Assembly: GCF_013267195.1 (NCBI RefSeq)
Contig: NZ_CP053941.1
Coordinates: forward strand, 2,046,001 to 2,110,000
Direction of reading: 5' to 3'
From: Halorubrum salinarum
GTDB lineage: Archaea; Halobacteriota; Halobacteria; Halobacteriales; Haloferacaceae
Length of the DNA: 64,000 nucleotides
In this document: positions 1 through 64,000 of the stretch, piece after piece
Layout: the number at the start of each line of letters is the position of its first letter
How positions within the stretch are numbered: the stretch's first letter is position 1
Program-made: the position numbers and the translations under genes
Notes under the pieces: model-generated
Databases searched by the model: none
Told to the model about the DNA's origin: nothing
The model's input: only the letters and a program-made list of their open reading frames with translations

Positions 1-764
1 CTCCCGACCGACGCCGACAGCGACAGGCACCCGTCGGCGGCCAGCGACGCGGCCTCGACGAGTGAGAGCTGGAGCGCGCCCTCGACGTCGGCGGCGCGAC
101 CGGTGAGCGGGCGTCCGTAGAACCCGCGGTCGTACAGCCCCTCGGGGGCGTCCCAGACCACGACGCGGTCCGCGAGGAGGACGCCGCTCAGGCCCGTCGG
201 CGGCTCGTACCCGGTCGCGCCGTCGATCGCGCCCCCCTCCGCCGCGAAGTAGGTGATGTCCGACTCCTCGTCGACGACCGCGAGCGTGCGCCCCGCGAGC
301 CCGGCGGCCGCGACCGACTCGCGCTCGCCGACGACCTGGATCGGGTACTTCACGTTCCCCGTGTCCGGGGTCTCGCCGCGCTCGTAGGCGACGAAGTCGA
401 CCGCGTCGCTCGCCGCGTCGCGCCCGCCGGGCCACGGCTCGCGTGCGGGCGAGAGGTAGAAGCCGCGGTCGCGGAGGTCCGAGTAGACGAGGAACCGCAC
501 CGCGAAGCGGTCGGCCGCGGCGGCGCTCGCGACGAAGAAGCGCTCGAAGCCGACCGGGTCGGCGTCGGTCCCGGCGCTCCCGTCGCCGCCGAGTTCGATC
601 CCCGAGAGGTCGCCGCGGAACAGCAGGTGGGCGGCCTCGACCCGCGAGAGCGCGATCTCGTTGCCGTCGAGCGGTCGCCCGTACCCCCGGGCGTCGTAGA
701 AGCGCTGGCGGGCGTCCCCGCCGACGCGGACCGCGTCGCCCCGCAGGTGGCCGGTCGGTTGCAT
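1..764 (-). CDS. endA: tRNA-splicing endonuclease EndA, 5' part only
   Basis: This gene is cut by the window edge, so only about the first 254 residues are present. The product cleaves introns from precursor tRNA at bulge-helix-bulge sites. The N-terminal sequence (RQRFYDARGYGRPL, then LSRVEAAHLLFRGDL) matches the N-terminal repeat of archaeal EndA, and the pattern starts again later (YDRGFYGRPL, then LSLVEAASLAADG), as expected for the fused two-repeat haloarchaeal form. The catalytic Tyr/His/Lys region may lie partly outside the window. The ATG at 762-764 is used. The tRNA ligase RtcB and its activator archease lie about 17 kb away. The family call is firm; completeness cannot be judged. 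Confidence 0.9.
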   Translation of the reverse strand, partial: MQPTGHLRGDAVRVGGDARQRFYDARGYGRPLDGNEIALSRVEAAHLLFRGDLSGIELGGDGSAGTDADPVGFERFFVASAAAADRFAVRFLVYSDLRDRGFYLSPAREPWPGGRDAASDAVDFVAYERGETPDTGNVKYPIQVVGERESVAAAGLAGRTLAVVDEESDITYFAAEGGAIDGATGYEPPTGLSGVLLADRVVVWDAPEGLYDRGFYGRPLTGRAADVEGALQLSLVEAASLAADGCLSLSASVG

Positions 765-831
765 ACCCGTGGGGCCGGGCGGCCGAGGGAAGGGGGTTGC
801 GGTCGCGCCCGGCCGGCGCGCCGCGTCGCCC

Positions 832-1746
832 TCACGCGAGGTCGTCCAGTATCGCGTCGATCCGGCTCCGCAGTCGGTCGGCCTTCCGCGCGGTCTCCGC
901 CGGGCCGTTCTGGTCCTGAACGTACAGCGACTCGAAGTAGTACACCGTGTTCAACAGCGCGTATCGGGGCGCTCGCCGGTCGAATCCGGGCGGCAGCGAC
1001 CGGACCGACTCGTACCCCTCGCGAAACGCGGTCCGCGGCTCGCTTTCCCCCGGCCCGAACGCCGGGAGGACCGTCCGCCAGTAGTCGTACTCGCCGGGCG
1101 CGGCGATCGCGTGCTCGAAGTCTATCACGCACGCCACCTCCCCGTCGGCGACCGCGACGTGCTCGGGCGTGGCCCACCCGTGACAGCAGACCGGCTCGCC
1201 GGCGCCGGCGAACGCGTCGGGCCGCTCGGCGAGGTGGTCGAGCACCCGGTCGGCCGCGTCGCCGTGCCCGTACCGAGCGAGGACCGGGCGGCGCGCCTCG
1301 ACGTACTCGACCGCGGCGGCGCCCCACTCGTCGCGGCCGCGGACCGCGAACGCCTCGTCGGCCCGGAACGCGCCGTACGCGTCGACGAGCGGCGCCGTCT
1401 CCCCGTGGAGCGTCGCCAGCCCGCGGCCCGCGGCGCGCGCCCACGCCTCGTCCGCCTCGTGGTCCGCCTCGGCCGCGGGGGCGTCGGGGTGCCACGCCGC
1501 GACGTAGTAGCTGTCCCCGATACACAGCGGCTCGGGCACCGGGACGGAGGTACGGTCGGCGACGCCGGCCATCACCCGCCCCTCCCGCTCCGCGTTCCCG
1601 GTCGGGCCGGTGTTCCCCTTGTAGACGGCGCGGCGGCCGTCGACCGACACCTCGTACACCTCGTGCGGCGGCACGTCGTGGAGCCGGCGACGGACCTCGT
1701 GGCTGTCGAACGCCGCGTCGAGCCGTTCGGCGATTTCGCGTTTCAT
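832..1746 (-). CDS. Aminoglycoside phosphotransferase (APH) family kinase
   Basis: The product is a protein-kinase-like small-molecule phosphotransferase of the APH/choline-kinase fold, about 304 residues long and presumably cytoplasmic. A lysine-containing N-lobe strand (RAVYKGNTGPTGNAEREG) is followed by the catalytic loop CCHGWATPEHVAV, where the usual HGD is HGW, and by the metal-binding IDFEHA. The substrate cannot be read from the sequence; in haloarchaea such proteins are not necessarily antibiotic kinases. An upstream in-frame ATG would add 11 residues, but the ATG at 1746 (MKREIAERLD) begins the conserved part. The gene runs tail-away from the CDC48 gene and shares an intergenic region of about 170 bases with it. 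Confidence 0.75.
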   Translation of the reverse strand: MKREIAERLDAAFDSHEVRRRLHDVPPHEVYEVSVDGRRAVYKGNTGPTGNAEREGRVMAGVADRTSVPVPEPLCIGDSYYVAAWHPDAPAAEADHEADEAWARAAGRGLATLHGETAPLVDAYGAFRADEAFAVRGRDEWGAAAVEYVEARRPVLARYGHGDAADRVLDHLAERPDAFAGAGEPVCCHGWATPEHVAVADGEVACVIDFEHAIAAPGEYDYWRTVLPAFGPGESEPRTAFREGYESVRSLPPGFDRRAPRYALLNTVYYFESLYVQDQNGPAETARKADRLRSRIDAILDDLA

Positions 1747-1916
1747 CGGGGACACCCGTCGGTTCCGGAGCGCGCACAAACCGGTTTTGGTCCCGACTCG
1801 CTGCCCGGGTCGGCGCCGGCGCGAGAGGTTCGGCGACCGGCGGCTCCGAAGCGCGTTCGGACGGTCGCTCGCGGCGACCGGACAAGGATAAAGAGCCGCC
1901 GGCGAGAACGTGGCGT

Positions 1917-4148
1917 ATGAACGACACCGCAGGGCTCCGGCTCACGGTGCGTGCCGCCGAGAAGCGGGACGCGGGCCGGGGCATCGCCAGGCTCCCCGAG
2001 TCGGCCCGCAAGCGGCTCGCCCTCCTCAGCGGCGACACAGTCGAGGTGCGCGGCGAGCGCACCGCGGTCGCGAAGGTGTGGCCGGGCGGTCCCGACGCGC
2101 CAGACGGCTCCGTCCTCATCGACGCCGACACCCGCGCGAACGCCGGCGTGAAGGTCGGCGACACCGTGACGATCGCCCCCGTCGACGTGTCCGACGCCGA
2201 GCGCGCGACGCTGACCGCGCCCGGCCGCCTCGCGGAGGTGGACGTGAGCCGCGAGGTGGTCGAGCGGGCGCTCTCCCGGGAGCTCCGCGACCGCCCCGTC
2301 ACCGAGGGCGAGGCCGTCCACGTCGAGCGGCTCGGCGGCCTCCGCTTCGTGGTGGCGCGGACGGCGCCGGCGGGGACCGTCCGGATCACGGCGTCGACGG
2401 ACGTGTCGGTCGAGTACGCCGGCCACGGGGCGGGCGCGGCCGACAGCGCCGGCCCGTCGGCGGACGACCGGTCCGCGCCCGCCGCTGACTCGGGGGCTGA
2501 TCCCCCGGGAGCCGACGCCCGACCGAAGGGCGGCGACGCCCCGCCGGCCGAGCACACCGCGGGCGCGACCTACGAGGACATCGGCGGGCTCGACGAGGAG
2601 CTGGAGCTGGTCCGGGAGACGATCGAACTGCCGCTCTCCGAGCCGGAGGTGTTCACCCGGCTCGGCATCGACCCGCCGAAGGGCGTCCTCCTCCACGGGC
2701 CGCCGGGGACCGGGAAGACGCTCATCGCCCGCGCCGTCGCCAACGAGGTGGACGCGACGTTCATCACCGTCGACGGCCCGGAGATCATGTCGAAGTACAA
2801 GGGGGAGTCGGAGGAGCGGCTCCGCGAGGTGTTCGAGCGCGCCAGCGAGGACGCGCCGGCCATCGTCTTCTTCGACGAGATCGACTCGATCGCGGGCAAG
2901 CGCGACGACGGCGGCGACGTGGAGAACCGCGTCGTCGGCCAGCTGCTCTCGCTAATGGACGGGCTCGACGCCCGCGGCGACGTGATCGTCATCGGCGCGA
3001 CGAACCGCGTCGACACTATCGACCCCGCGCTCCGACGCGGCGGGCGGTTCGACCGCGAGATCGAGATCGGCGTCCCCGGCGAGTCCGGGCGCCGACAGAT
3101 CCTCGACGTCCACACGCGCCGGATGCCGCTGGCCGACGACGTGGACTTGGACCGGATCGCGGGCCGCACCCACGGGTTCGTCGGCGCCGACATCGAGGGG
3201 CTCGCACAGGAGGCGGCGATGACCGCGCTCCGGCGCGCCCGCGAGTCCGACTCCCGCGCGCTGAACGAGGTGACCGTCTCCAAGGCGGACTTCGAGGCCG
3301 CGCACGCGAACGTCGAGCCGAGCGCGATGCGAGAGTACGTCGCCGAGCAGCCGACGACCGACTTCGCCGACGTGGGCGGGCTCGACGACGCGAAGGCGGA
3401 GCTCGACCGCGCCGTGACGTGGCCGCTGTCGTACGGCCCGCTGTTCGACGCGGCGGGCGCGGACCCGCCGACCGGCGTCCTGCTGTACGGCCCGCCGGGG
3501 ACCGGGAAGACGCTGCTCGCGCGCGCCATCGCGGGCGAGAGCGGCGTCAACTTCATCCAGGTCGCGGGGCCGGAGCTGCTCGACCGGTACGTCGGCGAGT
3601 CGGAGAAGGCGGTCCGCGAGCTGTTCGACCGGGCGCGGCAGGCGGCCCCCGCGATCGTCTTCTTCGACGAGATCGACGCGGTCGCGACCGACCGCGACGC
3701 GGCCGGCGGCGACGGATCCGGCGTGAGCGAGCGCGTCGTCTCCCAGCTCCTGACCGAGCTCGACCGCGCCAGCGACAACCCGAACCTCGTCGTCCTCGCG
3801 GCGACGAACCGGCGGAACGCGCTCGACCCGGCCCTGCTCCGTCCCGGCCGACTGGAGACGCACGTCGAGGTGCCCGAGCCGGACCGCGAGGCCCGGCGCA
3901 AGATCCTGGAGGTTCACACCCGCGAGAAGCCGCTGACGGACGGGGTCGACTTGGAGCGCGTCGCCGACGAGACGGAGGGGTACTCCGGCGCGGAGATCGC
4001 CTCGCTGTCGCGGGCGGCCGCGATGCGCGCCATCGAGCGCGTCGCCGACGAGCACGGCGAGGCCGCCAACGACCACGCCGACGAGGTCGGGATCACCGGG
4101 GAGGACTTCGACGCGGCGCTCGAGTCCGTCCGCCCCGAGACCGCCTGA
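1917..4148 (+). CDS. CDC48/VAT-type AAA+ ATPase with two ATPase domains
   Basis: The product is a 743-residue hexameric AAA+ unfoldase of the CDC48/p97/VAT group, which extracts or unfolds proteins in the cytoplasm. An N-terminal VAT-N double-psi barrel region (about 1-167) is followed by an unusually long Ala/Asp/Pro-rich linker (about 168-216). D1 has Walker A GPPGTGKT near 261 and Walker B IVFFDEID near 316. D2 has Walker A near 525 and IVFFDEIDAV near 580. The frame is open far upstream, but the ATG at 1917 begins the recognisable VAT-N domain; the upstream extension is an artefact of high GC. Haloarchaea carry several CDC48 paralogues, and this one looks like a non-canonical member because of the linker. 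Confidence 0.9.
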   Translation: MNDTAGLRLTVRAAEKRDAGRGIARLPESARKRLALLSGDTVEVRGERTAVAKVWPGGPDAPDGSVLIDADTRANAGVKVGDTVTIAPVDVSDAERATLTAPGRLAEVDVSREVVERALSRELRDRPVTEGEAVHVERLGGLRFVVARTAPAGTVRITASTDVSVEYAGHGAGAADSAGPSADDRSAPAADSGADPPGADARPKGGDAPPAEHTAGATYEDIGGLDEELELVRETIELPLSEPEVFTRLGIDPPKGVLLHGPPGTGKTLIARAVANEVDATFITVDGPEIMSKYKGESEERLREVFERASEDAPAIVFFDEIDSIAGKRDDGGDVENRVVGQLLSLMDGLDARGDVIVIGATNRVDTIDPALRRGGRFDREIEIGVPGESGRRQILDVHTRRMPLADDVDLDRIAGRTHGFVGADIEGLAQEAAMTALRRARESDSRALNEVTVSKADFEAAHANVEPSAMREYVAEQPTTDFADVGGLDDAKAELDRAVTWPLSYGPLFDAAGADPPTGVLLYGPPGTGKTLLARAIAGESGVNFIQVAGPELLDRYVGESEKAVRELFDRARQAAPAIVFFDEIDAVATDRDAAGGDGSGVSERVVSQLLTELDRASDNPNLVVLAATNRRNALDPALLRPGRLETHVEVPEPDREARRKILEVHTREKPLTDGVDLERVADETEGYSGAEIASLSRAAAMRAIERVADEHGEAANDHADEVGITGEDFDAALESVRPETA

Positions 4149-4190
4149 GGCGGGCGAACGGCCGGTCCGTCGCCCGGGACCGCGGCCCGA

Positions 4191-4706
4191 TCAGTCGTCC
4201 TCGTTCGCCTCGGCGGTCGCGTCCGCCTCCCCCTCCGCCTCCTCGGACGCTCCGTGCCCGTGCCCGCCGTGGGCGTGGGCGTCGCCGAGCGCGCCGGCGC
4301 CGAACTCGTCGACCGGCGTGACGCTGTAATCGACCGTGAGCGTGTCCTTCGTCGCGCGGACCTTCCCGACGAACGCCGATATCTCCTCTAAGCCCCCCTC
4401 CAGCACGAACAGCTCCATACAGTACTGCGAGCCGACGTGGCTGTGGAAGTTCGAGGCGACGATCCCCTCGTCCTCGTGTCGCAGCCGCATCATCCGCTCC
4501 TCGACGCTCGTCGTCTCGTAGTTGAACAGGACGGTCACAACGGCCATCAGGGCCCGGTCCTCCAGCTTGGCGTCCTCGAACTCGCCGAGGAGGTTCCGCG
4601 AGGCCTCGCGGACGACCTCGCTACGCCCGGTGTAGCCGTGCTCGTCCGCGAACCGGTCGATCCGTTCGAGTAACTCCTCCGGCATGGACACGCTGACGAC
4701 TGTCAT
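4191..4706 (-). CDS. nikR: NikR/CopG-type nickel-responsive regulator
   Basis: The product is a ribbon-helix-helix DNA-binding protein with a C-terminal NikR-type ACT-like metal-sensing domain. The first 45 residues ([21 protein letters not shown], then GRSEVVREA) form the RHH domain. The segment [16 protein letters not shown] carries the His, His and Cys residues that form the NikR high-affinity nickel site. The last 35 residues are unusual: a His/Gly run (HAHGGHGHG) followed by an acidic tail, which may add metal-binding capacity. Family members run to about 135-150 residues, so at 171 this one is extended. A nine-base direct repeat lies in its promoter. No nickel transporter is adjacent. 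Confidence 0.85.
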
Positions 4707-4707
4707 A

Positions 4708-4738
4708 TGTTAATCCACGCCGACGAAGTTGTTAATCC
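4708..4738 (-). promoter_or_regulatory. nikR promoter with 9-base direct repeat
   Basis: TGTTAATCC occurs at 4708-4716 and again at 4730-4738, 22 bases apart, or about two helical turns. Read on the gene strand, the distal copy (GGATTAACA) sits 24-32 bases before the start codon, where a TATA box belongs. The proximal copy lies just before the start codon, around the expected transcript start. This suits an autoregulatory site, but the repeat is direct whereas known NikR operators are palindromic, so the role is inferred. Confidence 0.45.
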
Positions 4739-4785
4739 TTGAGGTCCGGGCCCCGTCGCGGTCCGGGCCCCCGCCCGCCGCCCCG

Positions 4786-5091
4786 CTACGCTCCGTCGTC
4801 GCCGGCGGCCTCGCCGCCCTCGATCCGCTCGCCGAGCCAGTCGTAGTGGTCGAGCAGCGCGGCCTCGCCCGCGTCGGTGAGCGCGTACACGTCGGCGATC
4901 CCCTCGGTCCGCCGGTCGAGGTACCCTGCCTCGACGAGCGCCGAGAGGGTGCCGTAGAACGACCCGGGATCGATCCGCTCGTCGTAGTGGGATTCGAGCC
5001 GGCTCTTCGCCGACTGCGCGCGCAGCTCGCCGTGGTCGTACAGGAGCGCGCAGAGGTCGCGGCGCCGGCCGCTGTGGAACCACTTCGTCAT
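4786..5091 (-). CDS. PadR-family transcriptional regulator
   Basis: This 101-residue protein matches the PadR winged-helix family, dimeric repressors usually responding to small molecules. The recognisable parts are RDLCALLYDHGELRAQSAKS (first helices), IDPGSFYGTLSALVEAGYLD (recognition helix; the Gly/Ser-Phe-Tyr-Gly pattern is typical) and the wing with YALTDAGEAALLDHYDW. There is no long C-terminal helical domain, so it belongs to the short PadR type. A clear TATA box (ATTTAT on the gene strand, 5117-5122) lies 28 bases before the ATG. The target is unknown. Confidence 0.85.
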   Translation of the reverse strand: MTKWFHSGRRRDLCALLYDHGELRAQSAKSRLESHYDERIDPGSFYGTLSALVEAGYLDRRTEGIADVYALTDAGEAALLDHYDWLGERIEGGEAAGDDGA

Positions 5092-5116
5092 GGTCGGCGC
5101 CTCGCCCCGCGGGGGG

Positions 5117-5122
5117 ATAAAT
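5117..5122 (-). promoter_or_regulatory. TATA box of the PadR-like gene
   Basis: ATTTAT on the minus strand is centred about 28 bases before the start codon at 5091, as expected for a leaderless haloarchaeal transcript. Confidence 0.5.
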
Positions 5123-5125
5123 CGC

Positions 5126-5845
5126 TCACGACGCGTCGGCCGGTCCGCCGGCGCCGAGCGGTTCGTCGCCGCTCCGGCCGGCGTCGATCCGGCCCTCGGC
5201 GCCGACCAGTTCGTCGAGGCGGCGCACGCGCCGGTCGCCGAGGACGCAGCGGCCGCGCTCCTCGTGGCCGACGCGCTCGACGTGGACCGCGTCGAGGCCG
5301 GCGTTCCAGGCGGCCGCCACGTCGCTCTCGCCGTCGCCGACGTAGTAGCCGCGGTGGCGGGCGGGGTCGACGCCGAGCTCGCGCATCGCGGCCTCTATCG
5401 GGTCCGGCGCCGGTTTCCAGCCGGTCTCGTCGGTACAACAGACCACCGCGTCGAAGCGGCCGCCGAGGTCGAGGCGATCGAGGACCGGCTCGGCGAGGAA
5501 CTCCTGGCAGTGGGTGACGAGGCCGGTCGGCCCGCCGACCTCGCCGACGCGGTCGAGCAGGCGCGCGGCGTCGTCGTGGAGGTACGTCGCCTCCGCGCGG
5601 GCCACCGGGTCCTCCACGGCGTGGAACGCGGGCCAGAACGCGTCGGGGTCGACCCCCATCCCGCGGAGGGTCTCGGCGCGGGAGCCGCCGAGCCCGTGCC
5701 AGAGGACCCGCGCCTCGCGGTCCGAGAACTCGCGGCCGAGCCGGTCGCCGACGCGGTCGAACACCGTCCGGGTGTACTCCCACTCGGCGTCGACGAGCGT
5801 CCCGTCGAGGTCGAAGAGGTGGAAATCGTAGTCGGCGGGGGTCAC
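5126..5845 (-). CDS. HAD-superfamily hydrolase (phosphatase-like)
   Basis: The product is a 239-residue haloacid-dehalogenase-fold hydrolase. Motif I is FHLFDLDGTLVD with the nucleophilic Asp near residue 11. Motif II is GLVTHC. Motif III and IV regions are visible as GWKPAPDPIEAAM (conserved Lys) and YYVGDGESDVAAAWNAG (acidic metal ligands). The layout with a helical cap between motifs I and II resembles phosphoglycolate phosphatase/Gph-like enzymes. The start is GTG at 5845; no ATG lies in the right place. The substrate is not determinable here. Confidence 0.85.
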   Translation of the reverse strand: MTPADYDFHLFDLDGTLVDAEWEYTRTVFDRVGDRLGREFSDREARVLWHGLGGSRAETLRGMGVDPDAFWPAFHAVEDPVARAEATYLHDDAARLLDRVGEVGGPTGLVTHCQEFLAEPVLDRLDLGGRFDAVVCCTDETGWKPAPDPIEAAMRELGVDPARHRGYYVGDGESDVAAAWNAGLDAVHVERVGHEERGRCVLGDRRVRRLDELVGAEGRIDAGRSGDEPLGAGGPADAS

Positions 5846-5923
5846 GGATCGCTCCGTACGACGGCGGCGGGCAAGTGCGTTGTGGCTTCGTCCCGCGGCG
5901 CCGTTCCGTCCCGAGCCCGACGT

Positions 5924-6307
5924 TCACTCCCGCACGTGAACCGACGAGCCGAGGTACTTGTGAAGCGCCTCGTCCACCGAGTCGGCGTTGAACCGGCCGA
6001 GGTCGTCGGCGATCGCCTCCTTCAGCGCGCCGAGGTACGCCTCGTCGGCGCGCAGCTCCCGGAAGTCGGCGGCGACGACCGCGGCGCCGGGCGCGTTCGC
6101 GAGCCCCAGCCGCTCTTCCGCCAGCCGCCGGAACGACGGCTCGTCGCCGACCTCGCCGCGCCACAGGCGGTCGCGGAAGAACAGCCAGCCGTCGGTTCCG
6201 GGCTCGCTCGCGGGGAGCTCCATCGTCGTCTCGAAGCGGTCGGGGTCGACGGCGGCGGCCGGCGGGTCGAGGCGGACGGCGACGCGGACGACGTAGGCGG
6301 CCTCCAT
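5924..6307 (-). CDS. LWR-salt family protein
   Basis: This 127-residue acidic protein carries the segment FFRDRLWRGE that names the LWR-salt family, conserved proteins of halophilic archaea with no assigned function. The ATG at 6307 is preferred to upstream starts because a TATA element lies 28 bases before it, and because the next upstream ATG (6334) would fall inside that element. It is transcribed divergently from uppS through a very short shared promoter region. No signal peptide or membrane segment is visible. Confidence 0.8.
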   Translation of the reverse strand: MEAAYVVRVAVRLDPPAAAVDPDRFETTMELPASEPGTDGWLFFRDRLWRGEVGDEPSFRRLAEERLGLANAPGAAVVAADFRELRADEAYLGALKEAIADDLGRFNADSVDEALHKYLGSSVHVRE

Positions 6308-6332
6308 GGGTCGCTCCTCGCCCGATCGATCC

Positions 6333-6345
6333 ATAAAGGTATACC
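6333..6345. promoter_or_regulatory. Overlapping divergent TATA boxes for LWR-salt gene and uppS
   Basis: The sequence ATAAAGGTATACC serves both directions. CCTTTAT on the minus strand is about 28 bases before the ATG at 6307, and GTATAC on the plus strand is about 27 bases before the ATG at 6369. The two start codons are only 61 bases apart, so initiation in one direction should interfere with the other. Confidence 0.55.
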
Positions 6346-6368
6346 GCTCGGGGGCGTGGCCTCGGACC

Positions 6369-7364
6369 ATGTGGCAGCGACTCCGCGGCCTCGCCGGGCG
6401 CGCGTACCGGCGACACCTCCGCCGCGAGATCGACGACGTCCCCGCCCACGTCGCCGTCATCCAGGACGGGAACCGGCGGTACGCCCGCGAGCGCGGCGAC
6501 GACGCCCCCGACGGGCACCGCGCCGGCGCGGACACCACCGAGCGCGTCCTCGACTGGTGCGCCGACCTCGGCGTCTCGGAGCTGACCCTCTACGCCTTCT
6601 CGACGGAGAACTTCGAGCGCCCCGACGAGGAGTTAGAGCCCCTCTTCGACCTGTTGGAACACAAGCTGCGCGAGTTCGCCGACGCCGACCGCGTCCACGA
6701 GCAGGGCGTCCGCGTCCGGGCCATCGGCGACGTGCCCCGCCTCCCGCCGCGGGTCCGCGACGCGGTCGAGTACGCGGAGCGGCGCACCGCCGGCAACGAC
6801 CGCTTCACGCTCAACGTCGCGCTCGCGTACGGCGGCCGGACCGAGCTGCTCGACGCCGCGCGCGCCATCGCCCGCGACGTCGACGCCGGCGAGATGGCCC
6901 CCGAGGACGTCGACGTGGAGACCGTCGAGGAGCGGCTGTACGACCGGCCGATCCGCGACGTGGACCTGATCGTCCGCACCGGCGGCGACGAGCGCACGTC
7001 GAACTTCCTCCCGTGGCACGCGAACGGGAACGAGGCGGCCGTCTACTTCTGTGCGCCCTACTGGCCGGAGTTCTCCGAGGCCGACTTCCTGCGCGCGATC
7101 CGCACCTACGAGTCGCGCGAGGAGTCGTGGCAGCGCGCCCGGGCGGAGCGGGCCGCCGCGCTGGTGCGCGCGCTCGCAGAGGTCGAGTTCGCGGAGGCGC
7201 GCGCCGCCGCCGCCCGGCTCCGAGAGCGCGTCCCCCGACTCGACGGGAGCGACCTCTCTGACGACGCCCTCGGCATCGCGGAGGGCGAGGCGGTCGGGTC
7301 GGCCGACAGCGAGTCGGTCGGCCGGACCGACGGCGACGCGCGCGACGCGTCGGGAGCCGACTAA
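6369..7364 (+). CDS. uppS: cis-Prenyltransferase (undecaprenyl diphosphate synthase family)
   Basis: The enzyme condenses isopentenyl diphosphate in cis to make the polyprenyl phosphate carrier for glycan assembly at the membrane. The signature HVAVIQDGNRRYA carries the catalytic Asp near residue 33 (other members read IIMDGNGRWA). Further conserved blocks are LTLYAFSTENF, FTLNVALAYGGR and DLIVRTGGDERTSNFLPW. The protein is 331 residues long, with an acidic C-terminal extension of about 60 residues beyond the usual fold. An upstream in-frame start was rejected because the TATA box places initiation at 6369. The last four bases overlap the convergent DUF2891 gene. Confidence 0.92.
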   Translation: MWQRLRGLAGRAYRRHLRREIDDVPAHVAVIQDGNRRYARERGDDAPDGHRAGADTTERVLDWCADLGVSELTLYAFSTENFERPDEELEPLFDLLEHKLREFADADRVHEQGVRVRAIGDVPRLPPRVRDAVEYAERRTAGNDRFTLNVALAYGGRTELLDAARAIARDVDAGEMAPEDVDVETVEERLYDRPIRDVDLIVRTGGDERTSNFLPWHANGNEAAVYFCAPYWPEFSEADFLRAIRTYESREESWQRARAERAAALVRALAEVEFAEARAAAARLRERVPRLDGSDLSDDALGIAEGEAVGSADSESVGRTDGDARDASGAD

Positions 7365-8461
7365 GCGGCGCCGGGCGCGATCCCGGCCTCGTTCCGCGTC
7401 AGCAGGTACAGCGCGAACGACGAGAGCCAGTGCGACCCCGCGTAGTCGTCGGTGAGCACGTCCGCGGCCCCCGCCTCGGCGTGGCGGCGCGCCGCGGCGT
7501 CGAGGGGCTCTCGGAGCCGGGCCGCCACGGGGCCGGTCCGCTCCGCCAGCGCGTCGCTCAGCCCGGCGAGACACCACGCGCGGGAGACGTTGAGCCCGAT
7601 CAGGTGCATCGCGGCGCCGTCGCCCTCGTCCGGCTCGACGTCGACGGGCGCGAGCAGCGCGTCGTGCGGGGGCGCGCTGAGATCGGGCAGGAATCCGCCG
7701 AGCCACGTCGCGAACGGGTCGGGGTCGAGGACGCGGCGCATGAGGTCCGCCTCGACGAGCGCCGGCGAGAGGAAGTCCCAGCCGACCGGCTCCGCGCCGA
7801 CGACCGCGGCGGTGTCGTCGGCGTACAGCCGCCGCGCCGTCGCCTCGGCCTCGCGTTCGAGGGCGGCGTCGCCGACGACCCGCGCGTAGTCGAGGACGCC
7901 GGCGAGCGCGAACGCGGTGTTGCCGTGGGTCCCGACGCGCTGCGGGCGGTCGACCCCGAGGAACGACTCGCGGGTTCCGCGGCGGATCCGGTCTTCGAGC
8001 GGGCGGAGCGTCTCGCGCCACGCGTCGGCGCGCGGGTCGTCCCAGAGGTCGAACTCGGCGGCGAGGCGCAGCAGCCACGACCAGCCGTACGGCTCCTCGA
8101 AGCCGGGGTTCTCGTCGAGGTAGTCGACCTCCCGGGCGACGTTCTCGGGCGTCAATCGCTCGTCGACGCCGGCCGCGATCTCGGTCTCGTTCGGGTGGTC
8201 GGGGGCGAGCCGCAGCGCGCGGACGAGCGCCCAGTGGCTGTGGACGGCGGAGTGCCAGTCGAAGCAGCCGTAGAAGACGGGGTGGGCCTCCGAGGGCCGC
8301 GGGGGCGCGTCCGGCCCCTCCACGGTCCCTTGGTAGTGCGGGTACTCGGTCTCGACACCGTCGAGCGGGTGCGCGGCCAGCGCGGTCGCGACGGCGTCGT
8401 CGAGCGCGTCCGCCCGCCCGGCCCGGAGCGCGTCCGGCGACAGCTCCTCGAAGGCGTTCAT
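7361..8461 (-). CDS. DUF2891 family protein
   Basis: This 366-residue protein matches the DUF2891 family, predicted alpha-helical proteins of unknown function found in bacteria and haloarchaea. Conserved blocks include HPVFYGCFDWHSAVHSHWAL (invariant His and Trp residues), EPYGWSWLLRL, GTHGNTAFAL and a C-terminal GSHWLSSFALYLLT. The repeated helical pairs recall (alpha/alpha)6 barrels such as glycosidases and epimerases, but that is only a resemblance. It is convergent with uppS, with a 4-base overlap. No secretion signal is visible. Confidence 0.8.
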   Translation of the reverse strand: MNAFEELSPDALRAGRADALDDAVATALAAHPLDGVETEYPHYQGTVEGPDAPPRPSEAHPVFYGCFDWHSAVHSHWALVRALRLAPDHPNETEIAAGVDERLTPENVAREVDYLDENPGFEEPYGWSWLLRLAAEFDLWDDPRADAWRETLRPLEDRIRRGTRESFLGVDRPQRVGTHGNTAFALAGVLDYARVVGDAALEREAEATARRLYADDTAAVVGAEPVGWDFLSPALVEADLMRRVLDPDPFATWLGGFLPDLSAPPHDALLAPVDVEPDEGDGAAMHLIGLNVSRAWCLAGLSDALAERTGPVAARLREPLDAAARRHAEAGAADVLTDDYAGSHWLSSFALYLLTRNEAGIAPGAA

Positions 8462-8592
8462 GGCGGCGGGTCGGCGGCGCGCCTGTTCAATCGGTCGGTC
8501 CCGTGCGGCGCGGCGGCGCGGGCGCCCGGTCGGCCCGCCCTCTCCGGTCGGACCGCGTCACCTTGTCGGACCGCGTCACCTCGCCGGCCCGC

Positions 8593-9051
8593 TCACGCCG
8601 GGTTCTTCCGCGTGAGGTCGCTGCCGCAGATCGGACACCGCTCTTTGTTCTCGTCGAAGGTGCGGTTACAGCCGACGCACTGGAAGCGCCACTCCCGCTC
8701 CTCGGTGATCCCCTCCCTGTCGATGGGCTCGACCGGGAGGTCGAGCCGCTCGGCGACGTTCTGCATCGCGTAGTCGTCGCTGACGAGCGTCGCGTGAAGC
8801 TCCAGGGCGGTCGCGATGAGCCGGATGTCGGTGTCCGACAGCTCCGCGGCGTCGCCCGAGCCCTTCGCGGCTCGGCGGACCCGGTCGACCGCCTCGGGCG
8901 CGGGCACGTGGACGGTCATCCCGGAGCCCTCCATGGCGTCGAACCGGAGCGCGACCTCGCCGGTGAGCTCCTCGTGGACCGCCGGGATGGAGACCACGTC
9001 CTCGTCGGTCGTGTACTCGTGGATGAACGCGGACGAGTCGAGGACCTGCAT
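8593..9051 (-). CDS. nob1: Nob1-type PIN endoribonuclease with zinc ribbon
   Basis: Nob1 cleaves the 3' end of the 16S rRNA precursor late in small-subunit maturation. The 152-residue protein begins with a PIN domain (VLDSSAFIHEY with Asp near residue 5; ELSDTDIRLIATALEL; LVSDDYAMQNVA) carrying the acidic residues for metal-dependent cleavage. It ends with a zinc ribbon formed by CVGC and CPIC. The ATG overlaps the TGA of the upstream PRC-barrel gene by one base, so the two are probably translationally coupled. Confidence 0.93.
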   Translation of the reverse strand: MQVLDSSAFIHEYTTDEDVVSIPAVHEELTGEVALRFDAMEGSGMTVHVPAPEAVDRVRRAAKGSGDAAELSDTDIRLIATALELHATLVSDDYAMQNVAERLDLPVEPIDREGITEEREWRFQCVGCNRTFDENKERCPICGSDLTRKNPA

Positions 9052-9296
9052 CAGCGGGCGACGACGATGTAGTCTTTTACCGCCTGCACGTTCGCGACCG
9101 GGACTCGGAGCCGCCCCATCTCGTCGAACTCGAAGTCGACGCGCTCGTGTCTGAGCTGCTCGTGTGGGCTGACGAGGAGGTGGTTCAGCTCTCCCGACTC
9201 GAGGTTCATCGTAATGTTGTACAGGTCCCCGAGTTCCGTGCCGTCGGAGCTCATCACCGCCTTCCCGGAGAGGTTCTCCGCGAGGATGTCGACCAT
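9051..9296 (-). CDS. PRC-barrel domain protein
   Basis: This 81-residue single-domain protein has the PRC-barrel fold (LSGKAVMSSDGTELGDLYNI at the start; DYIVVAR at the end). PRC-barrel proteins in bacteria include RimM (30S maturation) and photosynthetic reaction-centre subunit H. In haloarchaea, small PRC proteins often neighbour RNA or cell-division genes. The one-base overlap with nob1 suggests a role in the same process, possibly ribosome assembly. A TATA-like element (TTTAAT on the gene strand, near 9323) lies about 27 bases before the chosen ATG, which argues against the longer upstream start. Confidence 0.85.
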   Translation of the reverse strand: MVDILAENLSGKAVMSSDGTELGDLYNITMNLESGELNHLLVSPHEQLRHERVDFEFDEMGRLRVPVANVQAVKDYIVVAR

Positions 9297-9456
9297 ACCC
9301 GCACGGTCCCGGGCGACGGTATTAAACGCCACGGGGCGTCGGACGGGCGACGAACGCGGATCGGGCGCTCACCGCCGCCGTTCGTCGCGGCATTTTGAAA
9401 GGCTTAACTGACGGCCGGGCGCAAGAGACGGTATAACCTTCTCGGGGCGATCACAT

Positions 9457-11250
9457 ATGACCGACCACACACACGCGGACACCCTGCGAACCCCCATCGT
9501 CGCCGTGCTGGGGCACGTCGACCACGGCAAGACGAGCCTGCTCGACACGATCCGCGGCTCCGCCGTCAGCGAGGGCGAGGCCGGCGCGATCACCCAACAC
9601 ATCGGGGCGACGGACATCCCGCTCGACACCATCTCCGGGATGGCGGGCGAGCTGATCGACCCGTCGGACTTCGATTTACCCGGCCTGCTGTTCATCGACA
9701 CGCCGGGGCACCACTCCTTCTCGACGCTGCGCGCCCGCGGGGGCGCGCTCGCCGACATCGCGGTGCTCGTCGTCGACGTCAACGACGGCTTCCAGCCGCA
9801 GACGGAGGAGGCGATCGACATCCTCCGGCGGACGGGGACGCCCTTCGTCGTCGCCGCCAACAAGGTCGACACGACGCCCGGGTGGAACCCGCAGGACGGC
9901 GAACCGATCCAGCGGAGCATGGACGCCCAGTCCGAGCGCGCGAAGTCGATGCTGGACGAGAACCTCTACGAGATCATCGGCCAGCTGTCGGACGCCGGCT
10001 TCTCCGCCGACCTCTACTGGCGCGTCCAGGACTTCCAGAAGAACATCGGCGTCGTCCCGCTGTCGGCGCTCACCGGCGAGGGCGTCCCGGACCTCCTGAC
10101 GGTCCTCATGGGCCTCTCCCAGCGGTTCATGAAAGAGGAGATGGCCATCGACGTCACCGGCCCGGGCGAGGGGACGGTGCTCGAGGTGAAAGACGAGCGC
10201 GGGTTCGGCGCCACCGTCGACACCGTCGTCTACGACGGCGTGATCCGCAACGGAGACACCGTCGTCGTCGGCGGACAGGACGAGCCGATCGTCACCGAGA
10301 TCCGCGCGCTGCTCCGCCCGCGGCCGCTCGCGGAGATCCGCACCGAGAAGGAGTTCGAGAAGGTCGGCGAGGTCGCCGCCGCGGCCGGCGTGAAGATCGC
10401 CGCCCCCGACCTCGATCAGGCGATGGCCGGCGCGCCGGTCCGCGTCGTCCGCGACCGCACCGTCGATCAGGTCGTCGAGGAGGTGAAGGCGGAGCTGGCC
10501 GAGATCGAGGTCGAGACCGCCGACAACGGCGTCGTCGTCAAGGCGGACACCCTCGGCTCGCTGGAGGCGATGGCGAACGCCCTGCGGGAGGCCGAGGTCC
10601 CCATCCTGCGCGCCGAGGTCGGCGACATCGCGCCCCGCGACATCGCGGTCGCCGAGACCGCGAACCAGGACGAGCACAAGGCGATCTTAGGCTTCAACGT
10701 CGACCTCCTCCAGAACGCGGAGTCGGACTTGGAGAACGCGGACGTGAAGCTGTTCAAGAACGAGGTCATCTACCAGCTGGTCGAGGACTACGAGCGCTAC
10801 GTCGAGGAGAAGCAGCGCGCCCAACAGGAGACGGTGCTCGACAAGGTCGTGCGCCCGGCCCGCTTCCGCATCCTCCCCGACCACACCTTCCGGCAGAACG
10901 ACCCCGCGGTCGTCGGCGTCGAAGTCATCTCCGGCACGCTCCAGAACAACCGCAACGTTGGCTACTTCGAGGGCAACGAGTTCGAGCGCGTCGGTGGCCT
11001 CTCCGGCATTCAAAAGCAGGGCGAGGACGTCGACGAGGCGCGCTCGGGCGAGCGCGTCAGCATCGCCATCGACGGGCCGACCGTCGGCCGCGGCATCGAG
11101 GAGGGCGACACGCTCTGGACCGAGGTGCCCGAGAAGCACGCGAAGATCCTCGAACAGGAGCTGAAAGAGGAGATCACCGCCGACGAGCGCGAGGCGCTTC
11201 AGGGCTACCTGGAGACGCGGCGGAAGCGCGACCCCTTCTGGGGCAAGTAA
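9457..11250 (+). CDS. infB: Translation initiation factor aIF5B (IF2/eIF5B family)
   Basis: The product is the GTPase that promotes ribosomal subunit joining. The 597-residue protein has G1 GHVDHGKT at residues 19-26, G3 DTPGH and G4 NKVD. These are followed by beta-barrel domain II and the archaeal/eukaryal C-terminal domains ([19 protein letters not shown], then [12 protein letters not shown]). Some archaeal homologues carry an intein near the G1 motif; none is present here. A TATA-like GTATAAC lies at 9431-9437, only 23 bases from the ATG. The gene is divergent from the PRC/nob1 pair, so ribosome maturation and initiation genes share one intergenic region. Confidence 0.95.
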
Positions 11251-11291
11251 GCCCCCGAAGACACTTTTCCGCCGAGCGATCAGCGCCACCC

Positions 11292-11471
11292 ATGGTCTCC
11301 CGAGAGAACGCGATCATCCTCCTGTTCATGGCGGCCGGCCTCGCGCTGGCCTACGGCGCTCGCGTCGTGACGGACCTGGGCGACCGCCTCCTGATCGGCG
11401 TGCTTCTGCTCGTCGCCGTCGTGGCGCCGCAGCTGGTCATCGGCTACGTCGACGGCGCCGAGTCGGCCTGA
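11292..11471 (+). CDS. Small two-helix membrane protein, unknown
   Basis: This 59-residue protein consists almost entirely of two hydrophobic segments (about 7-24 and 33-51) joined by a short polar turn (VVTDLGDRLL), with a short acidic end. It starts 41 bases after infB and may be co-transcribed with it. I do not recognise the family. The coding call rests on the regular hydrophobic pattern, a typical acidic haloarchaeal end and close spacing to infB. Confidence 0.6.
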   Translation: MVSRENAIILLFMAAGLALAYGARVVTDLGDRLLIGVLLLVAVVAPQLVIGYVDGAESA

Positions 11472-11528
11472 CCAGCGGGCGACCGCGCTCGCGCCCGCGC
11501 CGCGACCAGAACAGGTCGTCCCTCTCAG

Positions 11529-12134
11529 TCACGCGTACACCAGAATGAGCACGGCGACGAAGGCGAGCTCGCCGCCCACGAGCAGCGCCGCGAGCAGCCA
11601 CGCCCGGTAGGTCCACAGCCACTCGCGGGCGGCCGCGACCCGGTCTCCGCCGCCGGCCTCGGACTCGTCGCGGTACGCGGCGTCGACCCGCCACCCCGTC
11701 TCCGGGTCGTACGTCGCGGGGACGCGAGTCCCGACCAGTTCGTCCACGTCCAGCGGCGAGACGCCGGCGGCCTCCAGAAAGTCGAGGAACGCCTCGGACT
11801 CTTGCAGGGATCCGTCGCGGGGCGCGTCGAACCGCTCGGTGTGGGTGGCGTCGCCGTGCGGCGGGCGCATCTCGACGACGACGCGGTCGCCGACGGAGCG
11901 CACCCGCGTGACGATCAGCGCGTTCTCCTCGTCGTTGAGGTACGCCTCGCGGAGCCGCCGCTTCACCTCCTCGTCGACGCCCGCGTCGTCGAGGTCGTCG
12001 GGGAGCGAGTCGGCGTCCGAGAGGGCGTCGGTGTCGGAGCGGGCGTCGGGGAGCGCGTCGACGTCCACGTCGTCGGTCCTTTCGCGGTCGGCGGTCGTCG
12101 AGACGCTCTCGTCACCGCCGGGTCGGTCCGCCAT
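11529..12134 (-). CDS. Hypothetical tail-anchored protein
   Basis: This 201-residue protein has a disordered Asp/Ser-rich N-terminus (about 1-55) and a central soluble domain (about 56-150; KRRLREAYLNDEENALIV, then VVVEMRPP). It ends in one long hydrophobic segment (about 175-200, WLLAALLVGGELAFVAVLIL), so it is probably anchored in the membrane by its C-terminus with the soluble part in the cytoplasm. I do not recognise the family. A TATA-like CTTATGAG lies about 29 bases before the ATG. It is convergent with infB and the small membrane gene. Confidence 0.7.
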   Translation of the reverse strand: MADRPGGDESVSTTADRERTDDVDVDALPDARSDTDALSDADSLPDDLDDAGVDEEVKRRLREAYLNDEENALIVTRVRSVGDRVVVEMRPPHGDATHTERFDAPRDGSLQESEAFLDFLEAAGVSPLDVDELVGTRVPATYDPETGWRVDAAYRDESEAGGGDRVAAAREWLWTYRAWLLAALLVGGELAFVAVLILVYA

Positions 12135-12289
12135 CGATCCGGAGTTGGCGGCCCGCTCTCATAAGGTCACGGCCGCGTACGTGACCGGTTTCGCTGTGGA
12201 CGGTCCGCGGGCCGAGCGCGCCGAAGTCCCGGTCGCTCGGCCGTACGAAGGTGACACTTGTAAACTGGCGATCGATACGGACGCCACCG

Positions 12290-12430
12290 AAGCCCCGCCC
12301 CGCACGGCACCTCACACCTCCCCAGCCTCGCCGCTCGCTCCCTCCGGTCGCTCGCGGCGTCCCTCGCGCGTGCTGTCTCGCGCCCTCCGGGCGCTCGCAG
12401 GCACGCGCCAGCGCACTTCGACTGCCAGGC
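12290..12430 (+). repeat. GC-rich dispersed intergenic repeat, copy 1
   Basis: This stretch lies in the 298-base gap between the hypothetical gene and pelA. It shares ordered blocks with a second copy near 24.7 kb in the opposite orientation: CCTCCCCAGCCTCG, TCCCTCGCGCGTGCT (copy 2 has ACGC in the middle) and AGGCACGCGCCAGCGCACT (copy 2 differs at two positions). Between the blocks are short alternating motifs such as CGCTCGCTCCCTCCGGTCGCTCGCGG that can fold back. Spurious reading frames run through it on both strands. It carries no obvious gene and looks like a non-coding repeat family. Confidence 0.55.
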
Positions 12431-12432
12431 GC

Positions 12433-13500
12433 TCACTGGAGCCGGTAGCGTAAGATCGCGGCGATACCGCCGAGGTTGGCGAGCTGCTCGCCGGGGGCGA
12501 ACTCCGAGGAGAAGACGACCACGTCGCCGCCCTGTTGCTCGACCGACTCGATCACCGCGTTCACGTCGATGTCCCAGTCGCCGTCGCCCTGGCGCTCGGT
12601 CCGGAGGCGCTCGTCGACGACGAGCAGCGTCTCGACCGCGCCGAACTCGGCGGCCTCGGCGGTGTCGTCGGGCCCGTACGTCGCCTTCTCGCCTTTCGCG
12701 ATGTTCTCGGTCAGCTCGTCGATGAGGCTCGCCTCCTTCGAGATGCGGGTCTCCTTCTGGACCTCGTCGACCGCGCCGCGCTTCAGCACCTCGTGGACGC
12801 CCCGGTCGCCCGCCGCGGAGGTGTCGACGACCGAGATGCGGTCGGTCAGGTCGCGGTGCTCCTCGTCGATGTAGTCGCGCGCGTCGTTCTTCGTAAACCC
12901 CGGCCCGGCCAGGATGACGGCGTCGGCGTCGAGGTGCGCGAGCGCCTCGCCGAGCTCCGCGAACAGCTCCTCGCGCGGCCGCGAGAACTCGCCTTTCCCG
13001 GTCGGCTTCGTGAACGAGGCGTACTCCTCCGTGCCGTACTGCTGGACCGTGTGGACGTAGGCGGCGCCCTCCTCGACGGTGGCGATGGCCACGTCGGGGT
13101 TCTCCGCGGCCTCGGTGGCCTCCTCCAGCCGCTCCGTCTGGTCCGGTTTGAAGTGCTTCTCGACGGTTATCTCGTCGTGCTCCTCGACGTTGAGCGTGTG
13201 GTGGGCGTTGAGCTGGTCCTCCCGTGAGCAGCCGACGATGACGCCGCCCACGCGGAGCCGGTTGGCGAACCGCGCGAACTCCACGTCCTCGACCTCCAGC
13301 GTGACGAAGATGTGCTCGCGCTGGCCGCCGGTGTCCCGCATCTGGTCGTCGTTCCGCTGGATCCGCCGGGTGGTGTCGCCCTCGACCAGGTCCCCGGGTT
13401 CGAGGACGTGCGCGAGGTGCCAGAGGTCGTCCACGTTCTCGGGGACCAGCGTGAGCCGTTCCCGGCCCTCCTCGCCGTACCCCCGCTCGGAGATGCGCAT
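12433..13500 (-). CDS. pelA: mRNA surveillance protein Pelota (Dom34)
   Basis: Pelota binds the A site of stalled ribosomes and, with aABCE1, splits them (no-go and non-stop decay). The 355-residue protein has the N-terminal Sm-like domain ([20 protein letters not shown], then [14 protein letters not shown]) and the eRF1-like central and C-terminal domains ([17 protein letters not shown], then [18 protein letters not shown], and [11 protein letters not shown]). The ATG at 13500 begins the conserved [12 protein letters not shown]; the longer frame upstream is not coding. The GC-rich repeat begins directly after its stop codon. Confidence 0.95.
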
Positions 13501-13525
13501 GTCCGGGCGTTCGCTCGCGCCCGTA

Positions 13526-14638
13526 TCAACTCTTGTCTTCCGCCTCGGACAGCGCCGGCCCCCACTCGAAGCCGCCGGTCGGATCGGCGTCCCCCTCGCC
13601 CGCCCCGCCCGGGCGGGTCGGATCGCCGTCGCCGACCGCGTCGCTCCCCTCGCCGACCGAAACGCCGCGGCCGACCTGAACCGCGGCCGGCGGCTCGCTC
13701 CGCATCGGCCGTCCGCCGTCCCCCGACACCACGGGGGCCGGGGGTCCGTCGCCGGCCGGACCGACACCTGAGCTCGCCCCGGCGCCGGCTCCCGCTTCCT
13801 CGCCCGAGCGCGCGGCGTCGTGCGCCGTGCCGACCGGCTGCCGCGTCGCGGTCGGCGCGGTCGCTGCCGCCGTCTCCTCGGTCAGGCTGTCGGCCGCGCC
13901 CCGCCCGTAGAGGTCGTGTGCGACGATCCGAGCGAGGAAGGCGACGGCGACGCCGACGACGAGCGGGACCGTCGGCGCCGCGACGGCGTACCCGACCGCG
14001 AGCGCCCCGACGGCCAGCGTCCAGCCGGTCGCGTACGGTCCCGTCGCGGCGACGCCGGCCACCGTTCGCGGGTCGAGCCCGTCCCGGAGGCGGCCGGACG
14101 CGGCGAACGCGGCGAGCGCCGCGGGGCGGACGTACGCGAACGCCGCCAGGTACGCGCCGACGAGCGCGAGGACGGCGCCGGCGGCGACGACGGCGACGGC
14201 GGCCGGGCCGTTCGGCCCGAGCGCCGACTCGACGGCGGTCGCGGTCGCCGTCGGCTCGACGGGGCCCGCGACGAGCGCGGCGACGGCGCCGCCCGCGACC
14301 GCGAGCCCGCCAGCGAGGGGCGCGAGCAGCGCCGCGGACAGCAGCGCCGACTTGAGGCCGTCCCTGGCCAGCTCTCCCCAGGCGACGAGCGACGGGGCGC
14401 CGGCGGCCTCGCCGGGCTGGATCGCCGCCCGCGTCACCCGGACGAGGTAGCCGCGCGCCACGAGCGACGGCGCGAGCGCGACCGGGGCCGCGACGGCGAC
14501 GGCGGGGCTGACGAAGAGGACGCCGGCGAGCCACAGGGGCGTGAGGATCCACCCCAACAGCGTCACGGACCCGCCGACGAGGACGACGCCCGCGGTGTCG
14601 TCGGTTCGCGTCAGCGCCGTCGCGGCCGCGGTGAGCAT
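13526..14638 (-). CDS. DUF4013-type integral membrane protein
   Basis: This protein of about 370 residues has roughly six hydrophobic segments in its first 250 residues, interrupted by Ala/Gly-rich loops, and a long disordered hydrophilic C-terminal tail of about 120 residues. The pattern [10 protein letters not shown], then [12 protein letters not shown] resembles the DUF4013 family of archaeal membrane proteins, function unknown. The ATG at 14638 is favoured over the upstream GTG at 14650 because TTTATG (14665-14670) lies about 29 bases before it. A second TATA-like sequence at about 14690 could also serve this gene. Confidence 0.65.
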
Positions 14639-14757
14639 GTGACCGGACACAGGGACGGGAGCCGCATAAATGGTACCCGGCCCGAGCGTTTATATCGCTT
14701 CGCGGAGTATTGCCGTCCGGCCGCGCGGGACAATCGTGTGCCTCTGACAACCCACCC

Positions 14758-14779
14758 GCGGCCGCCACTCGGCGGCCGC
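14758..14779. other. Perfect 9-base-pair hairpin in divergent intergenic region
   Basis: GCGGCCGCC (14758-14766), a 4-base loop and GGCGGCCGC (14771-14779) form a perfect stem. It lies about 65 bases after a TATA-like TTTATATC (about 14689-14696) that reads on the plus strand, and before the TATA box of the gene at 14874. It could be part of a small RNA, a terminator-like hairpin or chance in GC-rich DNA. Confidence 0.4.
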
Positions 14780-14843
14780 CCCCCGTCCGCGGCTTTCTGC
14801 CGACGCCGTTCCCCCAGACGCGTCGCCGCCGCGTGCCGGTACC

Positions 14844-14851
14844 GATTTATC
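14844..14851 (+). promoter_or_regulatory. TATA box of hypothetical gene at 14874
   Basis: GATTTATC is centred about 27 bases before the ATG at 14874, consistent with leaderless transcription of the two-gene unit that follows. Confidence 0.5.
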
Positions 14852-14873
14852 CCGTCCCGCCGACGGATCGGGT

Positions 14874-15290
14874 ATGACCGGCGACGAGGGGACGACCGAT
14901 CTGGAGCCGGAGCTCAGGAGCTACGGCGTCAGCGTCGAATCGATCGACGGGGGCGACCCGCTGGAGCTGACGTACATGACCGCGTTCCCCGGCCGCGAGG
15001 TCCACCGCGGCGAGATCGGGCGCGCGCTCAACGCGCTCATCGACGAGGCCGAGGCCGGCGAGTGGGACCCCGTCCGGGTCGAGGGGACGGTGGTCCGCTC
15101 GCCCGGCGACGTCCTCGGGACGTGGCACGCGGAGGCCGAGTGGTTCGAGGCGCTCATCGGCTACGAGATCTCCGAGACCGAGTTCTCGTCGCGCGTGCTG
15201 GAGACGCTCAGCCACGAGCCCGGAGACGAGGCCGAGGGCTCGTCGGACGCGGCGGACGCCGACGCGGACGGGCAGGAGGCGGACCGGTGA
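14874..15290 (+). CDS. Conserved hypothetical protein
   Basis: This 138-residue soluble acidic protein has a compact core (about 8-110: ELRSYGVSVESIDGGDPLEL, then ALNALIDEAEAGEWDPVRVE, then TWHAEAEWFEALIGYEISE) and a disordered Ala/Asp-rich tail. I do not recognise a named family. Its TGA overlaps the GTG start of the alpha/beta hydrolase (GTGA), so the two form an operon with coupled translation. The core has no cysteines and no catalytic motif I can identify. Confidence 0.7.
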   Translation: MTGDEGTTDLEPELRSYGVSVESIDGGDPLELTYMTAFPGREVHRGEIGRALNALIDEAEAGEWDPVRVEGTVVRSPGDVLGTWHAEAEWFEALIGYEISETEFSSRVLETLSHEPGDEAEGSSDAADADADGQEADR

Positions 15291-16222
15291 CCCGACGCAA
15301 GCCGGTCAACCGCGCGCAGCGCCGCCTCGCGCGCCCGGCCCGCGAGCGGTTCGCCACCCGCGCGGTCGCGTTCGACGTCGACGGCGCGACCTGCCGCGGG
15401 ACGCTGTACCTGCCAGGCGGCGACGCGGACGACCCGCCGGTCGTCGTGATGGCCCCGGGCCTCGGCGCGGAGCGGAGCTTCGGCTACCCCGCCGTCGCGG
15501 AGCGGTTCGCGGACGCGGGCTACGCCGCGCTCCTCTTCGACCACCCCGAGTTCGGCGCGTCCGACGGCGACTCCCAGCTCGTCGACTTGGACCGCCAGCG
15601 CGACGCGTACGCGGCCGCGATCGACCGCGCGAAGCGCGTCGACGACGCCGGCGACGACCTCGTGCTCTGGGGGGCGTCGCTGTCGGCCGCGCACGTCCTC
15701 ACGCTCGCCGCGGAGCGCCGCGACGTCGACGCCGTGGTCGGCCTCGTCCCGATGCTCGACGGGCGCGCAATCGCCCTGCGGCGCGGCGGGCGCTACCTCC
15801 TCCGGTCCGGCGCCGCCGGGTTGCGCGACCTGCTCGGCCACCGGGTCGGTCGCGGCCGCACCGTGCCGATCGTCGGCGACCCCGAGGAGCGCGCCGCGAT
15901 CACCGAGCCGGGAGCGGAGCGCAAGTACATCGACCTCGTCGACCGCGAGTCGGCGTGGCGCAACGAGACGCCCGCGCGGTCGCTGCTCGGCCTCGTCGGC
16001 TACCGGCCCGTGACGCGGCTGGACGAGGTCGACGCGCCCACCCTGCTGCTCGCGGGGACCGACGACGCGATCGTCGACGCCGACGCGGTCGCGGCCGCCG
16101 GCGAGCGCCTCTCGCGCGGGACCGTCGTCACGATGCCCGCGGACCACTTCTCGGTGCTCGGCGACGACTTCGAGGGCGCGGTCGGCCACCAGCTCTCCTT
16201 CCTGCGCGACGCGCTCGAATAG
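15287..16222 (+). CDS. Alpha/beta hydrolase
   Basis: The product is a 311-residue serine hydrolase of the alpha/beta fold, probably an esterase or acylaminoacyl-peptidase-like enzyme. The nucleophile elbow is GASLS in LVLWGASLSAAHV. The acid is probably in LAGTDDAIVDAD and the catalytic His in PADHFSVLG. Oxyanion-hole residues may be in MAPGLGAERSFGY. The start is GTG at 15287, inside the GTGA overlap with the previous gene; no ATG is suitably placed. No secretion signal is seen. The substrate is unknown. Confidence 0.85.
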   Translation: MTRRKPVNRAQRRLARPARERFATRAVAFDVDGATCRGTLYLPGGDADDPPVVVMAPGLGAERSFGYPAVAERFADAGYAALLFDHPEFGASDGDSQLVDLDRQRDAYAAAIDRAKRVDDAGDDLVLWGASLSAAHVLTLAAERRDVDAVVGLVPMLDGRAIALRRGGRYLLRSGAAGLRDLLGHRVGRGRTVPIVGDPEERAAITEPGAERKYIDLVDRESAWRNETPARSLLGLVGYRPVTRLDEVDAPTLLLAGTDDAIVDADAVAAAGERLSRGTVVTMPADHFSVLGDDFEGAVGHQLSFLRDALE

Positions 16223-16269
16223 GCGGGCGGTCGGGCTCGCCCGCGACCGCGGACCGGCCCGCGCGACAG

Positions 16270-16276
16270 CTTAAGT
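16270..16276 (+). promoter_or_regulatory. TATA-like box of the MTH1187-family gene
   Basis: CTTAAGT is centred 27 bases before the ATG at 16300 and is the only AT-rich stretch in this gap. Confidence 0.45.
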
Positions 16277-16299
16277 GAGCCCGCGGCGCACGCTGGGGT

Positions 16300-16611
16300 A
16301 TGACAGCGATCGCGATGTTGAGCGTCGCGCCGGTGATCGAAGAGAGCATGGCCGAGGAGGTGGCGAAGGCCGTCGCCGCGCTCGACGACTTCGACGTGAG
16401 CTACGAGACGAACCCGATGGGCACGGTGATCGAGGCCGACGACGCGGAGACGCTGTTCGCGGCCGCGGCGGCCGCCCACGACGCGGTCGACGGCGACCGG
16501 GTCTCGACGTTCCTCAAGATAGACGACAAGCGGACGAGCGACGGGACCGCCGCGGCGAAGGTCGACGCCGTCGAGGAGCACCTCGGCCGAGACGCGAAGC
16601 GGGAGCGCTGA
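16300..16611 (+). CDS. MTH1187/YkoF-family thiamine-binding protein
   Basis: This 103-residue protein matches the MTH1187 (DUF77) family, ferredoxin-like fold proteins that form tetramers; bacterial relatives (YkoF) bind thiamine or its pyrimidine part. Characteristic segments are MLSVAPVIEESMAEEVAKAV at the start, YETNPMGTVIEA in the middle (the conserved Asn-Pro-Met-Gly) and VSTFLKIDDKR near the end. No thiamine biosynthesis gene is adjacent, so ligand assignment rests on family knowledge only. Confidence 0.85.
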   Translation: MTAIAMLSVAPVIEESMAEEVAKAVAALDDFDVSYETNPMGTVIEADDAETLFAAAAAAHDAVDGDRVSTFLKIDDKRTSDGTAAAKVDAVEEHLGRDAKRER

Positions 16612-16629
16612 TCCGCGAGCGGCCGGCGT

Positions 16630-17205
16630 TCAGTCGGCGCCCGCGAACCGGAGGAACAGATCGACGTGGTCGACGTGGTTCTCGTTTGTGTCGTCGGGCA
16701 CGGCCGAGACCCAGGCGAGTTCGGCGTCGCCCCCCGAGAATCGGCTCCCGGGGGCGACGGTTGGGTCCTCGCGGAACGAGGGGGCGGTCTCCGCCAGTGA
16801 GAGCACGAACGAGACGCCGTACGCGGAGAACGACGCCGACCCGTCGCGCCGCTCGAACCGCAGGTCCTCGACGAGGACCGCCCCGTCGACGCCGACCGAG
16901 ACGCCCGTCAAGCGCTCGGCGCTCCGACGCGCGGCCGCCGCCCAGTCCTCGCCAGGGTCGACGGTTCCACCCGGAGGCGCCCACTCGCCCGTGCCGTTCC
17001 AGTCCTGTAGCAGCACGCGGCCGTCGCCGTCCGTGACGCCGAGTTGGACGACGCCGTCGATGTCCTCGTACCGCTCGCGCCGCGCCTCGTAGCTCTCGGC
17101 GTCGAGTCCTCTCGCGACGCGCTCGACCGCGACCGCGTCCCGGTCGAGCAGCGTCTCCGGATCACGTAGTGATTCCACGGGGTACGGCACAGGGGTGTCG
17201 CCCAT
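16630..17205 (-). CDS. Nudix-like protein with degenerate Nudix box
   Basis: The 191-residue protein has the overall Nudix hydrolase layout. IDGVVQLGVTDGDGRVLLQDW and GEWAPPGGTVDPGEDW lead into the Nudix helix. The box normally reads G-x5-E-x7-R-E-U-x-E-E-x-G-U. Here the glycine, first glutamate and arginine are present, but the segment RSAERLTGV replaces REUxEExGU, so the metal-binding Glu pair is lost. The protein may therefore bind rather than hydrolyse nucleotides, or use other acidic residues. The ATG at 17205 is preferred to an upstream TTG. It is convergent with the MTH1187 gene. Confidence 0.75.
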   Translation of the reverse strand: MGDTPVPYPVESLRDPETLLDRDAVAVERVARGLDAESYEARRERYEDIDGVVQLGVTDGDGRVLLQDWNGTGEWAPPGGTVDPGEDWAAAARRSAERLTGVSVGVDGAVLVEDLRFERRDGSASFSAYGVSFVLSLAETAPSFREDPTVAPGSRFSGGDAELAWVSAVPDDTNENHVDHVDLFLRFAGAD

Positions 17206-17274
17206 CGACCCGCTCAACGGCCCGCGGAAACAAAGGCCCCGCGGCCGTCGGCGACGCCGTATCCGCGCCCGCCG

Positions 17275-18783
17275 TCACCCCTTGATGTTACAGACGGGGA
17301 ACGTCCGCGCCACCTTGTCGCCGATGCCCAGATCGTCGCTGACGCGGATCACCTCGTCGATGTCCTTGTACACGCCGGGGGCCTCCTCCGCGATGGTGGC
17401 GCCGGACTGGGCCTTCACGTAGATCCGCTGGCCGTCTTCGAGGTCGTCCTGGACGTCGCCGCCCCAGAACTCCTGTTTCGCCTGCGTCCGGCTCATCAGG
17501 CGGCCGGCGCCGTGGGCGGTCGAGCCGAACGATACCGACATCGACTCGTCGCCGCCGCGGAGCACGTACGACCCGGCGCCCATGCTCCCGGGGATGATGA
17601 CGGGCTGGCCGACGCCGCGGTACGCCTCGGGCACGTCCTCGTTGCCCGCGGGGAACGCCCGCGTCGCGCCCTTGCGGTGGACGTACAGCTCGCGCTCCGC
17701 GCGGTCGACGGCCGCGTCGCCGACGGCGGGGCGCCCCTCGGTGTCGACGCCGACCTCGTGGGTCTCCTTCTTCGCGATGTTGTGCGCCACGTCGTAGAGG
17801 AGCTCCATCCCGAGGTCCTCGATCGGGTCCGCGTCGAACACCTCGCCGAACGTCTCGCGCGTCTGGTGGGTGATCAGCTGGCGGTTCACCCACGCGAAGT
17901 TGATGCACGCGCCCATCGCGCCGTAGTACTCGTCGGCCAGCTCGGACCCGGCGGGCGCGGCCGCCAGCTCCTTGTCCGGGAGCTCGTCCAGCAGGTCGCC
18001 GTGCTCCTGCTCGATCCGCCGGAGGTAGTCGTTACACGTCTGGTGGCCGAGCCCCCGGCTCCCGCAGTGGATCAGGACGACGATCCCGTCCTCCCTCAGC
18101 CCGTAGGACTCGGCCACGTCCGCGCGGAACACGTCGGTGACGCGCTGGACCTCCAGGAAGTGGTTGCCCGAGCCGAGCGACCCCATCTGGTTGCGCCCGC
18201 GGTCCATCGCCTTCTGGGAGACGTACTCCGGGCGCGCGTCGGGGCGCCGCCCCTCGTCCTCGCAGCGCGCGAGGTCGCTCTCGATCCCGTAGCCCGCCTC
18301 GACCGCCCACTCGACGCCGCGTTCGAGCGCGCCCTCGACGGCGTCGGCGGTGCCGTCGATCACGCCGCCCCCGCCGAGCCCCGAGGGGATCGCCTCGAAC
18401 AGCGCGTCGACAAGCTCCTCCTCGCGGCCGCGCACGTCGTCGTAGGTGAGGTTCGTCCGCACCATCCGGACGCCGCAGTTGATGTCGTAGCCGACCGCCC
18501 CGGGCGAGATACAGCCGGTCCGGGCGTCGATCGCGCCGACCCCGCCGACGGGGAAGCCGTACCCCTGGTGGCCGTCGGGCATACAGATCGCGGGCTCGAC
18601 GATGCCGGGCAGGTGCGTCGCGTTCTTCAGCTGCTGAAGCGAGTCGTCGTCGCCGATCGCCTCCAGCAGCGACTCGCTGGCGAGGACCCGCGCGGGGACG
18701 TTCATCTCGCCCTCGCGAGGGATCTCCCAGACGTGCTCTCGCACCTTCTCTAACCGGATCCCGTCGAACTCGCGCGTTGTCAT
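17275..18783 (-). CDS. rtcB: RNA-splicing ligase RtcB
   Basis: RtcB joins tRNA exon halves after EndA cleavage, using GTP and divalent metal. The 502-residue protein has the diagnostic blocks MPDGHQGYGFPVGGV, YDINCGVRMV (metal-binding Cys near residue 103), GSGNHFLEVQ, HCGSRGLGHQ and GSTAHGAGRLMSR; the His in the last block is the GMP-accepting residue. It ends in the typical VARTFPVCNIKG. No intein is present. The activator archease is encoded about 0.7 kb away on the same strand, separated by a membrane-protein gene. Confidence 0.96.
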   Translation of the reverse strand: MTTREFDGIRLEKVREHVWEIPREGEMNVPARVLASESLLEAIGDDDSLQQLKNATHLPGIVEPAICMPDGHQGYGFPVGGVGAIDARTGCISPGAVGYDINCGVRMVRTNLTYDDVRGREEELVDALFEAIPSGLGGGGVIDGTADAVEGALERGVEWAVEAGYGIESDLARCEDEGRRPDARPEYVSQKAMDRGRNQMGSLGSGNHFLEVQRVTDVFRADVAESYGLREDGIVVLIHCGSRGLGHQTCNDYLRRIEQEHGDLLDELPDKELAAAPAGSELADEYYGAMGACINFAWVNRQLITHQTRETFGEVFDADPIEDLGMELLYDVAHNIAKKETHEVGVDTEGRPAVGDAAVDRAERELYVHRKGATRAFPAGNEDVPEAYRGVGQPVIIPGSMGAGSYVLRGGDESMSVSFGSTAHGAGRLMSRTQAKQEFWGGDVQDDLEDGQRIYVKAQSGATIAEEAPGVYKDIDEVIRVSDDLGIGDKVARTFPVCNIKG

Positions 18784-18873
18784 GCGCGCCACTTCGACGC
18801 GGGGCGCCAAGGGCGTTGCGTCAGGCGGTCGCCGGCGGGCCGCCACGACGCCGCCCGGGGGCCGGCGAGCCGG

Positions 18874-19416
18874 CTACCGGTTCGCGGGGTCGATCGGGAG
18901 CCAGTCGATCGCGCCCTCCGCGAGGGTGAACGCGGCGAACGCCCGCCCCAAGACGACCCCGTACACGAGGTGCGCGACCGCGATGACGACGCCGAACTCG
19001 AAGCTCGCGGTGAGGCCGGGTACTGGCAGCGTCGGCACGGGCAGCGAGGTGGCGCCCTCGATCGCGATCGCGGCCGGCAGCAGCAGGCCGCCGGTGAGCA
19101 CGCCGAGCAGCGCCGAGTGGATGACGCCGAGCGACAGGCACCCGCCCACGTCCCCGCGGAGGTCGGCGAAGAACGACCGGTCGAAGACGGCGACGAACAG
19201 CGCGCCGAACAGCGTGCTGTTGAACAGGTGGACGGCCCACCCCCCGACGACCGTCTCGACGCCGACCAGCGCGCCGATCGTCGGCATGAGCCCGAGGCCG
19301 ACGTGTAACACGGCGCCCATCGCCGCGCCGGCGACGAGCCCCGAACTCGCCCCCGCGCGCCAGCGTCGACCAGTGCCGTCCGGTCCGGTCCCGTCGCGAA
19401 GCTCTGTGCGTGACAT
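18874..19416 (-). CDS. Integral membrane protein, unknown
   Basis: This 180-residue protein has a short hydrophilic N-terminus and about four membrane-spanning segments (roughly 25-45, 57-77, 92-118 and 137-165). The glycine-rich first helix (SGLVAGAAMGAVLHVGLGLM) and the His residues in helices 1, 3 and 4 resemble small haloarchaeal membrane proteins annotated as hypothetical or histidine-kinase-like. I cannot name the family. The longer upstream starts were rejected because a TATA-like element (GTTATG) lies 20-28 bases before the ATG at 19416. It sits between rtcB and the archease operon, all on the same strand. Confidence 0.7.
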   Translation of the reverse strand: MSRTELRDGTGPDGTGRRWRAGASSGLVAGAAMGAVLHVGLGLMPTIGALVGVETVVGGWAVHLFNSTLFGALFVAVFDRSFFADLRGDVGGCLSLGVIHSALLGVLTGGLLLPAAIAIEGATSLPVPTLPVPGLTASFEFGVVIAVAHLVYGVVLGRAFAAFTLAEGAIDWLPIDPANR

Positions 19417-19456
19417 ACGGTAACAATGTACTCGACAAACATAACGGTTTGTCACG
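19409..19456 (-). promoter_or_regulatory. Promoter region with inverted CGTGACA/TGTCACG arms
   Basis: CGTGACA (19409-19415) and TGTCACG (19450-19456) are perfect inverted arms bracketing the predicted TATA box and start codon of the membrane-protein gene. The spacing of 34 bases is wide for one operator, so this may be chance or two half-sites. Confidence 0.25.
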
Positions 19457-19471
19457 CCCCGCGGGGCGGCC

Positions 19472-19915
19472 TCACACGTCGAACACGACGTACGCGTACC
19501 ACCCGTCGCCGCGCCGTTCGAGCGCCATCTCGGAGTAAGTGACCGCCTTGACCTCGCGGGCCGACACCGCGTCGAGGGGGACGCCGCGCGCGCTCCCCGT
19601 GAGCCGCCACTCGTCCGCGTCCGCGGCGTCGTCCGAAGCGCCGACGGACTCCGGCTCGACCACCGTACACCGGTGGTCAGCCGGCAGGACGAGCCGCACG
19701 TCCCGCTCGTAGATCAGGCGGTCGAGGTAGTCGAACAGCAGGGCCTCGCGGCTCTCGGCGGCGACCTCGAGGTCGAACCGCTCGCCGGCGGCCGGGACCG
19801 ATTCCGCGCTGGCGGCCGCGAGCCCGTCGGCGACCGCCGCGAACAGTCCCGAGAGCGTGTCGGCCGTCGCCTCGACGGCGACGTCGGCGGTGTGCTCGCG
19901 CAGCTCGTACGTCAT
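19472..19915 (-). CDS. Archease (RtcB-activating protein)
   Basis: Archease speeds guanylylation of RtcB so that the ligase turns over. The 147-residue protein begins YELREHTADVAVEATADTL, where the HTADV segment carries the conserved metal-binding Asp. The middle has LLFDYLDRLIYERDV and the end EVKAVTYSEMALE, then YAYVVFDV with the conserved C-terminal Asp; together these identify the family. An acidic insert of about 20 residues (EPESVGASDDAADADEW) is a halophile-type loop. The ATG overlaps the TGA of the DUF502 gene by four bases (ATGA), so the two genes are co-translated. rtcB is nearby on the same strand. Confidence 0.93.
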   Translation of the reverse strand: MTYELREHTADVAVEATADTLSGLFAAVADGLAAASAESVPAAGERFDLEVAAESREALLFDYLDRLIYERDVRLVLPADHRCTVVEPESVGASDDAADADEWRLTGSARGVPLDAVSAREVKAVTYSEMALERRGDGWYAYVVFDV

Positions 19916-20721
19916 CCGTCACCGTTCCGCTCGGGCTCGTCGCGGGACTCCTCGTGGCTCTCCGTCCGCTCGTCGGGCTGGAACCGGGCGTCGATGGTCC
20001 GCTCCGGCTGGGGAGCGCGGAGGTCCTCCGCGTCCACGTCGTCGAGGTCGGCGGCGACCTCCTCTAACGCGACGCCGCTCGTCACCAGCGCGCGGATCCC
20101 CTCGTCGACGGTCAGCTCGACGTCGACGATCCGGCGGTCGGGGACGAAGACGACGTGGCCGCCCATCACCGGGTTCGGCGCCATCGGCATGAACAGCGTC
20201 CGCATGCCGTCGCCCTCGCCGTCCGCGTGGTCCGCGATGACGTCGGGGGTCTCGCTCGTGACGAACGCGAGCGTGTACGTCTCCTCGGTCGGGAACTCCA
20301 CGAGGACGACCTCGCGGAAGTTCCCGCCGTCCGAGTCGAGCATCGCGTCGCTCATCTGCCGGAACCCCTGGTAGACGGAGCCGACGCCCGGGACCCGCTC
20401 GACGGCGTAGTCGACGTAGTCGACGGCGCGCTCGCCGTACCGCGAGGACTCGACGGCGGCGCCGATGAGGAGGATCGCGGCCACGAACACGACGGGGGTC
20501 GCGATCTCGATCGCGAGCTCCCGGGAGACCGCGCCGACGAGCGGCAGCCCGTTCCCCGGCGACACGGCGACGATCGCCGACGAGAAGGCGTCGAGGTAGT
20601 CGTACACCGCGTTGAACGCGAACGCGAGGACGGCCAGCGTGATGACGGCGGGGACGATGACGGCGATGCCGGTGAGGAAGGCTCGTCGGAGCAGTTCGAC
20701 TTCCGACGACTCGTCGGTCAT
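19912..20721 (-). CDS. DUF502 family membrane protein
   Basis: This 269-residue protein matches DUF502: two N-terminal membrane segments (about 11-38 and 70-92) and a conserved soluble domain with YQGFRQMSDAML, VVLVEFPTEETYTLAFVT, and FMPMAPNPVMGGHVVFVP, the family signature. The last 50 residues are a disordered acidic tail. The function of DUF502 is unknown. It is first in an operon with archease (4-base overlap), which ties an uncharacterised membrane protein to RNA ligation. Confidence 0.88.
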   Translation of the reverse strand: MTDESSEVELLRRAFLTGIAVIVPAVITLAVLAFAFNAVYDYLDAFSSAIVAVSPGNGLPLVGAVSRELAIEIATPVVFVAAILLIGAAVESSRYGERAVDYVDYAVERVPGVGSVYQGFRQMSDAMLDSDGGNFREVVLVEFPTEETYTLAFVTSETPDVIADHADGEGDGMRTLFMPMAPNPVMGGHVVFVPDRRIVDVELTVDEGIRALVTSGVALEEVAADLDDVDAEDLRAPQPERTIDARFQPDERTESHEESRDEPERNGDG

Positions 20722-20857
20722 TGTGTGACTCCACGCGCGACCGCGACAAAATCGTTTCCGTCAGGGTCGGCGCCCCCCTCGGCCTCGACCCGTCGGCGCG
20801 GGCGCCGACCCGCGCACGGTGCCGTACGCGCCCGCAACGGTCCCCGCTGGCGGTGGA

Positions 20858-20865
20858 GTTATATT
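20858..20865 (+). promoter_or_regulatory. TATA box of the GNAT gene
   Basis: GTTATATT is centred 29 bases before the GTG start at 20890, supporting that unusual start codon and a leaderless message. Confidence 0.5.
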
Positions 20866-20889
20866 CCGTCCACGTGTTAGGTCATCGCA

Positions 20890-21363
20890 GTGAGCGTCAA
20901 CGTCGAAAAGCGGACCGACCCGCCCGGCGAGTCCGACTACGCGACCGCCGCGTGGGAGCTCAAGGAGCGAATTCGGTCCGCGGAGGGCGTCCTCCGACAG
21001 CGACGCGGCTTCTTCGTCGACGCGTACCGCCGGTCGACCGCCCACCTGCTCGTGGAGAACGACCGGCTCGTCGCGTTCGCCTCCGTCCGGCGCGACGGCT
21101 ACATCCTCTTCCTCGCCGTCGACCCGGACCACCGCGGCCGCGGTCACGCCGAGCGGCTCGTCGCCGACGTCGCCGCGAACCACCGGTCGGTCACGTGCCA
21201 CGCCCGCACGACGAACCGGCAGGCGCTCGGCTTCTACGAGCACCTCGGCTTCGAGGTGATCCGCCGCATCGACGACTACTACGAGGACGGCGGCGACGCC
21301 TACTACCTGAAGCTCGGCGGCGAGTCGCTCCGGGAGCGCCTCTCCGGGTTCGTCGGCCGGTAG
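20890..21363 (+). CDS. GNAT-family N-acetyltransferase (RimI-like)
   Basis: This 157-residue protein has the GNAT fold. The acetyl-CoA-binding motif A is FLAVDPDHRGRGHAERLVADV (Arg-Gly-Arg-Gly) and motif B is ARTTNRQALGFYEHLGFEVI. The last part (DDYYEDGGDAYYLKL) resembles archaeal RimI-like N-terminal acetyltransferases, so protein N-termini are a plausible substrate, but this is inferred. The GTG start is supported by the TATA box. Confidence 0.85.
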   Translation: MSVNVEKRTDPPGESDYATAAWELKERIRSAEGVLRQRRGFFVDAYRRSTAHLLVENDRLVAFASVRRDGYILFLAVDPDHRGRGHAERLVADVAANHRSVTCHARTTNRQALGFYEHLGFEVIRRIDDYYEDGGDAYYLKLGGESLRERLSGFVGR

Positions 21364-21415
21364 GCGACCGTCCTCCGTCCCCGTCCCGCTCCCACCGAAG
21401 CCGGCCGAACCGACA

Positions 21416-21424
21416 GTAATTAGC
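21416..21424 (+). promoter_or_regulatory. TATA-like box of hmgA
   Basis: GTAATTAGC is centred 28 bases before the ATG at 21448. Promoter strength of hmgA is known to set mevinolin/statin tolerance in haloarchaea, so this element is functionally relevant. Confidence 0.5.
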
Positions 21425-21447
21425 GCCCGCCGCGAGGAGTGGCCGGC

Positions 21448-22671
21448 ATGTCGCAACCGACTCCCGCGGACCTCGCGGCCCGGGTCCGCGACGGCGACCT
21501 CCGCTTCCACGAGCTGGAAGACCACGCCGACGCCGACGCCGCGACCGCCGCGCGCCGGCTGCTCGTCGCGGAGGCGACCGACGCCGACCTCGACCCGCTC
21601 GGCGAGTACGCCTTCGACGCCGACGCGGTCCACGGCTCGAACATCGAGAACACGCTCGGGGGCGTCCAGGTCCCCGTCGGCGTCGCCGGCCCGGTGACGA
21701 TCGACGGCGGCGCCGCCTCCGGCGAGCGCTACCTCCCGCTGGCGACCACGGAGGGCGCGCTCATCGCGTCGATCAACCGCGGCTGCTCCGTCGTCGAGGA
21801 CGCCGGCGGCGCGACGGCGCGGGTGACCAAGAGCGGGATGACGCGCGCGCCCGTCTTCCGGGTCGCCGACGTCGCCGAGGCCGAGGCGCTCGTCGCCTGG
21901 GTGCGCGACAACGAGCCCGCGCTCGCCGAGGCCGCGGAGTCGACGACGAGCCACGGCGAGCTGCTCGACGTGACCCCGTACGTCGTCGGCAACAACGTCT
22001 TCTGCCGGTTCCGGTACGACACGAAGGACGCGATGGGGATGAACATGGCCACCATCGCCACGCGGGAGGCCTGCGACGTGGTCGAGGCGGAGACGGACGC
22101 CTCGCTCGTCGCGCTCTCGGGGAACCTCTGTTCGGACAAGAAGCCGGCCGCGATCAACGCCGTCGAGGGGCGCGGTCGCTCGGTCGTCGCGGACGCGACG
22201 ATCCCGCGCGAGGTCGTCGAGGACCGCCTCCACACGACGCCGGAGGCGATCGCCGAGATCAACACGCGGAAGAACCTCGTCGGCTCCGCGAAGGCGGGCG
22301 CGCTCGGGTTCAACGCCCACGTCGCCAACGCGGTCGCGGCGATGTTCCTCGCCACCGGGCAGGACGAGGCGCAGGTCGTCGAGGGCGCGAACGCGATCAC
22401 GACCGCCGAGACGACCGCCGACGGCGACCTCTACGTCTCCGTGTCGCTGGCGAGCCTCGAAGTGGGGACCGTCGGCGGCGGGACGAAGCTGCCGACGCAG
22501 CAGGCCAGCCTGGAGATCCTCGGCGTCGCCGGCGGCGGCGACCCGGCCGGGAGCAACGCCGACGCGCTCGCGGAGTCGATCGCGGTCTGCGCGCTCGCGG
22601 GCGAGCTGTCACTGCTCGCGGCGCTCGGGTCGCGGCACCTCTCGTCGGCCCACGAGGAGCTCGGGCGGTAG
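21448..22671 (+). CDS. hmgA: HMG-CoA reductase (NADPH)
   Basis: This enzyme makes mevalonate, the committed step to archaeal isoprenoid lipids, and is the statin target. The 407-residue soluble class I protein has VPVGVAGPV, LATTEGALIASINRG (catalytic Glu), DAMGMNMATIAT, CSDKKPAAIN (catalytic Lys), TGQDEAQVVEGAN (catalytic Asp) and GTVGGGTKLPTQQ. A His pair near the C-terminus (SRHLSSAHEEL) probably includes the catalytic His. No membrane anchor is present, as usual in archaea. The ATG at 21448 is placed 28 bases after a TATA-like box. Confidence 0.96.
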   Translation: MSQPTPADLAARVRDGDLRFHELEDHADADAATAARRLLVAEATDADLDPLGEYAFDADAVHGSNIENTLGGVQVPVGVAGPVTIDGGAASGERYLPLATTEGALIASINRGCSVVEDAGGATARVTKSGMTRAPVFRVADVAEAEALVAWVRDNEPALAEAAESTTSHGELLDVTPYVVGNNVFCRFRYDTKDAMGMNMATIATREACDVVEAETDASLVALSGNLCSDKKPAAINAVEGRGRSVVADATIPREVVEDRLHTTPEAIAEINTRKNLVGSAKAGALGFNAHVANAVAAMFLATGQDEAQVVEGANAITTAETTADGDLYVSVSLASLEVGTVGGGTKLPTQQASLEILGVAGGGDPAGSNADALAESIAVCALAGELSLLAALGSRHLSSAHEELGR

Positions 22672-22709
22672 ACGGGCGCGGCGCCGCGCGGAACTCCCCT
22701 TTCTCCCGC

Positions 22710-23030
22710 TCAGTCCGACCAGCGCGGGCAGTCCTCGCGGAGGGCCGCCCGCCCCGCGTCGGTGATCCGATACACCGCCTCGCCGGAGACGCGTTCGACG
22801 AGTCCGGCGTCCGCCAGCGCGGTCAGCCGCGACGCCACGTGGTCGGCGTACAGGCCCGTGTTCCCGGCGATGAACGCCTGGTAGTCGGCGCCCACGTCGG
22901 CGAGGTACGAGAGCAGCCGCTCGTCGGAGCGCGTGAGCGACGGCCGCTCGGGGTCGACCCGCTCGTCGCCGCTCCCGTCTTCGGCGGCGTTCTCCGGACG
23001 GTCGACGGACTGCGCGTCGGGTCGGGCCAT
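22710..23030 (-). CDS. Small winged-helix regulator
   Basis: This 106-residue protein has a disordered N-terminus (1-35) and a winged-helix domain (about 36-102: TRSDERLLSYLADVGADYQA, then ADHVASRLTALADAGLVERV, then VYRITDAGRAALRED). It resembles PhiH1-type and MarR-like small repressors of haloarchaea. The ATG at 23030 lies 28 bases after a TATA box. A perfect 16-base inverted repeat between the TATA box and the ATG suggests that the protein represses itself. It is convergent with hmgA, 38 bases away. Confidence 0.75.
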   Translation of the reverse strand: MARPDAQSVDRPENAAEDGSGDERVDPERPSLTRSDERLLSYLADVGADYQAFIAGNTGLYADHVASRLTALADAGLVERVSGEAVYRITDAGRAALREDCPRWSD

Positions 23031-23033
23031 CTC

Positions 23034-23049
23034 ACACGTGGTGACGTGT
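23034..23049 (-). promoter_or_regulatory. Perfect inverted repeat, candidate operator
   Basis: ACACGTGGTGACGTGT has perfect 6-base arms around a 4-base spacer. It lies between the TATA box (23055-23061) and the start codon (23030), at the expected transcript start, where a bound repressor would block initiation. Confidence 0.5.
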
Positions 23050-23054
23050 ACCAC

Positions 23055-23061
23055 GATAAAG
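23055..23061 (-). promoter_or_regulatory. TATA box of the winged-helix gene
   Basis: CTTTATC on the minus strand is centred 28 bases before the ATG at 23030. Confidence 0.5.
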
Positions 23062-23154
23062 GGGATACCGCGGGTTCCCACTCGCTGGGAGTTGCCGGCG
23101 GTCGGCAGAACATGTTCGGCGAAGAACCAGTCGGGGCGGCGTCGCTCCGGGCGC

Positions 23155-24612
23155 TCAGTCGTCGGCGTCGGCGGGCGGCGTCCCGGTCGCGTCGGCGCCG
23201 CTCTCGCCGCCGGACGGGCCGTCCGGGAGCATCGGCGTCCCGTCCGCGCGGGGGCCGAGCCGCGGGCCGTGCGGGCCGTCGTCGGGGTCGATGCGGCGGC
23301 GGGTGCGGTAGTCCGTCGAGCGCTCGACGGGCATCCGACCGATCGCCGTTATCATCTCGACGTAGTCGTCGAACGAGCGGTACTCGCCGTACTCGCCGCC
23401 CGCGCGGCTGGTGATCTCCTCCGAGAGGATGGTGCCCATGAAGTCGTCGGCGCCGCAGTTGAGCAGCTTCAGCCCGTGGGCGTCGCCCGACTTCACCCAC
23501 GAGGCCTGGACGTGGTCGACGTTGTCCAGGAAGAGCCGCGCGACCGCGACGACCAGTTCGTCCTCGGCGCGCGAGGGGCCGGAGTCGACGACGCCGCGCC
23601 GGTAGAGCGGGGTGTTCTGGTGGATGAAGGAGAGCGGGACGAACTCGGTGATCGCGCCCGTCCGGTCCTGGAGGTCGCGGATCACCTTCAGGTGCTGCGC
23701 GCGGTGCGCGACCGTCTCGACGTGGCCGTACATCATCGTGGAGGTGATGTCGAGGCCGGCGGCGGCCGCGCCCTCCATCGCCGCCACCCAGTCGCCCGTG
23801 CGGATCTTGCCCGGGCAGATCACGTCGCGGACCTCGTCGACGAGGATCTCGGCGGCGGTGCCCGGCGCGGAGTCGAGGCCGGCGTCGGCCAGCTCGCGGT
23901 AGACGGACTCGTACGCCCAGTCGGTGCCGCGCTTGGCGTGGTACGCCTCCTCCGGGGTCATCGAGTGGAGGTGGACGCCGCCGACCGACATCGCCGCCAT
24001 CTGCTCGACGTAGGTGCCCGGGTCGGTCGCGTACGCCTCGGGCGGCTTGTAGTTCACCTCGCTCGCGGGGTCGTCGTACGCGGCGAGTATCTCGTGGTGC
24101 TCCTCGTTCAGCGCGAACGCCGGGTGGAGCCCCGAGACGGAGCACACCTCGTAGACCCCCATGTCGAGGGCGTCCTCGACGACCGCGCGCGACTCCGCGG
24201 GCGGCTTGGTGAACCCCGCGTGTTCGGCGTCGCTGTCGGCCTCGAAGGCGTGCGCGGTGTCCTTGAAGTTACAGAACAGACAGCCCGTGTTACACGCCGT
24301 GGTGACGTTGTTGTTGAGGTTGGCGACGAAGGTGACCTCGTCGCCGACCTCCTCGGCCCTGCGCCGGTCGGCCGCCTCCAGCACCGCCTCCTTGCGGACG
24401 GGGTCGATCCCCTCGCGGTCCGTGCCCGTGGCGAGCAGTTCGGTCGCGTCGTCGACCGTCAGCCGGGCGCCGTCGCGGGCCTTCGCGAGCGCGTTCTCGA
24501 ACGACTGATCGGTCGCCGGCGCCGCGAAGTCGAACTCGTTCGCGCCGCTCTCGCCGTCGCCGCCCCCGCGACCGTTCGACCCGCTCGCGTCGGAACTGCC
24601 CCCCGAACTCAT
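23155..24612 (-). CDS. cofH: FO synthase subunit 2, CofH (radical SAM)
   Basis: CofH works with CofG to build the deazaflavin chromophore FO of coenzyme F420 from tyrosine and a ribityl-uracil. The 485-residue protein has the radical-SAM motif CNTGCLFC (CxxxCxxC) near residue 110, preceded by VTFVANLNNNVTTA. The family blocks VCSVSGLHPAF, GGVHLHSMTPEEAYHAKRG, CPGKIRTGDWV, TSTMMYGHVET and FVPLSFIHQNTPL follow. Disordered acidic or Gly-rich tails extend both ends (first 25 and last 60 residues). cofG is not in the window. Confidence 0.94.
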   Translation of the reverse strand: MSSGGSSDASGSNGRGGGDGESGANEFDFAAPATDQSFENALAKARDGARLTVDDATELLATGTDREGIDPVRKEAVLEAADRRRAEEVGDEVTFVANLNNNVTTACNTGCLFCNFKDTAHAFEADSDAEHAGFTKPPAESRAVVEDALDMGVYEVCSVSGLHPAFALNEEHHEILAAYDDPASEVNYKPPEAYATDPGTYVEQMAAMSVGGVHLHSMTPEEAYHAKRGTDWAYESVYRELADAGLDSAPGTAAEILVDEVRDVICPGKIRTGDWVAAMEGAAAAGLDITSTMMYGHVETVAHRAQHLKVIRDLQDRTGAITEFVPLSFIHQNTPLYRRGVVDSGPSRAEDELVVAVARLFLDNVDHVQASWVKSGDAHGLKLLNCGADDFMGTILSEEITSRAGGEYGEYRSFDDYVEMITAIGRMPVERSTDYRTRRRIDPDDGPHGPRLGPRADGTPMLPDGPSGGESGADATGTPPADADD

Positions 24613-24637
24613 CCCCTAACGCTCCCGGTTCCACCCT

Positions 24638-24644
24638 GATAAAC
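24638..24644 (-). promoter_or_regulatory. TATA box of cofH
   Basis: GTTTATC on the minus strand is centred about 29 bases before the ATG at 24612. Confidence 0.5.
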
Positions 24645-24687
24645 GGGCGGGTCGAGACAGTCGACAGCTGATAATCGGGCACCGAAG

Positions 24688-24820
24688 TCAGTGCGGTGGC
24701 GCGCGCCTCCGAGCGGCCGCCGCTGGCGGCCGCGAGGAGCGCGTGCGAGGGAGTCGCTGGGGGCCGAAGCGGAGCGAGGCCGCCAGCGACGAGGCTGGGG
24801 AGGCGCGAGGCTGCGGTTGC
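24688..24820 (-). repeat. GC-rich dispersed intergenic repeat, copy 2
   Basis: Read on the minus strand, this stretch shares the blocks CCTCCCCAGCCTCG, TCCCTCGCACGCGCT and AGGCGCGCGCCACCGCACT, in the same order, with the copy at 12290-12430. Sequence between the blocks differs in length and composition. Like copy 1, it follows the 3' end of a gene and contains internal fold-back motifs (GCGGCCGCCGCTGGCGGCCGC). Confidence 0.55.
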
Positions 24821-24915
24821 GGTACGGGTCGAGAATCGGTTGGGGCTCCGACGGCCTTCGTCGCCGAACAGCTACCGATAATCGATCCATAAGCGACCGT
24901 CTCGTCCGGGCGCGT

Positions 24916-25875
24916 TCACGCCGGGTCCCGGTAGTCTCGGTCCTCGTCGGCGTGCGCGCGGACCCACAGCTCCCCGATCCGCGAGAGGCTCGTCCGGTAG
25001 GACTTCCCGTGCTCCTCGCGCTCGATGTACCCCTTCCCGCCGGGGCCGAGCCGGTCGACGTTGTAGATGACCTTCGAGCGGAACGACTCCGTGTACTCCT
25101 CGTTGAGCTCGGCCGCGAGCGTCTCCGCCAGCTCCGACACCGACTCGAACTCGCCGTGCTCGCCGAGCGTGAACAGCACCAGCTCCTCGAACGGCTTGAC
25201 GTTCTGGAACGAGGCGACCGGCAGCTCGATCACGTGGCGGTCGCCGATGCGCTTCGCGCCGATGGTGGTGCCGCGCTCGTCGAACTCGGCGAGCAGGTCC
25301 GTGGTGCTCGCCAGGCGGTCGGCGACGCGGTCGGGGTCGACGCCCGCCTCGGCGATGGCCTCGTCGCTCGCGCCGTCGAGGTCCTCCAAGAGGTCCCGCG
25401 TCGCGCGCAGCTCCTCCGCCAGTTCGGTCTCCAGGTACTTCTCGGGGGCCGTGTAGTAGGTGTGGATGCGGTCGCGGTCCGCCTGCCGCTCGACCATGAT
25501 CGAGTGCGCGGCGGTCGCGAACGCGAACGAGACGGGCCGAGGCATCGAACAGAGGTTCACCCACACCTCGCGGTCGTCGGCGTCGTCGACGCCCTCGTCG
25601 CGGTCCAGTTCGGCGTTGATCAGGTCGAAGGCGCGCTCGAAGGCGGCGTCGTAGTCGTACACGTCGTCCAAGCGTTCCCGGACCGTCTCGGCCCCGAGGA
25701 GGTTCTGAAAGTCCTGTTCGAGCTTGCGCGCGATGTTCCGAGAGTACTCGACGTTGGCCTCGCTGCCGACGGCGCCCTCCAAGAGGATCACGCGGTCGAC
25801 GTCGAACTGGTCCCGGATGAGGGGGGCGATCATCCGGTCGTAGTCGAACCCGACGGGCACGACGTGGGTCTGCAT
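24916..25875 (-). CDS. HFX_2341-type transcriptional regulator
   Basis: This 319-residue protein belongs to the haloarchaeal HFX_2341 (DUF6293) regulator family. The N-terminal half (HVVPVGFDYDRMIAPLIRDQ, then DRVILLEG) has the look of a Rossmann-like ligand-binding domain and recalls CARF domains. The C-terminal quarter (about 225-300; ELVLFTLGEHGEFESVSELA, then SKVIYNVDRLGPGGKGYIER) looks like a winged helix. Ligand and targets are unknown. The ATG at 25875 is 27 bases after a strong TATA box. The promoter and first 19 codons are duplicated at 27451-27551, on the far side of an inserted histidine-kinase gene. Confidence 0.8.
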   Translation of the reverse strand: MQTHVVPVGFDYDRMIAPLIRDQFDVDRVILLEGAVGSEANVEYSRNIARKLEQDFQNLLGAETVRERLDDVYDYDAAFERAFDLINAELDRDEGVDDADDREVWVNLCSMPRPVSFAFATAAHSIMVERQADRDRIHTYYTAPEKYLETELAEELRATRDLLEDLDGASDEAIAEAGVDPDRVADRLASTTDLLAEFDERGTTIGAKRIGDRHVIELPVASFQNVKPFEELVLFTLGEHGEFESVSELAETLAAELNEEYTESFRSKVIYNVDRLGPGGKGYIEREEHGKSYRTSLSRIGELWVRAHADEDRDYRDPA

Positions 25876-25919
25876 ACCCTGACCGTGGGTGTGGGATTTA
25901 TAAAAACCACCAGATCGCT
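25819..25919. repeat. 101-base direct repeat, left copy
   Basis: This segment contains codons 1-19 of the HFX_2341-type gene, its start region, an imperfect inverted repeat (CATACCC-N7-GGGTGTG, 25873-25893) and its TATA box. It matches 27451-27551 at 99 of 101 positions. The differences are at 25873 (c here, t in the other copy, which destroys the start codon there) and 25917. Confidence 0.9.
25897..25906 (-). promoter_or_regulatory. TATA box of the HFX_2341-type gene
   Basis: TTTTTATAAA on the minus strand is centred 27 bases before the ATG at 25875. It is one of the strongest TATA elements in the window and is duplicated exactly at 27529-27538. Confidence 0.65.
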
Positions 25920-26033
25920 TTAGCACGTGCGTGTTCGACCCGAACCCTAACCGACGAGTCCGTGTCTGAACGCCGATCCGTGAGAGGCACAACGTATATA
26001 AAATTTTAAATAATGTTTATATTCGAGTATCTC

Positions 26034-26040
26034 GTATAAT
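26034..26040 (+). promoter_or_regulatory. TATA box of the histidine-kinase gene
   Basis: GTATAAT is centred 27 bases before the ATG at 26064. Two further AT-rich elements lie upstream, at about 25993-26010 and 26015-26022, so more than one start site is possible. Confidence 0.5.
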
Positions 26041-26063
26041 TGTTAGCTTGGAATACTCCTCGC

Positions 26064-27182
26064 ATGGCTGCCCCGTTAAGATCGGTTAGTAAAACAACAT
26101 CCCGGTTTAACGCTCGGTACCTATACGCTGGCGGCCTCTGTGCGATCACGATCCCCCTCGCGATTCTCGGTGTAGAACACGTGTTCCGGTCGACGAACGA
26201 ACCCGGATCTCCCGGTCTCAAGGCCGGTGTCATCGTCATCCTCAGTGTGGCCGTCCTCGGAACCGGCTGGGCCGCGAACCGCTGGAGTGAGACCGCCGAC
26301 CGGTTCGGGACGACTATCCGCGTCGGCACCGCGTTCGGCGCGTATGGGTTCGGTATCGCGGTCCTCATCTCGACGGCGCACACGCTCGGGGCAGGAGCGG
26401 CACTTGACTGGAGCTTCATCGTCGCTGTGGGCGGGCTGGCCGGACTGGCCGTCGGCATTCCGATCGGCGATGGCTACGCGAAGCTACGACGCCAAAGGGT
26501 GGTCGAGAGGCTACAAAAGGACCAATTACGGCGGAACTCGCGACGTATGAGGATCCTCTACCGCGTCGCGCGGCACAACATTCGGACGGAGGCCAACATC
26601 ATGCTCGGGTACACGGACCTCATCGCGGGGACCGCCCATGGTCCTACCCAGGAGTACGCCGACACCTTACGCGAACACGCGTCCCGACTCGAAAGGATAT
26701 CGAAGAACGTGCGTCGGCTTCGCCGCATCTGGGAAACGTCTGAGGAGGCCGTCGAAACGTCGATCCAATCGCTTACCGAACGAGCGCTGTCCAAGAACCA
26801 GTACCGAGAGTCCGAGCGTCTCACGCTGGCGCTGGACGACGACGCGATAGTCGCTTCCCCCCCGTTCGCCCACTGGGCACTCGAAGAAGCCGTCGACAAC
26901 GCCCTGACGCACACCGATGACGACACAGCGGTCACCGTCCGAACCGAGAACCTCGACGACTGTGTCCGCTTGATCGTCGAAGACGACGGCCCGGGGATCC
27001 CACCGATCGAAGTCAAATCGCTGGGCAACAAGACCGAATCACAACTCATGCACGGCCAGGGACTCGGGTTACAGGTGATCCACTGGGCCATGGAGGTCTC
27101 CGACGCCTCGCTTTCGATTACGGAGCGCGAGTCGGGTGGCACGCGTGTCCTGATGGAGTTCCCCGTGGAACGGTCCGAATAG
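26064..27182 (+). CDS. Membrane histidine kinase
   Basis: This 372-residue protein has four predicted membrane segments (about 20-40, 53-71, 85-108 and 115-135) and no extracellular sensor domain of any size. A HisKA-like dimerisation region follows, with the phospho-accepting His near residue 171 in RVARHNIRTEANIMLGYTDL, a variant of the haloarchaeal RHNLRN box. The ATPase domain has N box EEAVDNALTHTDDD (near 275), G1 DDGPGIP and G2 GQGLGLQ. No cognate response regulator is adjacent. Its base and codon use differ visibly from neighbours, and it is enclosed by direct repeats, both signs of transfer. The ATG at 26064 is preferred to an upstream TTG. Confidence 0.88.
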   Translation: MAAPLRSVSKTTSRFNARYLYAGGLCAITIPLAILGVEHVFRSTNEPGSPGLKAGVIVILSVAVLGTGWAANRWSETADRFGTTIRVGTAFGAYGFGIAVLISTAHTLGAGAALDWSFIVAVGGLAGLAVGIPIGDGYAKLRRQRVVERLQKDQLRRNSRRMRILYRVARHNIRTEANIMLGYTDLIAGTAHGPTQEYADTLREHASRLERISKNVRRLRRIWETSEEAVETSIQSLTERALSKNQYRESERLTLALDDDAIVASPPFAHWALEEAVDNALTHTDDDTAVTVRTENLDDCVRLIVEDDGPGIPPIEVKSLGNKTESQLMHGQGLGLQVIHWAMEVSDASLSITERESGGTRVLMEFPVERSE

Positions 27183-27375
27183 TTCAACCCGGTGCCGAGT
27201 CCGTCATCGACTACGGTACCGTCCCGTTAGCGCGTCTCCGATCCGAAACGAGAGGTTGCGGACCAACGCGCCGACTCGACCGAGAGGGCGCCTCCGACGA
27301 ATCGCCGTCCCCCAGCGGTACAGGCGAGCACCAAAATTAAAGTTCCTATAAGTACGATGACTTGTCAATATCTCT

Positions 27376-27450
27376 ATGGCGGGCCGGTGTACGTACCGAT
27401 TCGATCCCGAGGAGGGGTACGGGGAGGGAGGCACCGTCGTCGGGAGCGAG
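27376..27450 (+). pseudogene. Possible truncated gene start at cassette end
   Basis: An ATG at 27376 lies about 30 bases after CCTATAAG and opens a haloarchaeal-looking peptide (MAGRCTYRFDPEEGYGEGG). The frame then runs into the repeat and continues antisense to the copied HFX_2341 start, to a stop at 27672 that overlaps the nadC 3' end. The segment before 27451 may be the beginning of a gene cut by the rearrangement. The evidence is weak, and it may be non-coding. Confidence 0.25.
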
Positions 27451-27507
27451 GAGGGGGGCGATCATCCGGTCGTAGTCGAACCCGACGGGCACGACGTGGG
27501 TCTGTAT
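27451..27507 (-). pseudogene. 5' fragment of HFX_2341-type gene, start codon lost
   Basis: These 57 bases correspond to codons 1-19 of the regulator gene at 24916-25875. The initiator is ATA, and the frame is cut by the cassette junction at 27450. With an intact TATA box 27 bases upstream, it could still be transcribed, towards the end of the histidine-kinase gene and antisense to the short frame at 27376. Confidence 0.7.
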
Positions 27508-27551
27508 ACCCTGACCGTGGGTGTGGGATTTATAAAAACCACCAGATCACT
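27451..27551. repeat. 101-base direct repeat, right copy
   Basis: This copy is 99/101 identical to 25819-25919, in the same orientation and 1,632 bases downstream. It retains the TATA box (27529-27538) and 19 codons of the HFX_2341-type gene, but the start codon reads ATA instead of ATG. Confidence 0.9.
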
Positions 27552-27616
27552 CCGCGACGCCAACGCTCGCGGACGGAGCCGACCCCGCCGCCGGCGCCCG
27601 CCCCGACACCGGCGCG

Positions 27617-28441
27617 CTACCCGTCGCCTCCCGTCCGGAACGACAGGTCGAGCGCCGGCGCGGAGTGCGTGAGCCCGCCCATCGAGATCACGTCGACGCC
27701 GGTCCCGGCGTAGTCCGGGACGGCCTCCACCGTGATACCGCCCGACGCCTCGGTCAGCGCGTCGCCGTCCGCGGCGGCCACGCGCTCGACCGCGGCCGCC
27801 GTTTCCGCGGGCGTCATGTTGTCGAGCAGGACCACGTCGGCGCCGGCCGCGGCGGCGCGTGCGGCTGCGTCGGGCCCCTCGACCTCGACCTCGACGTTCG
27901 TCGCGAAGGAGGCGCGCTCGCGGAAGCGCTCGATCGCCTCCGTCAGCCCCAGCTCCGCGACGTGGTTGTCCTTGACCATGACCATGTGCGAGAGGTCGAG
28001 CCGATGGGTGTCGCCGCCGGCGGCCGCGACCGCGCGCTTCTCTACTCCCCGGAGCCCGGGCGTCGTCTTGCGCGTGGCGGCGACCCGGACGTCCGGATCG
28101 ACCTCGCGGGCGGCCTCAACCGCGGCGTCGGTCCGCGTCGCCACTCCCGAAGCGTGGGCCGCGACGTTCACGGCGACGCGCTCGCCGCGGAGGACCGCCC
28201 TCGCCGGGCCCGCGACCCGCAGCAGCGCGTCGCCCGGGTCGACGGCGGTCCCGTCCGCGACGCGCTCGGTCACAGTCGCGTCGAGGTAGTCGAACACGGC
28301 GCTCGCGGCGTCGACGCCGGCCGCGACGCCGGGCTCTTTCGCGACGAGCCGGCCGCTCGTCTCGCCCGGCACGTCGTTGGTCACGTCGTGGTGGCCCACG
28401 TCCTCGCGGAGCCAGCGCTCCACGTCGGCGTCGGTGAGCAT
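27617..28441 (-). CDS. nadC: Nicotinate-nucleotide pyrophosphorylase (carboxylating)
   Basis: NadC converts quinolinate and PRPP to nicotinate mononucleotide, the last step of the de novo branch of NAD synthesis encoded here. The 274-residue protein has ERVAVNVAAHASGVAT, RVAATRKTTPGLR (substrate-binding Arg and Lys), GGDTHRLDLSHMVMVKDNH, VEVEVEGPD, VVLLDNMTP and EASGGITVEAVPDYA. Its ATG shares one base with the nadB stop codon (TGATG). It is the last gene of the nadA-nadB-nadC operon. Confidence 0.95.
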   Translation of the reverse strand: MLTDADVERWLREDVGHHDVTNDVPGETSGRLVAKEPGVAAGVDAASAVFDYLDATVTERVADGTAVDPGDALLRVAGPARAVLRGERVAVNVAAHASGVATRTDAAVEAAREVDPDVRVAATRKTTPGLRGVEKRAVAAAGGDTHRLDLSHMVMVKDNHVAELGLTEAIERFRERASFATNVEVEVEGPDAAARAAAAGADVVLLDNMTPAETAAAVERVAAADGDALTEASGGITVEAVPDYAGTGVDVISMGGLTHSAPALDLSFRTGGDG

Positions 28442-29979
28442 CAGTCGTCCGCCGCCGGCCCGGGTTCGGCGGGCTCGGCGTCGTCCGCGACGTAGTGCGT
28501 CCCGACGCTCTCGCCGTTCGCGAGCGCCTGTCGAGTCACGAGCAGCGCCGTCACGGTCGCGTTCCGAAGCTCGTAGAGCGACCGCGAGGTCCGAGTCCGG
28601 ACGTACGCGTCGACCTCCCCCTTCAGGCGCCGGAGCACGCCGAGCGCCCGGCGGAGTTCGGTCGGGTCGCGCTCGATCCCGACGTGCTCGCCCAGCACCC
28701 GGCGGAGCCGTCGGAACTTCTCGCGGGCGAACGCCGGCGGGAGATCCGGGTCGCGGTCCAACAGCTCCGGGGGCGCGACGCGCTCCGGGTTCGCGGGCGT
28801 CCCGCCGGACTCGGCGGCGTCGGCGCCGGCGCGGAGCCCCCAGACGAGCCCTTCGAGGAGGCTCGTGGACGCGAGGCGGTTCGCCCCGTGGACGCCGGTC
28901 CGCGCGCACTCGCCGACCGCGTAGAGCCGGTCGAGGCTCGCCCGCCCGCGGTCGTCGACGGCGACGCCGCCACAGAGGAAGTGCTCGGCGGGCGCGACGG
29001 GGATCCCCTCGGCGGGGTCGACGCCGCGGTCGGCGCACTTCTCGGCGAGGCCGGGGAACGCGCCCGCGAAGTCGAGCGGCCCCACGTCGAGGCGGACCTC
29101 GCCCGTGGCCTCGCGCTCGGCGGCCACGGCCCGCGAGACCACGTCGCGCGGCGCGAGCTCGGCGTCGTCGTGGTAGGCGGGCATGAACCGCTCGCCGTCG
29201 CCGTTACGCAGCAGCGCGCCCTCGCCCCGGACCGCCTCGCTGACGAGGAACCCCTCCTCGTCCGGGCCCGCGTCGTACGCCGTCGGGTGGAACTGGACGA
29301 ACTCCATGTCGGTCACGTCGGCGCCCGCGAGCGCGGCCATCGCGACCCCGTCGCCGGTGGCGCCGCGCGGGTTCGTCGACCGCGGGAACAGGTCACCGAT
29401 CCCGCCCGTCGCGAGTACGGTCGCGCCCGCGTACACCGAAAAGCGACCGTCGTCCGACGCCACGACGGCCCCGTGGACGCGCCCCTCGCGCGCGATCAGT
29501 TCGAGCGCCGCGGCGTCGTCGACGACCTCGACGCCGTCGCGCCCGTCGAGGTGGTTCAAGAGGGGGACGTGGACGTGCTCGCCCGTCGCCGCGCCGACGT
29601 GGAGGATCCGGTCCTCGCCGTGGGCCGCCTCGCGGCCGTAGTCGAACGCGTCGCCGCCCGCCTCGCGGTCGAACTCGACGCCGAGCGCGTCGACGAGCAC
29701 GTCCCGGACGGCGTCGTCGGCGTTCTCGACGAGCACGTCGACAGCGTCCGGGTCGGCCGTCCCGTCCGAGGCCGCCAGCACGTCGCGCTTGAACCGCTCC
29801 GGCCGGCCGCGCGCGACGGCGATCCCGCCCTGTGCCCACCACGACGCGGCGTCCGCCGGGCGCGTGGCCTTCGTCGCCACCGTCACCTCGCGTCCCTCGC
29901 GCGCGGCGGCGAGCGCCGCCGTCAGTCCGGCGATCCCCGAGCCGACGACGAGCACGTCCGCGGTCTCGTGGTCCGTCAT
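28441..29979 (-). CDS. nadB: L-aspartate oxidase
   Basis: NadB oxidises L-aspartate to iminoaspartate, which NadA uses to form quinolinate. The 512-residue flavoprotein begins with the FAD dinucleotide fold (DVLVVGSGIAGLTAALAAA). It has the fumarate-reductase/aspartate-oxidase blocks SWWAQGGIAVA, VLATGGIGDLFPRSTNPRGA, EFVQFHPTAYD, CGGVAVDDRGRASLDRLYAV and HGANRLASTSLLEGLVWG. It is packed between nadA (one base gap) and nadC (one base shared), indicating a single transcript. Confidence 0.95.
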   Translation of the reverse strand: MTDHETADVLVVGSGIAGLTAALAAAREGREVTVATKATRPADAASWWAQGGIAVARGRPERFKRDVLAASDGTADPDAVDVLVENADDAVRDVLVDALGVEFDREAGGDAFDYGREAAHGEDRILHVGAATGEHVHVPLLNHLDGRDGVEVVDDAAALELIAREGRVHGAVVASDDGRFSVYAGATVLATGGIGDLFPRSTNPRGATGDGVAMAALAGADVTDMEFVQFHPTAYDAGPDEEGFLVSEAVRGEGALLRNGDGERFMPAYHDDAELAPRDVVSRAVAAEREATGEVRLDVGPLDFAGAFPGLAEKCADRGVDPAEGIPVAPAEHFLCGGVAVDDRGRASLDRLYAVGECARTGVHGANRLASTSLLEGLVWGLRAGADAAESGGTPANPERVAPPELLDRDPDLPPAFAREKFRRLRRVLGEHVGIERDPTELRRALGVLRRLKGEVDAYVRTRTSRSLYELRNATVTALLVTRQALANGESVGTHYVADDAEPAEPGPAADD

Positions 29980-29980
29980 C

Positions 29981-31111
29981 TCACACCTCCAGCATGCGGT
30001 CGAGGGCGACGCGCGCGAGGTCCTTCTCCTCGGGCGCGACCTCGACGACGTTGCGCTCGCGGCCGGCGGCCAGCTCTTCGAGCACCCACGCGAGGTAGTT
30101 CGGGTCGATCTGGCGCATCGCGTTACAGTCCATGCACGCCTCGCCGCAGAGCGGGACGACGTTCACCTCCGGGTGCCACCGCTGGAGGTGGCGGGTCAGG
30201 TGGACCTCGGTCCCGATGGCCCACGTCTCGCCGGGCTCGGCCTCGGCGACGGTCTCGCGGATCGTCGCGGTGGACCCGACCACGTCCGCCGCCTCGACGA
30301 CCTCCCGGCGGCACTCGGGGTGGACGACCACCCGCGCGTCCTCGTGGTCCGCCCGGACCCGCTCGACGTGCGACGGGCTGAACCGCTCGTGGACCTGACA
30401 GTAGCCGTCCCAGAGGATCACGTCGTTGTCGACGACCGCCGCCGCGTCGGCGGACGCGGCGTCCCAGGGGTCCCACTCGGCGATCTCGTCTTCGAGCCCG
30501 AGCCGGTGAGCGGTGTTCTCCCCGAGGTGCTTGTCGGGGAGGAACAGCACCTTGTCGCCCTCGTCGAGCGCGTACTCGAAGGCGCGGTCGGCGTTCGAGG
30601 AGGTACACACCAGCCCGCCGTGCTCGGCGCAGAACGCCTTGAGGTCGGCGTAGCTGTTCATGTAGGTGACCGGCACGACGTCCGCGTCGGTCGCGGCCGT
30701 CAGCTCCGCCCACGCCGCGTCGACCTGGAGCGCCTCCGCCATCCCCGCCATCGGGCACGACGCCTCCATGCTCGGGAGCACGACCGTCTGGTCGTCGTCG
30801 GTGATGATGTCGGCGGACTCGGCCATGAACGTGACCCCGCCGAAGACGACGTACTCCGCGTCGGCCGCGGCGGCTTCCTTGCTCAGTTGGTAGGAGTCGC
30901 CGACGAAGTCGGCGTGCTCGACGATCTCCCGCCGCTGGTAGTTGTGACCGAGGATCACCACGTCGTCGCCGAGCGCGTCCAGCGCCCCCTCGATCCGTCG
31001 CGTTCGCTCGCTCTCGTCGAGGTCGCGGTATTCAGATGGAAGCTGTTCGAGATTGTCGTATTTGAAGAGACTGAGTTCGGTATCGAACTCGGCGGTTTCC
31101 ATTGCTGGCAT
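29981..31111 (-). CDS. nadA: Quinolinate synthase
   Basis: NadA condenses iminoaspartate with dihydroxyacetone phosphate using a [4Fe-4S] cluster. The 376-residue protein has VVILGHNYQRREIVEHADFVGDS at the N-terminus. Candidate cluster cysteines are in SCPMAGMA, LVCTSSNA and CGEACMDCNAM. The conserved MNSYADLKAF, FLPDKHLG and HPECRREVVEAADVVGST are all present. Two ATGs lie close together (31111 and 31102); the first is given. It heads the nadABC operon. No NAD-responsive regulator is visible next to it. Confidence 0.95.
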   Translation of the reverse strand: MPAMETAEFDTELSLFKYDNLEQLPSEYRDLDESERTRRIEGALDALGDDVVILGHNYQRREIVEHADFVGDSYQLSKEAAAADAEYVVFGGVTFMAESADIITDDDQTVVLPSMEASCPMAGMAEALQVDAAWAELTAATDADVVPVTYMNSYADLKAFCAEHGGLVCTSSNADRAFEYALDEGDKVLFLPDKHLGENTAHRLGLEDEIAEWDPWDAASADAAAVVDNDVILWDGYCQVHERFSPSHVERVRADHEDARVVVHPECRREVVEAADVVGSTATIRETVAEAEPGETWAIGTEVHLTRHLQRWHPEVNVVPLCGEACMDCNAMRQIDPNYLAWVLEELAAGRERNVVEVAPEEKDLARVALDRMLEV

Positions 31112-31478
31112 TCTGAGTCTCCGTCGCGTATTCGCTCACAGAACTATGTCGTGAAAAGATTTTGTCTTCAATAGTTCGGTTTGGCTAGTCGTATACTCTC
31201 CGAGTCCGTTCAGAATCGCGATCTTCGAACGGTACGTACGGTCTCGCCGGCGAACTCCGGATCGTGGGTCGGTGACCCCTCTGCGGGGTCGCGGACCGAG
31301 GGCCGAAATTCGCGGACTGCGAGCCGGGCGGACCGCGAGCGCGCGGTTGGCTCTCGCCCCGGACGGCCCGTCGAGCGAGCGCGCCTCGTGGTCCTCGGGC
31401 TTGGCGGCCCTCGCGGTTCCCCGTGCGAGTGCCGCCTCCCCTACGATTATCATGTGCCATGCCGTACCACTACACGGT
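31112..31478. other. 367-base divergent intergenic region (nadA / formamidase gene)
   Basis: The left third is comparatively AT-rich and probably carries the nadA promoter (near 31140-31150). The middle contains a short hairpin (GACCCC-TCTGC-GGGGTC near 31272) and GC-rich sequence with no gene. The right end carries the TATA element of the formamidase-like gene (GATTATC at 31445-31451) and the beginning of an inverted repeat at its start. Confidence 0.55.
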
Positions 31479-31483
31479 ATGGC
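31456..31483 (+). promoter_or_regulatory. Inverted repeat over the start of the formamidase-like gene
   Basis: GCCATGCCGT (31456-31465) and ACGGTATGGC (31474-31483) are inverted arms matching at 9 of 10 positions around 8 bases. The repeat covers the region from just after the TATA element to the ATG at 31479. It could be a repressor site or an mRNA hairpin hiding the start codon. Confidence 0.45.
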
Positions 31484-32786
31484 GCAAACAGAGGTCAAAG
31501 AGGAGCTGTACGTCGACCAGTACACGCTCGGGCTCGTCGGGCCCGACCAGGAGTGGGCCGGGACGGTCGCGGACGGCGGGACGGTGACGACGTACACGCC
31601 GCCGGGCTGTTGGGGGCCGATGGTGACGCCCTCGTTCCGCGGCGGCCACGAGGTGACCCGCCCGATCCGCGTCGAGGGCGCCGAGGTCGGCGACGCCGTC
31701 GCGATCCACATCCGTGACGTGGAGGTGACGAGCATGGCCACCAGCACGGGGTCGATGGCGGAGCGCGACGAGGCGTTCGGCGACGACCCGTTCGTCGACC
31801 ACCGCTGCCCGGAGTGCGGGACGACGTGGCCCGACTCCGTCGTCGAGGGCACCGGCGAGGACGCGATCCGCTGTGCGGAGTGCGGGGCCAACGCCTCCTC
31901 GTTCGGGTTCGAGTACGGCTACACCGTCGCCTTCGACCACGAGAACGCGGTCGGGATCACGCTCGATAAAGACGGCGCCCACGCGCTCGCGACCGACGCC
32001 GAGCGCGTGATGGACATCCCCGAAAACGCCCGTCAGCACCCGATCCTGCTGTACGAACCCGACGAGATGCCCGGCACGCTCGGCCGGCTCCGCCCGTTCA
32101 TCGGCAACATCGGGACGACGCCGCCGGTGACGATGCCCGACTCGCACAACGCGGGCGACTTCGGGCAGAACCTCATCGGCGCCGACCACGACTACGGCGT
32201 CGAGACCGAGGCGGACCTGGACCTGCGCACCGACGGCCACATGGACGTGCCCGAGGTCCGCGCGGGCGCGACGCTGATCTGCCCGGTCGCCGTCGACGGC
32301 GGCGGGGTCTACGTCGGCGACCTCCACGCGAATCAGGGCGACGGCGAGCTCTCCCTCCACACCACCGACGTGAGCGGGACGGTCACGATGGACGTGGAGG
32401 TGATCGAGGACGTGGACCTCGACGGCCCCGTCCTGCTCCCGAACGAGGAGGACCTCCCGTTCATCAGCAAGCCCTACAGCGACGAGGAGGTCGCCGCGGG
32501 GGACGACCTCGGCGCGGAACACGGCGTCGACGTGGACACCGACGCCGCCCCGATCCAGGTGATCGGCTCCGGCGCGACCGTCAACGACGCCACGCAGAAC
32601 GCCTTCGACCGCGCCGGGACGCTGCTCGGCATGAGCGAGGGCGAGGTCCGCGCCCGGTGTACCTTCACCGGCGGCGTCCAGATCGGTCGGCTCCCGGGGG
32701 TCGTCCAGCTCGACATGCTCGTGCCCGCGGACGTGCTGGCGGAGTCGGGCCTCGACGACGTGACGCGCGAACAGTACGGGCTGTAA
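31479..32786 (+). CDS. Acetamidase/formamidase family amidohydrolase
   Basis: The family releases ammonia from formamide, acetamide or related amides. The 435-residue protein has YTPPGCWGPMVTPSFRGGHE, VEGAEVGDAVAIHI, HMDVPEVRAGATLICPVAVDGGGVYVGD-type and DLHANQGDGE segments of the FmdA fold. It carries an inserted zinc ribbon in the N-terminal third (CPEC near residue 110 and CAEC near 131), absent from many bacterial members. The ATG at 31479 lies about 31 bases after GATTATC. An inverted repeat covers the start, suggesting control by a regulator that is not encoded nearby. Substrate specificity is not certain. Confidence 0.87.
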   Translation: MAQTEVKEELYVDQYTLGLVGPDQEWAGTVADGGTVTTYTPPGCWGPMVTPSFRGGHEVTRPIRVEGAEVGDAVAIHIRDVEVTSMATSTGSMAERDEAFGDDPFVDHRCPECGTTWPDSVVEGTGEDAIRCAECGANASSFGFEYGYTVAFDHENAVGITLDKDGAHALATDAERVMDIPENARQHPILLYEPDEMPGTLGRLRPFIGNIGTTPPVTMPDSHNAGDFGQNLIGADHDYGVETEADLDLRTDGHMDVPEVRAGATLICPVAVDGGGVYVGDLHANQGDGELSLHTTDVSGTVTMDVEVIEDVDLDGPVLLPNEEDLPFISKPYSDEEVAAGDDLGAEHGVDVDTDAAPIQVIGSGATVNDATQNAFDRAGTLLGMSEGEVRARCTFTGGVQIGRLPGVVQLDMLVPADVLAESGLDDVTREQYGL

Positions 32787-32790
32787 GCCC

Positions 32791-33777
32791 TCACCGGAGC
32801 GAGCGGCCCTGTCCGACGGTCGCCCGCGACGGTCCCGCCGGGATCCGCCGCGTCGGCCCCTGCGACTCGGCCCGCTCCCGCAGGCGCTCGACCCGCTCGT
32901 CGGTCGAGGGGTGCGTCGAGAGCCAGCGCTCTGCGGTCTCGTCGGTCCGTTTCTGCGACGAGAACGGCGCGAGGGGCCACTCCGGGTCGGTCGCCCGCTC
33001 GATCCGGCGGAGCGCCCGCGCGAGCGCCGCGGGGTCGCCCGTCACCTCGGCCGCGCGGTCGTCGGCCGCGAACTCGCGCCTGCGCGACCGCGACCGGACG
33101 ACGAGCGTCGCGAGGACGAACCCCGCGAACAGGGCGCCCGCGAGCCCCCGGTGAAGGCGCGCGAACGGTCCCGAGCGGTCGCCGGGTCGCCCGCGGATCC
33201 ACGCCGAGGCGGCCGCGAGCCCCGACAGCGCGAGCAGCGCCGGGAGCGCGGCCACGGTGGCGAACCCGACCAGCGAGCGGCCGACCCCGTCGGCCATCGC
33301 GATCGCGAGGCCGTCGTTCCCCTCCAGGTGCGCCAGCTCGTGCGCGAATATCGCTTCGACCTCCCGGGGGGCGAGCAGCCGGAACAGCGACCGGTCGATC
33401 ACCAGCGCGCCGCCGTCGCTCCCGCCGCCGACCGCGAACGCGTTCGGCGCGCGGGCGTCGGTGACGTACAGCGCCGGGCGCTCGACGTCCATCCGCGCCG
33501 CGAGCGAGTCGATCCGCCGGTGGAGGTCGGGGGCCCGCTCCCGAGGGACGCGGTCGCCCTCGAGGTTCGCGAGGATCTGCGCGGTGCCGAGCCGGTAGCT
33601 GAGGTACGCCGACGCGAGCGCGGTCGCGGCGAGAAGCGCGAGGAGGACCGGGAGGTCCGGCCGGGCGGCCCAGACCGCGCGCAGCAGGTCGGCGACGAAC
33701 AGCGCCGCGGCCAGGTACACCACGAGCAGGCCGACGCCGACGGCCGCCGCGGCCGCGCGGAACGCGAGCCGAGACAT
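32791..33777 (-). CDS. M48-family (HtpX-like) membrane metalloprotease
   Basis: This 328-residue protein has two N-terminal membrane segments (about 5-32 and 43-62), a cytoplasmic-facing protease domain and a further pair of hydrophobic segments (about 165-190 and 215-235). The zinc site is HELAH (near residue 145, in IFAHELAHLEGND), with the third ligand in REFAADDRAAEVTG. APNAFAVGG, the substrate-groove strand of M48 peptidases, is present. HtpX-type proteases degrade misfolded membrane proteins. It is convergent with the formamidase-like gene, 4 bases apart. Confidence 0.88.
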   Translation of the reverse strand: MSRLAFRAAAAAVGVGLLVVYLAAALFVADLLRAVWAARPDLPVLLALLAATALASAYLSYRLGTAQILANLEGDRVPRERAPDLHRRIDSLAARMDVERPALYVTDARAPNAFAVGGGSDGGALVIDRSLFRLLAPREVEAIFAHELAHLEGNDGLAIAMADGVGRSLVGFATVAALPALLALSGLAAASAWIRGRPGDRSGPFARLHRGLAGALFAGFVLATLVVRSRSRRREFAADDRAAEVTGDPAALARALRRIERATDPEWPLAPFSSQKRTDETAERWLSTHPSTDERVERLRERAESQGPTRRIPAGPSRATVGQGRSLR

Positions 33778-33929
33778 GGTCGGAACTACGCGGCGGCCGG
33801 GCAAACGCGTTGCGGCCGACCGCCCGGACGGTCGGTGAGGGCCGTCGCTCCGGCCCCGCCGGTCCGGGCTCCCCCGCCCGTCCCGCCGGAAGGAAAAGCG
33901 GTAATTCCCCGGCCGCGAAACCGGTAGTC

Positions 33930-35009
33930 ATGGACGCACGCGTACGCGAACACGCGGAGATCATCGCCGACCACTCGACCGGCATCGAGTCGGGCGACGA
34001 CGTGGTCATCCAGATGCCGAAGGAGGCCGAGGACCTCGCGGTCGCGCTCCACGAGGTCTGCGGCGACCGCGGGGCGAACCCCGTCTACCTCAACTACTCG
34101 AAGCGCGCCCAGCGCGCGTTCAAGCGCTCGTCCGACGAGTTCACGGAGCCGAGCCACCGGCGCGCGCTTTACGAGGAGGCCGACGCGTTCGTCATCGCGC
34201 GCGGCGGCGCGAACGCCACCGAGGACGCCGACGTGGACCCCGAGACGAACGCCGCGTACAACCGCGCGATGGAGGAGGTCAAGCGCACGCGGCTCTCGAA
34301 GACGTGGTGTCTCACGCAGTACCCGACCGCGAGCCACGCCCAGCTCGCCGGGATGAGCACCGAGGCGTACGAGAACTTCGTGTGGGACGCCGTCTCGCTC
34401 GACTGGGACGAACAGCGCGAGTTCCAGGCGGAGATGGTCGAGATCCTCGACGCGGCCGACGAGGTGCGCATCAAGTCCGGCGACGAGACCGACCTCACGC
34501 TCGACGTGTCGGGCAACTCCACGCTCAACGACTACGGCGAGGCGAACCTTCCCGGCGGCGAGGTGTTCACGGCGCCGACGCGCGACGGCGTCGACGGCGA
34601 GGTCCACTTCGACCTGCCCCTCTACCGCTACGGGCGCGAGATCGACGGCGTCCGGCTCCGGTTCGAGGACGGCGAGGTCGTCTCCCACTCCGCCGAGCGC
34701 AACGAGGACCTGCTCTCCGGCATCCTCGACACCGACGAGGGCTCCCAGCGCCTCGGCGAGCTCGGGATCGGGATGAACCGACAGATCGACCGGTTCACCT
34801 ACAACATGCTGTTCGACGAGAAGATGGGCGACACCGTCCACATGGCGGTCGGCTCCGCGTACCCGGAGACCGTCGGCGAGGAGAACGCGGTCAACGAGTC
34901 CGCCGAGCACGTCGACATGATCGTCGACATGAGCGAGGACTCCGTCATCGAGGTCGACGGCGAGGTCGTCCAGCGGAACGGGACGTTCGTCTTCGAAGAC
35001 GGGTTCTGA
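33930..35009 (+). CDS. M29-family aminopeptidase
   Basis: This 359-residue protein matches the thermophilic aminopeptidase (M29) family, which removes N-terminal residues using a two-metal site. Family blocks include ESGDDVVIQMPKEAEDLA, LNYSKRAQRAF, TQYPTASHAQLAGM, GNSTLNDYGEANLPGGEVFTAP-type sequence with the first Glu ligand, RLGELGIGMN (second Glu), NMLFDEKMGDTVHMAVG (His ligands) and HVDMIVDM. The ATG lies 27 bases after GTAATT. It may complete degradation of peptides released by the proteasome system encoded 3 kb further on. Confidence 0.9.
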   Translation: MDARVREHAEIIADHSTGIESGDDVVIQMPKEAEDLAVALHEVCGDRGANPVYLNYSKRAQRAFKRSSDEFTEPSHRRALYEEADAFVIARGGANATEDADVDPETNAAYNRAMEEVKRTRLSKTWCLTQYPTASHAQLAGMSTEAYENFVWDAVSLDWDEQREFQAEMVEILDAADEVRIKSGDETDLTLDVSGNSTLNDYGEANLPGGEVFTAPTRDGVDGEVHFDLPLYRYGREIDGVRLRFEDGEVVSHSAERNEDLLSGILDTDEGSQRLGELGIGMNRQIDRFTYNMLFDEKMGDTVHMAVGSAYPETVGEENAVNESAEHVDMIVDMSEDSVIEVDGEVVQRNGTFVFEDGF

Positions 35010-35024
35010 GAACGTCGCGTCCGC

Positions 35025-35414
35025 TCACTCGTCCGCGTCGCGCGCGGCGGTCCGGCGGGCGAACGCCGCGTACGCGACGAGGAGGACGCCGAACAGCCCG
35101 ACCGTGCCGATCGCCGCGACGCCCGGATAGCCGGCGAGCGGCGCGATCTCGCCCGCCGGCAGGACGAAGACGTCGACGACGCCGGTGCCGACCGACAGCG
35201 CGAGCACGGCGAGCCACATCGTTCCCACCGCGTACCCGAGCTCGACGAGGCGGCCGGTGCGCGCCGCGTGGGCGACGACGGCGCCGCCGCCGAGGATCGG
35301 GACCGCGGCGAGCGGACTCGTCGGGTCCGGGAGGAGGACGCTCCCGCCGAGCGCGATCGCCGTCCAGTAGACGGCGACGGCGACGACCGTGCGGAGCGAG
35401 TCGGGGACGGACAC
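35025..35414 (-). CDS. Small four-helix membrane protein, unknown
   Basis: This 129-residue protein has four hydrophobic segments (about 8-28, 34-50, 59-80 and 96-118) and short charged ends. I recognise no family motif. Coding is supported by the consistent hydrophobic pattern and typical acidic and basic ends. It converges on the M29 gene and is divergent from the amphi-Trp gene. Confidence 0.65.
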   Translation of the reverse strand: MSVPDSLRTVVAVAVYWTAIALGGSVLLPDPTSPLAAVPILGGGAVVAHAARTGRLVELGYAVGTMWLAVLALSVGTGVVDVFVLPAGEIAPLAGYPGVAAIGTVGLFGVLLVAYAAFARRTAARDADE

Positions 35415-35491
35415 GGGACGTGAGTTCGCTCGGGGAGCACAAAACGATCGGGGGCGTCCCGGCGCGACCCGCCGCCCGCGCCGCGTCGGTG

Positions 35492-35497
35492 TTTATC
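35492..35497 (+). promoter_or_regulatory. TATA box of the amphi-Trp gene
   Basis: TTTATC is centred 28 bases before the ATG at 35522. Confidence 0.5.
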
Positions 35498-35521
35498 ACT
35501 CGTGGGCGCGTACGGCCTCGC

Positions 35522-35806
35522 ATGCCCGAAGAAGTCCTGTTCAAGTCGGAAAGCCGTCGGAGCCGGGAGGAGATCGCCGCGTACCTGCGGACGGTCGCGG
35601 ACTCGCTCGACGCCGGGAACGCGATCACACTCACGCGCGGCGACGAGTCGACGACGCTGGAACCGCCCGCGCGGCCCACCTTCGAGGTGAAGGCGGAGCG
35701 CGAGGGGCCGGCCGAGGGGCCGGGCGAGCTGAGCGTCGAGTTCGAACTGGAGTGGGACGAGGACGGCGGCGAGGAAGCGGCGGACGGCGAGCTGACGATC
35801 GAGTGA
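35522..35806 (+). CDS. Amphi-Trp domain protein
   Basis: This 94-residue protein matches the amphi-Trp domain, named after a conserved amphipathic strand ending in Trp. It has LFKSESRRSREEIAAYLRTV at the start, then LDAGNAITLTRGDESTTLEPP and LSVEFELEWDED, where the Trp lies. The domain is frequent in haloarchaea and some bacteria, with unknown function. The C-terminus is strongly acidic. Confidence 0.8.
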   Translation: MPEEVLFKSESRRSREEIAAYLRTVADSLDAGNAITLTRGDESTTLEPPARPTFEVKAEREGPAEGPGELSVEFELEWDEDGGEEAADGELTIE

Positions 35807-35831
35807 CGGTCCGGGGGCGGTCCCCGCCCCG

Positions 35832-36389
35832 CTACGGTACTTCGCCCGGGACCTCGACGAACGCGTCCCGCGCCGAGAGGTGGTCGAGCGTGTCGTCGAC
35901 CTCGACGCGCACGGACTCCATCCGCTCGATGAGCTCCTCGTACTCCTCGGAGTTCGTCGTGCCGGCGGCCTCCAGCGCCGCCTTCTTCGAGGCGAGCGCG
36001 AAGAACTCCTGGCTCCGCTCGTCGAACGCGGCGCGGTGGAGGAGCACCTCGACGAGCGTGAGGAGGTCCTCCTTCGTGACCGGCTTCGTCTTGTAGTCGT
36101 CGAACGGCATCTCGACGATGTCGACGTCGGGCTCGACCGCGGTCAGCATCGCCACCCGGGCGTCGTACCCGTCGCCGCGGATCGCGTTCAGCACCTCGTG
36201 GCCCGACATGTCGGGCATCCGGCGGTCGAGGAGGACCACGTCGACCGTCTCGTCCATCATGTCGACCGCCTCCTCGCCCCCGGTCGCGATGCGAACGTCG
36301 TACTCCGTGTCGAGGTACACCCGGTACAGCTCTGCGAGGTCCGGCTCGTCGTCGACCGCGAGGACGGTCGCGTCCGGGGTGCCGCTCAT
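35832..36389 (-). CDS. HalX-type response regulator
   Basis: This 185-residue protein has an N-terminal receiver domain ([20 protein letters not shown]; phospho-accepting Asp near residue 55 in [13 protein letters not shown]; Lys in YKTKPV). The C-terminal HalX coiled-coil domain (about 122-175; [29 protein letters not shown]) is restricted mainly to haloarchaea. It has no DNA-binding domain, so it probably acts through protein contacts. No histidine kinase is adjacent; the orphan membrane kinase at 26 kb is the only one in the window, but no link is shown. Confidence 0.9.
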
Positions 36390-36645
36390 GGGCGGGCCCT
36401 CCCGGTCTCGCGGTCCGCGACCCTCGGACCGGCGCGTCCGCCCGCCGTTCGTGCGTCCATACGGCCACCTTGCCCCCCTTCGCGTTAAAGCGTTGACCCT
36501 CGGTTATCAAAACCGATATCGGTCGTCGAGAGGGCCCGACCGGCCGGGGCTCGTCGCGCCGCCGGGGGCGTCTCTCCCGCGGATCCAACGGTCTCTCCGT
36601 GACCCAAAGGCACATTTACGCCCGCATCTTAGTCGGGCACAACGA

Positions 36646-37869
36646 ATGTCTCACAGCCCCTCACTGCCCGACCGCCCGCGGTTGGAGCTCGACCCCGAGA
36701 TGAGCGACGCGGAGCGGTTGGAGGCGATCCGCCAGCACTACCGGCGGATCGTTCAGGTGAACGAGGAACTGGAAACGCGGCTCGCGGACGCCGAGGGGCG
36801 CCGCGGCGAGCTGAAAGACGACGTCGAGCAGCTGAAACGCGAAAACGAGGTGCTGAAGACCACCTCGCTGTACATCGCGTCCGTCGAGGAGATCACCGAC
36901 GAGGGCGTCGTCATCAAACAGCACGGCAACAACCAGGAGGTGCTCACGCAGGCCGCCTCGCGGCTCGAAGAGGACCTCCGCCCCGGCGACCGCGTCGCGA
37001 TCAACGACTCCTTCGCCGTCCAGCAGGTGCTCGACGACGAGACCGACTCCCGGGCGCAGGCGATGGAGGTCACCGAGTCCCCAGACGTCACCTACGCCGA
37101 CATCGGCGGCATCGACGACCAGATCCGGGAGGTGCGCGAGGCCGTCGAGGACCCCCTCGAAAACCCCGAGCAGTTCGAGACGGTCGGCGTCGAGCCGCCG
37201 AGCGGGGTCCTACTCCACGGCCCGCCGGGCACCGGGAAGACGATGCTCGCGAAGGCCGTTGCCAACGAGTCCGACGCGACGTTCATCAAGATGGCCGGCT
37301 CCGAGCTCGTCCGGAAGTTCATCGGCGAGGGCGCGCGGCTCGTCCGCGACCTGTTCGAGCTGGCCGCCGAGCGCGAGCCCGCCGTCATCTTCATCGACGA
37401 GATCGACGCCGTCGCCGCCAAGCGGACGGACTCGAAGACCTCGGGCGACGCCGAGGTCCAGCGCACGATGATGCAGCTGCTCAGCGAGATGGACGGCTTC
37501 GACGACCGCGGCGAGGTCCGGATCATGGCCGCGACCAACCGCTTCGACATGCTCGACGAGGCCATCCTCCGCCCCGGCCGCTTCGACCGCCTCATCGAGG
37601 TGCCCGAGCCGGGCGCCGAGGGCCGCGAGCGCATCCTGGAGATCCACACCGACGACATGAACGTCGCCGACGGCGTCGACCTCGGCGTCGTCGCCCGCGA
37701 CCTCGACGGGTACAGCGGCGCCGACATCGCGTCGCTGGCGACCGAGGCCGGCATGTTCGCCATCCGCGACGGCCGCACCGAGGTGACCCAGGAGGACTTC
37801 GAGCAGGCCCGCGACAAGCTTCAGGACGCGGACACGGAAGACGAGCGGGTCATCAACTACCAGTACTGA
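36646..37869 (+). CDS. pan: Proteasome-activating nucleotidase (PAN)
   Basis: PAN is the AAA+ ring that unfolds substrates and feeds them to the 20S proteasome. The 407-residue protein has an N-terminal coiled coil (about 20-78), an OB domain ([19 protein letters not shown]) and one AAA domain with Walker A GPPGTGKT near residue 192, Walker [11 protein letters not shown], second-region-of-homology [20 protein letters not shown] and sensor [10 protein letters not shown]. It ends Tyr-Gln-Tyr: the Tyr is last rather than next to last, so the proteasome-docking HbYX motif is not canonical. An ATTTAC element about 30 bases upstream supports the ATG at 36646. Confidence 0.95.
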
Positions 37870-37922
37870 ACCCCCGGTCCCCGTCCTCGCGGTGCGCGTT
37901 TCGGAGCGGTCAGTTCGTAACC

Positions 37923-37928
37923 CCTTAG
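37923..37928 (+). promoter_or_regulatory. TATA-like box of the arginine decarboxylase gene
   Basis: CCTTAG is centred about 28 bases before the ATG at 37954 and is the only AT-richer stretch nearby. Confidence 0.35.
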
Positions 37929-37953
37929 CGCGCCCGCCGCCGACTCGCCCGTA

Positions 37954-38499
37954 ATGAACACCATCCACGTCGCCGGCGGCGTCGGGATCGCCGACACGGC
38001 GATGGCCTCCTACGACGCCGCGCTCGCGGACGCGAACCTCCACAACTACAACCTCGTGGCGGTCTCCTCGGTCGTCCCCGCCGAGGCGACGGTCGAGGCG
38101 GTCGCGGAGGCGCCCGACCTCGGCCCCGCGGGCAACCGGCTCACCGTCGTCGAGGCGCGCCGGACGGTCGGGCCGGGCGACGAGGTCGACTTCCGGGAGG
38201 GCGGCCGCGCCGGCGCCGAGGGCGCCGAGTCGAAGCGCGCCCCGAGGCGACACCCCGACGCGGTCGCGGGGCTCGGCTGGGCGACGGGCCCGGGACCCGG
38301 CCTCTTCTACGAGGTGACCGGGGAGGACCCCGACGACGTGCGCGAGCGGATCGAGGCGGGCCTCGACAGCGGGGCGGGCCTCCGCGACTGGGACCTGCCG
38401 GACCGCGAGACGCGCGTCGAGACGGTCGCGGCCGAGCCGGACCGGTACGCGACCGCGGTCGTGATCGCCGCCTACGGGGAGTCGGAGCCGATCCTGTAA
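37954..38499 (+). CDS. pdaD: Pyruvoyl-dependent arginine decarboxylase
   Basis: The enzyme decarboxylates arginine to agmatine, which archaea need for polyamine synthesis and for agmatidine at the wobble position of tRNA-Ile. The 181-residue proenzyme has the self-cleavage site VAVSSVVP with Ser38-Ser39; the second Ser becomes the pyruvoyl cofactor. Also typical are GVGIADTAMASYDAAL, HNYNL, AGLGWATGPGPGLFYEV and VVIAAYGESEPIL. The length suits the family, with a charged loop inserted at about 85-102. Confidence 0.92.
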   Translation: MNTIHVAGGVGIADTAMASYDAALADANLHNYNLVAVSSVVPAEATVEAVAEAPDLGPAGNRLTVVEARRTVGPGDEVDFREGGRAGAEGAESKRAPRRHPDAVAGLGWATGPGPGLFYEVTGEDPDDVRERIEAGLDSGAGLRDWDLPDRETRVETVAAEPDRYATAVVIAAYGESEPIL

Positions 38500-38591
38500 C
38501 GGGCTGCGCGGAGAGAGGCCGGACCGCGCCGGAGCCCCGGCCGCCGCCGACGCCTTTTTGACTCGGCTCCGCGTACGAGTCGTGTCTTCGA

Positions 38592-38969
38592 ATGAACGGC
38601 AACAACCCGTACGCCGGGGCACCGGGTGTGACGGACGCGGGCTCGCCCGCGGCCGTCGACCTCTCTCCGGACCAGGAAAAACAGCTCCGGCGCGCGGTCG
38701 CCGGAATCGTATCGCGCACGGAGTCGTATCTCCCCGACAGCTACGCGGTCGGCTCCGAGCTGTCCGTCGGCGCCGACGGTCCGCAGGCGACCGTCGCGGT
38801 GAACCCCCCGGCCGGCCACCCCGTCTCGGCCGGCTTCACGCCGGACCCGGAGGACTTGGACGCCGGCATCGCCGAGTCCGACACCGACGAGGTCGCCCGC
38901 GGGCTCGCCGCCAGCGCGGCGGTCCAGGTGATGGACGCCGTCGGCGACATCACGCCCACCGCGAAGTGA
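38592..38969 (+). CDS. Conserved haloarchaeal protein (DUF5811-like)
   Basis: This 125-residue soluble protein has a flexible N-terminus (NGNNPYAGAPGVTDAG) and a compact domain (about 24-120: LSPDQEKQLRRAVAGIV, then YLPDSYAVGSELSVGADGPQ, then GLAASAAVQVMDAVGD). It resembles haloarchaeal proteins I associate with DUF5811; function is unknown and the family name should be checked. A CTTTTT stretch lies about 36 bases upstream. Confidence 0.65.
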   Translation: MNGNNPYAGAPGVTDAGSPAAVDLSPDQEKQLRRAVAGIVSRTESYLPDSYAVGSELSVGADGPQATVAVNPPAGHPVSAGFTPDPEDLDAGIAESDTDEVARGLAASAAVQVMDAVGDITPTAK

Positions 38970-39020
38970 CGGTCCCCGCCCGGCCGTAGGCCGTTCGAGC
39001 GATCGGTCCGCCCCGTTCTC

Positions 39021-39899
39021 TCAGTCGTCCCCCTCCTCGCTCTCCTCGCGCGGGTACACCCGCAGGTCGCCCTCCCCCGGCGGCTTCAGCGTGCCCGTGA
39101 CGCGGCCGTAGATGCCGAAGATGTCGTCGTACCCGTCCTCGCTCGCGAGGATCGGGACCACGCCCGGCTCCTCGACGCGGTGGGTGTACACGTCGTCCTC
39201 GGCGAACACCGCGCCCTCCGGGATCGGCTCGAAGTTCCTGAAGTGGACGTGCGGCGTCCCGCCGCCCTTCGGCACCTCCTCGCTGCCCGCGACCACGGTC
39301 GTCTCCGAGAACGCCGGCGGCTCGTCGGCGAGCGCGCCGTGGACCCGCAGGAACGCGCGGCACGCCTCGTGGCCGAACTCGACGGCCTCCTCGCTGCCCT
39401 GTCGGCCCACCTCGATCGAGACGGTGTGCGGGATGGTGGAGTCGAGCGTCGTCGACCGCAGCCCGCTCGCGTCGACGACGTGGTCGACGGGGAGGCCGGT
39501 GACGGTGCGGCGGACCGACTCCGTGAGGTCGCTGAAGATGGCGAACGGCGGCGGCGCGCTGTGCGACGTGTGGAGCGCGAGCACGGCGTCGAACCCCTCC
39601 AGTTCGGCGGCGAGCCGCGGCGCCAGCGCCCGCTCGTACTCGTCGCTGTCGGCGTCGCCCGGGAACGCCCGGTTCAGGTCCGCGTCGGTGTAGCGCGTTC
39701 CGGCCTCGATCGCCGGCTCGTTGGCGAGTATCAGTCGGACGAGCCCCGCGGACTCCCCCTCGCCGTCGGACGGGTCGAGGGGTGCGAGCTCCGCTGCGAG
39801 CCGCTCTACGATCCGCACGCCGGCGGGCTCGTCGCCGTGGATCCCGCCGACGATCGCGACGCGGGCCGATCCCGCCGACCCGCGGTCGAACGTTTGCAT
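39021..39899 (-). CDS. Aspartoacylase/succinylglutamate desuccinylase-like metalloenzyme
   Basis: This 292-residue protein belongs to the AstE/AspA branch of the M14 carboxypeptidase fold. Zinc ligands are in GGIHGDEPAG (His, Glu) and in LALHTSHS (His). DADLNRAFPGD binds substrate, and TVSIEVGRQG carries the catalytic Glu. The C-terminal barrel domain (GAVFAEDDVYTHRVEEPG) is also typical. The substrate is unknown; in archaea these proteins are often annotated only as aspartoacylase-like. A good TATA box lies 28 bases before the ATG. Confidence 0.87.
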   Translation of the reverse strand: MQTFDRGSAGSARVAIVGGIHGDEPAGVRIVERLAAELAPLDPSDGEGESAGLVRLILANEPAIEAGTRYTDADLNRAFPGDADSDEYERALAPRLAAELEGFDAVLALHTSHSAPPPFAIFSDLTESVRRTVTGLPVDHVVDASGLRSTTLDSTIPHTVSIEVGRQGSEEAVEFGHEACRAFLRVHGALADEPPAFSETTVVAGSEEVPKGGGTPHVHFRNFEPIPEGAVFAEDDVYTHRVEEPGVVPILASEDGYDDIFGIYGRVTGTLKPPGEGDLRVYPREESEEGDD

Positions 39900-39923
39900 A
39901 CCGTCAGTACGTCGCGGTCCGCC

Positions 39924-39930
39924 CATAAAT
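39924..39930 (-). promoter_or_regulatory. TATA box of the aspartoacylase-like gene
   Basis: ATTTATG on the minus strand is centred 28 bases before the ATG at 39899. Confidence 0.5.
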
Positions 39931-39954
39931 CGTCGCGATCCGCGCCCGGCGGGA

Positions 39955-41601
39955 TCAGCGGTCGAACCGGTCGGCGATCGCCGTCCGGTACCGCCGCGCC
40001 AGCCGCCGCGCGACGAAGCGGTCGCGCGGGTCCACGCCGACGAGCCGGAGCGACGCCGCGTACGCGACGAGCCCGACCGCGCTCCCCGCGACGACCGCCG
40101 GGGCGCCCGCCAGCGCCGCTCGGACCGCGTACATCGCGGCGACGGCGACGGCGCCCGCCGCCAGCGGGGTGAGGAAGGTGCGGTCGAACGGCCACAGTCC
40201 CTCGAAGCGGCGGAGGAGGAGCACTTGAATCCCGTTCTGGACCGCGATGGCGAGCGACGTGCCGAGCGCGGCGCCGACGAGCCCGTAGCGGACGACGAAC
40301 GCGTAGGTCAGCCCGACGTTGAGGACCGCGAGCAGCCAGTCGAGCGCCATCCGCGCGTACTGGTGGTCGGTCATCATCAGGAGCCAGCCGGTCGCGCCGA
40401 CCGCGCTCCCGACGAAGACGCCGCCGAGGTAGACGACGAGCGGGAGGTAGCCGTCGGCGTACGCCGCGCCGAACAGGGACAGGATCTCGCGGCCGTACAC
40501 ACCCAGCACGGCGAGGATCGGGACGACCGCGGTGACGATCTGCCGCGTGACGGAGCCGTACACCGCGTTGAGCGTCGCCGTCCGGTCGTCCGCGTACAGC
40601 TCCGAGGCGACCGGCGGAAGGAGCTGGTTGAACGAGAGGAGGGGGATCCACGCGACCGCGATCACTACGAGCACGACGTTGTACACGCCGGCCGCGGTCG
40701 CCGTCAGCAGCGCGCCGACGAGCAGCACGTCGACGCGGTTCTGGAACACCTTCCCGAGGCTGCTCATCGCGACCGGCGCCGCGTGGTCGTAGAAGCGGCG
40801 CGCCTCAGCGCGGGCGCCCCGGAGCGTCGGGCGGACGCCGGCGACGGACGCCGACAGCGGGACCGCGGCCGCGGCGAGCAGGCCGGTCGCGGCGACGATC
40901 GCTCCGGCGACGCCGACGACGGAGTAGCCGAGCGCGAGCGCCCCCAAGGCGCCGACGAGCCTCACCCCCGGGCGCAGCAGCTTGTTGAACAGGACCTCGC
41001 CGCGGGCCGACCCGACCGCGCGAAGGAGCGCGGACGCGACCATCACGACGCCGAGGAGCCCGACGAGGCCGCCGAACGCGCGCATGGTTCCCGCGAACGC
41101 CGGCTCCGTGACGGTGCGCGCGTTTATCGCCGGCGCCGCGACCCACACGCCGGCCGCGATCGCGACCCCGAACGCGACGGTCGTGGCGTACGCGAGGCCG
41201 GCGACCGCGCCCTGCCGGTCCGGCTCGTCCGCGTACTCGGGGAGGTAGCGCTGGATAGCGGGGACGCTGCCGAACGTCACGAGCCGGGAACACAGCTGGG
41301 CGATCCGCCACGCCAGCGCGTACACGCCGTAGGCGGTCGGGCCGAGTCCGCGGGTCAGCGCGAATTCGGTCGCCGCGATCAGCGCGCGCTGGCCGGCGAC
41401 GCCGCCGGAGGTGAGCACCGCGCCGTGCGCGATCGTCTCCAGCGCCTCCCGCTCGTCGTCCGGGATCGCGTCGCCTCCGTCCTCGGATGGCGCGTCCCCT
41501 CCATCGTCGGACCGCGCGTCGCGCCCGCTCCCGGCGCGCTCGTGGCTCTCCCGGCCGTCGGCCTCCGAGCCGCTCGCGTCCTCGTCGCGTTCGTGCGCCA
41601 C
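39955..41601 (-). CDS. Polysaccharide/oligosaccharide flippase (MVF/Wzx-like)
   Basis: This protein of about 548 residues has an N-terminal acidic disordered stretch of about 55 residues and then about 14 membrane segments in the pattern of the MOP flippases. Typical blocks are SGGVAGQRALIAATEFALTR, GPTAYGVYALAWRIAQL, GSVPAIQRYLPEYA and VYNVVLVVIAVAWIPLLSFN. Such proteins move lipid-linked glycans across the membrane for S-layer glycosylation or exopolysaccharide. No glycosyltransferase is adjacent, although uppS elsewhere in the window makes the carrier. The GTG start at 41601 is a best guess; the frame is open further upstream but looks non-coding. Confidence 0.85.
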   Translation of the reverse strand: MAHERDEDASGSEADGRESHERAGSGRDARSDDGGDAPSEDGGDAIPDDEREALETIAHGAVLTSGGVAGQRALIAATEFALTRGLGPTAYGVYALAWRIAQLCSRLVTFGSVPAIQRYLPEYADEPDRQGAVAGLAYATTVAFGVAIAAGVWVAAPAINARTVTEPAFAGTMRAFGGLVGLLGVVMVASALLRAVGSARGEVLFNKLLRPGVRLVGALGALALGYSVVGVAGAIVAATGLLAAAAVPLSASVAGVRPTLRGARAEARRFYDHAAPVAMSSLGKVFQNRVDVLLVGALLTATAAGVYNVVLVVIAVAWIPLLSFNQLLPPVASELYADDRTATLNAVYGSVTRQIVTAVVPILAVLGVYGREILSLFGAAYADGYLPLVVYLGGVFVGSAVGATGWLLMMTDHQYARMALDWLLAVLNVGLTYAFVVRYGLVGAALGTSLAIAVQNGIQVLLLRRFEGLWPFDRTFLTPLAAGAVAVAAMYAVRAALAGAPAVVAGSAVGLVAYAASLRLVGVDPRDRFVARRLARRYRTAIADRFDR

Positions 41602-41675
41602 GGTCGTCTCCGTCGGTCGGTCGCGGTGCCGCGGAAAAAGCGGCCCGCTTCGCCGCCGGCCTAAATGAATATAAT

Positions 41676-41697
41676 TATCGTTCACGATAGATTTATC
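41676..41697. promoter_or_regulatory. Divergent promoter with inverted repeat and TATA box
   Basis: TATCG-TTCA-CGATA (41676-41689) is a perfect 5-base inverted repeat in an AT-rich gap. ATTTATC (41691-41697) follows and is the TATA box for the ATG at 41722, 28 bases downstream. ATAATTAT just to the left could serve the flippase gene in the other direction. Confidence 0.4.
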
Positions 41698-41721
41698 ACG
41701 CTCATCCCGTCCACCTACCCC

Positions 41722-44700
41722 ATGGACGGAGGAGGACTCGCCGGCGACGGCGGCCCGGGGGGATCGCGCGACGAGGCCGACGACGACCGACCGCGGCGGG
41801 CCGCGTCCGACGGCGGCGTGGCCGCGGGGTCCGCCGGTGCGGACCGGTCGGGCGTCTCGGCCGCCGCGCTCGGGCACGACAGGCCGGACGTCGAGGCGTA
41901 CCGGTCGCTCGCGGCCGACTTACGCGACGCGGTCGCGGGCGGCGTCGAGTTCGACGAGTACGCGCAGGTGCTGTACGCGACCGACGGGAGCGTCTACCAG
42001 GCCCGCCCGGCGGGCGTCGTCTACCCCCGCGGCGTCGACGACGTGCGGGCCGCGACGCGGGTCGCGGCCGACCACGGCGTCCCCGTGCTACCGCGCGGCG
42101 CGGGGTCGTCGCTCGCGGGACAGACCGTCGGGCCGGGCTGCGTCGTCCTCGACTGCTCGCGTCACATGGACGCGATCCTGTCGGTCGACCCCGACGCCCG
42201 CCGCGCCACGGTCCAGCCCGGCGTCGTCCAGGACGACCTCGACGACCGGCTCGCGGCGGACGGCCTGAAGTTCGCGCCCGACCCTGCCTCCTCGGCGCGC
42301 GCCACCGTCGGCGGCGGCATCGGCAACAACTCCACCGGCGCCCACTCCGTGCGGTACGGGATCACCGACGCCTACACGGAGGAGCTGCGCGTGGTGCTGG
42401 CGGACGGCTCGCTCGTTCACACCCGCGAGGTCGTCCTCGACTCCTCCGAGTACGAGGCCATCGTCGCGGGCGAGGCGGGCGGCGAGCGCGAGGCCGCGCT
42501 GTACGAGACGGTCCGCGCGCTCGTCGAGGGCAACGCCGACGAGATAGCCGAGCGGTACCCGACGCTCAAGCGATCGGTCTCGGGGTACAACCTCCACAAG
42601 GTGATCTACGAGAACGACGACGGCGAGGAGGTGATCAACCTCTCGAAGCTGTTCGTCGGCGCCGAGGGGACCTTGGGCGTCGTCGTCGAGGCCACCCTCT
42701 CGCTCGTCACCCGCCCCGAGGCGACCGCGCTGGCGCTGTACTCGTTCGACTCGCTCGACGCCGCCATGCGCGCGGTCCCCGAGGCGCTGGAGCTCCCGGT
42801 GAGCGCGGTCGAGCTGATGGACGACGCGGTCGTGGAGCTGGCCGCGGGGTCGCCCGAGTACGCCCAGTACGCGGAGCCGATCCCGGACCGGGCCGCGGCC
42901 GCGCTCATGCTGGAGTGGGACTCGGAGCTAGTCGACGACTTCGAGGCCGCGGTCGCCGACGCGAACGACCGCTTCCGCGGCGACGGCGACCGCGAGGCCT
43001 TCGACGTCATCGAGGCGTACGACGAGGGCAGGCAGGCGGACCTCTGGAACCTCCGGAAGGCGGCGATACCGCTCCTGATGAGCATGGACGGCGACGCGAA
43101 GCCGTACCCGTTCATCGAGGACGCCTCGGTGCCGCCCGCGGAGCTCGCCGACTACGTCGCCGCCTTCGAGGAGGTGCTCGACGACCACGGCACCTCGGCC
43201 GCGTACTTCGCGCACGCCGGCGTCGGGACGCTCCACATCCGGCCGATCCTCTCGCTGAAGGAGTCGGAGGGCGTCGAGACGATGCACGCCATCGCCGACG
43301 ACGTCACCGACCTCGTCTTAGAGCATCACGGCGCCTTCTCCGGCGAGCACGGCGACGGGCTCGCGCGCACCGAGTTCAACCCGAAGATGTACGGCGAGGA
43401 CCTCTGGGCGGCGTTCCAGGAGCTGAAGTCCGCGTTCGACCCCGAGTGGCGGATGAACCCCGGGAAGGTCGTCTACGTCGACGGCGAGACCGCGGCCGAG
43501 CGCGGCTACCCGGAGGCCGCCGCCGACACCGACATGCGCGAGAACCTCCGGTACGGGCCGACGTACCGGTCGGTCGAGCCGCAGACGAACCTGGACTTCT
43601 CCGACGAGGGCGGCTTCTCGGAGCTCGTCGAGCTGTGTAACGGCTGCGGCACCTGCCGCGAGACCGACTCCGGGACGATGTGTCCGACCTACCGCGCCTC
43701 CGGCGAGGAGATCCAGACGACCCGCGGGCGGGCGAACATGCTCCGGGCCGCCATAAGCGGCGAGCTCGACGACGAGGAGATCCACTCCGACCGGTTCCAG
43801 GCGGAGGTGCTGGACCTCTGTGTCGGCTGTAAGGGCTGTCAGAGCGACTGCCCGACCGGGGTCGACCTCGCGAAGCTGAAGGCGGAGGTGAAACACGAGC
43901 ACCACGAGCGGGAGGGCGCGGGGCTGCGCGAGCGGCTCTTCCGCGATATCGACCGGCTCTCGGCGCTCGGGAGCAGGCTCGCGCCGCTGTCGAACGCGGC
44001 GGCGAAGGTCCCCGGCGCCCGCAGGGCGATGGACGCCCTCGTCGGGATCGCTCCCGAGCGCGCGCTGCCGACCTTCCGGTCCGAGAGCTTCGAGGCGTGG
44101 TTCGCGGCCCGCGGCGGCCCGGCGGTCGACCCGGACGACGCGGTCGACACGGTCGCGCTGTTCCCCGACACCTACACCGACTACAGCTACCCGGCGGCCG
44201 GGAAGGCGGCGGTGCGCGTGCTGGAGGCCGCCGACGTCCGCGTCGAGGTCCCGGAGGGCCTCGCGCCCTCCGGCCGCGCCGCCTTCTCGACCGGCTTCCT
44301 CGATACGGCCCGGGAGCGCGCGGCCGAGAACGTCGCGGCGCTCGCGCCCCGCGCCCGCGAGGGGCAGTCGGTCCTCTTCGTCGAGCCCTCCGACGCGGTG
44401 ATGTTCCAGGACGAGTACCTGGACCTGCTCGACGGCGCGGACGCCGAGGCGGTGTCCGCGGCCGCGGCCGGCGTCTGCGAGTACCTCGACGCGCGCCGGG
44501 TCGACGAGCGGATCTCGTTCGACGCCCCGGCGGAGACGCTCACCTACCACGGCCACTGTAACCAGAAGGCGGCGAACACGGACCACCACGCGGTGGGCGT
44601 CCTCCGGCGCGCCGGCTACGGCGTCGACCCGCTCGACTCCTCGTGTTGCGGGATGGCGGGGTCGTTCGGATACGAGAGCGAGCACTACGACCTCTCGCAG

Positions 44701-44856
44701 GCGATCGGCCGGATCCTCTTCGGGCAGGTCGCCGACAGCGACGGCGACGCGGTGACGGCGCCCGGCGCCTCCTGCCGGTCGCAGCTCGGCGACCGCGAGG
44801 GCGCCGAGACGCCGCCCCATCCGATCGAGAAGCTGGCGGCGGCGCTCGACGAGTGA
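41722..44856 (+). CDS. FAD-linked oxidase fused to Fe-S/CCG domains (D-lactate or glycolate dehydrogenase type)
   Basis: This 1,044-residue protein fuses a GlcD-like flavoprotein to a GlcF-like iron-sulfur module. The FAD-binding (PCMH) domain has PRGAGSSLAGQTVG near residue 125 and ATVGGGIGNNSTGAHS. The C-terminal oxidase part includes HAGVGTLHIRP and GEHGDGLARTEF. Two [4Fe-4S] motifs follow, CNGCGTC near 639 and CVGCKGCQSDCP near 700. The CCG-type part contains YHGHCNQKA and SSCCGMAGSFGY (near 974). Such enzymes oxidise D-2-hydroxyacids and pass electrons to the respiratory chain. The first 55 residues are low-complexity. The exact substrate is not determinable. Confidence 0.92.
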   Translation: MDGGGLAGDGGPGGSRDEADDDRPRRAASDGGVAAGSAGADRSGVSAAALGHDRPDVEAYRSLAADLRDAVAGGVEFDEYAQVLYATDGSVYQARPAGVVYPRGVDDVRAATRVAADHGVPVLPRGAGSSLAGQTVGPGCVVLDCSRHMDAILSVDPDARRATVQPGVVQDDLDDRLAADGLKFAPDPASSARATVGGGIGNNSTGAHSVRYGITDAYTEELRVVLADGSLVHTREVVLDSSEYEAIVAGEAGGEREAALYETVRALVEGNADEIAERYPTLKRSVSGYNLHKVIYENDDGEEVINLSKLFVGAEGTLGVVVEATLSLVTRPEATALALYSFDSLDAAMRAVPEALELPVSAVELMDDAVVELAAGSPEYAQYAEPIPDRAAAALMLEWDSELVDDFEAAVADANDRFRGDGDREAFDVIEAYDEGRQADLWNLRKAAIPLLMSMDGDAKPYPFIEDASVPPAELADYVAAFEEVLDDHGTSAAYFAHAGVGTLHIRPILSLKESEGVETMHAIADDVTDLVLEHHGAFSGEHGDGLARTEFNPKMYGEDLWAAFQELKSAFDPEWRMNPGKVVYVDGETAAERGYPEAAADTDMRENLRYGPTYRSVEPQTNLDFSDEGGFSELVELCNGCGTCRETDSGTMCPTYRASGEEIQTTRGRANMLRAAISGELDDEEIHSDRFQAEVLDLCVGCKGCQSDCPTGVDLAKLKAEVKHEHHEREGAGLRERLFRDIDRLSALGSRLAPLSNAAAKVPGARRAMDALVGIAPERALPTFRSESFEAWFAARGGPAVDPDDAVDTVALFPDTYTDYSYPAAGKAAVRVLEAADVRVEVPEGLAPSGRAAFSTGFLDTARERAAENVAALAPRAREGQSVLFVEPSDAVMFQDEYLDLLDGADAEAVSAAAAGVCEYLDARRVDERISFDAPAETLTYHGHCNQKAANTDHHAVGVLRRAGYGVDPLDSSCCGMAGSFGYESEHYDLSQAIGRILFGQVADSDGDAVTAPGASCRSQLGDREGAETPPHPIEKLAAALDE

Positions 44857-44924
44857 GGTGACGGGGCGCGCCTCGCCGCGTCCTCACGCCGCTCCGCGCC
44901 GCGCTCGCCGGCGCTCGCCCGCCC

Positions 44925-45911
44925 TCACCAGCGCTGGTGGACGTGCTCGCGGACGTGGTCGTCGTACACCTCGCTCGCCGCGTCGCGCTCGGCGTCGGAG
45001 AGCGGCGCCGCCTCGCTCGCGGCCGCGTTCGCTCGGACGTGCTCGGGCGTCGTCGACCCGGGTATCACCGTCGAGACGGCGTCGTGGTCGAGGATCCAGC
45101 GCAGCGCGAACTCGGGCAGCGGGCGGTCGTCCGCCAGGCGCTCGTCGAGCGCGTCGACCGCGTCGAGGCCCGCTTCGAAGGGGACGCCCGCGAACGTCTC
45201 GCCCACGTCGAAGGCGTCGCCCTCGCGGTTGTAGTTGCGGTGGTCGTCCTCGGGGAACTCGGCGTCGCGGGAGAGCGCGCCCGTGAGCAGCCCGGACGCG
45301 AGCGGGACGCGACAGATGACGCCCACGTCGCGCGCGGCGGCCTCCTCCAAGAACAGCTCGGCCGGCCGCTGCCGGAAGGGGTTGAAGATGATCTGGACGG
45401 TCTCGACGCCCGGGTACTCGATCGCCTTCAGTCCCTCCTCGACGCGCTCGACGCTGACGCCGTAGCTCGCGATCCGTCCCTCCGATTCGAGCGCGTCGAG
45501 CGCGTCGAACGTCTCGGGCCGGTAGTACACGTCCGTCGGCGGGCAGTGGAGCTGGACCAGATCCAGCGTGTCCATCCCGAGGTTCTCCCGGGAGCGGTCG
45601 ACGAACCGCCGGAGGTTCGCCTCCGCGTAGCCGTCCGCCTCGTGGGGGTCGAGCCGGCGGCCGGCCTTCGTCGCGACGGTCACGTCGCCCGCGGCGATGT
45701 CGTCCGCGAGCGTCTCGCCGACGATCCGCTCCGACCGCCCGTCGCCGTACACGTCGGCGGTGTCGAAGAAGTCGATCCCGGCCTCGCGGGCGGCCTCGAC
45801 GGCCGCGACCGCCTCGTCTTCGGTGACCTCGCCCCAGTCGCCGCCGATCTGCCAGGCGCCGTAGCCGACCTCGCTGACCGCGCCGACATCGCCGAGTTCG
45901 CGGTGGTTCAT
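44925..45911 (-). CDS. Aldo/keto reductase
   Basis: This 328-residue NAD(P)H-dependent oxidoreductase has the (beta/alpha)8 fold. The catalytic tetrad is in GIDFFDTADVYGDGRSE (Asp, Tyr), VTVATKAGR (Lys) and LDLVQLHCPP (His). The cofactor-binding end has STVIPGSTTPEHVRANAAA. It resembles the YajO/YghZ-like AKR class. The substrate is unknown. It is convergent with the dehydrogenase gene, 68 bases apart. Confidence 0.9.
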   Translation of the reverse strand: MNHRELGDVGAVSEVGYGAWQIGGDWGEVTEDEAVAAVEAAREAGIDFFDTADVYGDGRSERIVGETLADDIAAGDVTVATKAGRRLDPHEADGYAEANLRRFVDRSRENLGMDTLDLVQLHCPPTDVYYRPETFDALDALESEGRIASYGVSVERVEEGLKAIEYPGVETVQIIFNPFRQRPAELFLEEAAARDVGVICRVPLASGLLTGALSRDAEFPEDDHRNYNREGDAFDVGETFAGVPFEAGLDAVDALDERLADDRPLPEFALRWILDHDAVSTVIPGSTTPEHVRANAAASEAAPLSDAERDAASEVYDDHVREHVHQRW

Positions 45912-46022
45912 GTCGCCCGAACGTTTCTCGGCCGGACGCAAGGGCGTTCCGGAGGCGGGTGATCGCCGTCATCGCCGGATATCATCCGTTTTAACAGGGA
46001 ACCGAAACGACTCGGGCATGTC

Positions 46023-46412
46023 ATGAAGCGGCTCGGACCGGCGGTGAACGCGGTCGGTCTGCTGATCAGCGCGGTCGGTACCCTCGTACTTTACCCACAC
46101 GTGACCAACAGGTACCACTCGCAGATAGCTGATATCGGCTCCGTCGCGGTCGGATACCTCGGCACGATCCTGTTCGGGGTGTCGGTGTCGCTCTCCGGGA
46201 TCGCACTGTTACTGTGGGAAACCCGCGCGACTGAGGCCCCCTACTCGCCCGGGAACGGGAGGTGTGCCCGCCCCTCGTCCCACTCGGCGTTCATCACCCG
46301 CCAGCGGGGGTTGTCCCGCCACAGCGAGCGCTCGTCGCGTTCCGCAAGCTCGTGGGCCGTCGTCTTGTCGTGGCCCGCGGCGCGGTGTTCGATCTCCCTG
46401 AGCTCGTGGTAG
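46023..46412 (+). CDS. Two-helix membrane protein with suspicious C-terminus
   Basis: An ATG about 31 bases after GTTTTAAC opens a frame whose first 70 residues look like a genuine small membrane protein with two helices (about 8-25 and 42-66). From about residue 73 the translation becomes Ser/Arg-rich and lies opposite the last 172 bases of the convergent gene ending at 46241. The natural stop may have been lost by a small deletion: an out-of-frame TGA occurs just at the transition, near 46230. The first part is probably real; the tail is doubtful. Confidence 0.45.
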   Translation: MKRLGPAVNAVGLLISAVGTLVLYPHVTNRYHSQIADIGSVAVGYLGTILFGVSVSLSGIALLLWETRATEAPYSPGNGRCARPSSHSAFITRQRGLSRHSERSSRSASSWAVVLSWPAARCSISLSSW

Positions 46413-46615
46413 AGGATGAACCGGTCGTACTTCGCCCACTTCTCGGAGATCCAGATCTCGTTGCGCGGAATTCCGAGGTCGTCGGCCGCGGGCGGATAGA
46501 TGAGCTTGCCGTCGAGAACGACGCGGTAGCAGGCGTTGTACTTCGCGATCTCCTCGTGGGGAACGTGTTCGACCGTCCAGCCGCGCTCCCGGATCGCCTC
46601 GCGTGGCGACGCCAT
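46241..46615 (-). CDS. Conserved hypothetical protein with HExxE motif
   Basis: This 124-residue basic-to-neutral protein has VEHVPHEEIAKYNACYRVVL, then IPRNEIWISEKWAKYDRFIL, then YHELREIEHRAAGHDKTTAHELAE. The HELREIEH stretch resembles metal-binding helices of metallopeptidase-like or toxin/antitoxin-associated proteins (IrrE/ImmA-like), but the full zinc signature is not clear. I do not assign a function. It is unusually low in acidic residues for this genome. Its 3' end overlaps the doubtful tail of the convergent membrane-protein frame. Confidence 0.7.
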   Translation of the reverse strand: MASPREAIRERGWTVEHVPHEEIAKYNACYRVVLDGKLIYPPAADDLGIPRNEIWISEKWAKYDRFILYHELREIEHRAAGHDKTTAHELAERDERSLWRDNPRWRVMNAEWDEGRAHLPFPGE

Positions 46616-46681
46616 GTGCGGACGCCCCGTCGCGCGACGGTTCAACGTTCCGGCGGCGTGCGGCGCGTTCTCACCCCGCGC

Positions 46682-47767
46682 TCACAGCACCGCGGCGAGC
46701 GCGTCCATCGCCTCCTCGACGCGCTCGACCCGCGCGTTGTGGCCCATGTGTCCCACGCGGAGGATGTCCTCCGACCCCTCGCCGAGCCCCGTCGCGAGGA
46801 CCACGTCGTGCTCCTCGCGCAGCCGCTCTTGGAGCGCCTCGGCCCGCCCGGGCACCTCGAAGGCGGTCACCGTCGGGGAGCTGCGCTCCGGGCCCGGGAC
46901 GGTCTCCAGCCCCAGCTCCGCGCCGCGCTCCCGGCACCGCGCGGCGGCCGCCGCGTGGCGCTCGCGGACGGCGTCGAGGCCCTCGTCGAGCAGGAGCCCG
47001 AGCGCGGCGTCGAGCGCGACGACCTCGGTCGTGAGGTGCGTGTACGGGAAGCCGTCGCTCACGTCGCGGAACGGGAGGAAGTTCGCGTACAGCGAGTGCG
47101 GGTCTCGGGCCTCCATCGCGGCCCAGGCGCGGTCGCTGACGGCGGCGGTCGCGAGCCCCGGCGGCGCGCTGAAACACTTCTGGGACGCGCCGAGGCACAC
47201 GTCGATCCGGTCGGTCGGGACCTCGACGCCGCCGAGCGAGGAGACGGCGTCGACGACCGTCAGGGCCGCCGGGGCCGCCGCCTCGATCCGGTCGAGCGCG
47301 GCCTCGAGATCGTTGAGCGTCCCTGTCGGCGTCTCGCAGTGGACCATCGTGACGAGGTCGAAGTCGGCGTCGTCGGCCGCCAGCGCCTCGTCGAGCGCGT
47401 CGAGCGGCAGCGGCTCGTCGTGCTCGGCGGCCACGAGCGTCGGGTCGCCGCCGTAGGACTCCACGAAGTCGGCGAACCCCTCGCCGTAGAGCCCATTCGA
47501 CAGGCACAGGACCTCGGTGCCCGGCTCGACGAGCGACGCGACGGCCGCCTCCAGGCCGAGGATCCCCTCGCCCCCGAGGGCGACCACGTCGCGCCCTCCC
47601 TCGGCCGCCGAGACGGCAGGATCGACGCCGTACACGGTCGCGAGCCGGTCCGTGAGGCGGTCGTATATCTCCCGGAACCGGGGGTCCACGTCGGGGTTGA
47701 TCAGCTCGCGGGACATCGCGTCGCGCACGGGCTCTGGGACCGCGGTCGGCCCCGGCGTCATGAGCAT
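46682..47767 (-). CDS. Class V aminotransferase (alanine-glyoxylate/serine-pyruvate type)
   Basis: This PLP enzyme of 361 residues begins MTPGPTAVPEPV, the hallmark of the alanine-glyoxylate/serine-pyruvate aminotransferase branch. VHCETPTGTLNDLE, then VVDAVSSLGGVEV and GASQKCFSAPPG carry the PLP-contacting Asp and the Schiff-base Lys (near 197). LRVGHMGHNA is the conserved C-terminal block. It probably transfers amino groups between alanine or serine and glyoxylate or pyruvate. The upstream ATG at 47767 is given because the TATA box lies 26 bases before it; 47761 is the alternative. Confidence 0.9.
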   Translation of the reverse strand: MLMTPGPTAVPEPVRDAMSRELINPDVDPRFREIYDRLTDRLATVYGVDPAVSAAEGGRDVVALGGEGILGLEAAVASLVEPGTEVLCLSNGLYGEGFADFVESYGGDPTLVAAEHDEPLPLDALDEALAADDADFDLVTMVHCETPTGTLNDLEAALDRIEAAAPAALTVVDAVSSLGGVEVPTDRIDVCLGASQKCFSAPPGLATAAVSDRAWAAMEARDPHSLYANFLPFRDVSDGFPYTHLTTEVVALDAALGLLLDEGLDAVRERHAAAAARCRERGAELGLETVPGPERSSPTVTAFEVPGRAEALQERLREEHDVVLATGLGEGSEDILRVGHMGHNARVERVEEAMDALAAVL

Positions 47768-47790
47768 ACGCCCCGGTTCGCGCGACGGGA

Positions 47791-47796
47791 TATAAA
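47791..47796 (-). promoter_or_regulatory. TATA box of the class V aminotransferase gene
   Basis: TTTATA on the minus strand is centred about 26 bases before the ATG at 47767. Confidence 0.55.
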
Positions 47797-47876
47797 CGGA
47801 CCGCGAAACGACGGCTGCGGTGGCCGAGGCGGCCGTCGACGCGGGTGCGGGCCCGAGACCGCCGCGCCGACACGTT

Positions 47877-47883
47877 CATATAT
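47877..47883 (+). promoter_or_regulatory. TATA box of the membrane hydrolase-like gene
   Basis: CATATAT is centred 28 bases before the ATG at 47908. Confidence 0.55.
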
Positions 47884-47907
47884 TTCTGTCGCCTGATTTT
47901 TGTCACG

Positions 47908-48507
47908 ATGATGCTTCCGACCCACGTGCTGGCGGGGATGCTGCTCGCGGCCCCGCTGGTGCGCGTCGCGCCGGAACTGGCGCCGGTGGGACTGGTCGCC
48001 GGGTTCCTCGGCGGGCTCGTCCCCGACCTCGACATGTACACCGGCCACCGGCGGACCCTCCACTACCCCGTCTACTACTCGGTCCTCTCCGTCCCGGCGC
48101 TCGTCGCGGCCGCGGTCGCGCCGTCGGCGCTCACCGTCGCCGTCGCGCTCTTCTTCCTCGGCGCGGCGCTCCACAGCGTCGCCGACATGTACGGCGGCGG
48201 CCTGGAGCTCCGCCCGTGGGAGGGGAACTCCGACCGCGCCGTGTACGACCACTACCGCGAGACGTGGGTCGCGCCGCGGCGCGGCGTCCGGTACGACGGG
48301 GCCGTCGAGGACCTCGCCCTCTCCGTCGGGCTCTCGGTCCCGCTGCTCGTGCTGGTCGACCCCCCGCTCCGCGCGGTCGTGATCGGGACGCTGGCCGTCG
48401 CGGTCGTGTACACCGTGCTCCGCCGGCGGCTCGCCGAGATGGCGGCGGCCGTGATCCCGCTGCTCCCGTCGTCGCTCGACCCGTACCTCCCCGAGCGGTA
48501 CCGGTGA
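47908..48507 (+). CDS. Membrane-bound metal-dependent hydrolase-like protein (YdjM/DUF457 type)
   Basis: This 199-residue protein has about five hydrophobic segments and the YdjM/LexA-induced hydrolase pattern: MLPTHVLAGMLL at the start, GFLGGLVPDLDMYTGHRRTLHY with clustered Asp and His residues (likely metal ligands), and LGAALHSVADM further on. The family is annotated as predicted membrane-bound metal-dependent hydrolases. Substrates are unknown. Two ATGs are adjacent; the first fits the TATA box. Confidence 0.8.
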   Translation: MMLPTHVLAGMLLAAPLVRVAPELAPVGLVAGFLGGLVPDLDMYTGHRRTLHYPVYYSVLSVPALVAAAVAPSALTVAVALFFLGAALHSVADMYGGGLELRPWEGNSDRAVYDHYRETWVAPRRGVRYDGAVEDLALSVGLSVPLLVLVDPPLRAVVIGTLAVAVVYTVLRRRLAEMAAAVIPLLPSSLDPYLPERYR

Positions 48508-48612
48508 CCCCCCGGCGAACTCCGGGAACCAAGCGCTTACTTTCCCCGCCGCACACGAGTCGATAACAGTCCGCGCCGGCGACCGCCACAGTCCCGGCGC
48601 GGAGAATCCACC

Positions 48613-49641
48613 ATGCAACAGTACCTCGACCTCGTCGACGACGCGCTCTCGTCCGGCACGTACAAACCGAACCGAACCGGCGTCGACACCATCGCGACGT
48701 TCAGCGGGCAGTACACCGTCGACCTCGCGGAGGGGTTCCCGCTCCTGACCACGAAGAAGATGGACGGCTACCGGTGGAACTCGCTGATCCACGAGGTGTT
48801 GTGGTACCTCTCCGGGGAAGAGCACATCCGGAACCTCCGCAAGGAGACGAAGATCTGGGACGCGTGGGCCGACGAGGAGGGGAAGCTGGACACCGCGTAC
48901 GGTCGGTTCTGGCGCCGTTACCCGGTCCCGGAGGACGACGCCGCGCTCCCGGGCGAGACGTGGCCGGACGACGCGCACCGCTGGGTCACCGTCGAGGAGG
49001 ACGCCGACGGGACGACGCGACGGACCTTCGACCAGATCCAGTACGTCCTCGACACGCTGGAGGAGAGTCCCCACTCGCGCCGGATGGTCGTGAACGCGTG
49101 GCACCCGGCGAACGCCGCCGTCTCCACGCTGCCGCCGTGTCACTACACCTTCGTCGTGAACGTCCAGGACGGCCGGCTCAACCTCCACCTCACGCAGCGC
49201 TCGGGCGACATCGCGCTCGGCGTCCCGTTCAACATCGCCGCGTACGCGCTGCTCGCGAACGCCTTAGCCCAGCGGACCGGCTTCGAGGTCGGCGAGTTCG
49301 GCCACACCGTCGTCGACGCGCACGTCTACTGCGGCCGCGGCGACCGCGGGAAGTGGTACGCGAACAACCTCCGGTACGTCCAAGAGCGGCTCGCGAACGT
49401 CGAGAGCAAGGAGGGGTACCTCGACGTGAAAAGCTGGGTCGAGCGGACCGCGCCGGACGAGCCCAACGGTCAGGAGGGGTACGACCACGTCCCGGGCCTC
49501 CTCGAACAGCTCTCGCGGACGCCGCGCGACCGACCGCGGATCGAGATCGCGGACAAGCCCCTCGACGAGCTCGCCTACGAGGACGTCTCGGTGGTCGACT
49601 ACGACTCCGCGGACGGCATCTCGTTCGCGGTCGCGGAGTGA
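48613..49641 (+). CDS. thyA: Thymidylate synthase (ThyA)
   Basis: ThyA methylates dUMP to dTMP using methylene-tetrahydrofolate, producing dihydrofolate. The 342-residue protein has YLDLVDDALSSGTYKPNRTG, then PLLTTKKMDGYRWNSLIHEVLWYL-type sequence, AWHPANAAVSTLPPCHYTF (catalytic Cys near 176), LTQRSGDIALGVPFNIA and GHTVVDAHVYC. It is longer than bacterial ThyA, with insertions at about 95-130. The last base overlaps the start of the DHFR gene (TGATG), so the enzyme that recycles its product is translated with it. Confidence 0.95.
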   Translation: MQQYLDLVDDALSSGTYKPNRTGVDTIATFSGQYTVDLAEGFPLLTTKKMDGYRWNSLIHEVLWYLSGEEHIRNLRKETKIWDAWADEEGKLDTAYGRFWRRYPVPEDDAALPGETWPDDAHRWVTVEEDADGTTRRTFDQIQYVLDTLEESPHSRRMVVNAWHPANAAVSTLPPCHYTFVVNVQDGRLNLHLTQRSGDIALGVPFNIAAYALLANALAQRTGFEVGEFGHTVVDAHVYCGRGDRGKWYANNLRYVQERLANVESKEGYLDVKSWVERTAPDEPNGQEGYDHVPGLLEQLSRTPRDRPRIEIADKPLDELAYEDVSVVDYDSADGISFAVAE

Positions 49642-50222
49642 TGGCGGACGCTGACGCGCCCGGGTCGGAGGGCGACGCCGACACGCTCGAATCGGCGCGC
49701 GACGCCGACCCAGACGTGGTCCTCGTCGCCGCCGTCGCGGACAACGGCGTGATCGGCGACGGCGGCGGGATGCCGTGGCACTACCCCGCCGACCTCGCGC
49801 ACTTCAAGCGGCTCACGACCGGCCACCCGGTGATCGTCGGCCGGAAGACGTACGAGCGCATCGCCGAGCGGATCGGCGGGCCGCTCCCCGACCGGACGAA
49901 CGTCGTGTTGACGACCCGTTCGATCGGCGACGCCGACCTCGCCGACGGCGCGGTCGTCGCGCACGATATCGAGTCTGCGCTCGCGCGAGCGACCGCGGAC
50001 GCCGCCGAGCGGGGGGTCGACGCCGTCTACGTCATCGGGGGCGCGACCGTCTACGCGGCCTACCTCGACCGCGCCGACCGGATGGTCATCACCGAGATCC
50101 CGGAGCGCCCGGACGGCGACACCCGCTTCCCGGAGTGGGACGCCGACGCGTGGGCCGAGCGCGACCGTGAGACCGACGGCGACCTCGCGTTCGTCACCTA
50201 CGAGCGGCGCGACGCGGAGTGA
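49641..50222 (+). CDS. folA: Dihydrofolate reductase
   Basis: DHFR regenerates tetrahydrofolate after thymidylate synthesis. The 193-residue protein has VLVAAVADNGVIGDGGGMPW (Trp and substrate-site residues), ADLAHFKRLTTGHPVIVGRKTYE, TNVVLTTR and AVYVIGGATVYAAYL (NADPH-binding Gly-Gly). A disordered acidic N-terminus of about 23 residues precedes the fold. The haloarchaeal pairing of thyA and DHFR in one operon is known, and this organisation matches it. Confidence 0.95.
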   Translation: MADADAPGSEGDADTLESARDADPDVVLVAAVADNGVIGDGGGMPWHYPADLAHFKRLTTGHPVIVGRKTYERIAERIGGPLPDRTNVVLTTRSIGDADLADGAVVAHDIESALARATADAAERGVDAVYVIGGATVYAAYLDRADRMVITEIPERPDGDTRFPEWDADAWAERDRETDGDLAFVTYERRDAE

Positions 50223-50264
50223 GGAGCGCCCGGACGTGGCTATCGCTCGCCGTCGGACCGCCGC

Positions 50265-50681
50265 TCACTCTAAGAACCGCGACTCGGCGTCGCCCGGGGG
50301 CATCATACACCGGTCCTTCTTCCCGAACCAGCGGTACCGGTTGTCGGCGACGAAGTCGTACGCGCGGTCCCGGACCGCTCGCGGCACGAACCGGAACGGG
50401 GACAGCAGCCGGTATGCCCCGCCGAGCCCGGTCGCGATCCGGATGATCGCCGCCGACTTCACGTAGCTCTCGCCGTCCTCGATCAGGACGACCGAGTCCA
50501 GCTCGTCGGTCGCGAGGTCGTGTTCCGCCAGCAGCGACCGCCCCACGTCGGACTGGAGCGAGGCGAACCGGTACTTCCCCTCCGGGTCGCGGGGGAGGAC
50601 GAACTGTACGAACCCGCTACAGAGGTTACAGACGCCGTCGAAGAGCACGACGGCGGCGTCGTCCGGGATGTCCTCGTCCAT
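50265..50681 (-). CDS. DCC-family thiol-disulfide oxidoreductase-like protein
   Basis: This 138-residue protein begins VVLFDGVCNLCSGFVQFVLPRD, the DxxCxxC signature of the DCC family (DUF393), thioredoxin-like proteins. The remainder (YRFASLQSDVGRSLL, then DSVVLIEDGESYVKSAAIIRI) matches the family well. Partner and substrate are unknown. It is divergent from an HTTM membrane protein; in bacteria DCC and HTTM genes are frequent neighbours or fusions, which suggests joint function in a membrane redox or carboxylase-like process. Confidence 0.9.
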   Translation of the reverse strand: MDEDIPDDAAVVLFDGVCNLCSGFVQFVLPRDPEGKYRFASLQSDVGRSLLAEHDLATDELDSVVLIEDGESYVKSAAIIRIATGLGGAYRLLSPFRFVPRAVRDRAYDFVADNRYRWFGKKDRCMMPPGDAESRFLE

Positions 50682-50780
50682 TGCCTGGCGGACCTACGCG
50701 GCCGCCGCAGTTCAGGATTCCGGTGCGGGCGGCGCTCGCTCCGGCGTCGCGAGGCGATGACGGTGCCGTCGCACGGAAAA

Positions 50781-50787
50781 CTTATAC
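50781..50787 (+). promoter_or_regulatory. TATA box of the HTTM gene
   Basis: CTTATAC lies 43 bases before the ATG at 50827 but 28 bases before an in-frame TTG at 50812. Either the message has a leader of about 18 bases or the true start is TTG. Confidence 0.5.
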
Positions 50788-50826
50788 GCGTTCCTCGTCG
50801 TCACCAACAAGTTGGACCGCAAGACC

Positions 50827-52458
50827 ATGGCTGGAACCCCTTCCGACTCGACCGCCCGGTCGCGGCTCTCGGCGGCCGTCCGACGCCTCGGGGACGCCGT
50901 CGCCGCGCGCGTCTCGGTCGACCGCCGCGCGCTGGCGGCGTTCCGGATCGGGCTCGGAACCCTGTTGATCGTCGACCTGCTCCTCCGCTCGCGCTCGTTC
51001 ACCGCCTTCTACACCGACGCCGGCGTGCTGCCGCTCCGGGCGTTCGCCTCCGACTACGCGACGAACAACTCGCTCCACGCGCTCTCCGGCGAGCCGTGGG
51101 CCGTCGGCCTGCTGTTCGCGCTCGCGGGCGTCCTCGCCCTCTCGCTGGCCGTCGGGTACCGGACGCGGCTCGCGACGATCGCCTCGTGGCTGCTGCTGGT
51201 CTCGCTTCACGCCCGCAACCCGATGGTGCTGAACTCGGGCGACACCCTGCTCCGCATGCTGCTGTTCTGGAGCGTCTTCCTCCCGCTCGGCGCGCGCTGG
51301 TCGGTCGACGCCGTCAGGCGCGCCGACCGCGAGGCCGGCGGCGACGAGGACTCCCGGTCACTGAGTTCGGGCGGGACCGCCGTGGCGAGCGTCGCCACGA
51401 TGGCGGTCCTGCTACAGATCCTCGTGATGTACCTGACGAACGCCGTCCACAAATTCGCGAGCGAGCCCTGGATGAGCGGGGAGGCGGTCGCGTACGTCAT
51501 GCAGGCCGACCAGTTCACCTACCTGCTCGGCGCGTACCTCGCCGAGTTCACCGGCCTCCTGCGCGTGTTCACGGTCCTGTGGGTCGCGCTGCTGTTCGCG
51601 TCGCCGCTGTTGCTCCTGTTGACCGGGCTCCCGCGCGCCGGCCTCGCCTCGCTGTTCGTCGGCATGCACCTCGGGATGGCGGTCACGATACGGGTCGGCC
51701 TCTTCCCGATAATCGTCGTCGTCGGCTTCATCCCGTTCCTCCAGACGCCCGTCTGGGACGCCCTCGGTCGGGTAGCCGACCGCCTGAACCTGTCGGCGCC
51801 GCTCGCGCGCTGGAAGGCCCGCTCCGAGTCGCTCGCGCGGACCGCGCTCTCCGCCGGCCCGTCGCTCCCGCGCCCGGCCGCGTCTGAACGCCTCGATTCC
51901 CTCCGTCGCAGCGACCTCGGCGCGGGCCTCGCCCGCGGGCGCGTCCTCTTCACGACGGTCCTGCCGTACGTCTTCCTCGTGTTGATCCTCTTGTCGAGCG
52001 CGGCGTCGGTCGGCTACGCCGAGGTGCCGGAGCCCGCCGACGAGGCCTTAGACGCCGCCGAGATGGACCAGTCGTGGCAGATGTTCGCGCCCGACCCGAT
52101 CCACACGACGCGCTGGTACGTCGCGGCGGGCACGCTCGAAGACGGGAGCGAGCGGGACGTGTTCCGCGACGCCCCGGTCACCTTCGACAGACCGGCGCGC
52201 GCCGAGACCACCTATCCGACCTCGCGCTGGCGGAAGTACCTGAAGAACGTCTACGGCGCCGACAACGAGAACCACCGCTCGTACCTCGCGAACTACCTCT
52301 GCGGGGAGTGGAACCGCACCCACGAGACGGCCGTGGAGAACGTGACTATCTATCAGGGGTACGAGCGGACGAACCCCTACAACGGGACGGTCGAGGCCGC
52401 GAACCGGTTCGAGCTGATCGAGTACGACTGCTCGGGCCCGTTCGTTCAGCGCGACTGA
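50827..52458 (+). CDS. HTTM (vitamin K-dependent carboxylase-like) membrane protein
   Basis: This 543-residue protein has about eight membrane segments and the HTTM domain layout: AAFRIGLGTLLIVDLLLRSR, then AFYTDAGVLP, then LLRMLLFWSVFLPLGARWS. A soluble C-terminal part begins with MDQSWQMFAPDP, the WxMFAP pattern typical of HTTM proteins. Relatives are distantly related to the vitamin K-dependent gamma-carboxylase. The ATG at 50827 is given, but a TTG at 50812 fits the TATA box better. The divergent DCC gene is a likely partner. Confidence 0.88.
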   Translation: MAGTPSDSTARSRLSAAVRRLGDAVAARVSVDRRALAAFRIGLGTLLIVDLLLRSRSFTAFYTDAGVLPLRAFASDYATNNSLHALSGEPWAVGLLFALAGVLALSLAVGYRTRLATIASWLLLVSLHARNPMVLNSGDTLLRMLLFWSVFLPLGARWSVDAVRRADREAGGDEDSRSLSSGGTAVASVATMAVLLQILVMYLTNAVHKFASEPWMSGEAVAYVMQADQFTYLLGAYLAEFTGLLRVFTVLWVALLFASPLLLLLTGLPRAGLASLFVGMHLGMAVTIRVGLFPIIVVVGFIPFLQTPVWDALGRVADRLNLSAPLARWKARSESLARTALSAGPSLPRPAASERLDSLRRSDLGAGLARGRVLFTTVLPYVFLVLILLSSAASVGYAEVPEPADEALDAAEMDQSWQMFAPDPIHTTRWYVAAGTLEDGSERDVFRDAPVTFDRPARAETTYPTSRWRKYLKNVYGADNENHRSYLANYLCGEWNRTHETAVENVTIYQGYERTNPYNGTVEAANRFELIEYDCSGPFVQRD

Positions 52459-52549
52459 GCCGCGCCGACGGCGGTGTCCGGCCCCGTCCCGACCTCGCGT
52501 CCGGCCCGTCCTTACCTCGCGTTCGGTCCGTCCCCACCTCGCACGAGCG

Positions 52550-53329
52550 TCAGGAGCCGTCGCTCGCGCCGTCCACGGGCTCGACCTCGATGAGTCGCGC
52601 TATCTCCTCGGGGAGGCTCTGGTCGTCCGTCGGCGTCTCGACGGTCACCATCCCGAACGGCGCCACGTCCACGACGGCGAGCTCGACCTCCGGGCGGACG
52701 CCGGCGTCGGAGAGGTAGCGCAACTCGGCGTCGCCCTGGTGGCGGATCCGGCGGACGACGACGCGGTCGCCCTCGTCGGCGTCGACCAGTCGGACGGTGT
52801 CGCCCGCCGTCGGCAGCGAGAGGTCGGCGTCGGGGATGGGGTCGCCGTGCGGGTCGACCGGCGGGTTGCCGAGCGCCTCGGCGATGCGGTCGCTCAGCTT
52901 CTCGGAGACGTGGTGTTCGAGCCTGTCGGCCTCGTCGTGGACGTCGACCCAGCTGTAGTCGAGCTGCTCGGTCAGGAACGCCTCCAAGAGCCGGTGGTGC
53001 CGGAGGATCTCTAACGCGACGACCTCGCCCTCCTCGGTGAGCGTCACGCCCTTGTACTCCTCGCGGTCGACGAGCCCCCGCTCTTCGAGCTTCTTCACCA
53101 TCGAGGAGACGGTCGGCGCGGTGACCTCGAGGTAGTCGGCGAGGGCGGAGGTCGACACCCGCTCCCCGGTGTCGCGCTCGATGGCGTAGATCGATTTGAT
53201 GTAGTCCTCCATGACCGCGCTGATGACGTCCGACGACGCCCGCGGCCCGGAGCCGTCTGCGCCGGCCTCGCGTCCCCCGGCCGTTCCGTTCCCGCTGCCC
53301 GCGTCGGCCCCGTCCTCGTCGCCCGTCAC
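52550..53329 (-). CDS. DtxR/SirR-family metal-dependent repressor
   Basis: This 259-residue protein has a disordered N-terminus (1-36) and a DtxR winged-helix domain (VMEDYIKSIYAIERDTGERV, then TAPTVSSMVKKLEERGLVDR). The metal-binding/dimerisation domain follows (ILRHHRLLEAFLTEQLDYSW, then EADRLEHHVSEKLSDRI, carrying the His/Glu ligands). A C-terminal SH3-like FeoA domain (about 170-250) ends the protein. It is the last gene of the metal ABC transporter operon and starts with GTG inside a GTGA overlap with the permease gene. The DtxR-type operator before the operon is its probable target. Confidence 0.92.
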   Translation of the reverse strand: MTGDEDGADAGSGNGTAGGREAGADGSGPRASSDVISAVMEDYIKSIYAIERDTGERVSTSALADYLEVTAPTVSSMVKKLEERGLVDREEYKGVTLTEEGEVVALEILRHHRLLEAFLTEQLDYSWVDVHDEADRLEHHVSEKLSDRIAEALGNPPVDPHGDPIPDADLSLPTAGDTVRLVDADEGDRVVVRRIRHQGDAELRYLSDAGVRPEVELAVVDVAPFGMVTVETPTDDQSLPEEIARLIEVEPVDGASDGS

Positions 53330-54444
53330 GGTCGGTCACCCCCCGTTCCGGCGTCCGCGGCCGCGTCGTCGGTCTCGATGCTCTCCATCTCGGGGACCTC
53401 CCGCCCGCCGCGGGCGGACTGGACCTTCCCGACGACCACCGCGCAGACGTAGATCCCCACGGCGACGAGCACGATCACCCCGCCGGCGGTGACGCCGCCG
53501 TAGTAGGCGACGCCGATGCCGAGGAGGACCGCGAGCTCCGCTAAGACGACCGAGACGACGAGCGACTCGGTGAAGCTGCGGGACACCTGCGTCGCGCCCG
53601 CGACGGGCACGACGAGCATCGCCGCCACGAGGATGACGCCCATGATCTGCATCGCGCCGACGACGACCATCGCCGTCAGCATCACCATCACGCGGTTGTA
53701 CCAGTTGACGGAGATGCCGGAGACGGCGGCCGCGGTCTCGTCGAAGGTCACGTACAGGAGCTGGTTGCGGGTCACCGCGACCGTGCCGACGATGACGACG
53801 AACAGCACGAGCAGGATCCCCGCGCTCTGGGGCGACACCGTCGAGAGGCTCCCGAAGAGGAACTGGTTCACCCCGACCGCGAGCCCGCCCGCGTTGAGGC
53901 TGATGAGCGTCGTCCCCAGCGCGAACCCCGTCGAGAGGACGATCGCCATCGAGACGTCGTTGTACGCGTCGGTCGTCTCGGAGATGAGCTCGATGAACAG
54001 CGCGGCGATCATCGCCACGACGACCGCGGTGAGGTACGGCGACACCCCGAGGTCGATGACGGCGTTGAGGAAGAGCCCGACCGCGACCCCGGCGAACGCC
54101 GTGTGCGCCAGCGCGTCCCCGATCAGCGCGAGCTGGCGGTGGACGAGGAAGGTGCCGATGAGCGGCGCCATCACGCCCACGCAGAGCCCGACGAGCACCG
54201 CCCGGTGCATGTACCGGTAGCGCGGGTTCAACATCTCCAGGCCGGAGAGGTAGTACGCCCAGTCCATCAGCCAGTACCACTGCGCCAGCACCCAGCGGAG
54301 GGCGGCGAAGAGGGCCTCCCCGACGCCGGCGAGGCCGCCCTGTAACGCGAGCGCCCCCGGCTGCGCGCCCGCGGCGAGGGGCAGCGACTGGTCGACCGCG
54401 GCGAGGAGCCACGCGGCGAGCGCGGCGGTCAGCGGGTCGTTCAT
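53326..54444 (-). CDS. Metal ABC transporter permease (ZnuB/TroC family)
   Basis: This 372-residue ABC-3 family permease has about nine membrane segments. Typical blocks are VGLCVGVMAPLIGTFLVHRQ, ALIGDALAHTAFAGVAVGL and MQIMGVILVAAMLVVPVAGA. A unique N-terminal hydrophobic stretch (residues 1-60) precedes the core, and a hydrophilic acidic tail follows. It carries zinc or manganese across the membrane with the adjacent ATPase and binding protein. It overlaps both neighbours by four bases. Confidence 0.92.
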   Translation of the reverse strand: MNDPLTAALAAWLLAAVDQSLPLAAGAQPGALALQGGLAGVGEALFAALRWVLAQWYWLMDWAYYLSGLEMLNPRYRYMHRAVLVGLCVGVMAPLIGTFLVHRQLALIGDALAHTAFAGVAVGLFLNAVIDLGVSPYLTAVVVAMIAALFIELISETTDAYNDVSMAIVLSTGFALGTTLISLNAGGLAVGVNQFLFGSLSTVSPQSAGILLVLFVVIVGTVAVTRNQLLYVTFDETAAAVSGISVNWYNRVMVMLTAMVVVGAMQIMGVILVAAMLVVPVAGATQVSRSFTESLVVSVVLAELAVLLGIGVAYYGGVTAGGVIVLVAVGIYVCAVVVGKVQSARGGREVPEMESIETDDAAADAGTGGDRP

Positions 54445-55343
54445 TCGGCACCCCCGGTGAGGAAGCGCGCCTCGGTCCCGAACGCCCGCGCCAGGGCGTC
54501 GCTCTCGACGAACTCCTCGGTCGGGCCGTCGAAGTACACCTCGCGGTTGAGACAGACGACGCGGTCGGCGTGCTCGACGACCGCGCCGAGGTCGTGCTCG
54601 ATGAGGACCACGGTGATGCCCGCGTCGTTGAGCGCGTCGAGCAGGTCGTAGAACGCGTCGACGGACTCGGCGTCGACGCCGACGGTCGGCTCGTCTAAGA
54701 CGAGCAGGTCGGCCTCGCCCGCCAGCGCCCGGGCGATGAACACCCGCTGGCGCTGGCCGCCGGAGAGCCGCCCGACGCGCCGGTCGGCGAACGCGCTCAT
54801 CCCGACGGTCGCGAGCGCGTCGTCGACGACCGCCCAGTCGGCGGCCGTGAGCCGGCCCGAGACGACGTTCGCGGCCCACCGCGCCGTGCGGACGGGGTCG
54901 TCGGCCAGCCCGTCGGCGAGCGCGCCGTCGGCCAGCCGGTCGAGCCCGAGGTACGGGAACCGGCCCATCTTCACCACCTCGCGGACGGTGATCGGCATGT
55001 CCTGGGCCGCGCTGGCCTGCTGGGCGACGTAGCCGATCCGCTCGCCGTCGTCGAACCGCGCCGCGTCCTCGCCGAACAGCCGGGCCGTCCCCGCGTCGGG
55101 CCCGAGCAGCCCGAGCATGAGCCGCATCAGCGTCGACTTACCGGAGCCGTTCGGTCCGACGACGGCCACGTACTCGCCGGACTCGACCGTCAGCGACACG
55201 TCCTCGACGACGGGCGTCGCCGTGTAGCCGAACGTGACGCCGGCGAGGTCGATCACCGACTCCGCCGCCCCGGTGGCGTCGGCCTCGGCCGAGCTGTCGG
55301 CGCGCTCGGCGACCGCCGCCCGGTCCGCGTCGTCCGCGCTCAT
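54441..55343 (-). CDS. Metal ABC transporter ATP-binding protein
   Basis: This 300-residue ATPase has Walker A VGPNGSGKST, signature LSGGQRQRVFIARAL, Walker B LLVLDEPTVG and switch His LIEHD. It begins with about 35 disordered acidic residues and has an insertion of about 25 residues before the signature (LADGALADGLADDPVRTARW). The ATG at 55343 overlaps the stop codon of the binding-protein gene. Together with the permease and binding protein it forms a ZnuABC/TroABC-type importer. Confidence 0.93.
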   Translation of the reverse strand: MSADDADRAAVAERADSSAEADATGAAESVIDLAGVTFGYTATPVVEDVSLTVESGEYVAVVGPNGSGKSTLMRLMLGLLGPDAGTARLFGEDAARFDDGERIGYVAQQASAAQDMPITVREVVKMGRFPYLGLDRLADGALADGLADDPVRTARWAANVVSGRLTAADWAVVDDALATVGMSAFADRRVGRLSGGQRQRVFIARALAGEADLLVLDEPTVGVDAESVDAFYDLLDALNDAGITVVLIEHDLGAVVEHADRVVCLNREVYFDGPTEEFVESDALARAFGTEARFLTGGAE

Positions 55344-56419
55344 ACCGGCTCGAAGTTCCGCCACTGTTCGACCCACCCGTCCGTCGGCGCCGCGGCCTCG
55401 GGCGTCTCGTTACCTAAGACGATCTCGAACGTCGGCATGTTGATGTTGTACGCGATCTCCTCGTACCCCCAGTCCTCCGCGAGCCACTCCTCGCGGATCC
55501 CGGCGTACGGCGTGACCGGGAAGTACGCCTCGACGGCGGTCTCGCGGACGAGCTGCTGGGCCGGGCGCTGCGACTCGAAGACGCCGTTCGCGATGTACCG
55601 GATGTCGTTCTCGCGGATCACGCGCGTCGCCTCGCGGATGTCCGCGGGCTTGACGTCGCCGCTCGCCGCGAGGCTCGTGACGAGCGGGCGCATCCGGACG
55701 CCGTACCGCACGCCGATGTACTGGAAGGCGTTGTGCGCGGCCAGCTGGACCACGTCGCGGTCCGACCGCTCGAATATCGCCTCGTAGTCGGCGTCGATGC
55801 GGTCGAGCACCTCGCTTTTGTACCGGGCCGCGTTCTCGCGGATCGTCTCGGCGTGGTCCGGGACGAGGTCGACGAACCCCTCGGCGATGTTGTCGACCGA
55901 CCGCTTCGCGCGAAGCGGGTCCAACCAGAAGTGCGGGTCCTTCCCGCGCTGGGCGCCAACTCCCTCCTCGTCGCGGTCGAGCGACGCCGCGAGGTCCACC
56001 AGGTCGATGCCCTCGCGGGCGTTTATCAGCGCGGTGTCTGTCCCGTCGGCCTCGACCGTCCGGATGGCGCGGTCGGCCCACGGTTGGAAGTCCTCGCCGA
56101 CGTGGACGAACGCGTCCGCCTCGACGATCCGCCGCGTGATGCTCGCGTTCGGCTCCCAACCGTGGCCGTGAAGCCCCGTCGGAACGAGGTTCTCGACGGT
56201 CAGCGGGGTCCCCTCGGCGACCTTCCGCCCGAAGTCGTAGAAGCTGAAGAAGGAGGCGACGGCGACCGGCCCGCCGTCGTCGCCCTCGGCGCGCCCCAAC
56301 CCGACCGGCGCGCTCGGGAGCGCCGTACACCCGGCCGCCCCGGCCAGGGCCGTCGCGCCGCCGATGCGAAGCGCGTCGCGTCGCGTCACCGACCGTCCGC
56401 CGTCCGCGTCGGATATCAT
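55340..56419 (-). CDS. Metal ABC transporter substrate-binding lipoprotein
   Basis: This 359-residue extracytoplasmic protein is first in the operon. Its N-terminus has a twin-arginine signal (TRRDALRIGGATALAG) ending in a lipobox AAGC, so it is probably Tat-exported and lipid-anchored. The cluster-A-I features include LHGHGWEPNASI (metal-binding His), DPHFWLDPLRAKR, VVQLAAHNAFQYIGVRYG (His) and NGVFESQRPAQ (Glu). Metal choice between zinc and manganese cannot be read with certainty. The ATG at 56419 follows a DtxR-type operator and a strong TATA box. Confidence 0.92.
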   Translation of the reverse strand: MISDADGGRSVTRRDALRIGGATALAGAAGCTALPSAPVGLGRAEGDDGGPVAVASFFSFYDFGRKVAEGTPLTVENLVPTGLHGHGWEPNASITRRIVEADAFVHVGEDFQPWADRAIRTVEADGTDTALINAREGIDLVDLAASLDRDEEGVGAQRGKDPHFWLDPLRAKRSVDNIAEGFVDLVPDHAETIRENAARYKSEVLDRIDADYEAIFERSDRDVVQLAAHNAFQYIGVRYGVRMRPLVTSLAASGDVKPADIREATRVIRENDIRYIANGVFESQRPAQQLVRETAVEAYFPVTPYAGIREEWLAEDWGYEEIAYNINMPTFEIVLGNETPEAAAPTDGWVEQWRNFEPV

Positions 56420-56440
56420 ATCACTAACCACATCCAATTG

Positions 56441-56454
56441 TTAGACTCGTCTAA
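56441..56454. promoter_or_regulatory. Perfect DtxR-type operator before the metal transporter operon
   Basis: TTAGACTCGTCTAA is a perfect inverted repeat (6-base arms, 2-base centre) resembling the TTAGGnnnnCCTAA-type boxes bound by DtxR/MntR/SirR proteins. It lies between the TATA box (56471-56477) and the ATG at 56419, over the expected transcript start. Binding by the repressor encoded at the end of the same operon would close a feedback loop. Confidence 0.75.
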
Positions 56455-56470
56455 TCCTAGCTTTCTGCGT

Positions 56471-56477
56471 ATATATA
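56471..56477 (-). promoter_or_regulatory. TATA box of the metal transporter operon
   Basis: The sequence TATATAT (both strands nearly symmetrical) lies about 25-35 bases before the expected transcript start near 56447. Confidence 0.6.
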
Positions 56478-56565
56478 CCCCTTTCGGTGACGATGACGGG
56501 CGTCAGCGTACCGGAGTGTCGGCGGAGCGGTCGGCGCGCGACGCTCCGCGCCGTTTCACCCCGAG

Positions 56566-57447
56566 TCAGCCGTCGAGGAACGTCGTGCCGCGTCCGATCC
56601 GGGTCTGGTACGCGCGCGCTTCGACCCCAGCGCCGGCGAAGGCGTCAAGCATCGCGGCCGCGACGTCGCGGCGGTCGCGCTCGCGGCAGGCGGCGATCAC
56701 GGCGGGGCCGGCGCCGCTGACCGTGACGCCGGTCGCGCCGGCGTCGAAGGCGCGCTCGCGGACATCGTCGTACCCGGTGATAAGGCGGGCGCGTTCGGGC
56801 GTGACCACGGGGTCGCTCATGCCGGCCCCGACGAGGGCCGGGTCCGAGCGGCACATGCCGATCGCGAGCGTCGCCGCGTTGCCGACGGTCGCCACGAGGT
56901 CCTCCATCGAGGCGCTCTCGGGGACCACCCGGCGCGCGTCGCGGGTCGAGACCGCCACGTCGGGGAGACAGACGACGAGGGGGATCGCCGCGTCCACCGA
57001 ACTGGTCCCCTCGGCGGTCGTCACGGTGAACCCGCCGAGGATCGAGGGGGCGACGTTGTCCGCGTGCGCGACCCCGGAGACGACCGCCTCGCCCTCCGCC
57101 GCGATCGGGACGAGCTCCTTCCGGGAGAGTCCACGGTCGTACAGCCGGTTGAGCGCCACCGCCGCGCCGGCGGCGCTCGCGGCCGAGGAGCCGAGCCCCG
57201 AGGCCGGGCGCACGCCCTTGTCGATGTGGATCCGCGCGGGCGCGTCGAGCGCCTCGACGACCGCGCCGACGGTGTTCTTCTCCGGGTCCTCCGGGATGTA
57301 CTGCGCGCCGACGCCCGTGACCTCGATCGTCGTCTCGGCCGCCTTCTCGACCGTGACGACGTCCGCCGGCCGCGAGAGGGCCGCCCCGAACACGTCGAAG
57401 CCGCTCCCGAGGTTCGCGCTCGTCGCGGGGGCCCGTACCGTTACCAT
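56566..57447 (-). CDS. thrB: Homoserine kinase
   Basis: ThrB phosphorylates L-homoserine in the threonine pathway. The 293-residue GHMP-kinase has TVRAPATSANLGSGFDVFG at the N-terminus, the ATP-binding PASGLGSSAASAAGAAVALN, ADNVAPSILGGFT and the C-terminal VTVSGAGPAVIAAC. It lies between two unrelated transcription units and shows no link to other threonine genes in this window. Confidence 0.95.
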   Translation of the reverse strand: MVTVRAPATSANLGSGFDVFGAALSRPADVVTVEKAAETTIEVTGVGAQYIPEDPEKNTVGAVVEALDAPARIHIDKGVRPASGLGSSAASAAGAAVALNRLYDRGLSRKELVPIAAEGEAVVSGVAHADNVAPSILGGFTVTTAEGTSSVDAAIPLVVCLPDVAVSTRDARRVVPESASMEDLVATVGNAATLAIGMCRSDPALVGAGMSDPVVTPERARLITGYDDVRERAFDAGATGVTVSGAGPAVIAACRERDRRDVAAAMLDAFAGAGVEARAYQTRIGRGTTFLDG

Positions 57448-57601
57448 GGCGGGGAGTGTCCCCCGCGGGGCAAAAAGGAGCGGGATCGAACAGATAGCGA
57501 GACGGGGACCGAATCGGTCGCTGTCGGGCGGAGAGAGACGGGAGAAGGCGGCGTCGCGGGCGGTTCGAGCGGGCGGGGCGGTCGGCGGTCGGTCCGCGGC
57601 G

Positions 57602-57850
57602 TTACCGGGCCATCGTCCACAGCAGCGCGCCGACGAGGACGAGCGGGACGCCGAGGAGGATGAACGTCGGCGGCATCGTCGTGTACGGCGCCATCAGGAA
57701 GACGACCCCGAAGACGGCCAGGATCGACGCGATGACCTTCTGTGACTTCAGCGGCGCAGCCCCCAGGAGCGACACGAGGAGCCCGAACAGGATGATGTGC
57801 CCGAGGTGGTAGTCGAGCAGGAACGTGTCGATGACCAGCGGCGAGAGCAT
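57602..57850 (-). CDS. Small membrane protein, unknown
   Basis: This 82-residue protein has two or three hydrophobic segments (about 18-34, 39-55 and 61-79) around a short loop with Lys-Ser-Gln-Lys. It has no motif I can name. A TTTAAT element lies about 31 bases before the ATG. It may be conserved in haloarchaea, but I cannot confirm this. Confidence 0.65.
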   Translation of the reverse strand: MLSPLVIDTFLLDYHLGHIILFGLLVSLLGAAPLKSQKVIASILAVFGVVFLMAPYTTMPPTFILLGVPLVLVGALLWTMAR

Positions 57851-57926
57851 TCTTGGCCGAAGGTCCGAGCGATTCGCGCATTAAAGTTCCGTTTCTCGTG
57901 GCCGGGGCGCCCGCGGCGTGCCGATA

Positions 57927-57933
57927 GTATAAG
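57927..57933 (+). promoter_or_regulatory. TATA box that decides the DUF389 start
   Basis: GTATAAG is centred 27 bases before the GTG at 57957, but only 12 before the earlier GTG at 57942. This argues for 57957 as the start. Confidence 0.5.
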
Positions 57934-57956
57934 GGTCGCCGGTGCCACCGGAGACC

Positions 57957-59249
57957 GTGCGACTCGTTCAGGTCATGATTCCGGCGGGCAAGCGGGCGGC
58001 GGTCGTCCGCGCGCTCGACGACGAGGGGGTCGACTACGTCGTCACCGACGAGACGAGCGGCCGGGAGTACACCGCGGTCGCGACGTTCCCGCTGCCGACG
58101 GCCGCCGTCGAACCCGTCCTCGACCGGCTGCGGGAGGCGGGGATCGACGAGAGCACCTACACCGTCATCGTCGCGGCCGAGACGGTCATCTCGCGGCGGT
58201 TCGAGGCGCTCGAAGAGCAGTACGAGGAAGACGCCGACCACGGCGGCGACCGGATCTCGCGCGAAGAGCTCCAGGCGAAGGCGGACGACCTCGCGTCCGG
58301 GCTGGGAACCTACGTGCTGATGACCGTCATCTCGGCGGTGATCGCCACGGCGGGGCTGCTCCTCGACTCCCCCGCGACCGTGGTCGGATCGATGGTGATC
58401 GCGCCGCTCATCGGGCCGGCGATGTCGGCCGCGATCGGCACGGTCGTCGACGACGAGGCGCTGTTCCGGCGGGGCGTGCGGATGCAGGTACTCGGCGTCG
58501 CGGTCGCGGTCCTCGCGGCGACATTGTTCGCGCTCGCGCTGCGCTCGCTCGCCTTAGTGCCGCCCGGACTCGACCCGCTGGAGCTCGCGGAGGTGTCCGA
58601 GCGGCTCGCGCCGAACGTCCTCGTGTTGGTCGTCGCGGTCGGCGCCGGGGTCGCGGGCATCGTCTCGCTGATGACCGGCGTCTCGGCGACGCTCGTCGGC
58701 GTGATGATCGCGGTGGCGCTCATCCCGCCCGCGGCTGCCGTCGGGATCGGGATCGCCTTCCGGATCCCGCGGCTCGTCCTCGGGGCGGGGATCATCGTCG
58801 CGGTGAACGTCCTCTCGATCAACCTCTCCGCGCTCGTGGTGCTGTGGTACGAGGGCTACCGGCCGCAGCGGTGGTTCCGCGAGGACGACGCGCGCGCCGC
58901 GTTCCTCAAGCGCGCCGCGGTGCTGGCGGCCGCGATCGCGCTGCTCTCGGTGTTCCTCGGCGGCGTCACCTACGACTCGTACGTCGCCTCGACCACGGAG
59001 GCGGACATCCGGGCCGCCGCGAGCGACGAGCTGACCGCGATCGATTCGGAGTTCGAACTCCTCGAACTGACGGTCGAGCGCAGCGGCACCGTCCCGCCGC
59101 TCGAAACCGATCGGGTGGTGGTCACCGTGGGCGTCCCGCCCGGCAGCGCCGCCGCGGGGACGGCACCGGCGCTCGACGACCGGATCGAGTCCGTCCTCGG
59201 CCGCGAGGTCGGCGTCGAGGTCCGCACGGTGACCGTCGAGCGGGCCTGA
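57957..59249 (+). CDS. TIGR00341/DUF389 family membrane protein
   Basis: This 430-residue protein has an N-terminal ACT-like soluble domain (about 1-85), about seven membrane segments with the DUF389 core (VVGSMVIAPLIGPAMSAAIG, then LMTGVSATLVGVMIAVALIPPAAAVGIG-type sequence) and a soluble C-terminal domain of about 90 residues. The family is widespread and uncharacterised. The start is taken as GTG at 57957 because of the TATA position. It lies 85 bases before the FNT-USP gene on the same strand, with its own promoter in between. Confidence 0.88.
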   Translation: MRLVQVMIPAGKRAAVVRALDDEGVDYVVTDETSGREYTAVATFPLPTAAVEPVLDRLREAGIDESTYTVIVAAETVISRRFEALEEQYEEDADHGGDRISREELQAKADDLASGLGTYVLMTVISAVIATAGLLLDSPATVVGSMVIAPLIGPAMSAAIGTVVDDEALFRRGVRMQVLGVAVAVLAATLFALALRSLALVPPGLDPLELAEVSERLAPNVLVLVVAVGAGVAGIVSLMTGVSATLVGVMIAVALIPPAAAVGIGIAFRIPRLVLGAGIIVAVNVLSINLSALVVLWYEGYRPQRWFREDDARAAFLKRAAVLAAAIALLSVFLGGVTYDSYVASTTEADIRAAASDELTAIDSEFELLELTVERSGTVPPLETDRVVVTVGVPPGSAAAGTAPALDDRIESVLGREVGVEVRTVTVERA

Positions 59250-59304
59250 GCCGTCCCGCCGAGTCCGCGCCGGAATTTCGTCGACGTGAGCCGAAGAGGA
59301 ACTA

Positions 59305-59312
59305 CTTTTTAC
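59305..59312 (+). promoter_or_regulatory. TATA box of the FNT-USP gene
   Basis: CTTTTTAC is centred about 27 bases before the GTG start at 59335. Confidence 0.45.
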
Positions 59313-59334
59313 GGGGGTACCGTGGGAGTCGGCA

Positions 59335-61491
59335 GTGACGGACGCAACCGAACCCGACGACGATTCCATGCGGGAGGTCGTCGAGCGGTCCCGGAGCGGC
59401 GCGCCCGCGGTCGGCGAGGCCGTCAGGGACCGGTTCTCCTCCGACGAGGTGTTCCAGCGGATCATCGCGGCCGCGGACGAGGAGGTGACCTCGGGGAGCC
59501 GCGAGCTCTTCTTCAGCGGCCTCGCCGCCGGGCTGGCGATCACGATCACGTTCATGCTGTACGCGTCGCTGACGGCGGCGACCGACTCGCACCCGATCTT
59601 GAGCGTGCTGCTGTACCCGCTCGGGTTCATCTACATCATCATCGGCGGCTACCAGCTGTACACCGAGAACACGCTACCGCCGGTGGCGCTCACGCTCGAA
59701 CGGCTCGCGAGCGTTCCGACCCTGCTGCGCCACTGGTCGATCGTCTTAGCGGGCAACTTCGTCGGCGGCGCGATCGGGGCGCTCGTCCTCTCGTACGGCG
59801 GCGTCTTCACGGGCGAGACCGTCGACGCGGCGCGGTACATCTCGCAGGGCGGGTTCACGGTCGAGTTCGTCCCGCTGTTCTTCAAGGCCGCGATGGCCGG
59901 GCTCATCGTCGCCGGCGTCGTCTGGGTCGGCTTCGCCTCCACCGACTCCGTGAGCCGGATGCTCGTCGTCTACCTCGCGTTCCTCGCGATCCCGCTCGGC
60001 GACCTCTTCCACGTGGTCGTCTCCTTCACCGAAGTCCTCTTCCTGTTCTTCGAGGACGGCATCCCGCTGTACGGCGCCGAGATCAGCCTCTACACCGGTA
60101 TCGTCGGCTTCGTGATCCCCGTGCTGCTCGGGAACACGATCGGCGGGGTCGTGCTGGTCACGCTCGTCAACTACTTCCAGACCAGCGAGGAGCGCCTCGA
60201 AGAGGCGCGCTTCGAAGGCGTGAGCCGACGCCTCACCGTCCCCGAGTGGGTGTTCGGCCGGGCGGCGGGGCGGTCGTACGTCCCCATCCTAGACGCCACC
60301 GAGGCGACGCTGTTCGCGGGCGAGGGGTACCGGATCATGGTGCCGATCACGAACCCCCGGACCGACAGTCCGATCGTCGAGCTGGCGGCGCGGCTCGCGA
60401 GCAGCCACGAAGAGGGCGTGGTGCACATCGTCCACGTCGTCCAGGCGCCCGAGCGCATGTCGCTGTCCTCCGGCGACGCCGGGCGTCGCATCGCGGACGT
60501 CTCCGCCGAGGGGATGGGGAACCTCCGGTCGACCGCGGCCGACTACGACGTGGACGTGTCGACCTCGACGGTCGTCTCGCACCGCTCGTTCGAGGAGATG
60601 TTCAACATGGCGCGCCGGACCCGCCCCGACGCCGTGCTGATGGGCTGGGGCGACGACCAGCTGTGGAGCGCCGCCCGCGCCGAGCGGCCGATCGACGAGC
60701 TCACCAACCAGCTCCCCTGTGACTTCCTCATTCTCAACGAGCACGAGCTGGACACCTCGCGGATCCTCATCCCGACCTCCGGGGGGCCCGACTCGGCGCT
60801 CAGCGCCGAGGTGGCGCGGGTGCTCGCCGAGACGACCGACGCCGAGGTGACGCTGCTCCACGTCGTCGACGACCCGGGCGACAGGGCGCGCGGCGAGGCG
60901 TTCCTCGCGTCGTGGGCCGACGAACACGGGCTCGGCGACGCCGATCTCGTCGTCGACGACGGCGGCGACGTGGAGGACGGGATCTGCCGGGCCGCCGCCG
61001 ACAAGACGCTCGTCATCATCGGCGCCACGGAGAAGGGCCTGCTCTCGCGGCTCGTCTCGAACTCCCTCCACCTCGACGTGATCCACGAAGTCGATGCCTC
61101 CGTGCTGCTCACCGAGCGGCCGAGCAGCCGGTCGCTGCGCGAGCGCCTGTTCGGCTCCGGTCGCCGGGCCACCGACCTGTCGCGCGGCGTCGAGCGCGAC
61201 CCGGAGCGGTCTGAAGGGACCGACGTGCGGTCGATCGAGGACCACGAGGCGGACGCCGGTGACGACGCGGACGCGACCCCGGAAGACGACGCGGACGGCG
61301 CCCTCGCCGACGCCGACGGGGCGTCCGCCGACGCCGACGCGGCGTCCGACGCCGACGACGGGGCGCCCGCAGACGACGACGGCCCGGAGGACGAGCAGCC
61401 GCACCTCGACGACACGTTCGTGGCGGACCACGACGAGGCGGACGAGGAGGCCGCGGAGGAGGCGGACGCCGAGCGCGACGACGACCGATAG
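59335..61491 (+). CDS. FNT-type channel fused to two universal stress domains
   Basis: This 718-residue protein joins a formate/nitrite-transporter-like membrane domain (about 40-290, six helices; LFFSGLAAGLAITITFML, then LAGNFVGGAIGALVLSYGG, then LLGNTIGGVVLVTLVNYF) to two UspA-like nucleotide-binding domains (about 325-460 and 470-605). It ends in an acidic Ala/Asp-repeat tail of about 100 residues. The start codon is GTG. The fusion suggests a channel for a small anion whose gating responds to ATP, AMP or stress through the USP domains. The substrate cannot be told from the sequence; the FNT pore residues should be modelled. Confidence 0.88.
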   Translation: MTDATEPDDDSMREVVERSRSGAPAVGEAVRDRFSSDEVFQRIIAAADEEVTSGSRELFFSGLAAGLAITITFMLYASLTAATDSHPILSVLLYPLGFIYIIIGGYQLYTENTLPPVALTLERLASVPTLLRHWSIVLAGNFVGGAIGALVLSYGGVFTGETVDAARYISQGGFTVEFVPLFFKAAMAGLIVAGVVWVGFASTDSVSRMLVVYLAFLAIPLGDLFHVVVSFTEVLFLFFEDGIPLYGAEISLYTGIVGFVIPVLLGNTIGGVVLVTLVNYFQTSEERLEEARFEGVSRRLTVPEWVFGRAAGRSYVPILDATEATLFAGEGYRIMVPITNPRTDSPIVELAARLASSHEEGVVHIVHVVQAPERMSLSSGDAGRRIADVSAEGMGNLRSTAADYDVDVSTSTVVSHRSFEEMFNMARRTRPDAVLMGWGDDQLWSAARAERPIDELTNQLPCDFLILNEHELDTSRILIPTSGGPDSALSAEVARVLAETTDAEVTLLHVVDDPGDRARGEAFLASWADEHGLGDADLVVDDGGDVEDGICRAAADKTLVIIGATEKGLLSRLVSNSLHLDVIHEVDASVLLTERPSSRSLRERLFGSGRRATDLSRGVERDPERSEGTDVRSIEDHEADAGDDADATPEDDADGALADADGASADADAASDADDGAPADDDGPEDEQPHLDDTFVADHDEADEEAAEEADAERDDDR

Positions 61492-61519
61492 GCAAAACGG
61501 CTCTTTGTGTTATCTGCGG

Positions 61520-61526
61520 CTTATAC
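61520..61526 (+). promoter_or_regulatory. TATA box of the SIMPL gene
   Basis: CTTATAC is centred 29 bases before the ATG at 61552. Confidence 0.55.
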
Positions 61527-61551
61527 GTCGTCCGGACGCGAACGGTCGCGT

Positions 61552-62295
61552 ATGAACAGGCGACTGACGGCACTCATCGGCATCGCGGCGCTCGTCGCGC
61601 TGGCCGGCTGTACGGGGTTCGCGGGCACCGCCACCCCGACCGGCGGCGACGACGCGCAACTGGAGCGGAGCATCGAAGTGACGGCCACCGGCGAGGCGGC
61701 GTCGGCCCCGGACCGAGCCACCCTCCGGGTCGCGGTCACCGCGACCGGCGGCGACGCCGAGGCGGTCCGCGACGAGCTGGCCGCCGGCGAGGCGGACCTC
61801 CGCGCGGCCCTGACCGACTGGGGGCTCGACGAGGAGGCGATCCGCACGGAGCGGTACGACGTGCGCGAGAGCTACGAGACCCGGGACGACCCGAACCGGA
61901 CGCGCTACGAGGGCGTCCACCAGTACGCGATCGAAGTCGGCGACGTCGACGCCGTCGGCGAGGTCATCGACGTCGCCATCGACGCCGGCGCCGACCAGGT
62001 CCAGCGGATCCGGTTCGGCCTGAGCGAGGAGCGCGAGCGCGAGCTCCGCGAGGAGGCGATCACGGCGGCGATGGAGAACGCCGACGACGACGCGGCCGTC
62101 CTCGCGAACGCGAGCGACCTCGAAGTGGTCGGCGTGTACGACGTCTCCACGGCGCAGTCCGGCTCGACGCCGTTCGTCGCGGAGCGCTACGCGGCCGCCG
62201 GCGGCGACGCCGGGGGCGCGTCCACGAGCGTCCAGACCGGCGACGTGACCGTGCGCGTCTCGGTGAACGTCGTCTACGAGGCCGTCCCGGCCTGA
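61552..62295 (+). CDS. SIMPL-domain lipoprotein
   Basis: This 247-residue protein has a lipoprotein signal (TALIGIAALVALAGC, lipobox LAGC near residue 20). The SIMPL/DUF541 domain follows: IEVTATGEAASAPDRATLRV, then EEAIRTERYDVRESYE and DVTVRVSVNVVYE. Family members are periplasmic or cell-surface proteins; some interact with signalling or stress proteins, but most are uncharacterised. In this organism it should sit on the outer face of the membrane. Confidence 0.88.
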   Translation: MNRRLTALIGIAALVALAGCTGFAGTATPTGGDDAQLERSIEVTATGEAASAPDRATLRVAVTATGGDAEAVRDELAAGEADLRAALTDWGLDEEAIRTERYDVRESYETRDDPNRTRYEGVHQYAIEVGDVDAVGEVIDVAIDAGADQVQRIRFGLSEERERELREEAITAAMENADDDAAVLANASDLEVVGVYDVSTAQSGSTPFVAERYAAAGGDAGGASTSVQTGDVTVRVSVNVVYEAVPA

Positions 62296-62335
62296 CCGGC
62301 GGCGACCGCTCTTTTCCCGTCCGACCGCGGCTCGG

Positions 62336-63319
62336 TTACTCCCCGTCGCGCGTGGGGAGGTCGGGCTCGAAGCCGACCGCCTCGACGGCCATGTCGAGGA
62401 CGGCCTCGACGTTCTCCTCTTCCGTGACGCTCATCGTCGCGTCGACGGACTCCGCCTTCACCGCCTCGAAGCGGTCGTGCTTGTTCGCGACGGTGAGCAG
62501 CGGCACGTCGGCGCCGAACAGCTCCCGGACCTCCTCGCGCAGCTCGAGCTGGACGTCGAGCGGGTAGCCGCAGTCGCCGGAGGGGTCGATGACGAAGACG
62601 ACGGCGTCGGCGAGGTGTTCGAGGGCGCTCACCGCCTGCCGCTCGATGTCGTTGCGCTCGTCTTCGGGGCGGTCCAGGAGCCCGGGCGTGTCGACGATCT
62701 GGTACCGGACGTGGTTCCGGTCGAAGTGGCCGATCTGGACGCCCTTCGTGGTGAACGGGTACTCCGCGATCTGGTTCGACGCGCGGGTGACGCGGTTGAC
62801 GAACGAGGACTTCCCGACGTTCGGGTAGCCGGCGACGACGATGGCGGGCTCGTCGGGCCTGACGTCCGGGAGGACCTTCAGCTGGTCCCGCGAGTCGCCG
62901 ATGTAGCGCAGGTCGTCTTCGATCTGGTCCATCACGTCGGCCATGCGCGCGAACGCCTGCTTCCGGTGTTTCCGCGCGGTGTCGACGTCGGAGTTCCGGA
63001 TCTTCGTCGTGTACTCGTCGCGGAGGTCCTCGATCTGGCGGCTGGCCCACATCACCTGCGAGAGCGCCTGGCGGAGGCGGTCCACGTCGACGATGGCGTC
63101 GGCGAGCTCGTAGTAGAACGGGTCGACGTCGAAGCCGAAGTCGGGCCACGAGGTGACGACGTTCTCTAAGTTGTCGGAGAGCACGTTGCCGGCGGTCCGT
63201 AGCATCGACTCCTGCGCCTCGTGGCCGCGCTTCGCGCGCCCGGCCCGCGACGCCCGCGAGAACGCCTTGTCGACGAGTTCCTCCGCGCGCGGAGTCGTCG
63301 GGAGGCCCTCAAATATCAT
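62336..63319 (-). CDS. NOG1-like GTPase
   Basis: This 327-residue GTPase of the Obg/NOG1 class has an N-terminal helical domain (about 1-165; RAEELVDKAFSRASRAGRAK, then LRQALSQVMWASRQIEDLRD). The G domain has G1 GYPNVGKSS, G3 DTPGLLDRPED and G4 NKHDRFE. Eukaryotic NOG1 acts in large-subunit assembly, and a ribosome role is likely here. The ATG at 63319 lies 30 bases after a TATA box. It is convergent with the SIMPL gene. Confidence 0.92.
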   Translation of the reverse strand: MIFEGLPTTPRAEELVDKAFSRASRAGRAKRGHEAQESMLRTAGNVLSDNLENVVTSWPDFGFDVDPFYYELADAIVDVDRLRQALSQVMWASRQIEDLRDEYTTKIRNSDVDTARKHRKQAFARMADVMDQIEDDLRYIGDSRDQLKVLPDVRPDEPAIVVAGYPNVGKSSFVNRVTRASNQIAEYPFTTKGVQIGHFDRNHVRYQIVDTPGLLDRPEDERNDIERQAVSALEHLADAVVFVIDPSGDCGYPLDVQLELREEVRELFGADVPLLTVANKHDRFEAVKAESVDATMSVTEEENVEAVLDMAVEAVGFEPDLPTRDGE

Positions 63320-63346
63320 TGTTACCCGCGTTTCACCGCCGACGCG

Positions 63347-63352
63347 TATAAG
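63347..63352 (-). promoter_or_regulatory. TATA box of the NOG1-like gene
   Basis: CTTATA on the minus strand is centred 30 bases before the ATG at 63319. Confidence 0.55.
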
Positions 63353-63490
63353 AGCGTCCGTTCGCGGACCGCCGCGACACGGCGGCACACGGGCGGACGC
63401 GGGGCCTGTGGACAGCGGGAGCGGCCGGCGCCGAGGGACCGCGTCTGCGATGAACGATCGTTATCTTTGACGCTCATATTTCGAGACATA

Positions 63491-63496
63491 CTTATG
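63491..63496 (+). promoter_or_regulatory. TATA-like box of the NhaC-type gene
   Basis: CTTATG is centred about 26 bases before the ATG at 63519. AT-rich sequence surrounds it. Confidence 0.5.
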
Positions 63497-63518
63497 CTTC
63501 AGAGAAATACAACCGCTC

Positions 63519-64000
63519 ATGGCACGCTCGTTCACGCCGACGTCGTACGAGGACCTCGACCCGGACCGCCGCCCGAGCCTGGCGGCGGCGCTGGTCCCGG
63601 TCCTCGCCGTCGTGGCGTTCCTCGGAATCGGCTCGGCCGTCCTCGGCCTCGACCCGCACCCGCCGCTCATCTGGAGTATCGCCTTCGTCGGCGCCTTCGG
63701 CCTCTGGCTCGGCTACGACTGGGACGACCTGTTCGACGGTATCGCCAACGGTCTCCTTATGGGCCTCCAGGCGATCCTCATCATCTTCACCATCTACGGG
63801 CTGATCGCCACGTGGGTCAGCGCCGGCACGATCCCCAGCATGATGTACTACGGGCTGGAGGTCCTCTCGCCGACGACGTTCCTCCCGGCGGCCGCGGTCC
63901 TCGCGGCCATCGTCGCGTTCGCGATCGGCTCCTCGTGGACCACCGTCGGGACGCTCGGCGTCGCATTCGTCGGCATCGGGGCGGGGCTCGGCGTCCCCGC
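63519..64000 (+). CDS. Na+/H+ antiporter NhaC family, 5' part only
   Basis: The gene runs off the right edge, with about 160 residues visible. After a short hydrophilic N-terminus come several hydrophobic segments with the NhaC pattern: PSLAAALVPVLAVVAFLGIG, then WDDLFDGIANGLLMGLQAIL and FAIGSSWTTVGTLGVAFVGIG. NhaC antiporters exchange sodium for protons, central for a halophile. Completeness cannot be judged. Confidence 0.85.
   Translation, partial: MARSFTPTSYEDLDPDRRPSLAAALVPVLAVVAFLGIGSAVLGLDPHPPLIWSIAFVGAFGLWLGYDWDDLFDGIANGLLMGLQAILIIFTIYGLIATWVSAGTIPSMMYYGLEVLSPTTFLPAAAVLAAIVAFAIGSSWTTVGTLGVAFVGIGAGLGVP

Follow-up and report, generated by a model that had tools for sequence, protein, structure and literature searches.

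How did a histidine kinase gene of Halorubrum salinarum come to lie between two copies of the 5' end of a neighbouring gene? Within the window (the whole stretch of 64,000 nucleotides analysed here), positions 25819-25919 and 27451-27551 are direct copies identical at 99 of 101 positions in a pairwise comparison, and the slightly wider unit 25816-25919/27448-27551 retains 97% identity over 104 nt. A genome-wide search located the repeat exactly twice in the entire 3.34-Mb genome. Each copy comprises the promoter and the first 19 codons of the HFX_2341-type gene (PF19810), and in copy 2 the start codon is mutated from ATG to ATA. The first-pass annotation of this DNA had described the repeat pair and the duplicated unit in the same terms, and both descriptions hold. 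So does its report of neither transposase, nor integrase, nor terminal inverted repeats: the open reading frames and Pfam domains included no such gene, the repeat search listed no inverted pair at the borders, and the locus does not qualify as a transposon or insertion sequence.

Table 1 Features of the HFX_2341 locus (positions within the window)
Feature	Position	Strand	Basis and remarks
HFX_2341-type (crr-like) regulator, complete; 5' end a putative attachment site	24916..25875	-	PF19810 HFX_2341_N 4.8e-23 and DUF7776; genus orthologues
Repeat copy 1 (putative attL)	25819..25919	-	intact gene: first 19 codons with ~45 bp of promoter; core as in attL of other elements
AT-rich region upstream of the kinase	25920..26063	+	GC 0.44; arm test 51/300 shuffles, not significant
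Predicted orphan membrane histidine kinase (putative cargo), intact	26064..27182	+	HATPase_c, GC3 0.76
Pentapeptide-repeat gene, promoter and ~27 codons	27297..27447	+	homology to the gene of six other species
Repeat copy 2 (putative attR)	27448..27551	-	apparently displaced HFX_2341 5' fragment with old promoter; start codon ATA
nadC-nadB-nadA, older HFX_2341 neighbour	27617..31111	-	without kinase in G011 and others
Presumed acetamidase/formamidase-like gene (fmdA), far border of the variable interval	31440..32786	+	start approximate

Content of the insert

The bracketed DNA (25920-27450) has a GC content of 0.605, against 0.719 for the window, and only two of 624 windows of 1,531 bp, both of which overlap it, reach so low a value; the visibly AT-rich character reported earlier thus corresponds to the GC minimum of the window at the 1.5-kb scale. 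Third codon positions of the kinase gene are also GC-poor (GC3 0.76; neighbouring genes 0.93-0.98). Its product of 372 amino acid residues carries hydrophobic helices at the N-terminus, an H-box (RHNIR), the motifs DNAL, DDGPGIP and GQGLGLQ, and a HATPase_c domain (E=2.6e-16) with N and G boxes, and is predicted to be an orphan membrane histidine kinase. Among 392 genomes of the order, the kinase family occurs only in the genome of the window (G000) and in G038 (E<=1e-55), flanking HFX_2341 in both, and a search of GTDB contigs found no relative closer than that of G038. The G038 kinase (L049 4869-6035) is 44% identical, lies divergent from HFX_2341 with fmdA directly next to it, and is not accompanied by a 5' fragment.

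The kinase had been taken as the only gene of the insert. It is intact, but the insert also contains the 5' part of a pentapeptide-repeat gene, which stops where copy 2 begins. Homology to this gene is clear up to 27415, the last 32 bp before copy 2 excepted. A long form of the gene adjoins HFX_2341 in six other species (G049, G022, G006, G035, G010 and G021), one relative matches Pfam Pentapeptide_3, and the gene was not found elsewhere in G000. In G035 (L043 from about 6980) and five relatives it is very long, with 907 residues in the stretch read.

The locus in related genomes

In the sister species G011, about 92% identical in this region, a single repeat copy joins HFX_2341 to nadC and the kinase is absent. 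This is the arrangement that the first-pass annotation had anticipated in relatives, and as an empty site it supports the proposed foreign nature of the cassette. Conservation of kinase and repeats in distant haloarchaea, named beforehand as evidence against such an origin, was not seen, the kinase family being confined to G000 and G038. Copies 1 and 2 and the single copy of G011 have one lineage-specific promoter in common. Across the genus, the interval between HFX_2341 and fmdA is empty or occupied by nadCBA, the pentapeptide-repeat gene, a kinase (G038) or other DNA.

An integrase clade at the HFX_2341 5' end

In other genomes, duplicated HFX_2341 5' ends accompany tyrosine recombinases. 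A self-repeat search of the relatives' loci revealed a second 5' fragment downstream of the gene in G041, adjoining a truncated tyrosine-recombinase gene, and a genus search found a stray fragment on a separate contig of G014, directly beside a tyrosine recombinase. The eight nearest relatives of the G014 integrase in the 392 genomes (67-72% identity; eight genera, four families) all lie 60-80 bp from an HFX_2341 5' fragment. Thereafter identity falls to 55%, and none of 22 less similar integrases stands beside such a fragment. The fragment next to the integrases encodes MQTH[IV]VPVGFDYDRLIA. The G014-type integrases formed a single clade with a support of 100/100 in a tree with only three outgroup rows, and they belong to the SNJ2-type tyrosine integrases (42% identity to the SNJ2 integrase over 99%).

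Seven elements of 4.5-20.9 kb could be resolved, each composed of the complete gene, cargo, integrase and fragment, all in one orientation, with HFX_2341 codons 1-18 as the repeat (49-54 of 54 positions identical). In a pattern census the att core was present in 358 of the 392 genomes; 13 had two cores, always on the same strand. Four further two-core loci carry a truncated or broken integrase beside the fragment, and G041 is the fifth. The elements have a GC content of 0.42-0.55 and HFX_2341 one of 0.61-0.68. The two promoters are identical at 15-29 of 50 positions in most elements and at 42 in G382. Elements of different genera share a conserved arm upstream of the reconstituted gene (47-97 bits, leave-one-out). 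This attL arm is still recognisable in three species with the pentapeptide-repeat gene (24-28 bits; shuffles <=1.3) and had no match in nine of ten empty-site genomes. Viral contigs yielded neither an attP nor a close relative of the G014-type integrase, and phages and plasmids gave integrase matches only below 60%.

Restriction-modification and methyltransferase genes are among the cargo. The 20.9-kb element of G313 (L169 and L170) contains type I restriction-modification genes, that of G204 a type IIG/PglX-like methyltransferase and that of G041 a DUF1156-type methylase, all of them predicted defence cargo. The pattern census recorded two att cores in G363.

Comparison of the window locus with the elements

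The window locus follows the same plan: codons 1-18 recur as a direct repeat, the complete gene lies at one end and the fragment at the other in the same orientation, G011 provides the empty site, and the insert is low in GC. Its repeat edge falls at nt 57 of HFX_2341, that of the other elements at about 48-57. The distance of 1.6 kb between the copies is the smallest among such loci, and the two promoters are identical at 44 of 50 positions. No integrase of the clade or remains of one were detected in 25900-27460. The conserved arm, which in the elements spans ~130 bp ahead of the reconstituted gene, is not recognisable either, as the score of 14.6 bits stems from the promoter part alone; beyond about -48 beside copy 1, 51 of 300 shuffles matched the attL arm equally well. 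The stretch between the pentapeptide-repeat fragment and copy 2 resembles an integrase-proximal remnant by eye (CTCGCTCCCG), yet 138/1000 and 185/1000 random windows were as good, and this candidate was rejected. Without integrase and recognisable arm, the window copy is therefore a relic or a recombination product. It is probably a relic of an integrase-clade element at the HFX_2341 5' end and, lacking the integrase, is not counted as a member.

Origin of the insert

We consider the repeats to be the scars (attL and attR) left by an integrative element for which the HFX_2341 5' end (codons 1-18) served as attB, with a probability of roughly 60%. The empty site, the repeat edges, the layout and the integrase family at HFX_2341 in other genomes are observed; on the proposed reading, an SNJ2-type tyrosine integrase would have recombined a circle bearing the same core into codons 1-18. 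Since the core lies inside the coding 5' end, integration leaves HFX_2341 without its own promoter, and both a promoter and codons 1-18 have to come from the circle. The chromosome would thus have kept a complete HFX_2341 (copy 1) under the promoter brought by the circle, followed by the kinase and the pentapeptide-repeat gene as cargo, and the displaced old 5' end with its promoter would have become copy 2, beside nadC. A later deletion may have taken away the integrase together with the conserved attL arm and the greater part of the pentapeptide-repeat gene, and the start codon of copy 2 would have been lost. Promoters identical at 44 of 50 positions require a donor element of the same lineage or gene conversion, and we infer that one or the other, the conversion being later, accounts for them. 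The near-identity of the repeats had previously been read as a sign of a recent event. This is a weak argument, because the genus shows strong conservation of codons 1-19, G011 has the promoter half in common with the repeats, and the integrase and the attL arm are both already gone. As insertions recur at HFX_2341, the HFX_2341-fmdA interval is, across the genus, a hotspot for cargo (nadCBA, the pentapeptide-repeat gene, the kinase family), which probably arose by the erosion of successive elements.

The same arrangement might also have formed without an integrase, through the stacking of two hotspot alleles, HFX_2341-promoter (P)-kinase-pentapeptide gene and HFX_2341-P-nadCBA, by illegitimate recombination. 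The alleles would have paired homologously within HFX_2341/P on one side and been joined on the other through a short homology (GAGGGGGGCGATC) between the pentapeptide-repeat gene and HFX_2341 codon 19. The related kinase of G038, which occupies the corresponding position with no fragment, the pentapeptide-repeat gene as single occupant elsewhere, the lineage-specific promoter common to copies 1, 2 and G011, and the absence of arms and integrase from the window locus are all consistent with such an event. It requires, however, a chance join at nt 57, inside the edge of the att core of ~10 nt (~1% of the 960-bp gene), and the layout is that of the other fragment-bearing loci, all of which have an integrase or its remains. 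Because the integrase and the arm are absent, the flank of copy 2 is not significant, the promoters are alike and the start codon is lost, we place the eroded element at the probability given above and grant the stacking of alleles a minor though appreciable chance; the window copy was probably made by an integrase and not by illegitimate exchange between two alleles, and the order of decay proposed here is tentative.

Integration of a circle by Campbell-type homologous recombination through the 101 bp would give an identical product, and haloarchaea recombine readily. Such a tract is nevertheless short, and the match of the repeat edge to the integrase core would be left unexplained, which makes this route improbable. 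The circle envisaged by the first-pass annotation comes close to the preferred reading, which differs from it in an integrase acting on the attachment core. Its other proposal, repair of a staggered break with a long target-site duplication around unrelated DNA, agrees with an insert devoid of mobile-element genes. Here, though, the content is specific to the locus, with kinase and pentapeptide-repeat gene at the same HFX_2341 flank in other species, and the edge of the repeat falls at the attachment core of an integrase clade at the same gene; this proposal is not supported and very improbable.

Relation to known systems

Like SNJ2-type integrases and elements (betapleolipovirus SNJ2, HHPV4), resident HFX_2341 elements have an intact integrase, 42% identical, adjoining one att repeat. 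The integration sites discussed in a review are mostly tRNA genes (PMC8371274), whereas the HFX_2341 elements use the 5' end of a protein gene; the window copy differs further in its lack of an integrase and of any identified virus gene. Coding genes are already known as targets of archaeal integrases, and the review names HMG-CoA reductase, a cation efflux gene and AsnC (PMC8371274). The streptococcal SpyCI islands likewise integrate at the start of a conserved coding gene, the 5' end of mutL serving as attB, so that insertion changes the promoter of the gene, and SpyCIM5, whose integrase is broken and which has a rescuing promoter, can be likened to the window locus (PMC4129442). In contrast, SpyCI cuts mutL off from the promoter of its operon, with excision acting as the switch, whereas the HFX_2341 elements bring the core and a conserved promoter arm; SpyCI is bacterial, and its integrase is presumably unrelated. 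In the openly available papers searched, no report of HFX_2341 as attB was found, and HFX_2341/DUF6293 is named only in the crr study of Haloferax mediterranei (PMC11434293). That study concerns the same target gene family, and its passages covered do not describe crr as an attachment site. The use of the HFX_2341 5' end as attB thus appears to be new; integration into coding genes and 5'-end islands are already known.

Possible consequences for regulation

According to the crr study, HFX_2341 (crr) of Haloferax mediterranei is a global repressor whose overexpression strongly lowers cas mRNAs, and the crr locus, where a putative transposable element lies, is the main hotspot of self-spacers (PMC11434293). 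Judged from the element sequences, each insertion would part HFX_2341 from its old promoter and leave it under that of the element. As crr represses cas genes, this promoter swap could affect immunity. Cas1 was present in 7 of 14 carriers of the element and in 124 of 378 other genomes (Fisher p=0.25), and G000 itself gave no Cas1 match; given both results, an effect on immunity is no more than hypothetical. We assign low odds to a broader scheme in which an integrative-element lineage targets the 5' end of a CARF-type cas repressor, the element promoter reprograms host regulation including CRISPR immunity, and decayed copies leave kinase, NAD synthesis and pentapeptide genes behind as a hotspot. 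If the interpretation is correct, the start of HFX_2341/crr, a gene of most haloarchaea, would serve a distinct integrase clade, spread across several genera and families, as attachment site, insertion would give a global repressor, which acts on cas genes as well, a different promoter, and element decay would explain the unrelated cargo between HFX_2341 and fmdA. The site may also bear on the self-spacer hotspot in Haloferax mediterranei. A palindromic operator around the HFX_2341 TATA box was considered and dropped (3 of 45 promoters with p<0.05, mean p 0.51).

Accessory genes and repeats around the locus

Of the 53 species of the genus, 12 have nadA, and the patchy nadCBA genes lie mostly at the HFX_2341-fmdA hotspot, which suggests that de novo NAD synthesis is accessory in the genus. 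In G043 (L045 5424-5546), only the last 41 codons of nadC are left beside HFX_2341, a remnant of a lost nadCBA cassette. On the other side of the regulator, a GC-rich dispersed repeat of ~140 bp (24692-24837) separates cofH from HFX_2341. It has three copies in the window (the others at ~12294-12417 and ~4009-4086) and matches in 46 loci of relatives, often two to four per locus and at varying positions, and is possibly a miniature element.
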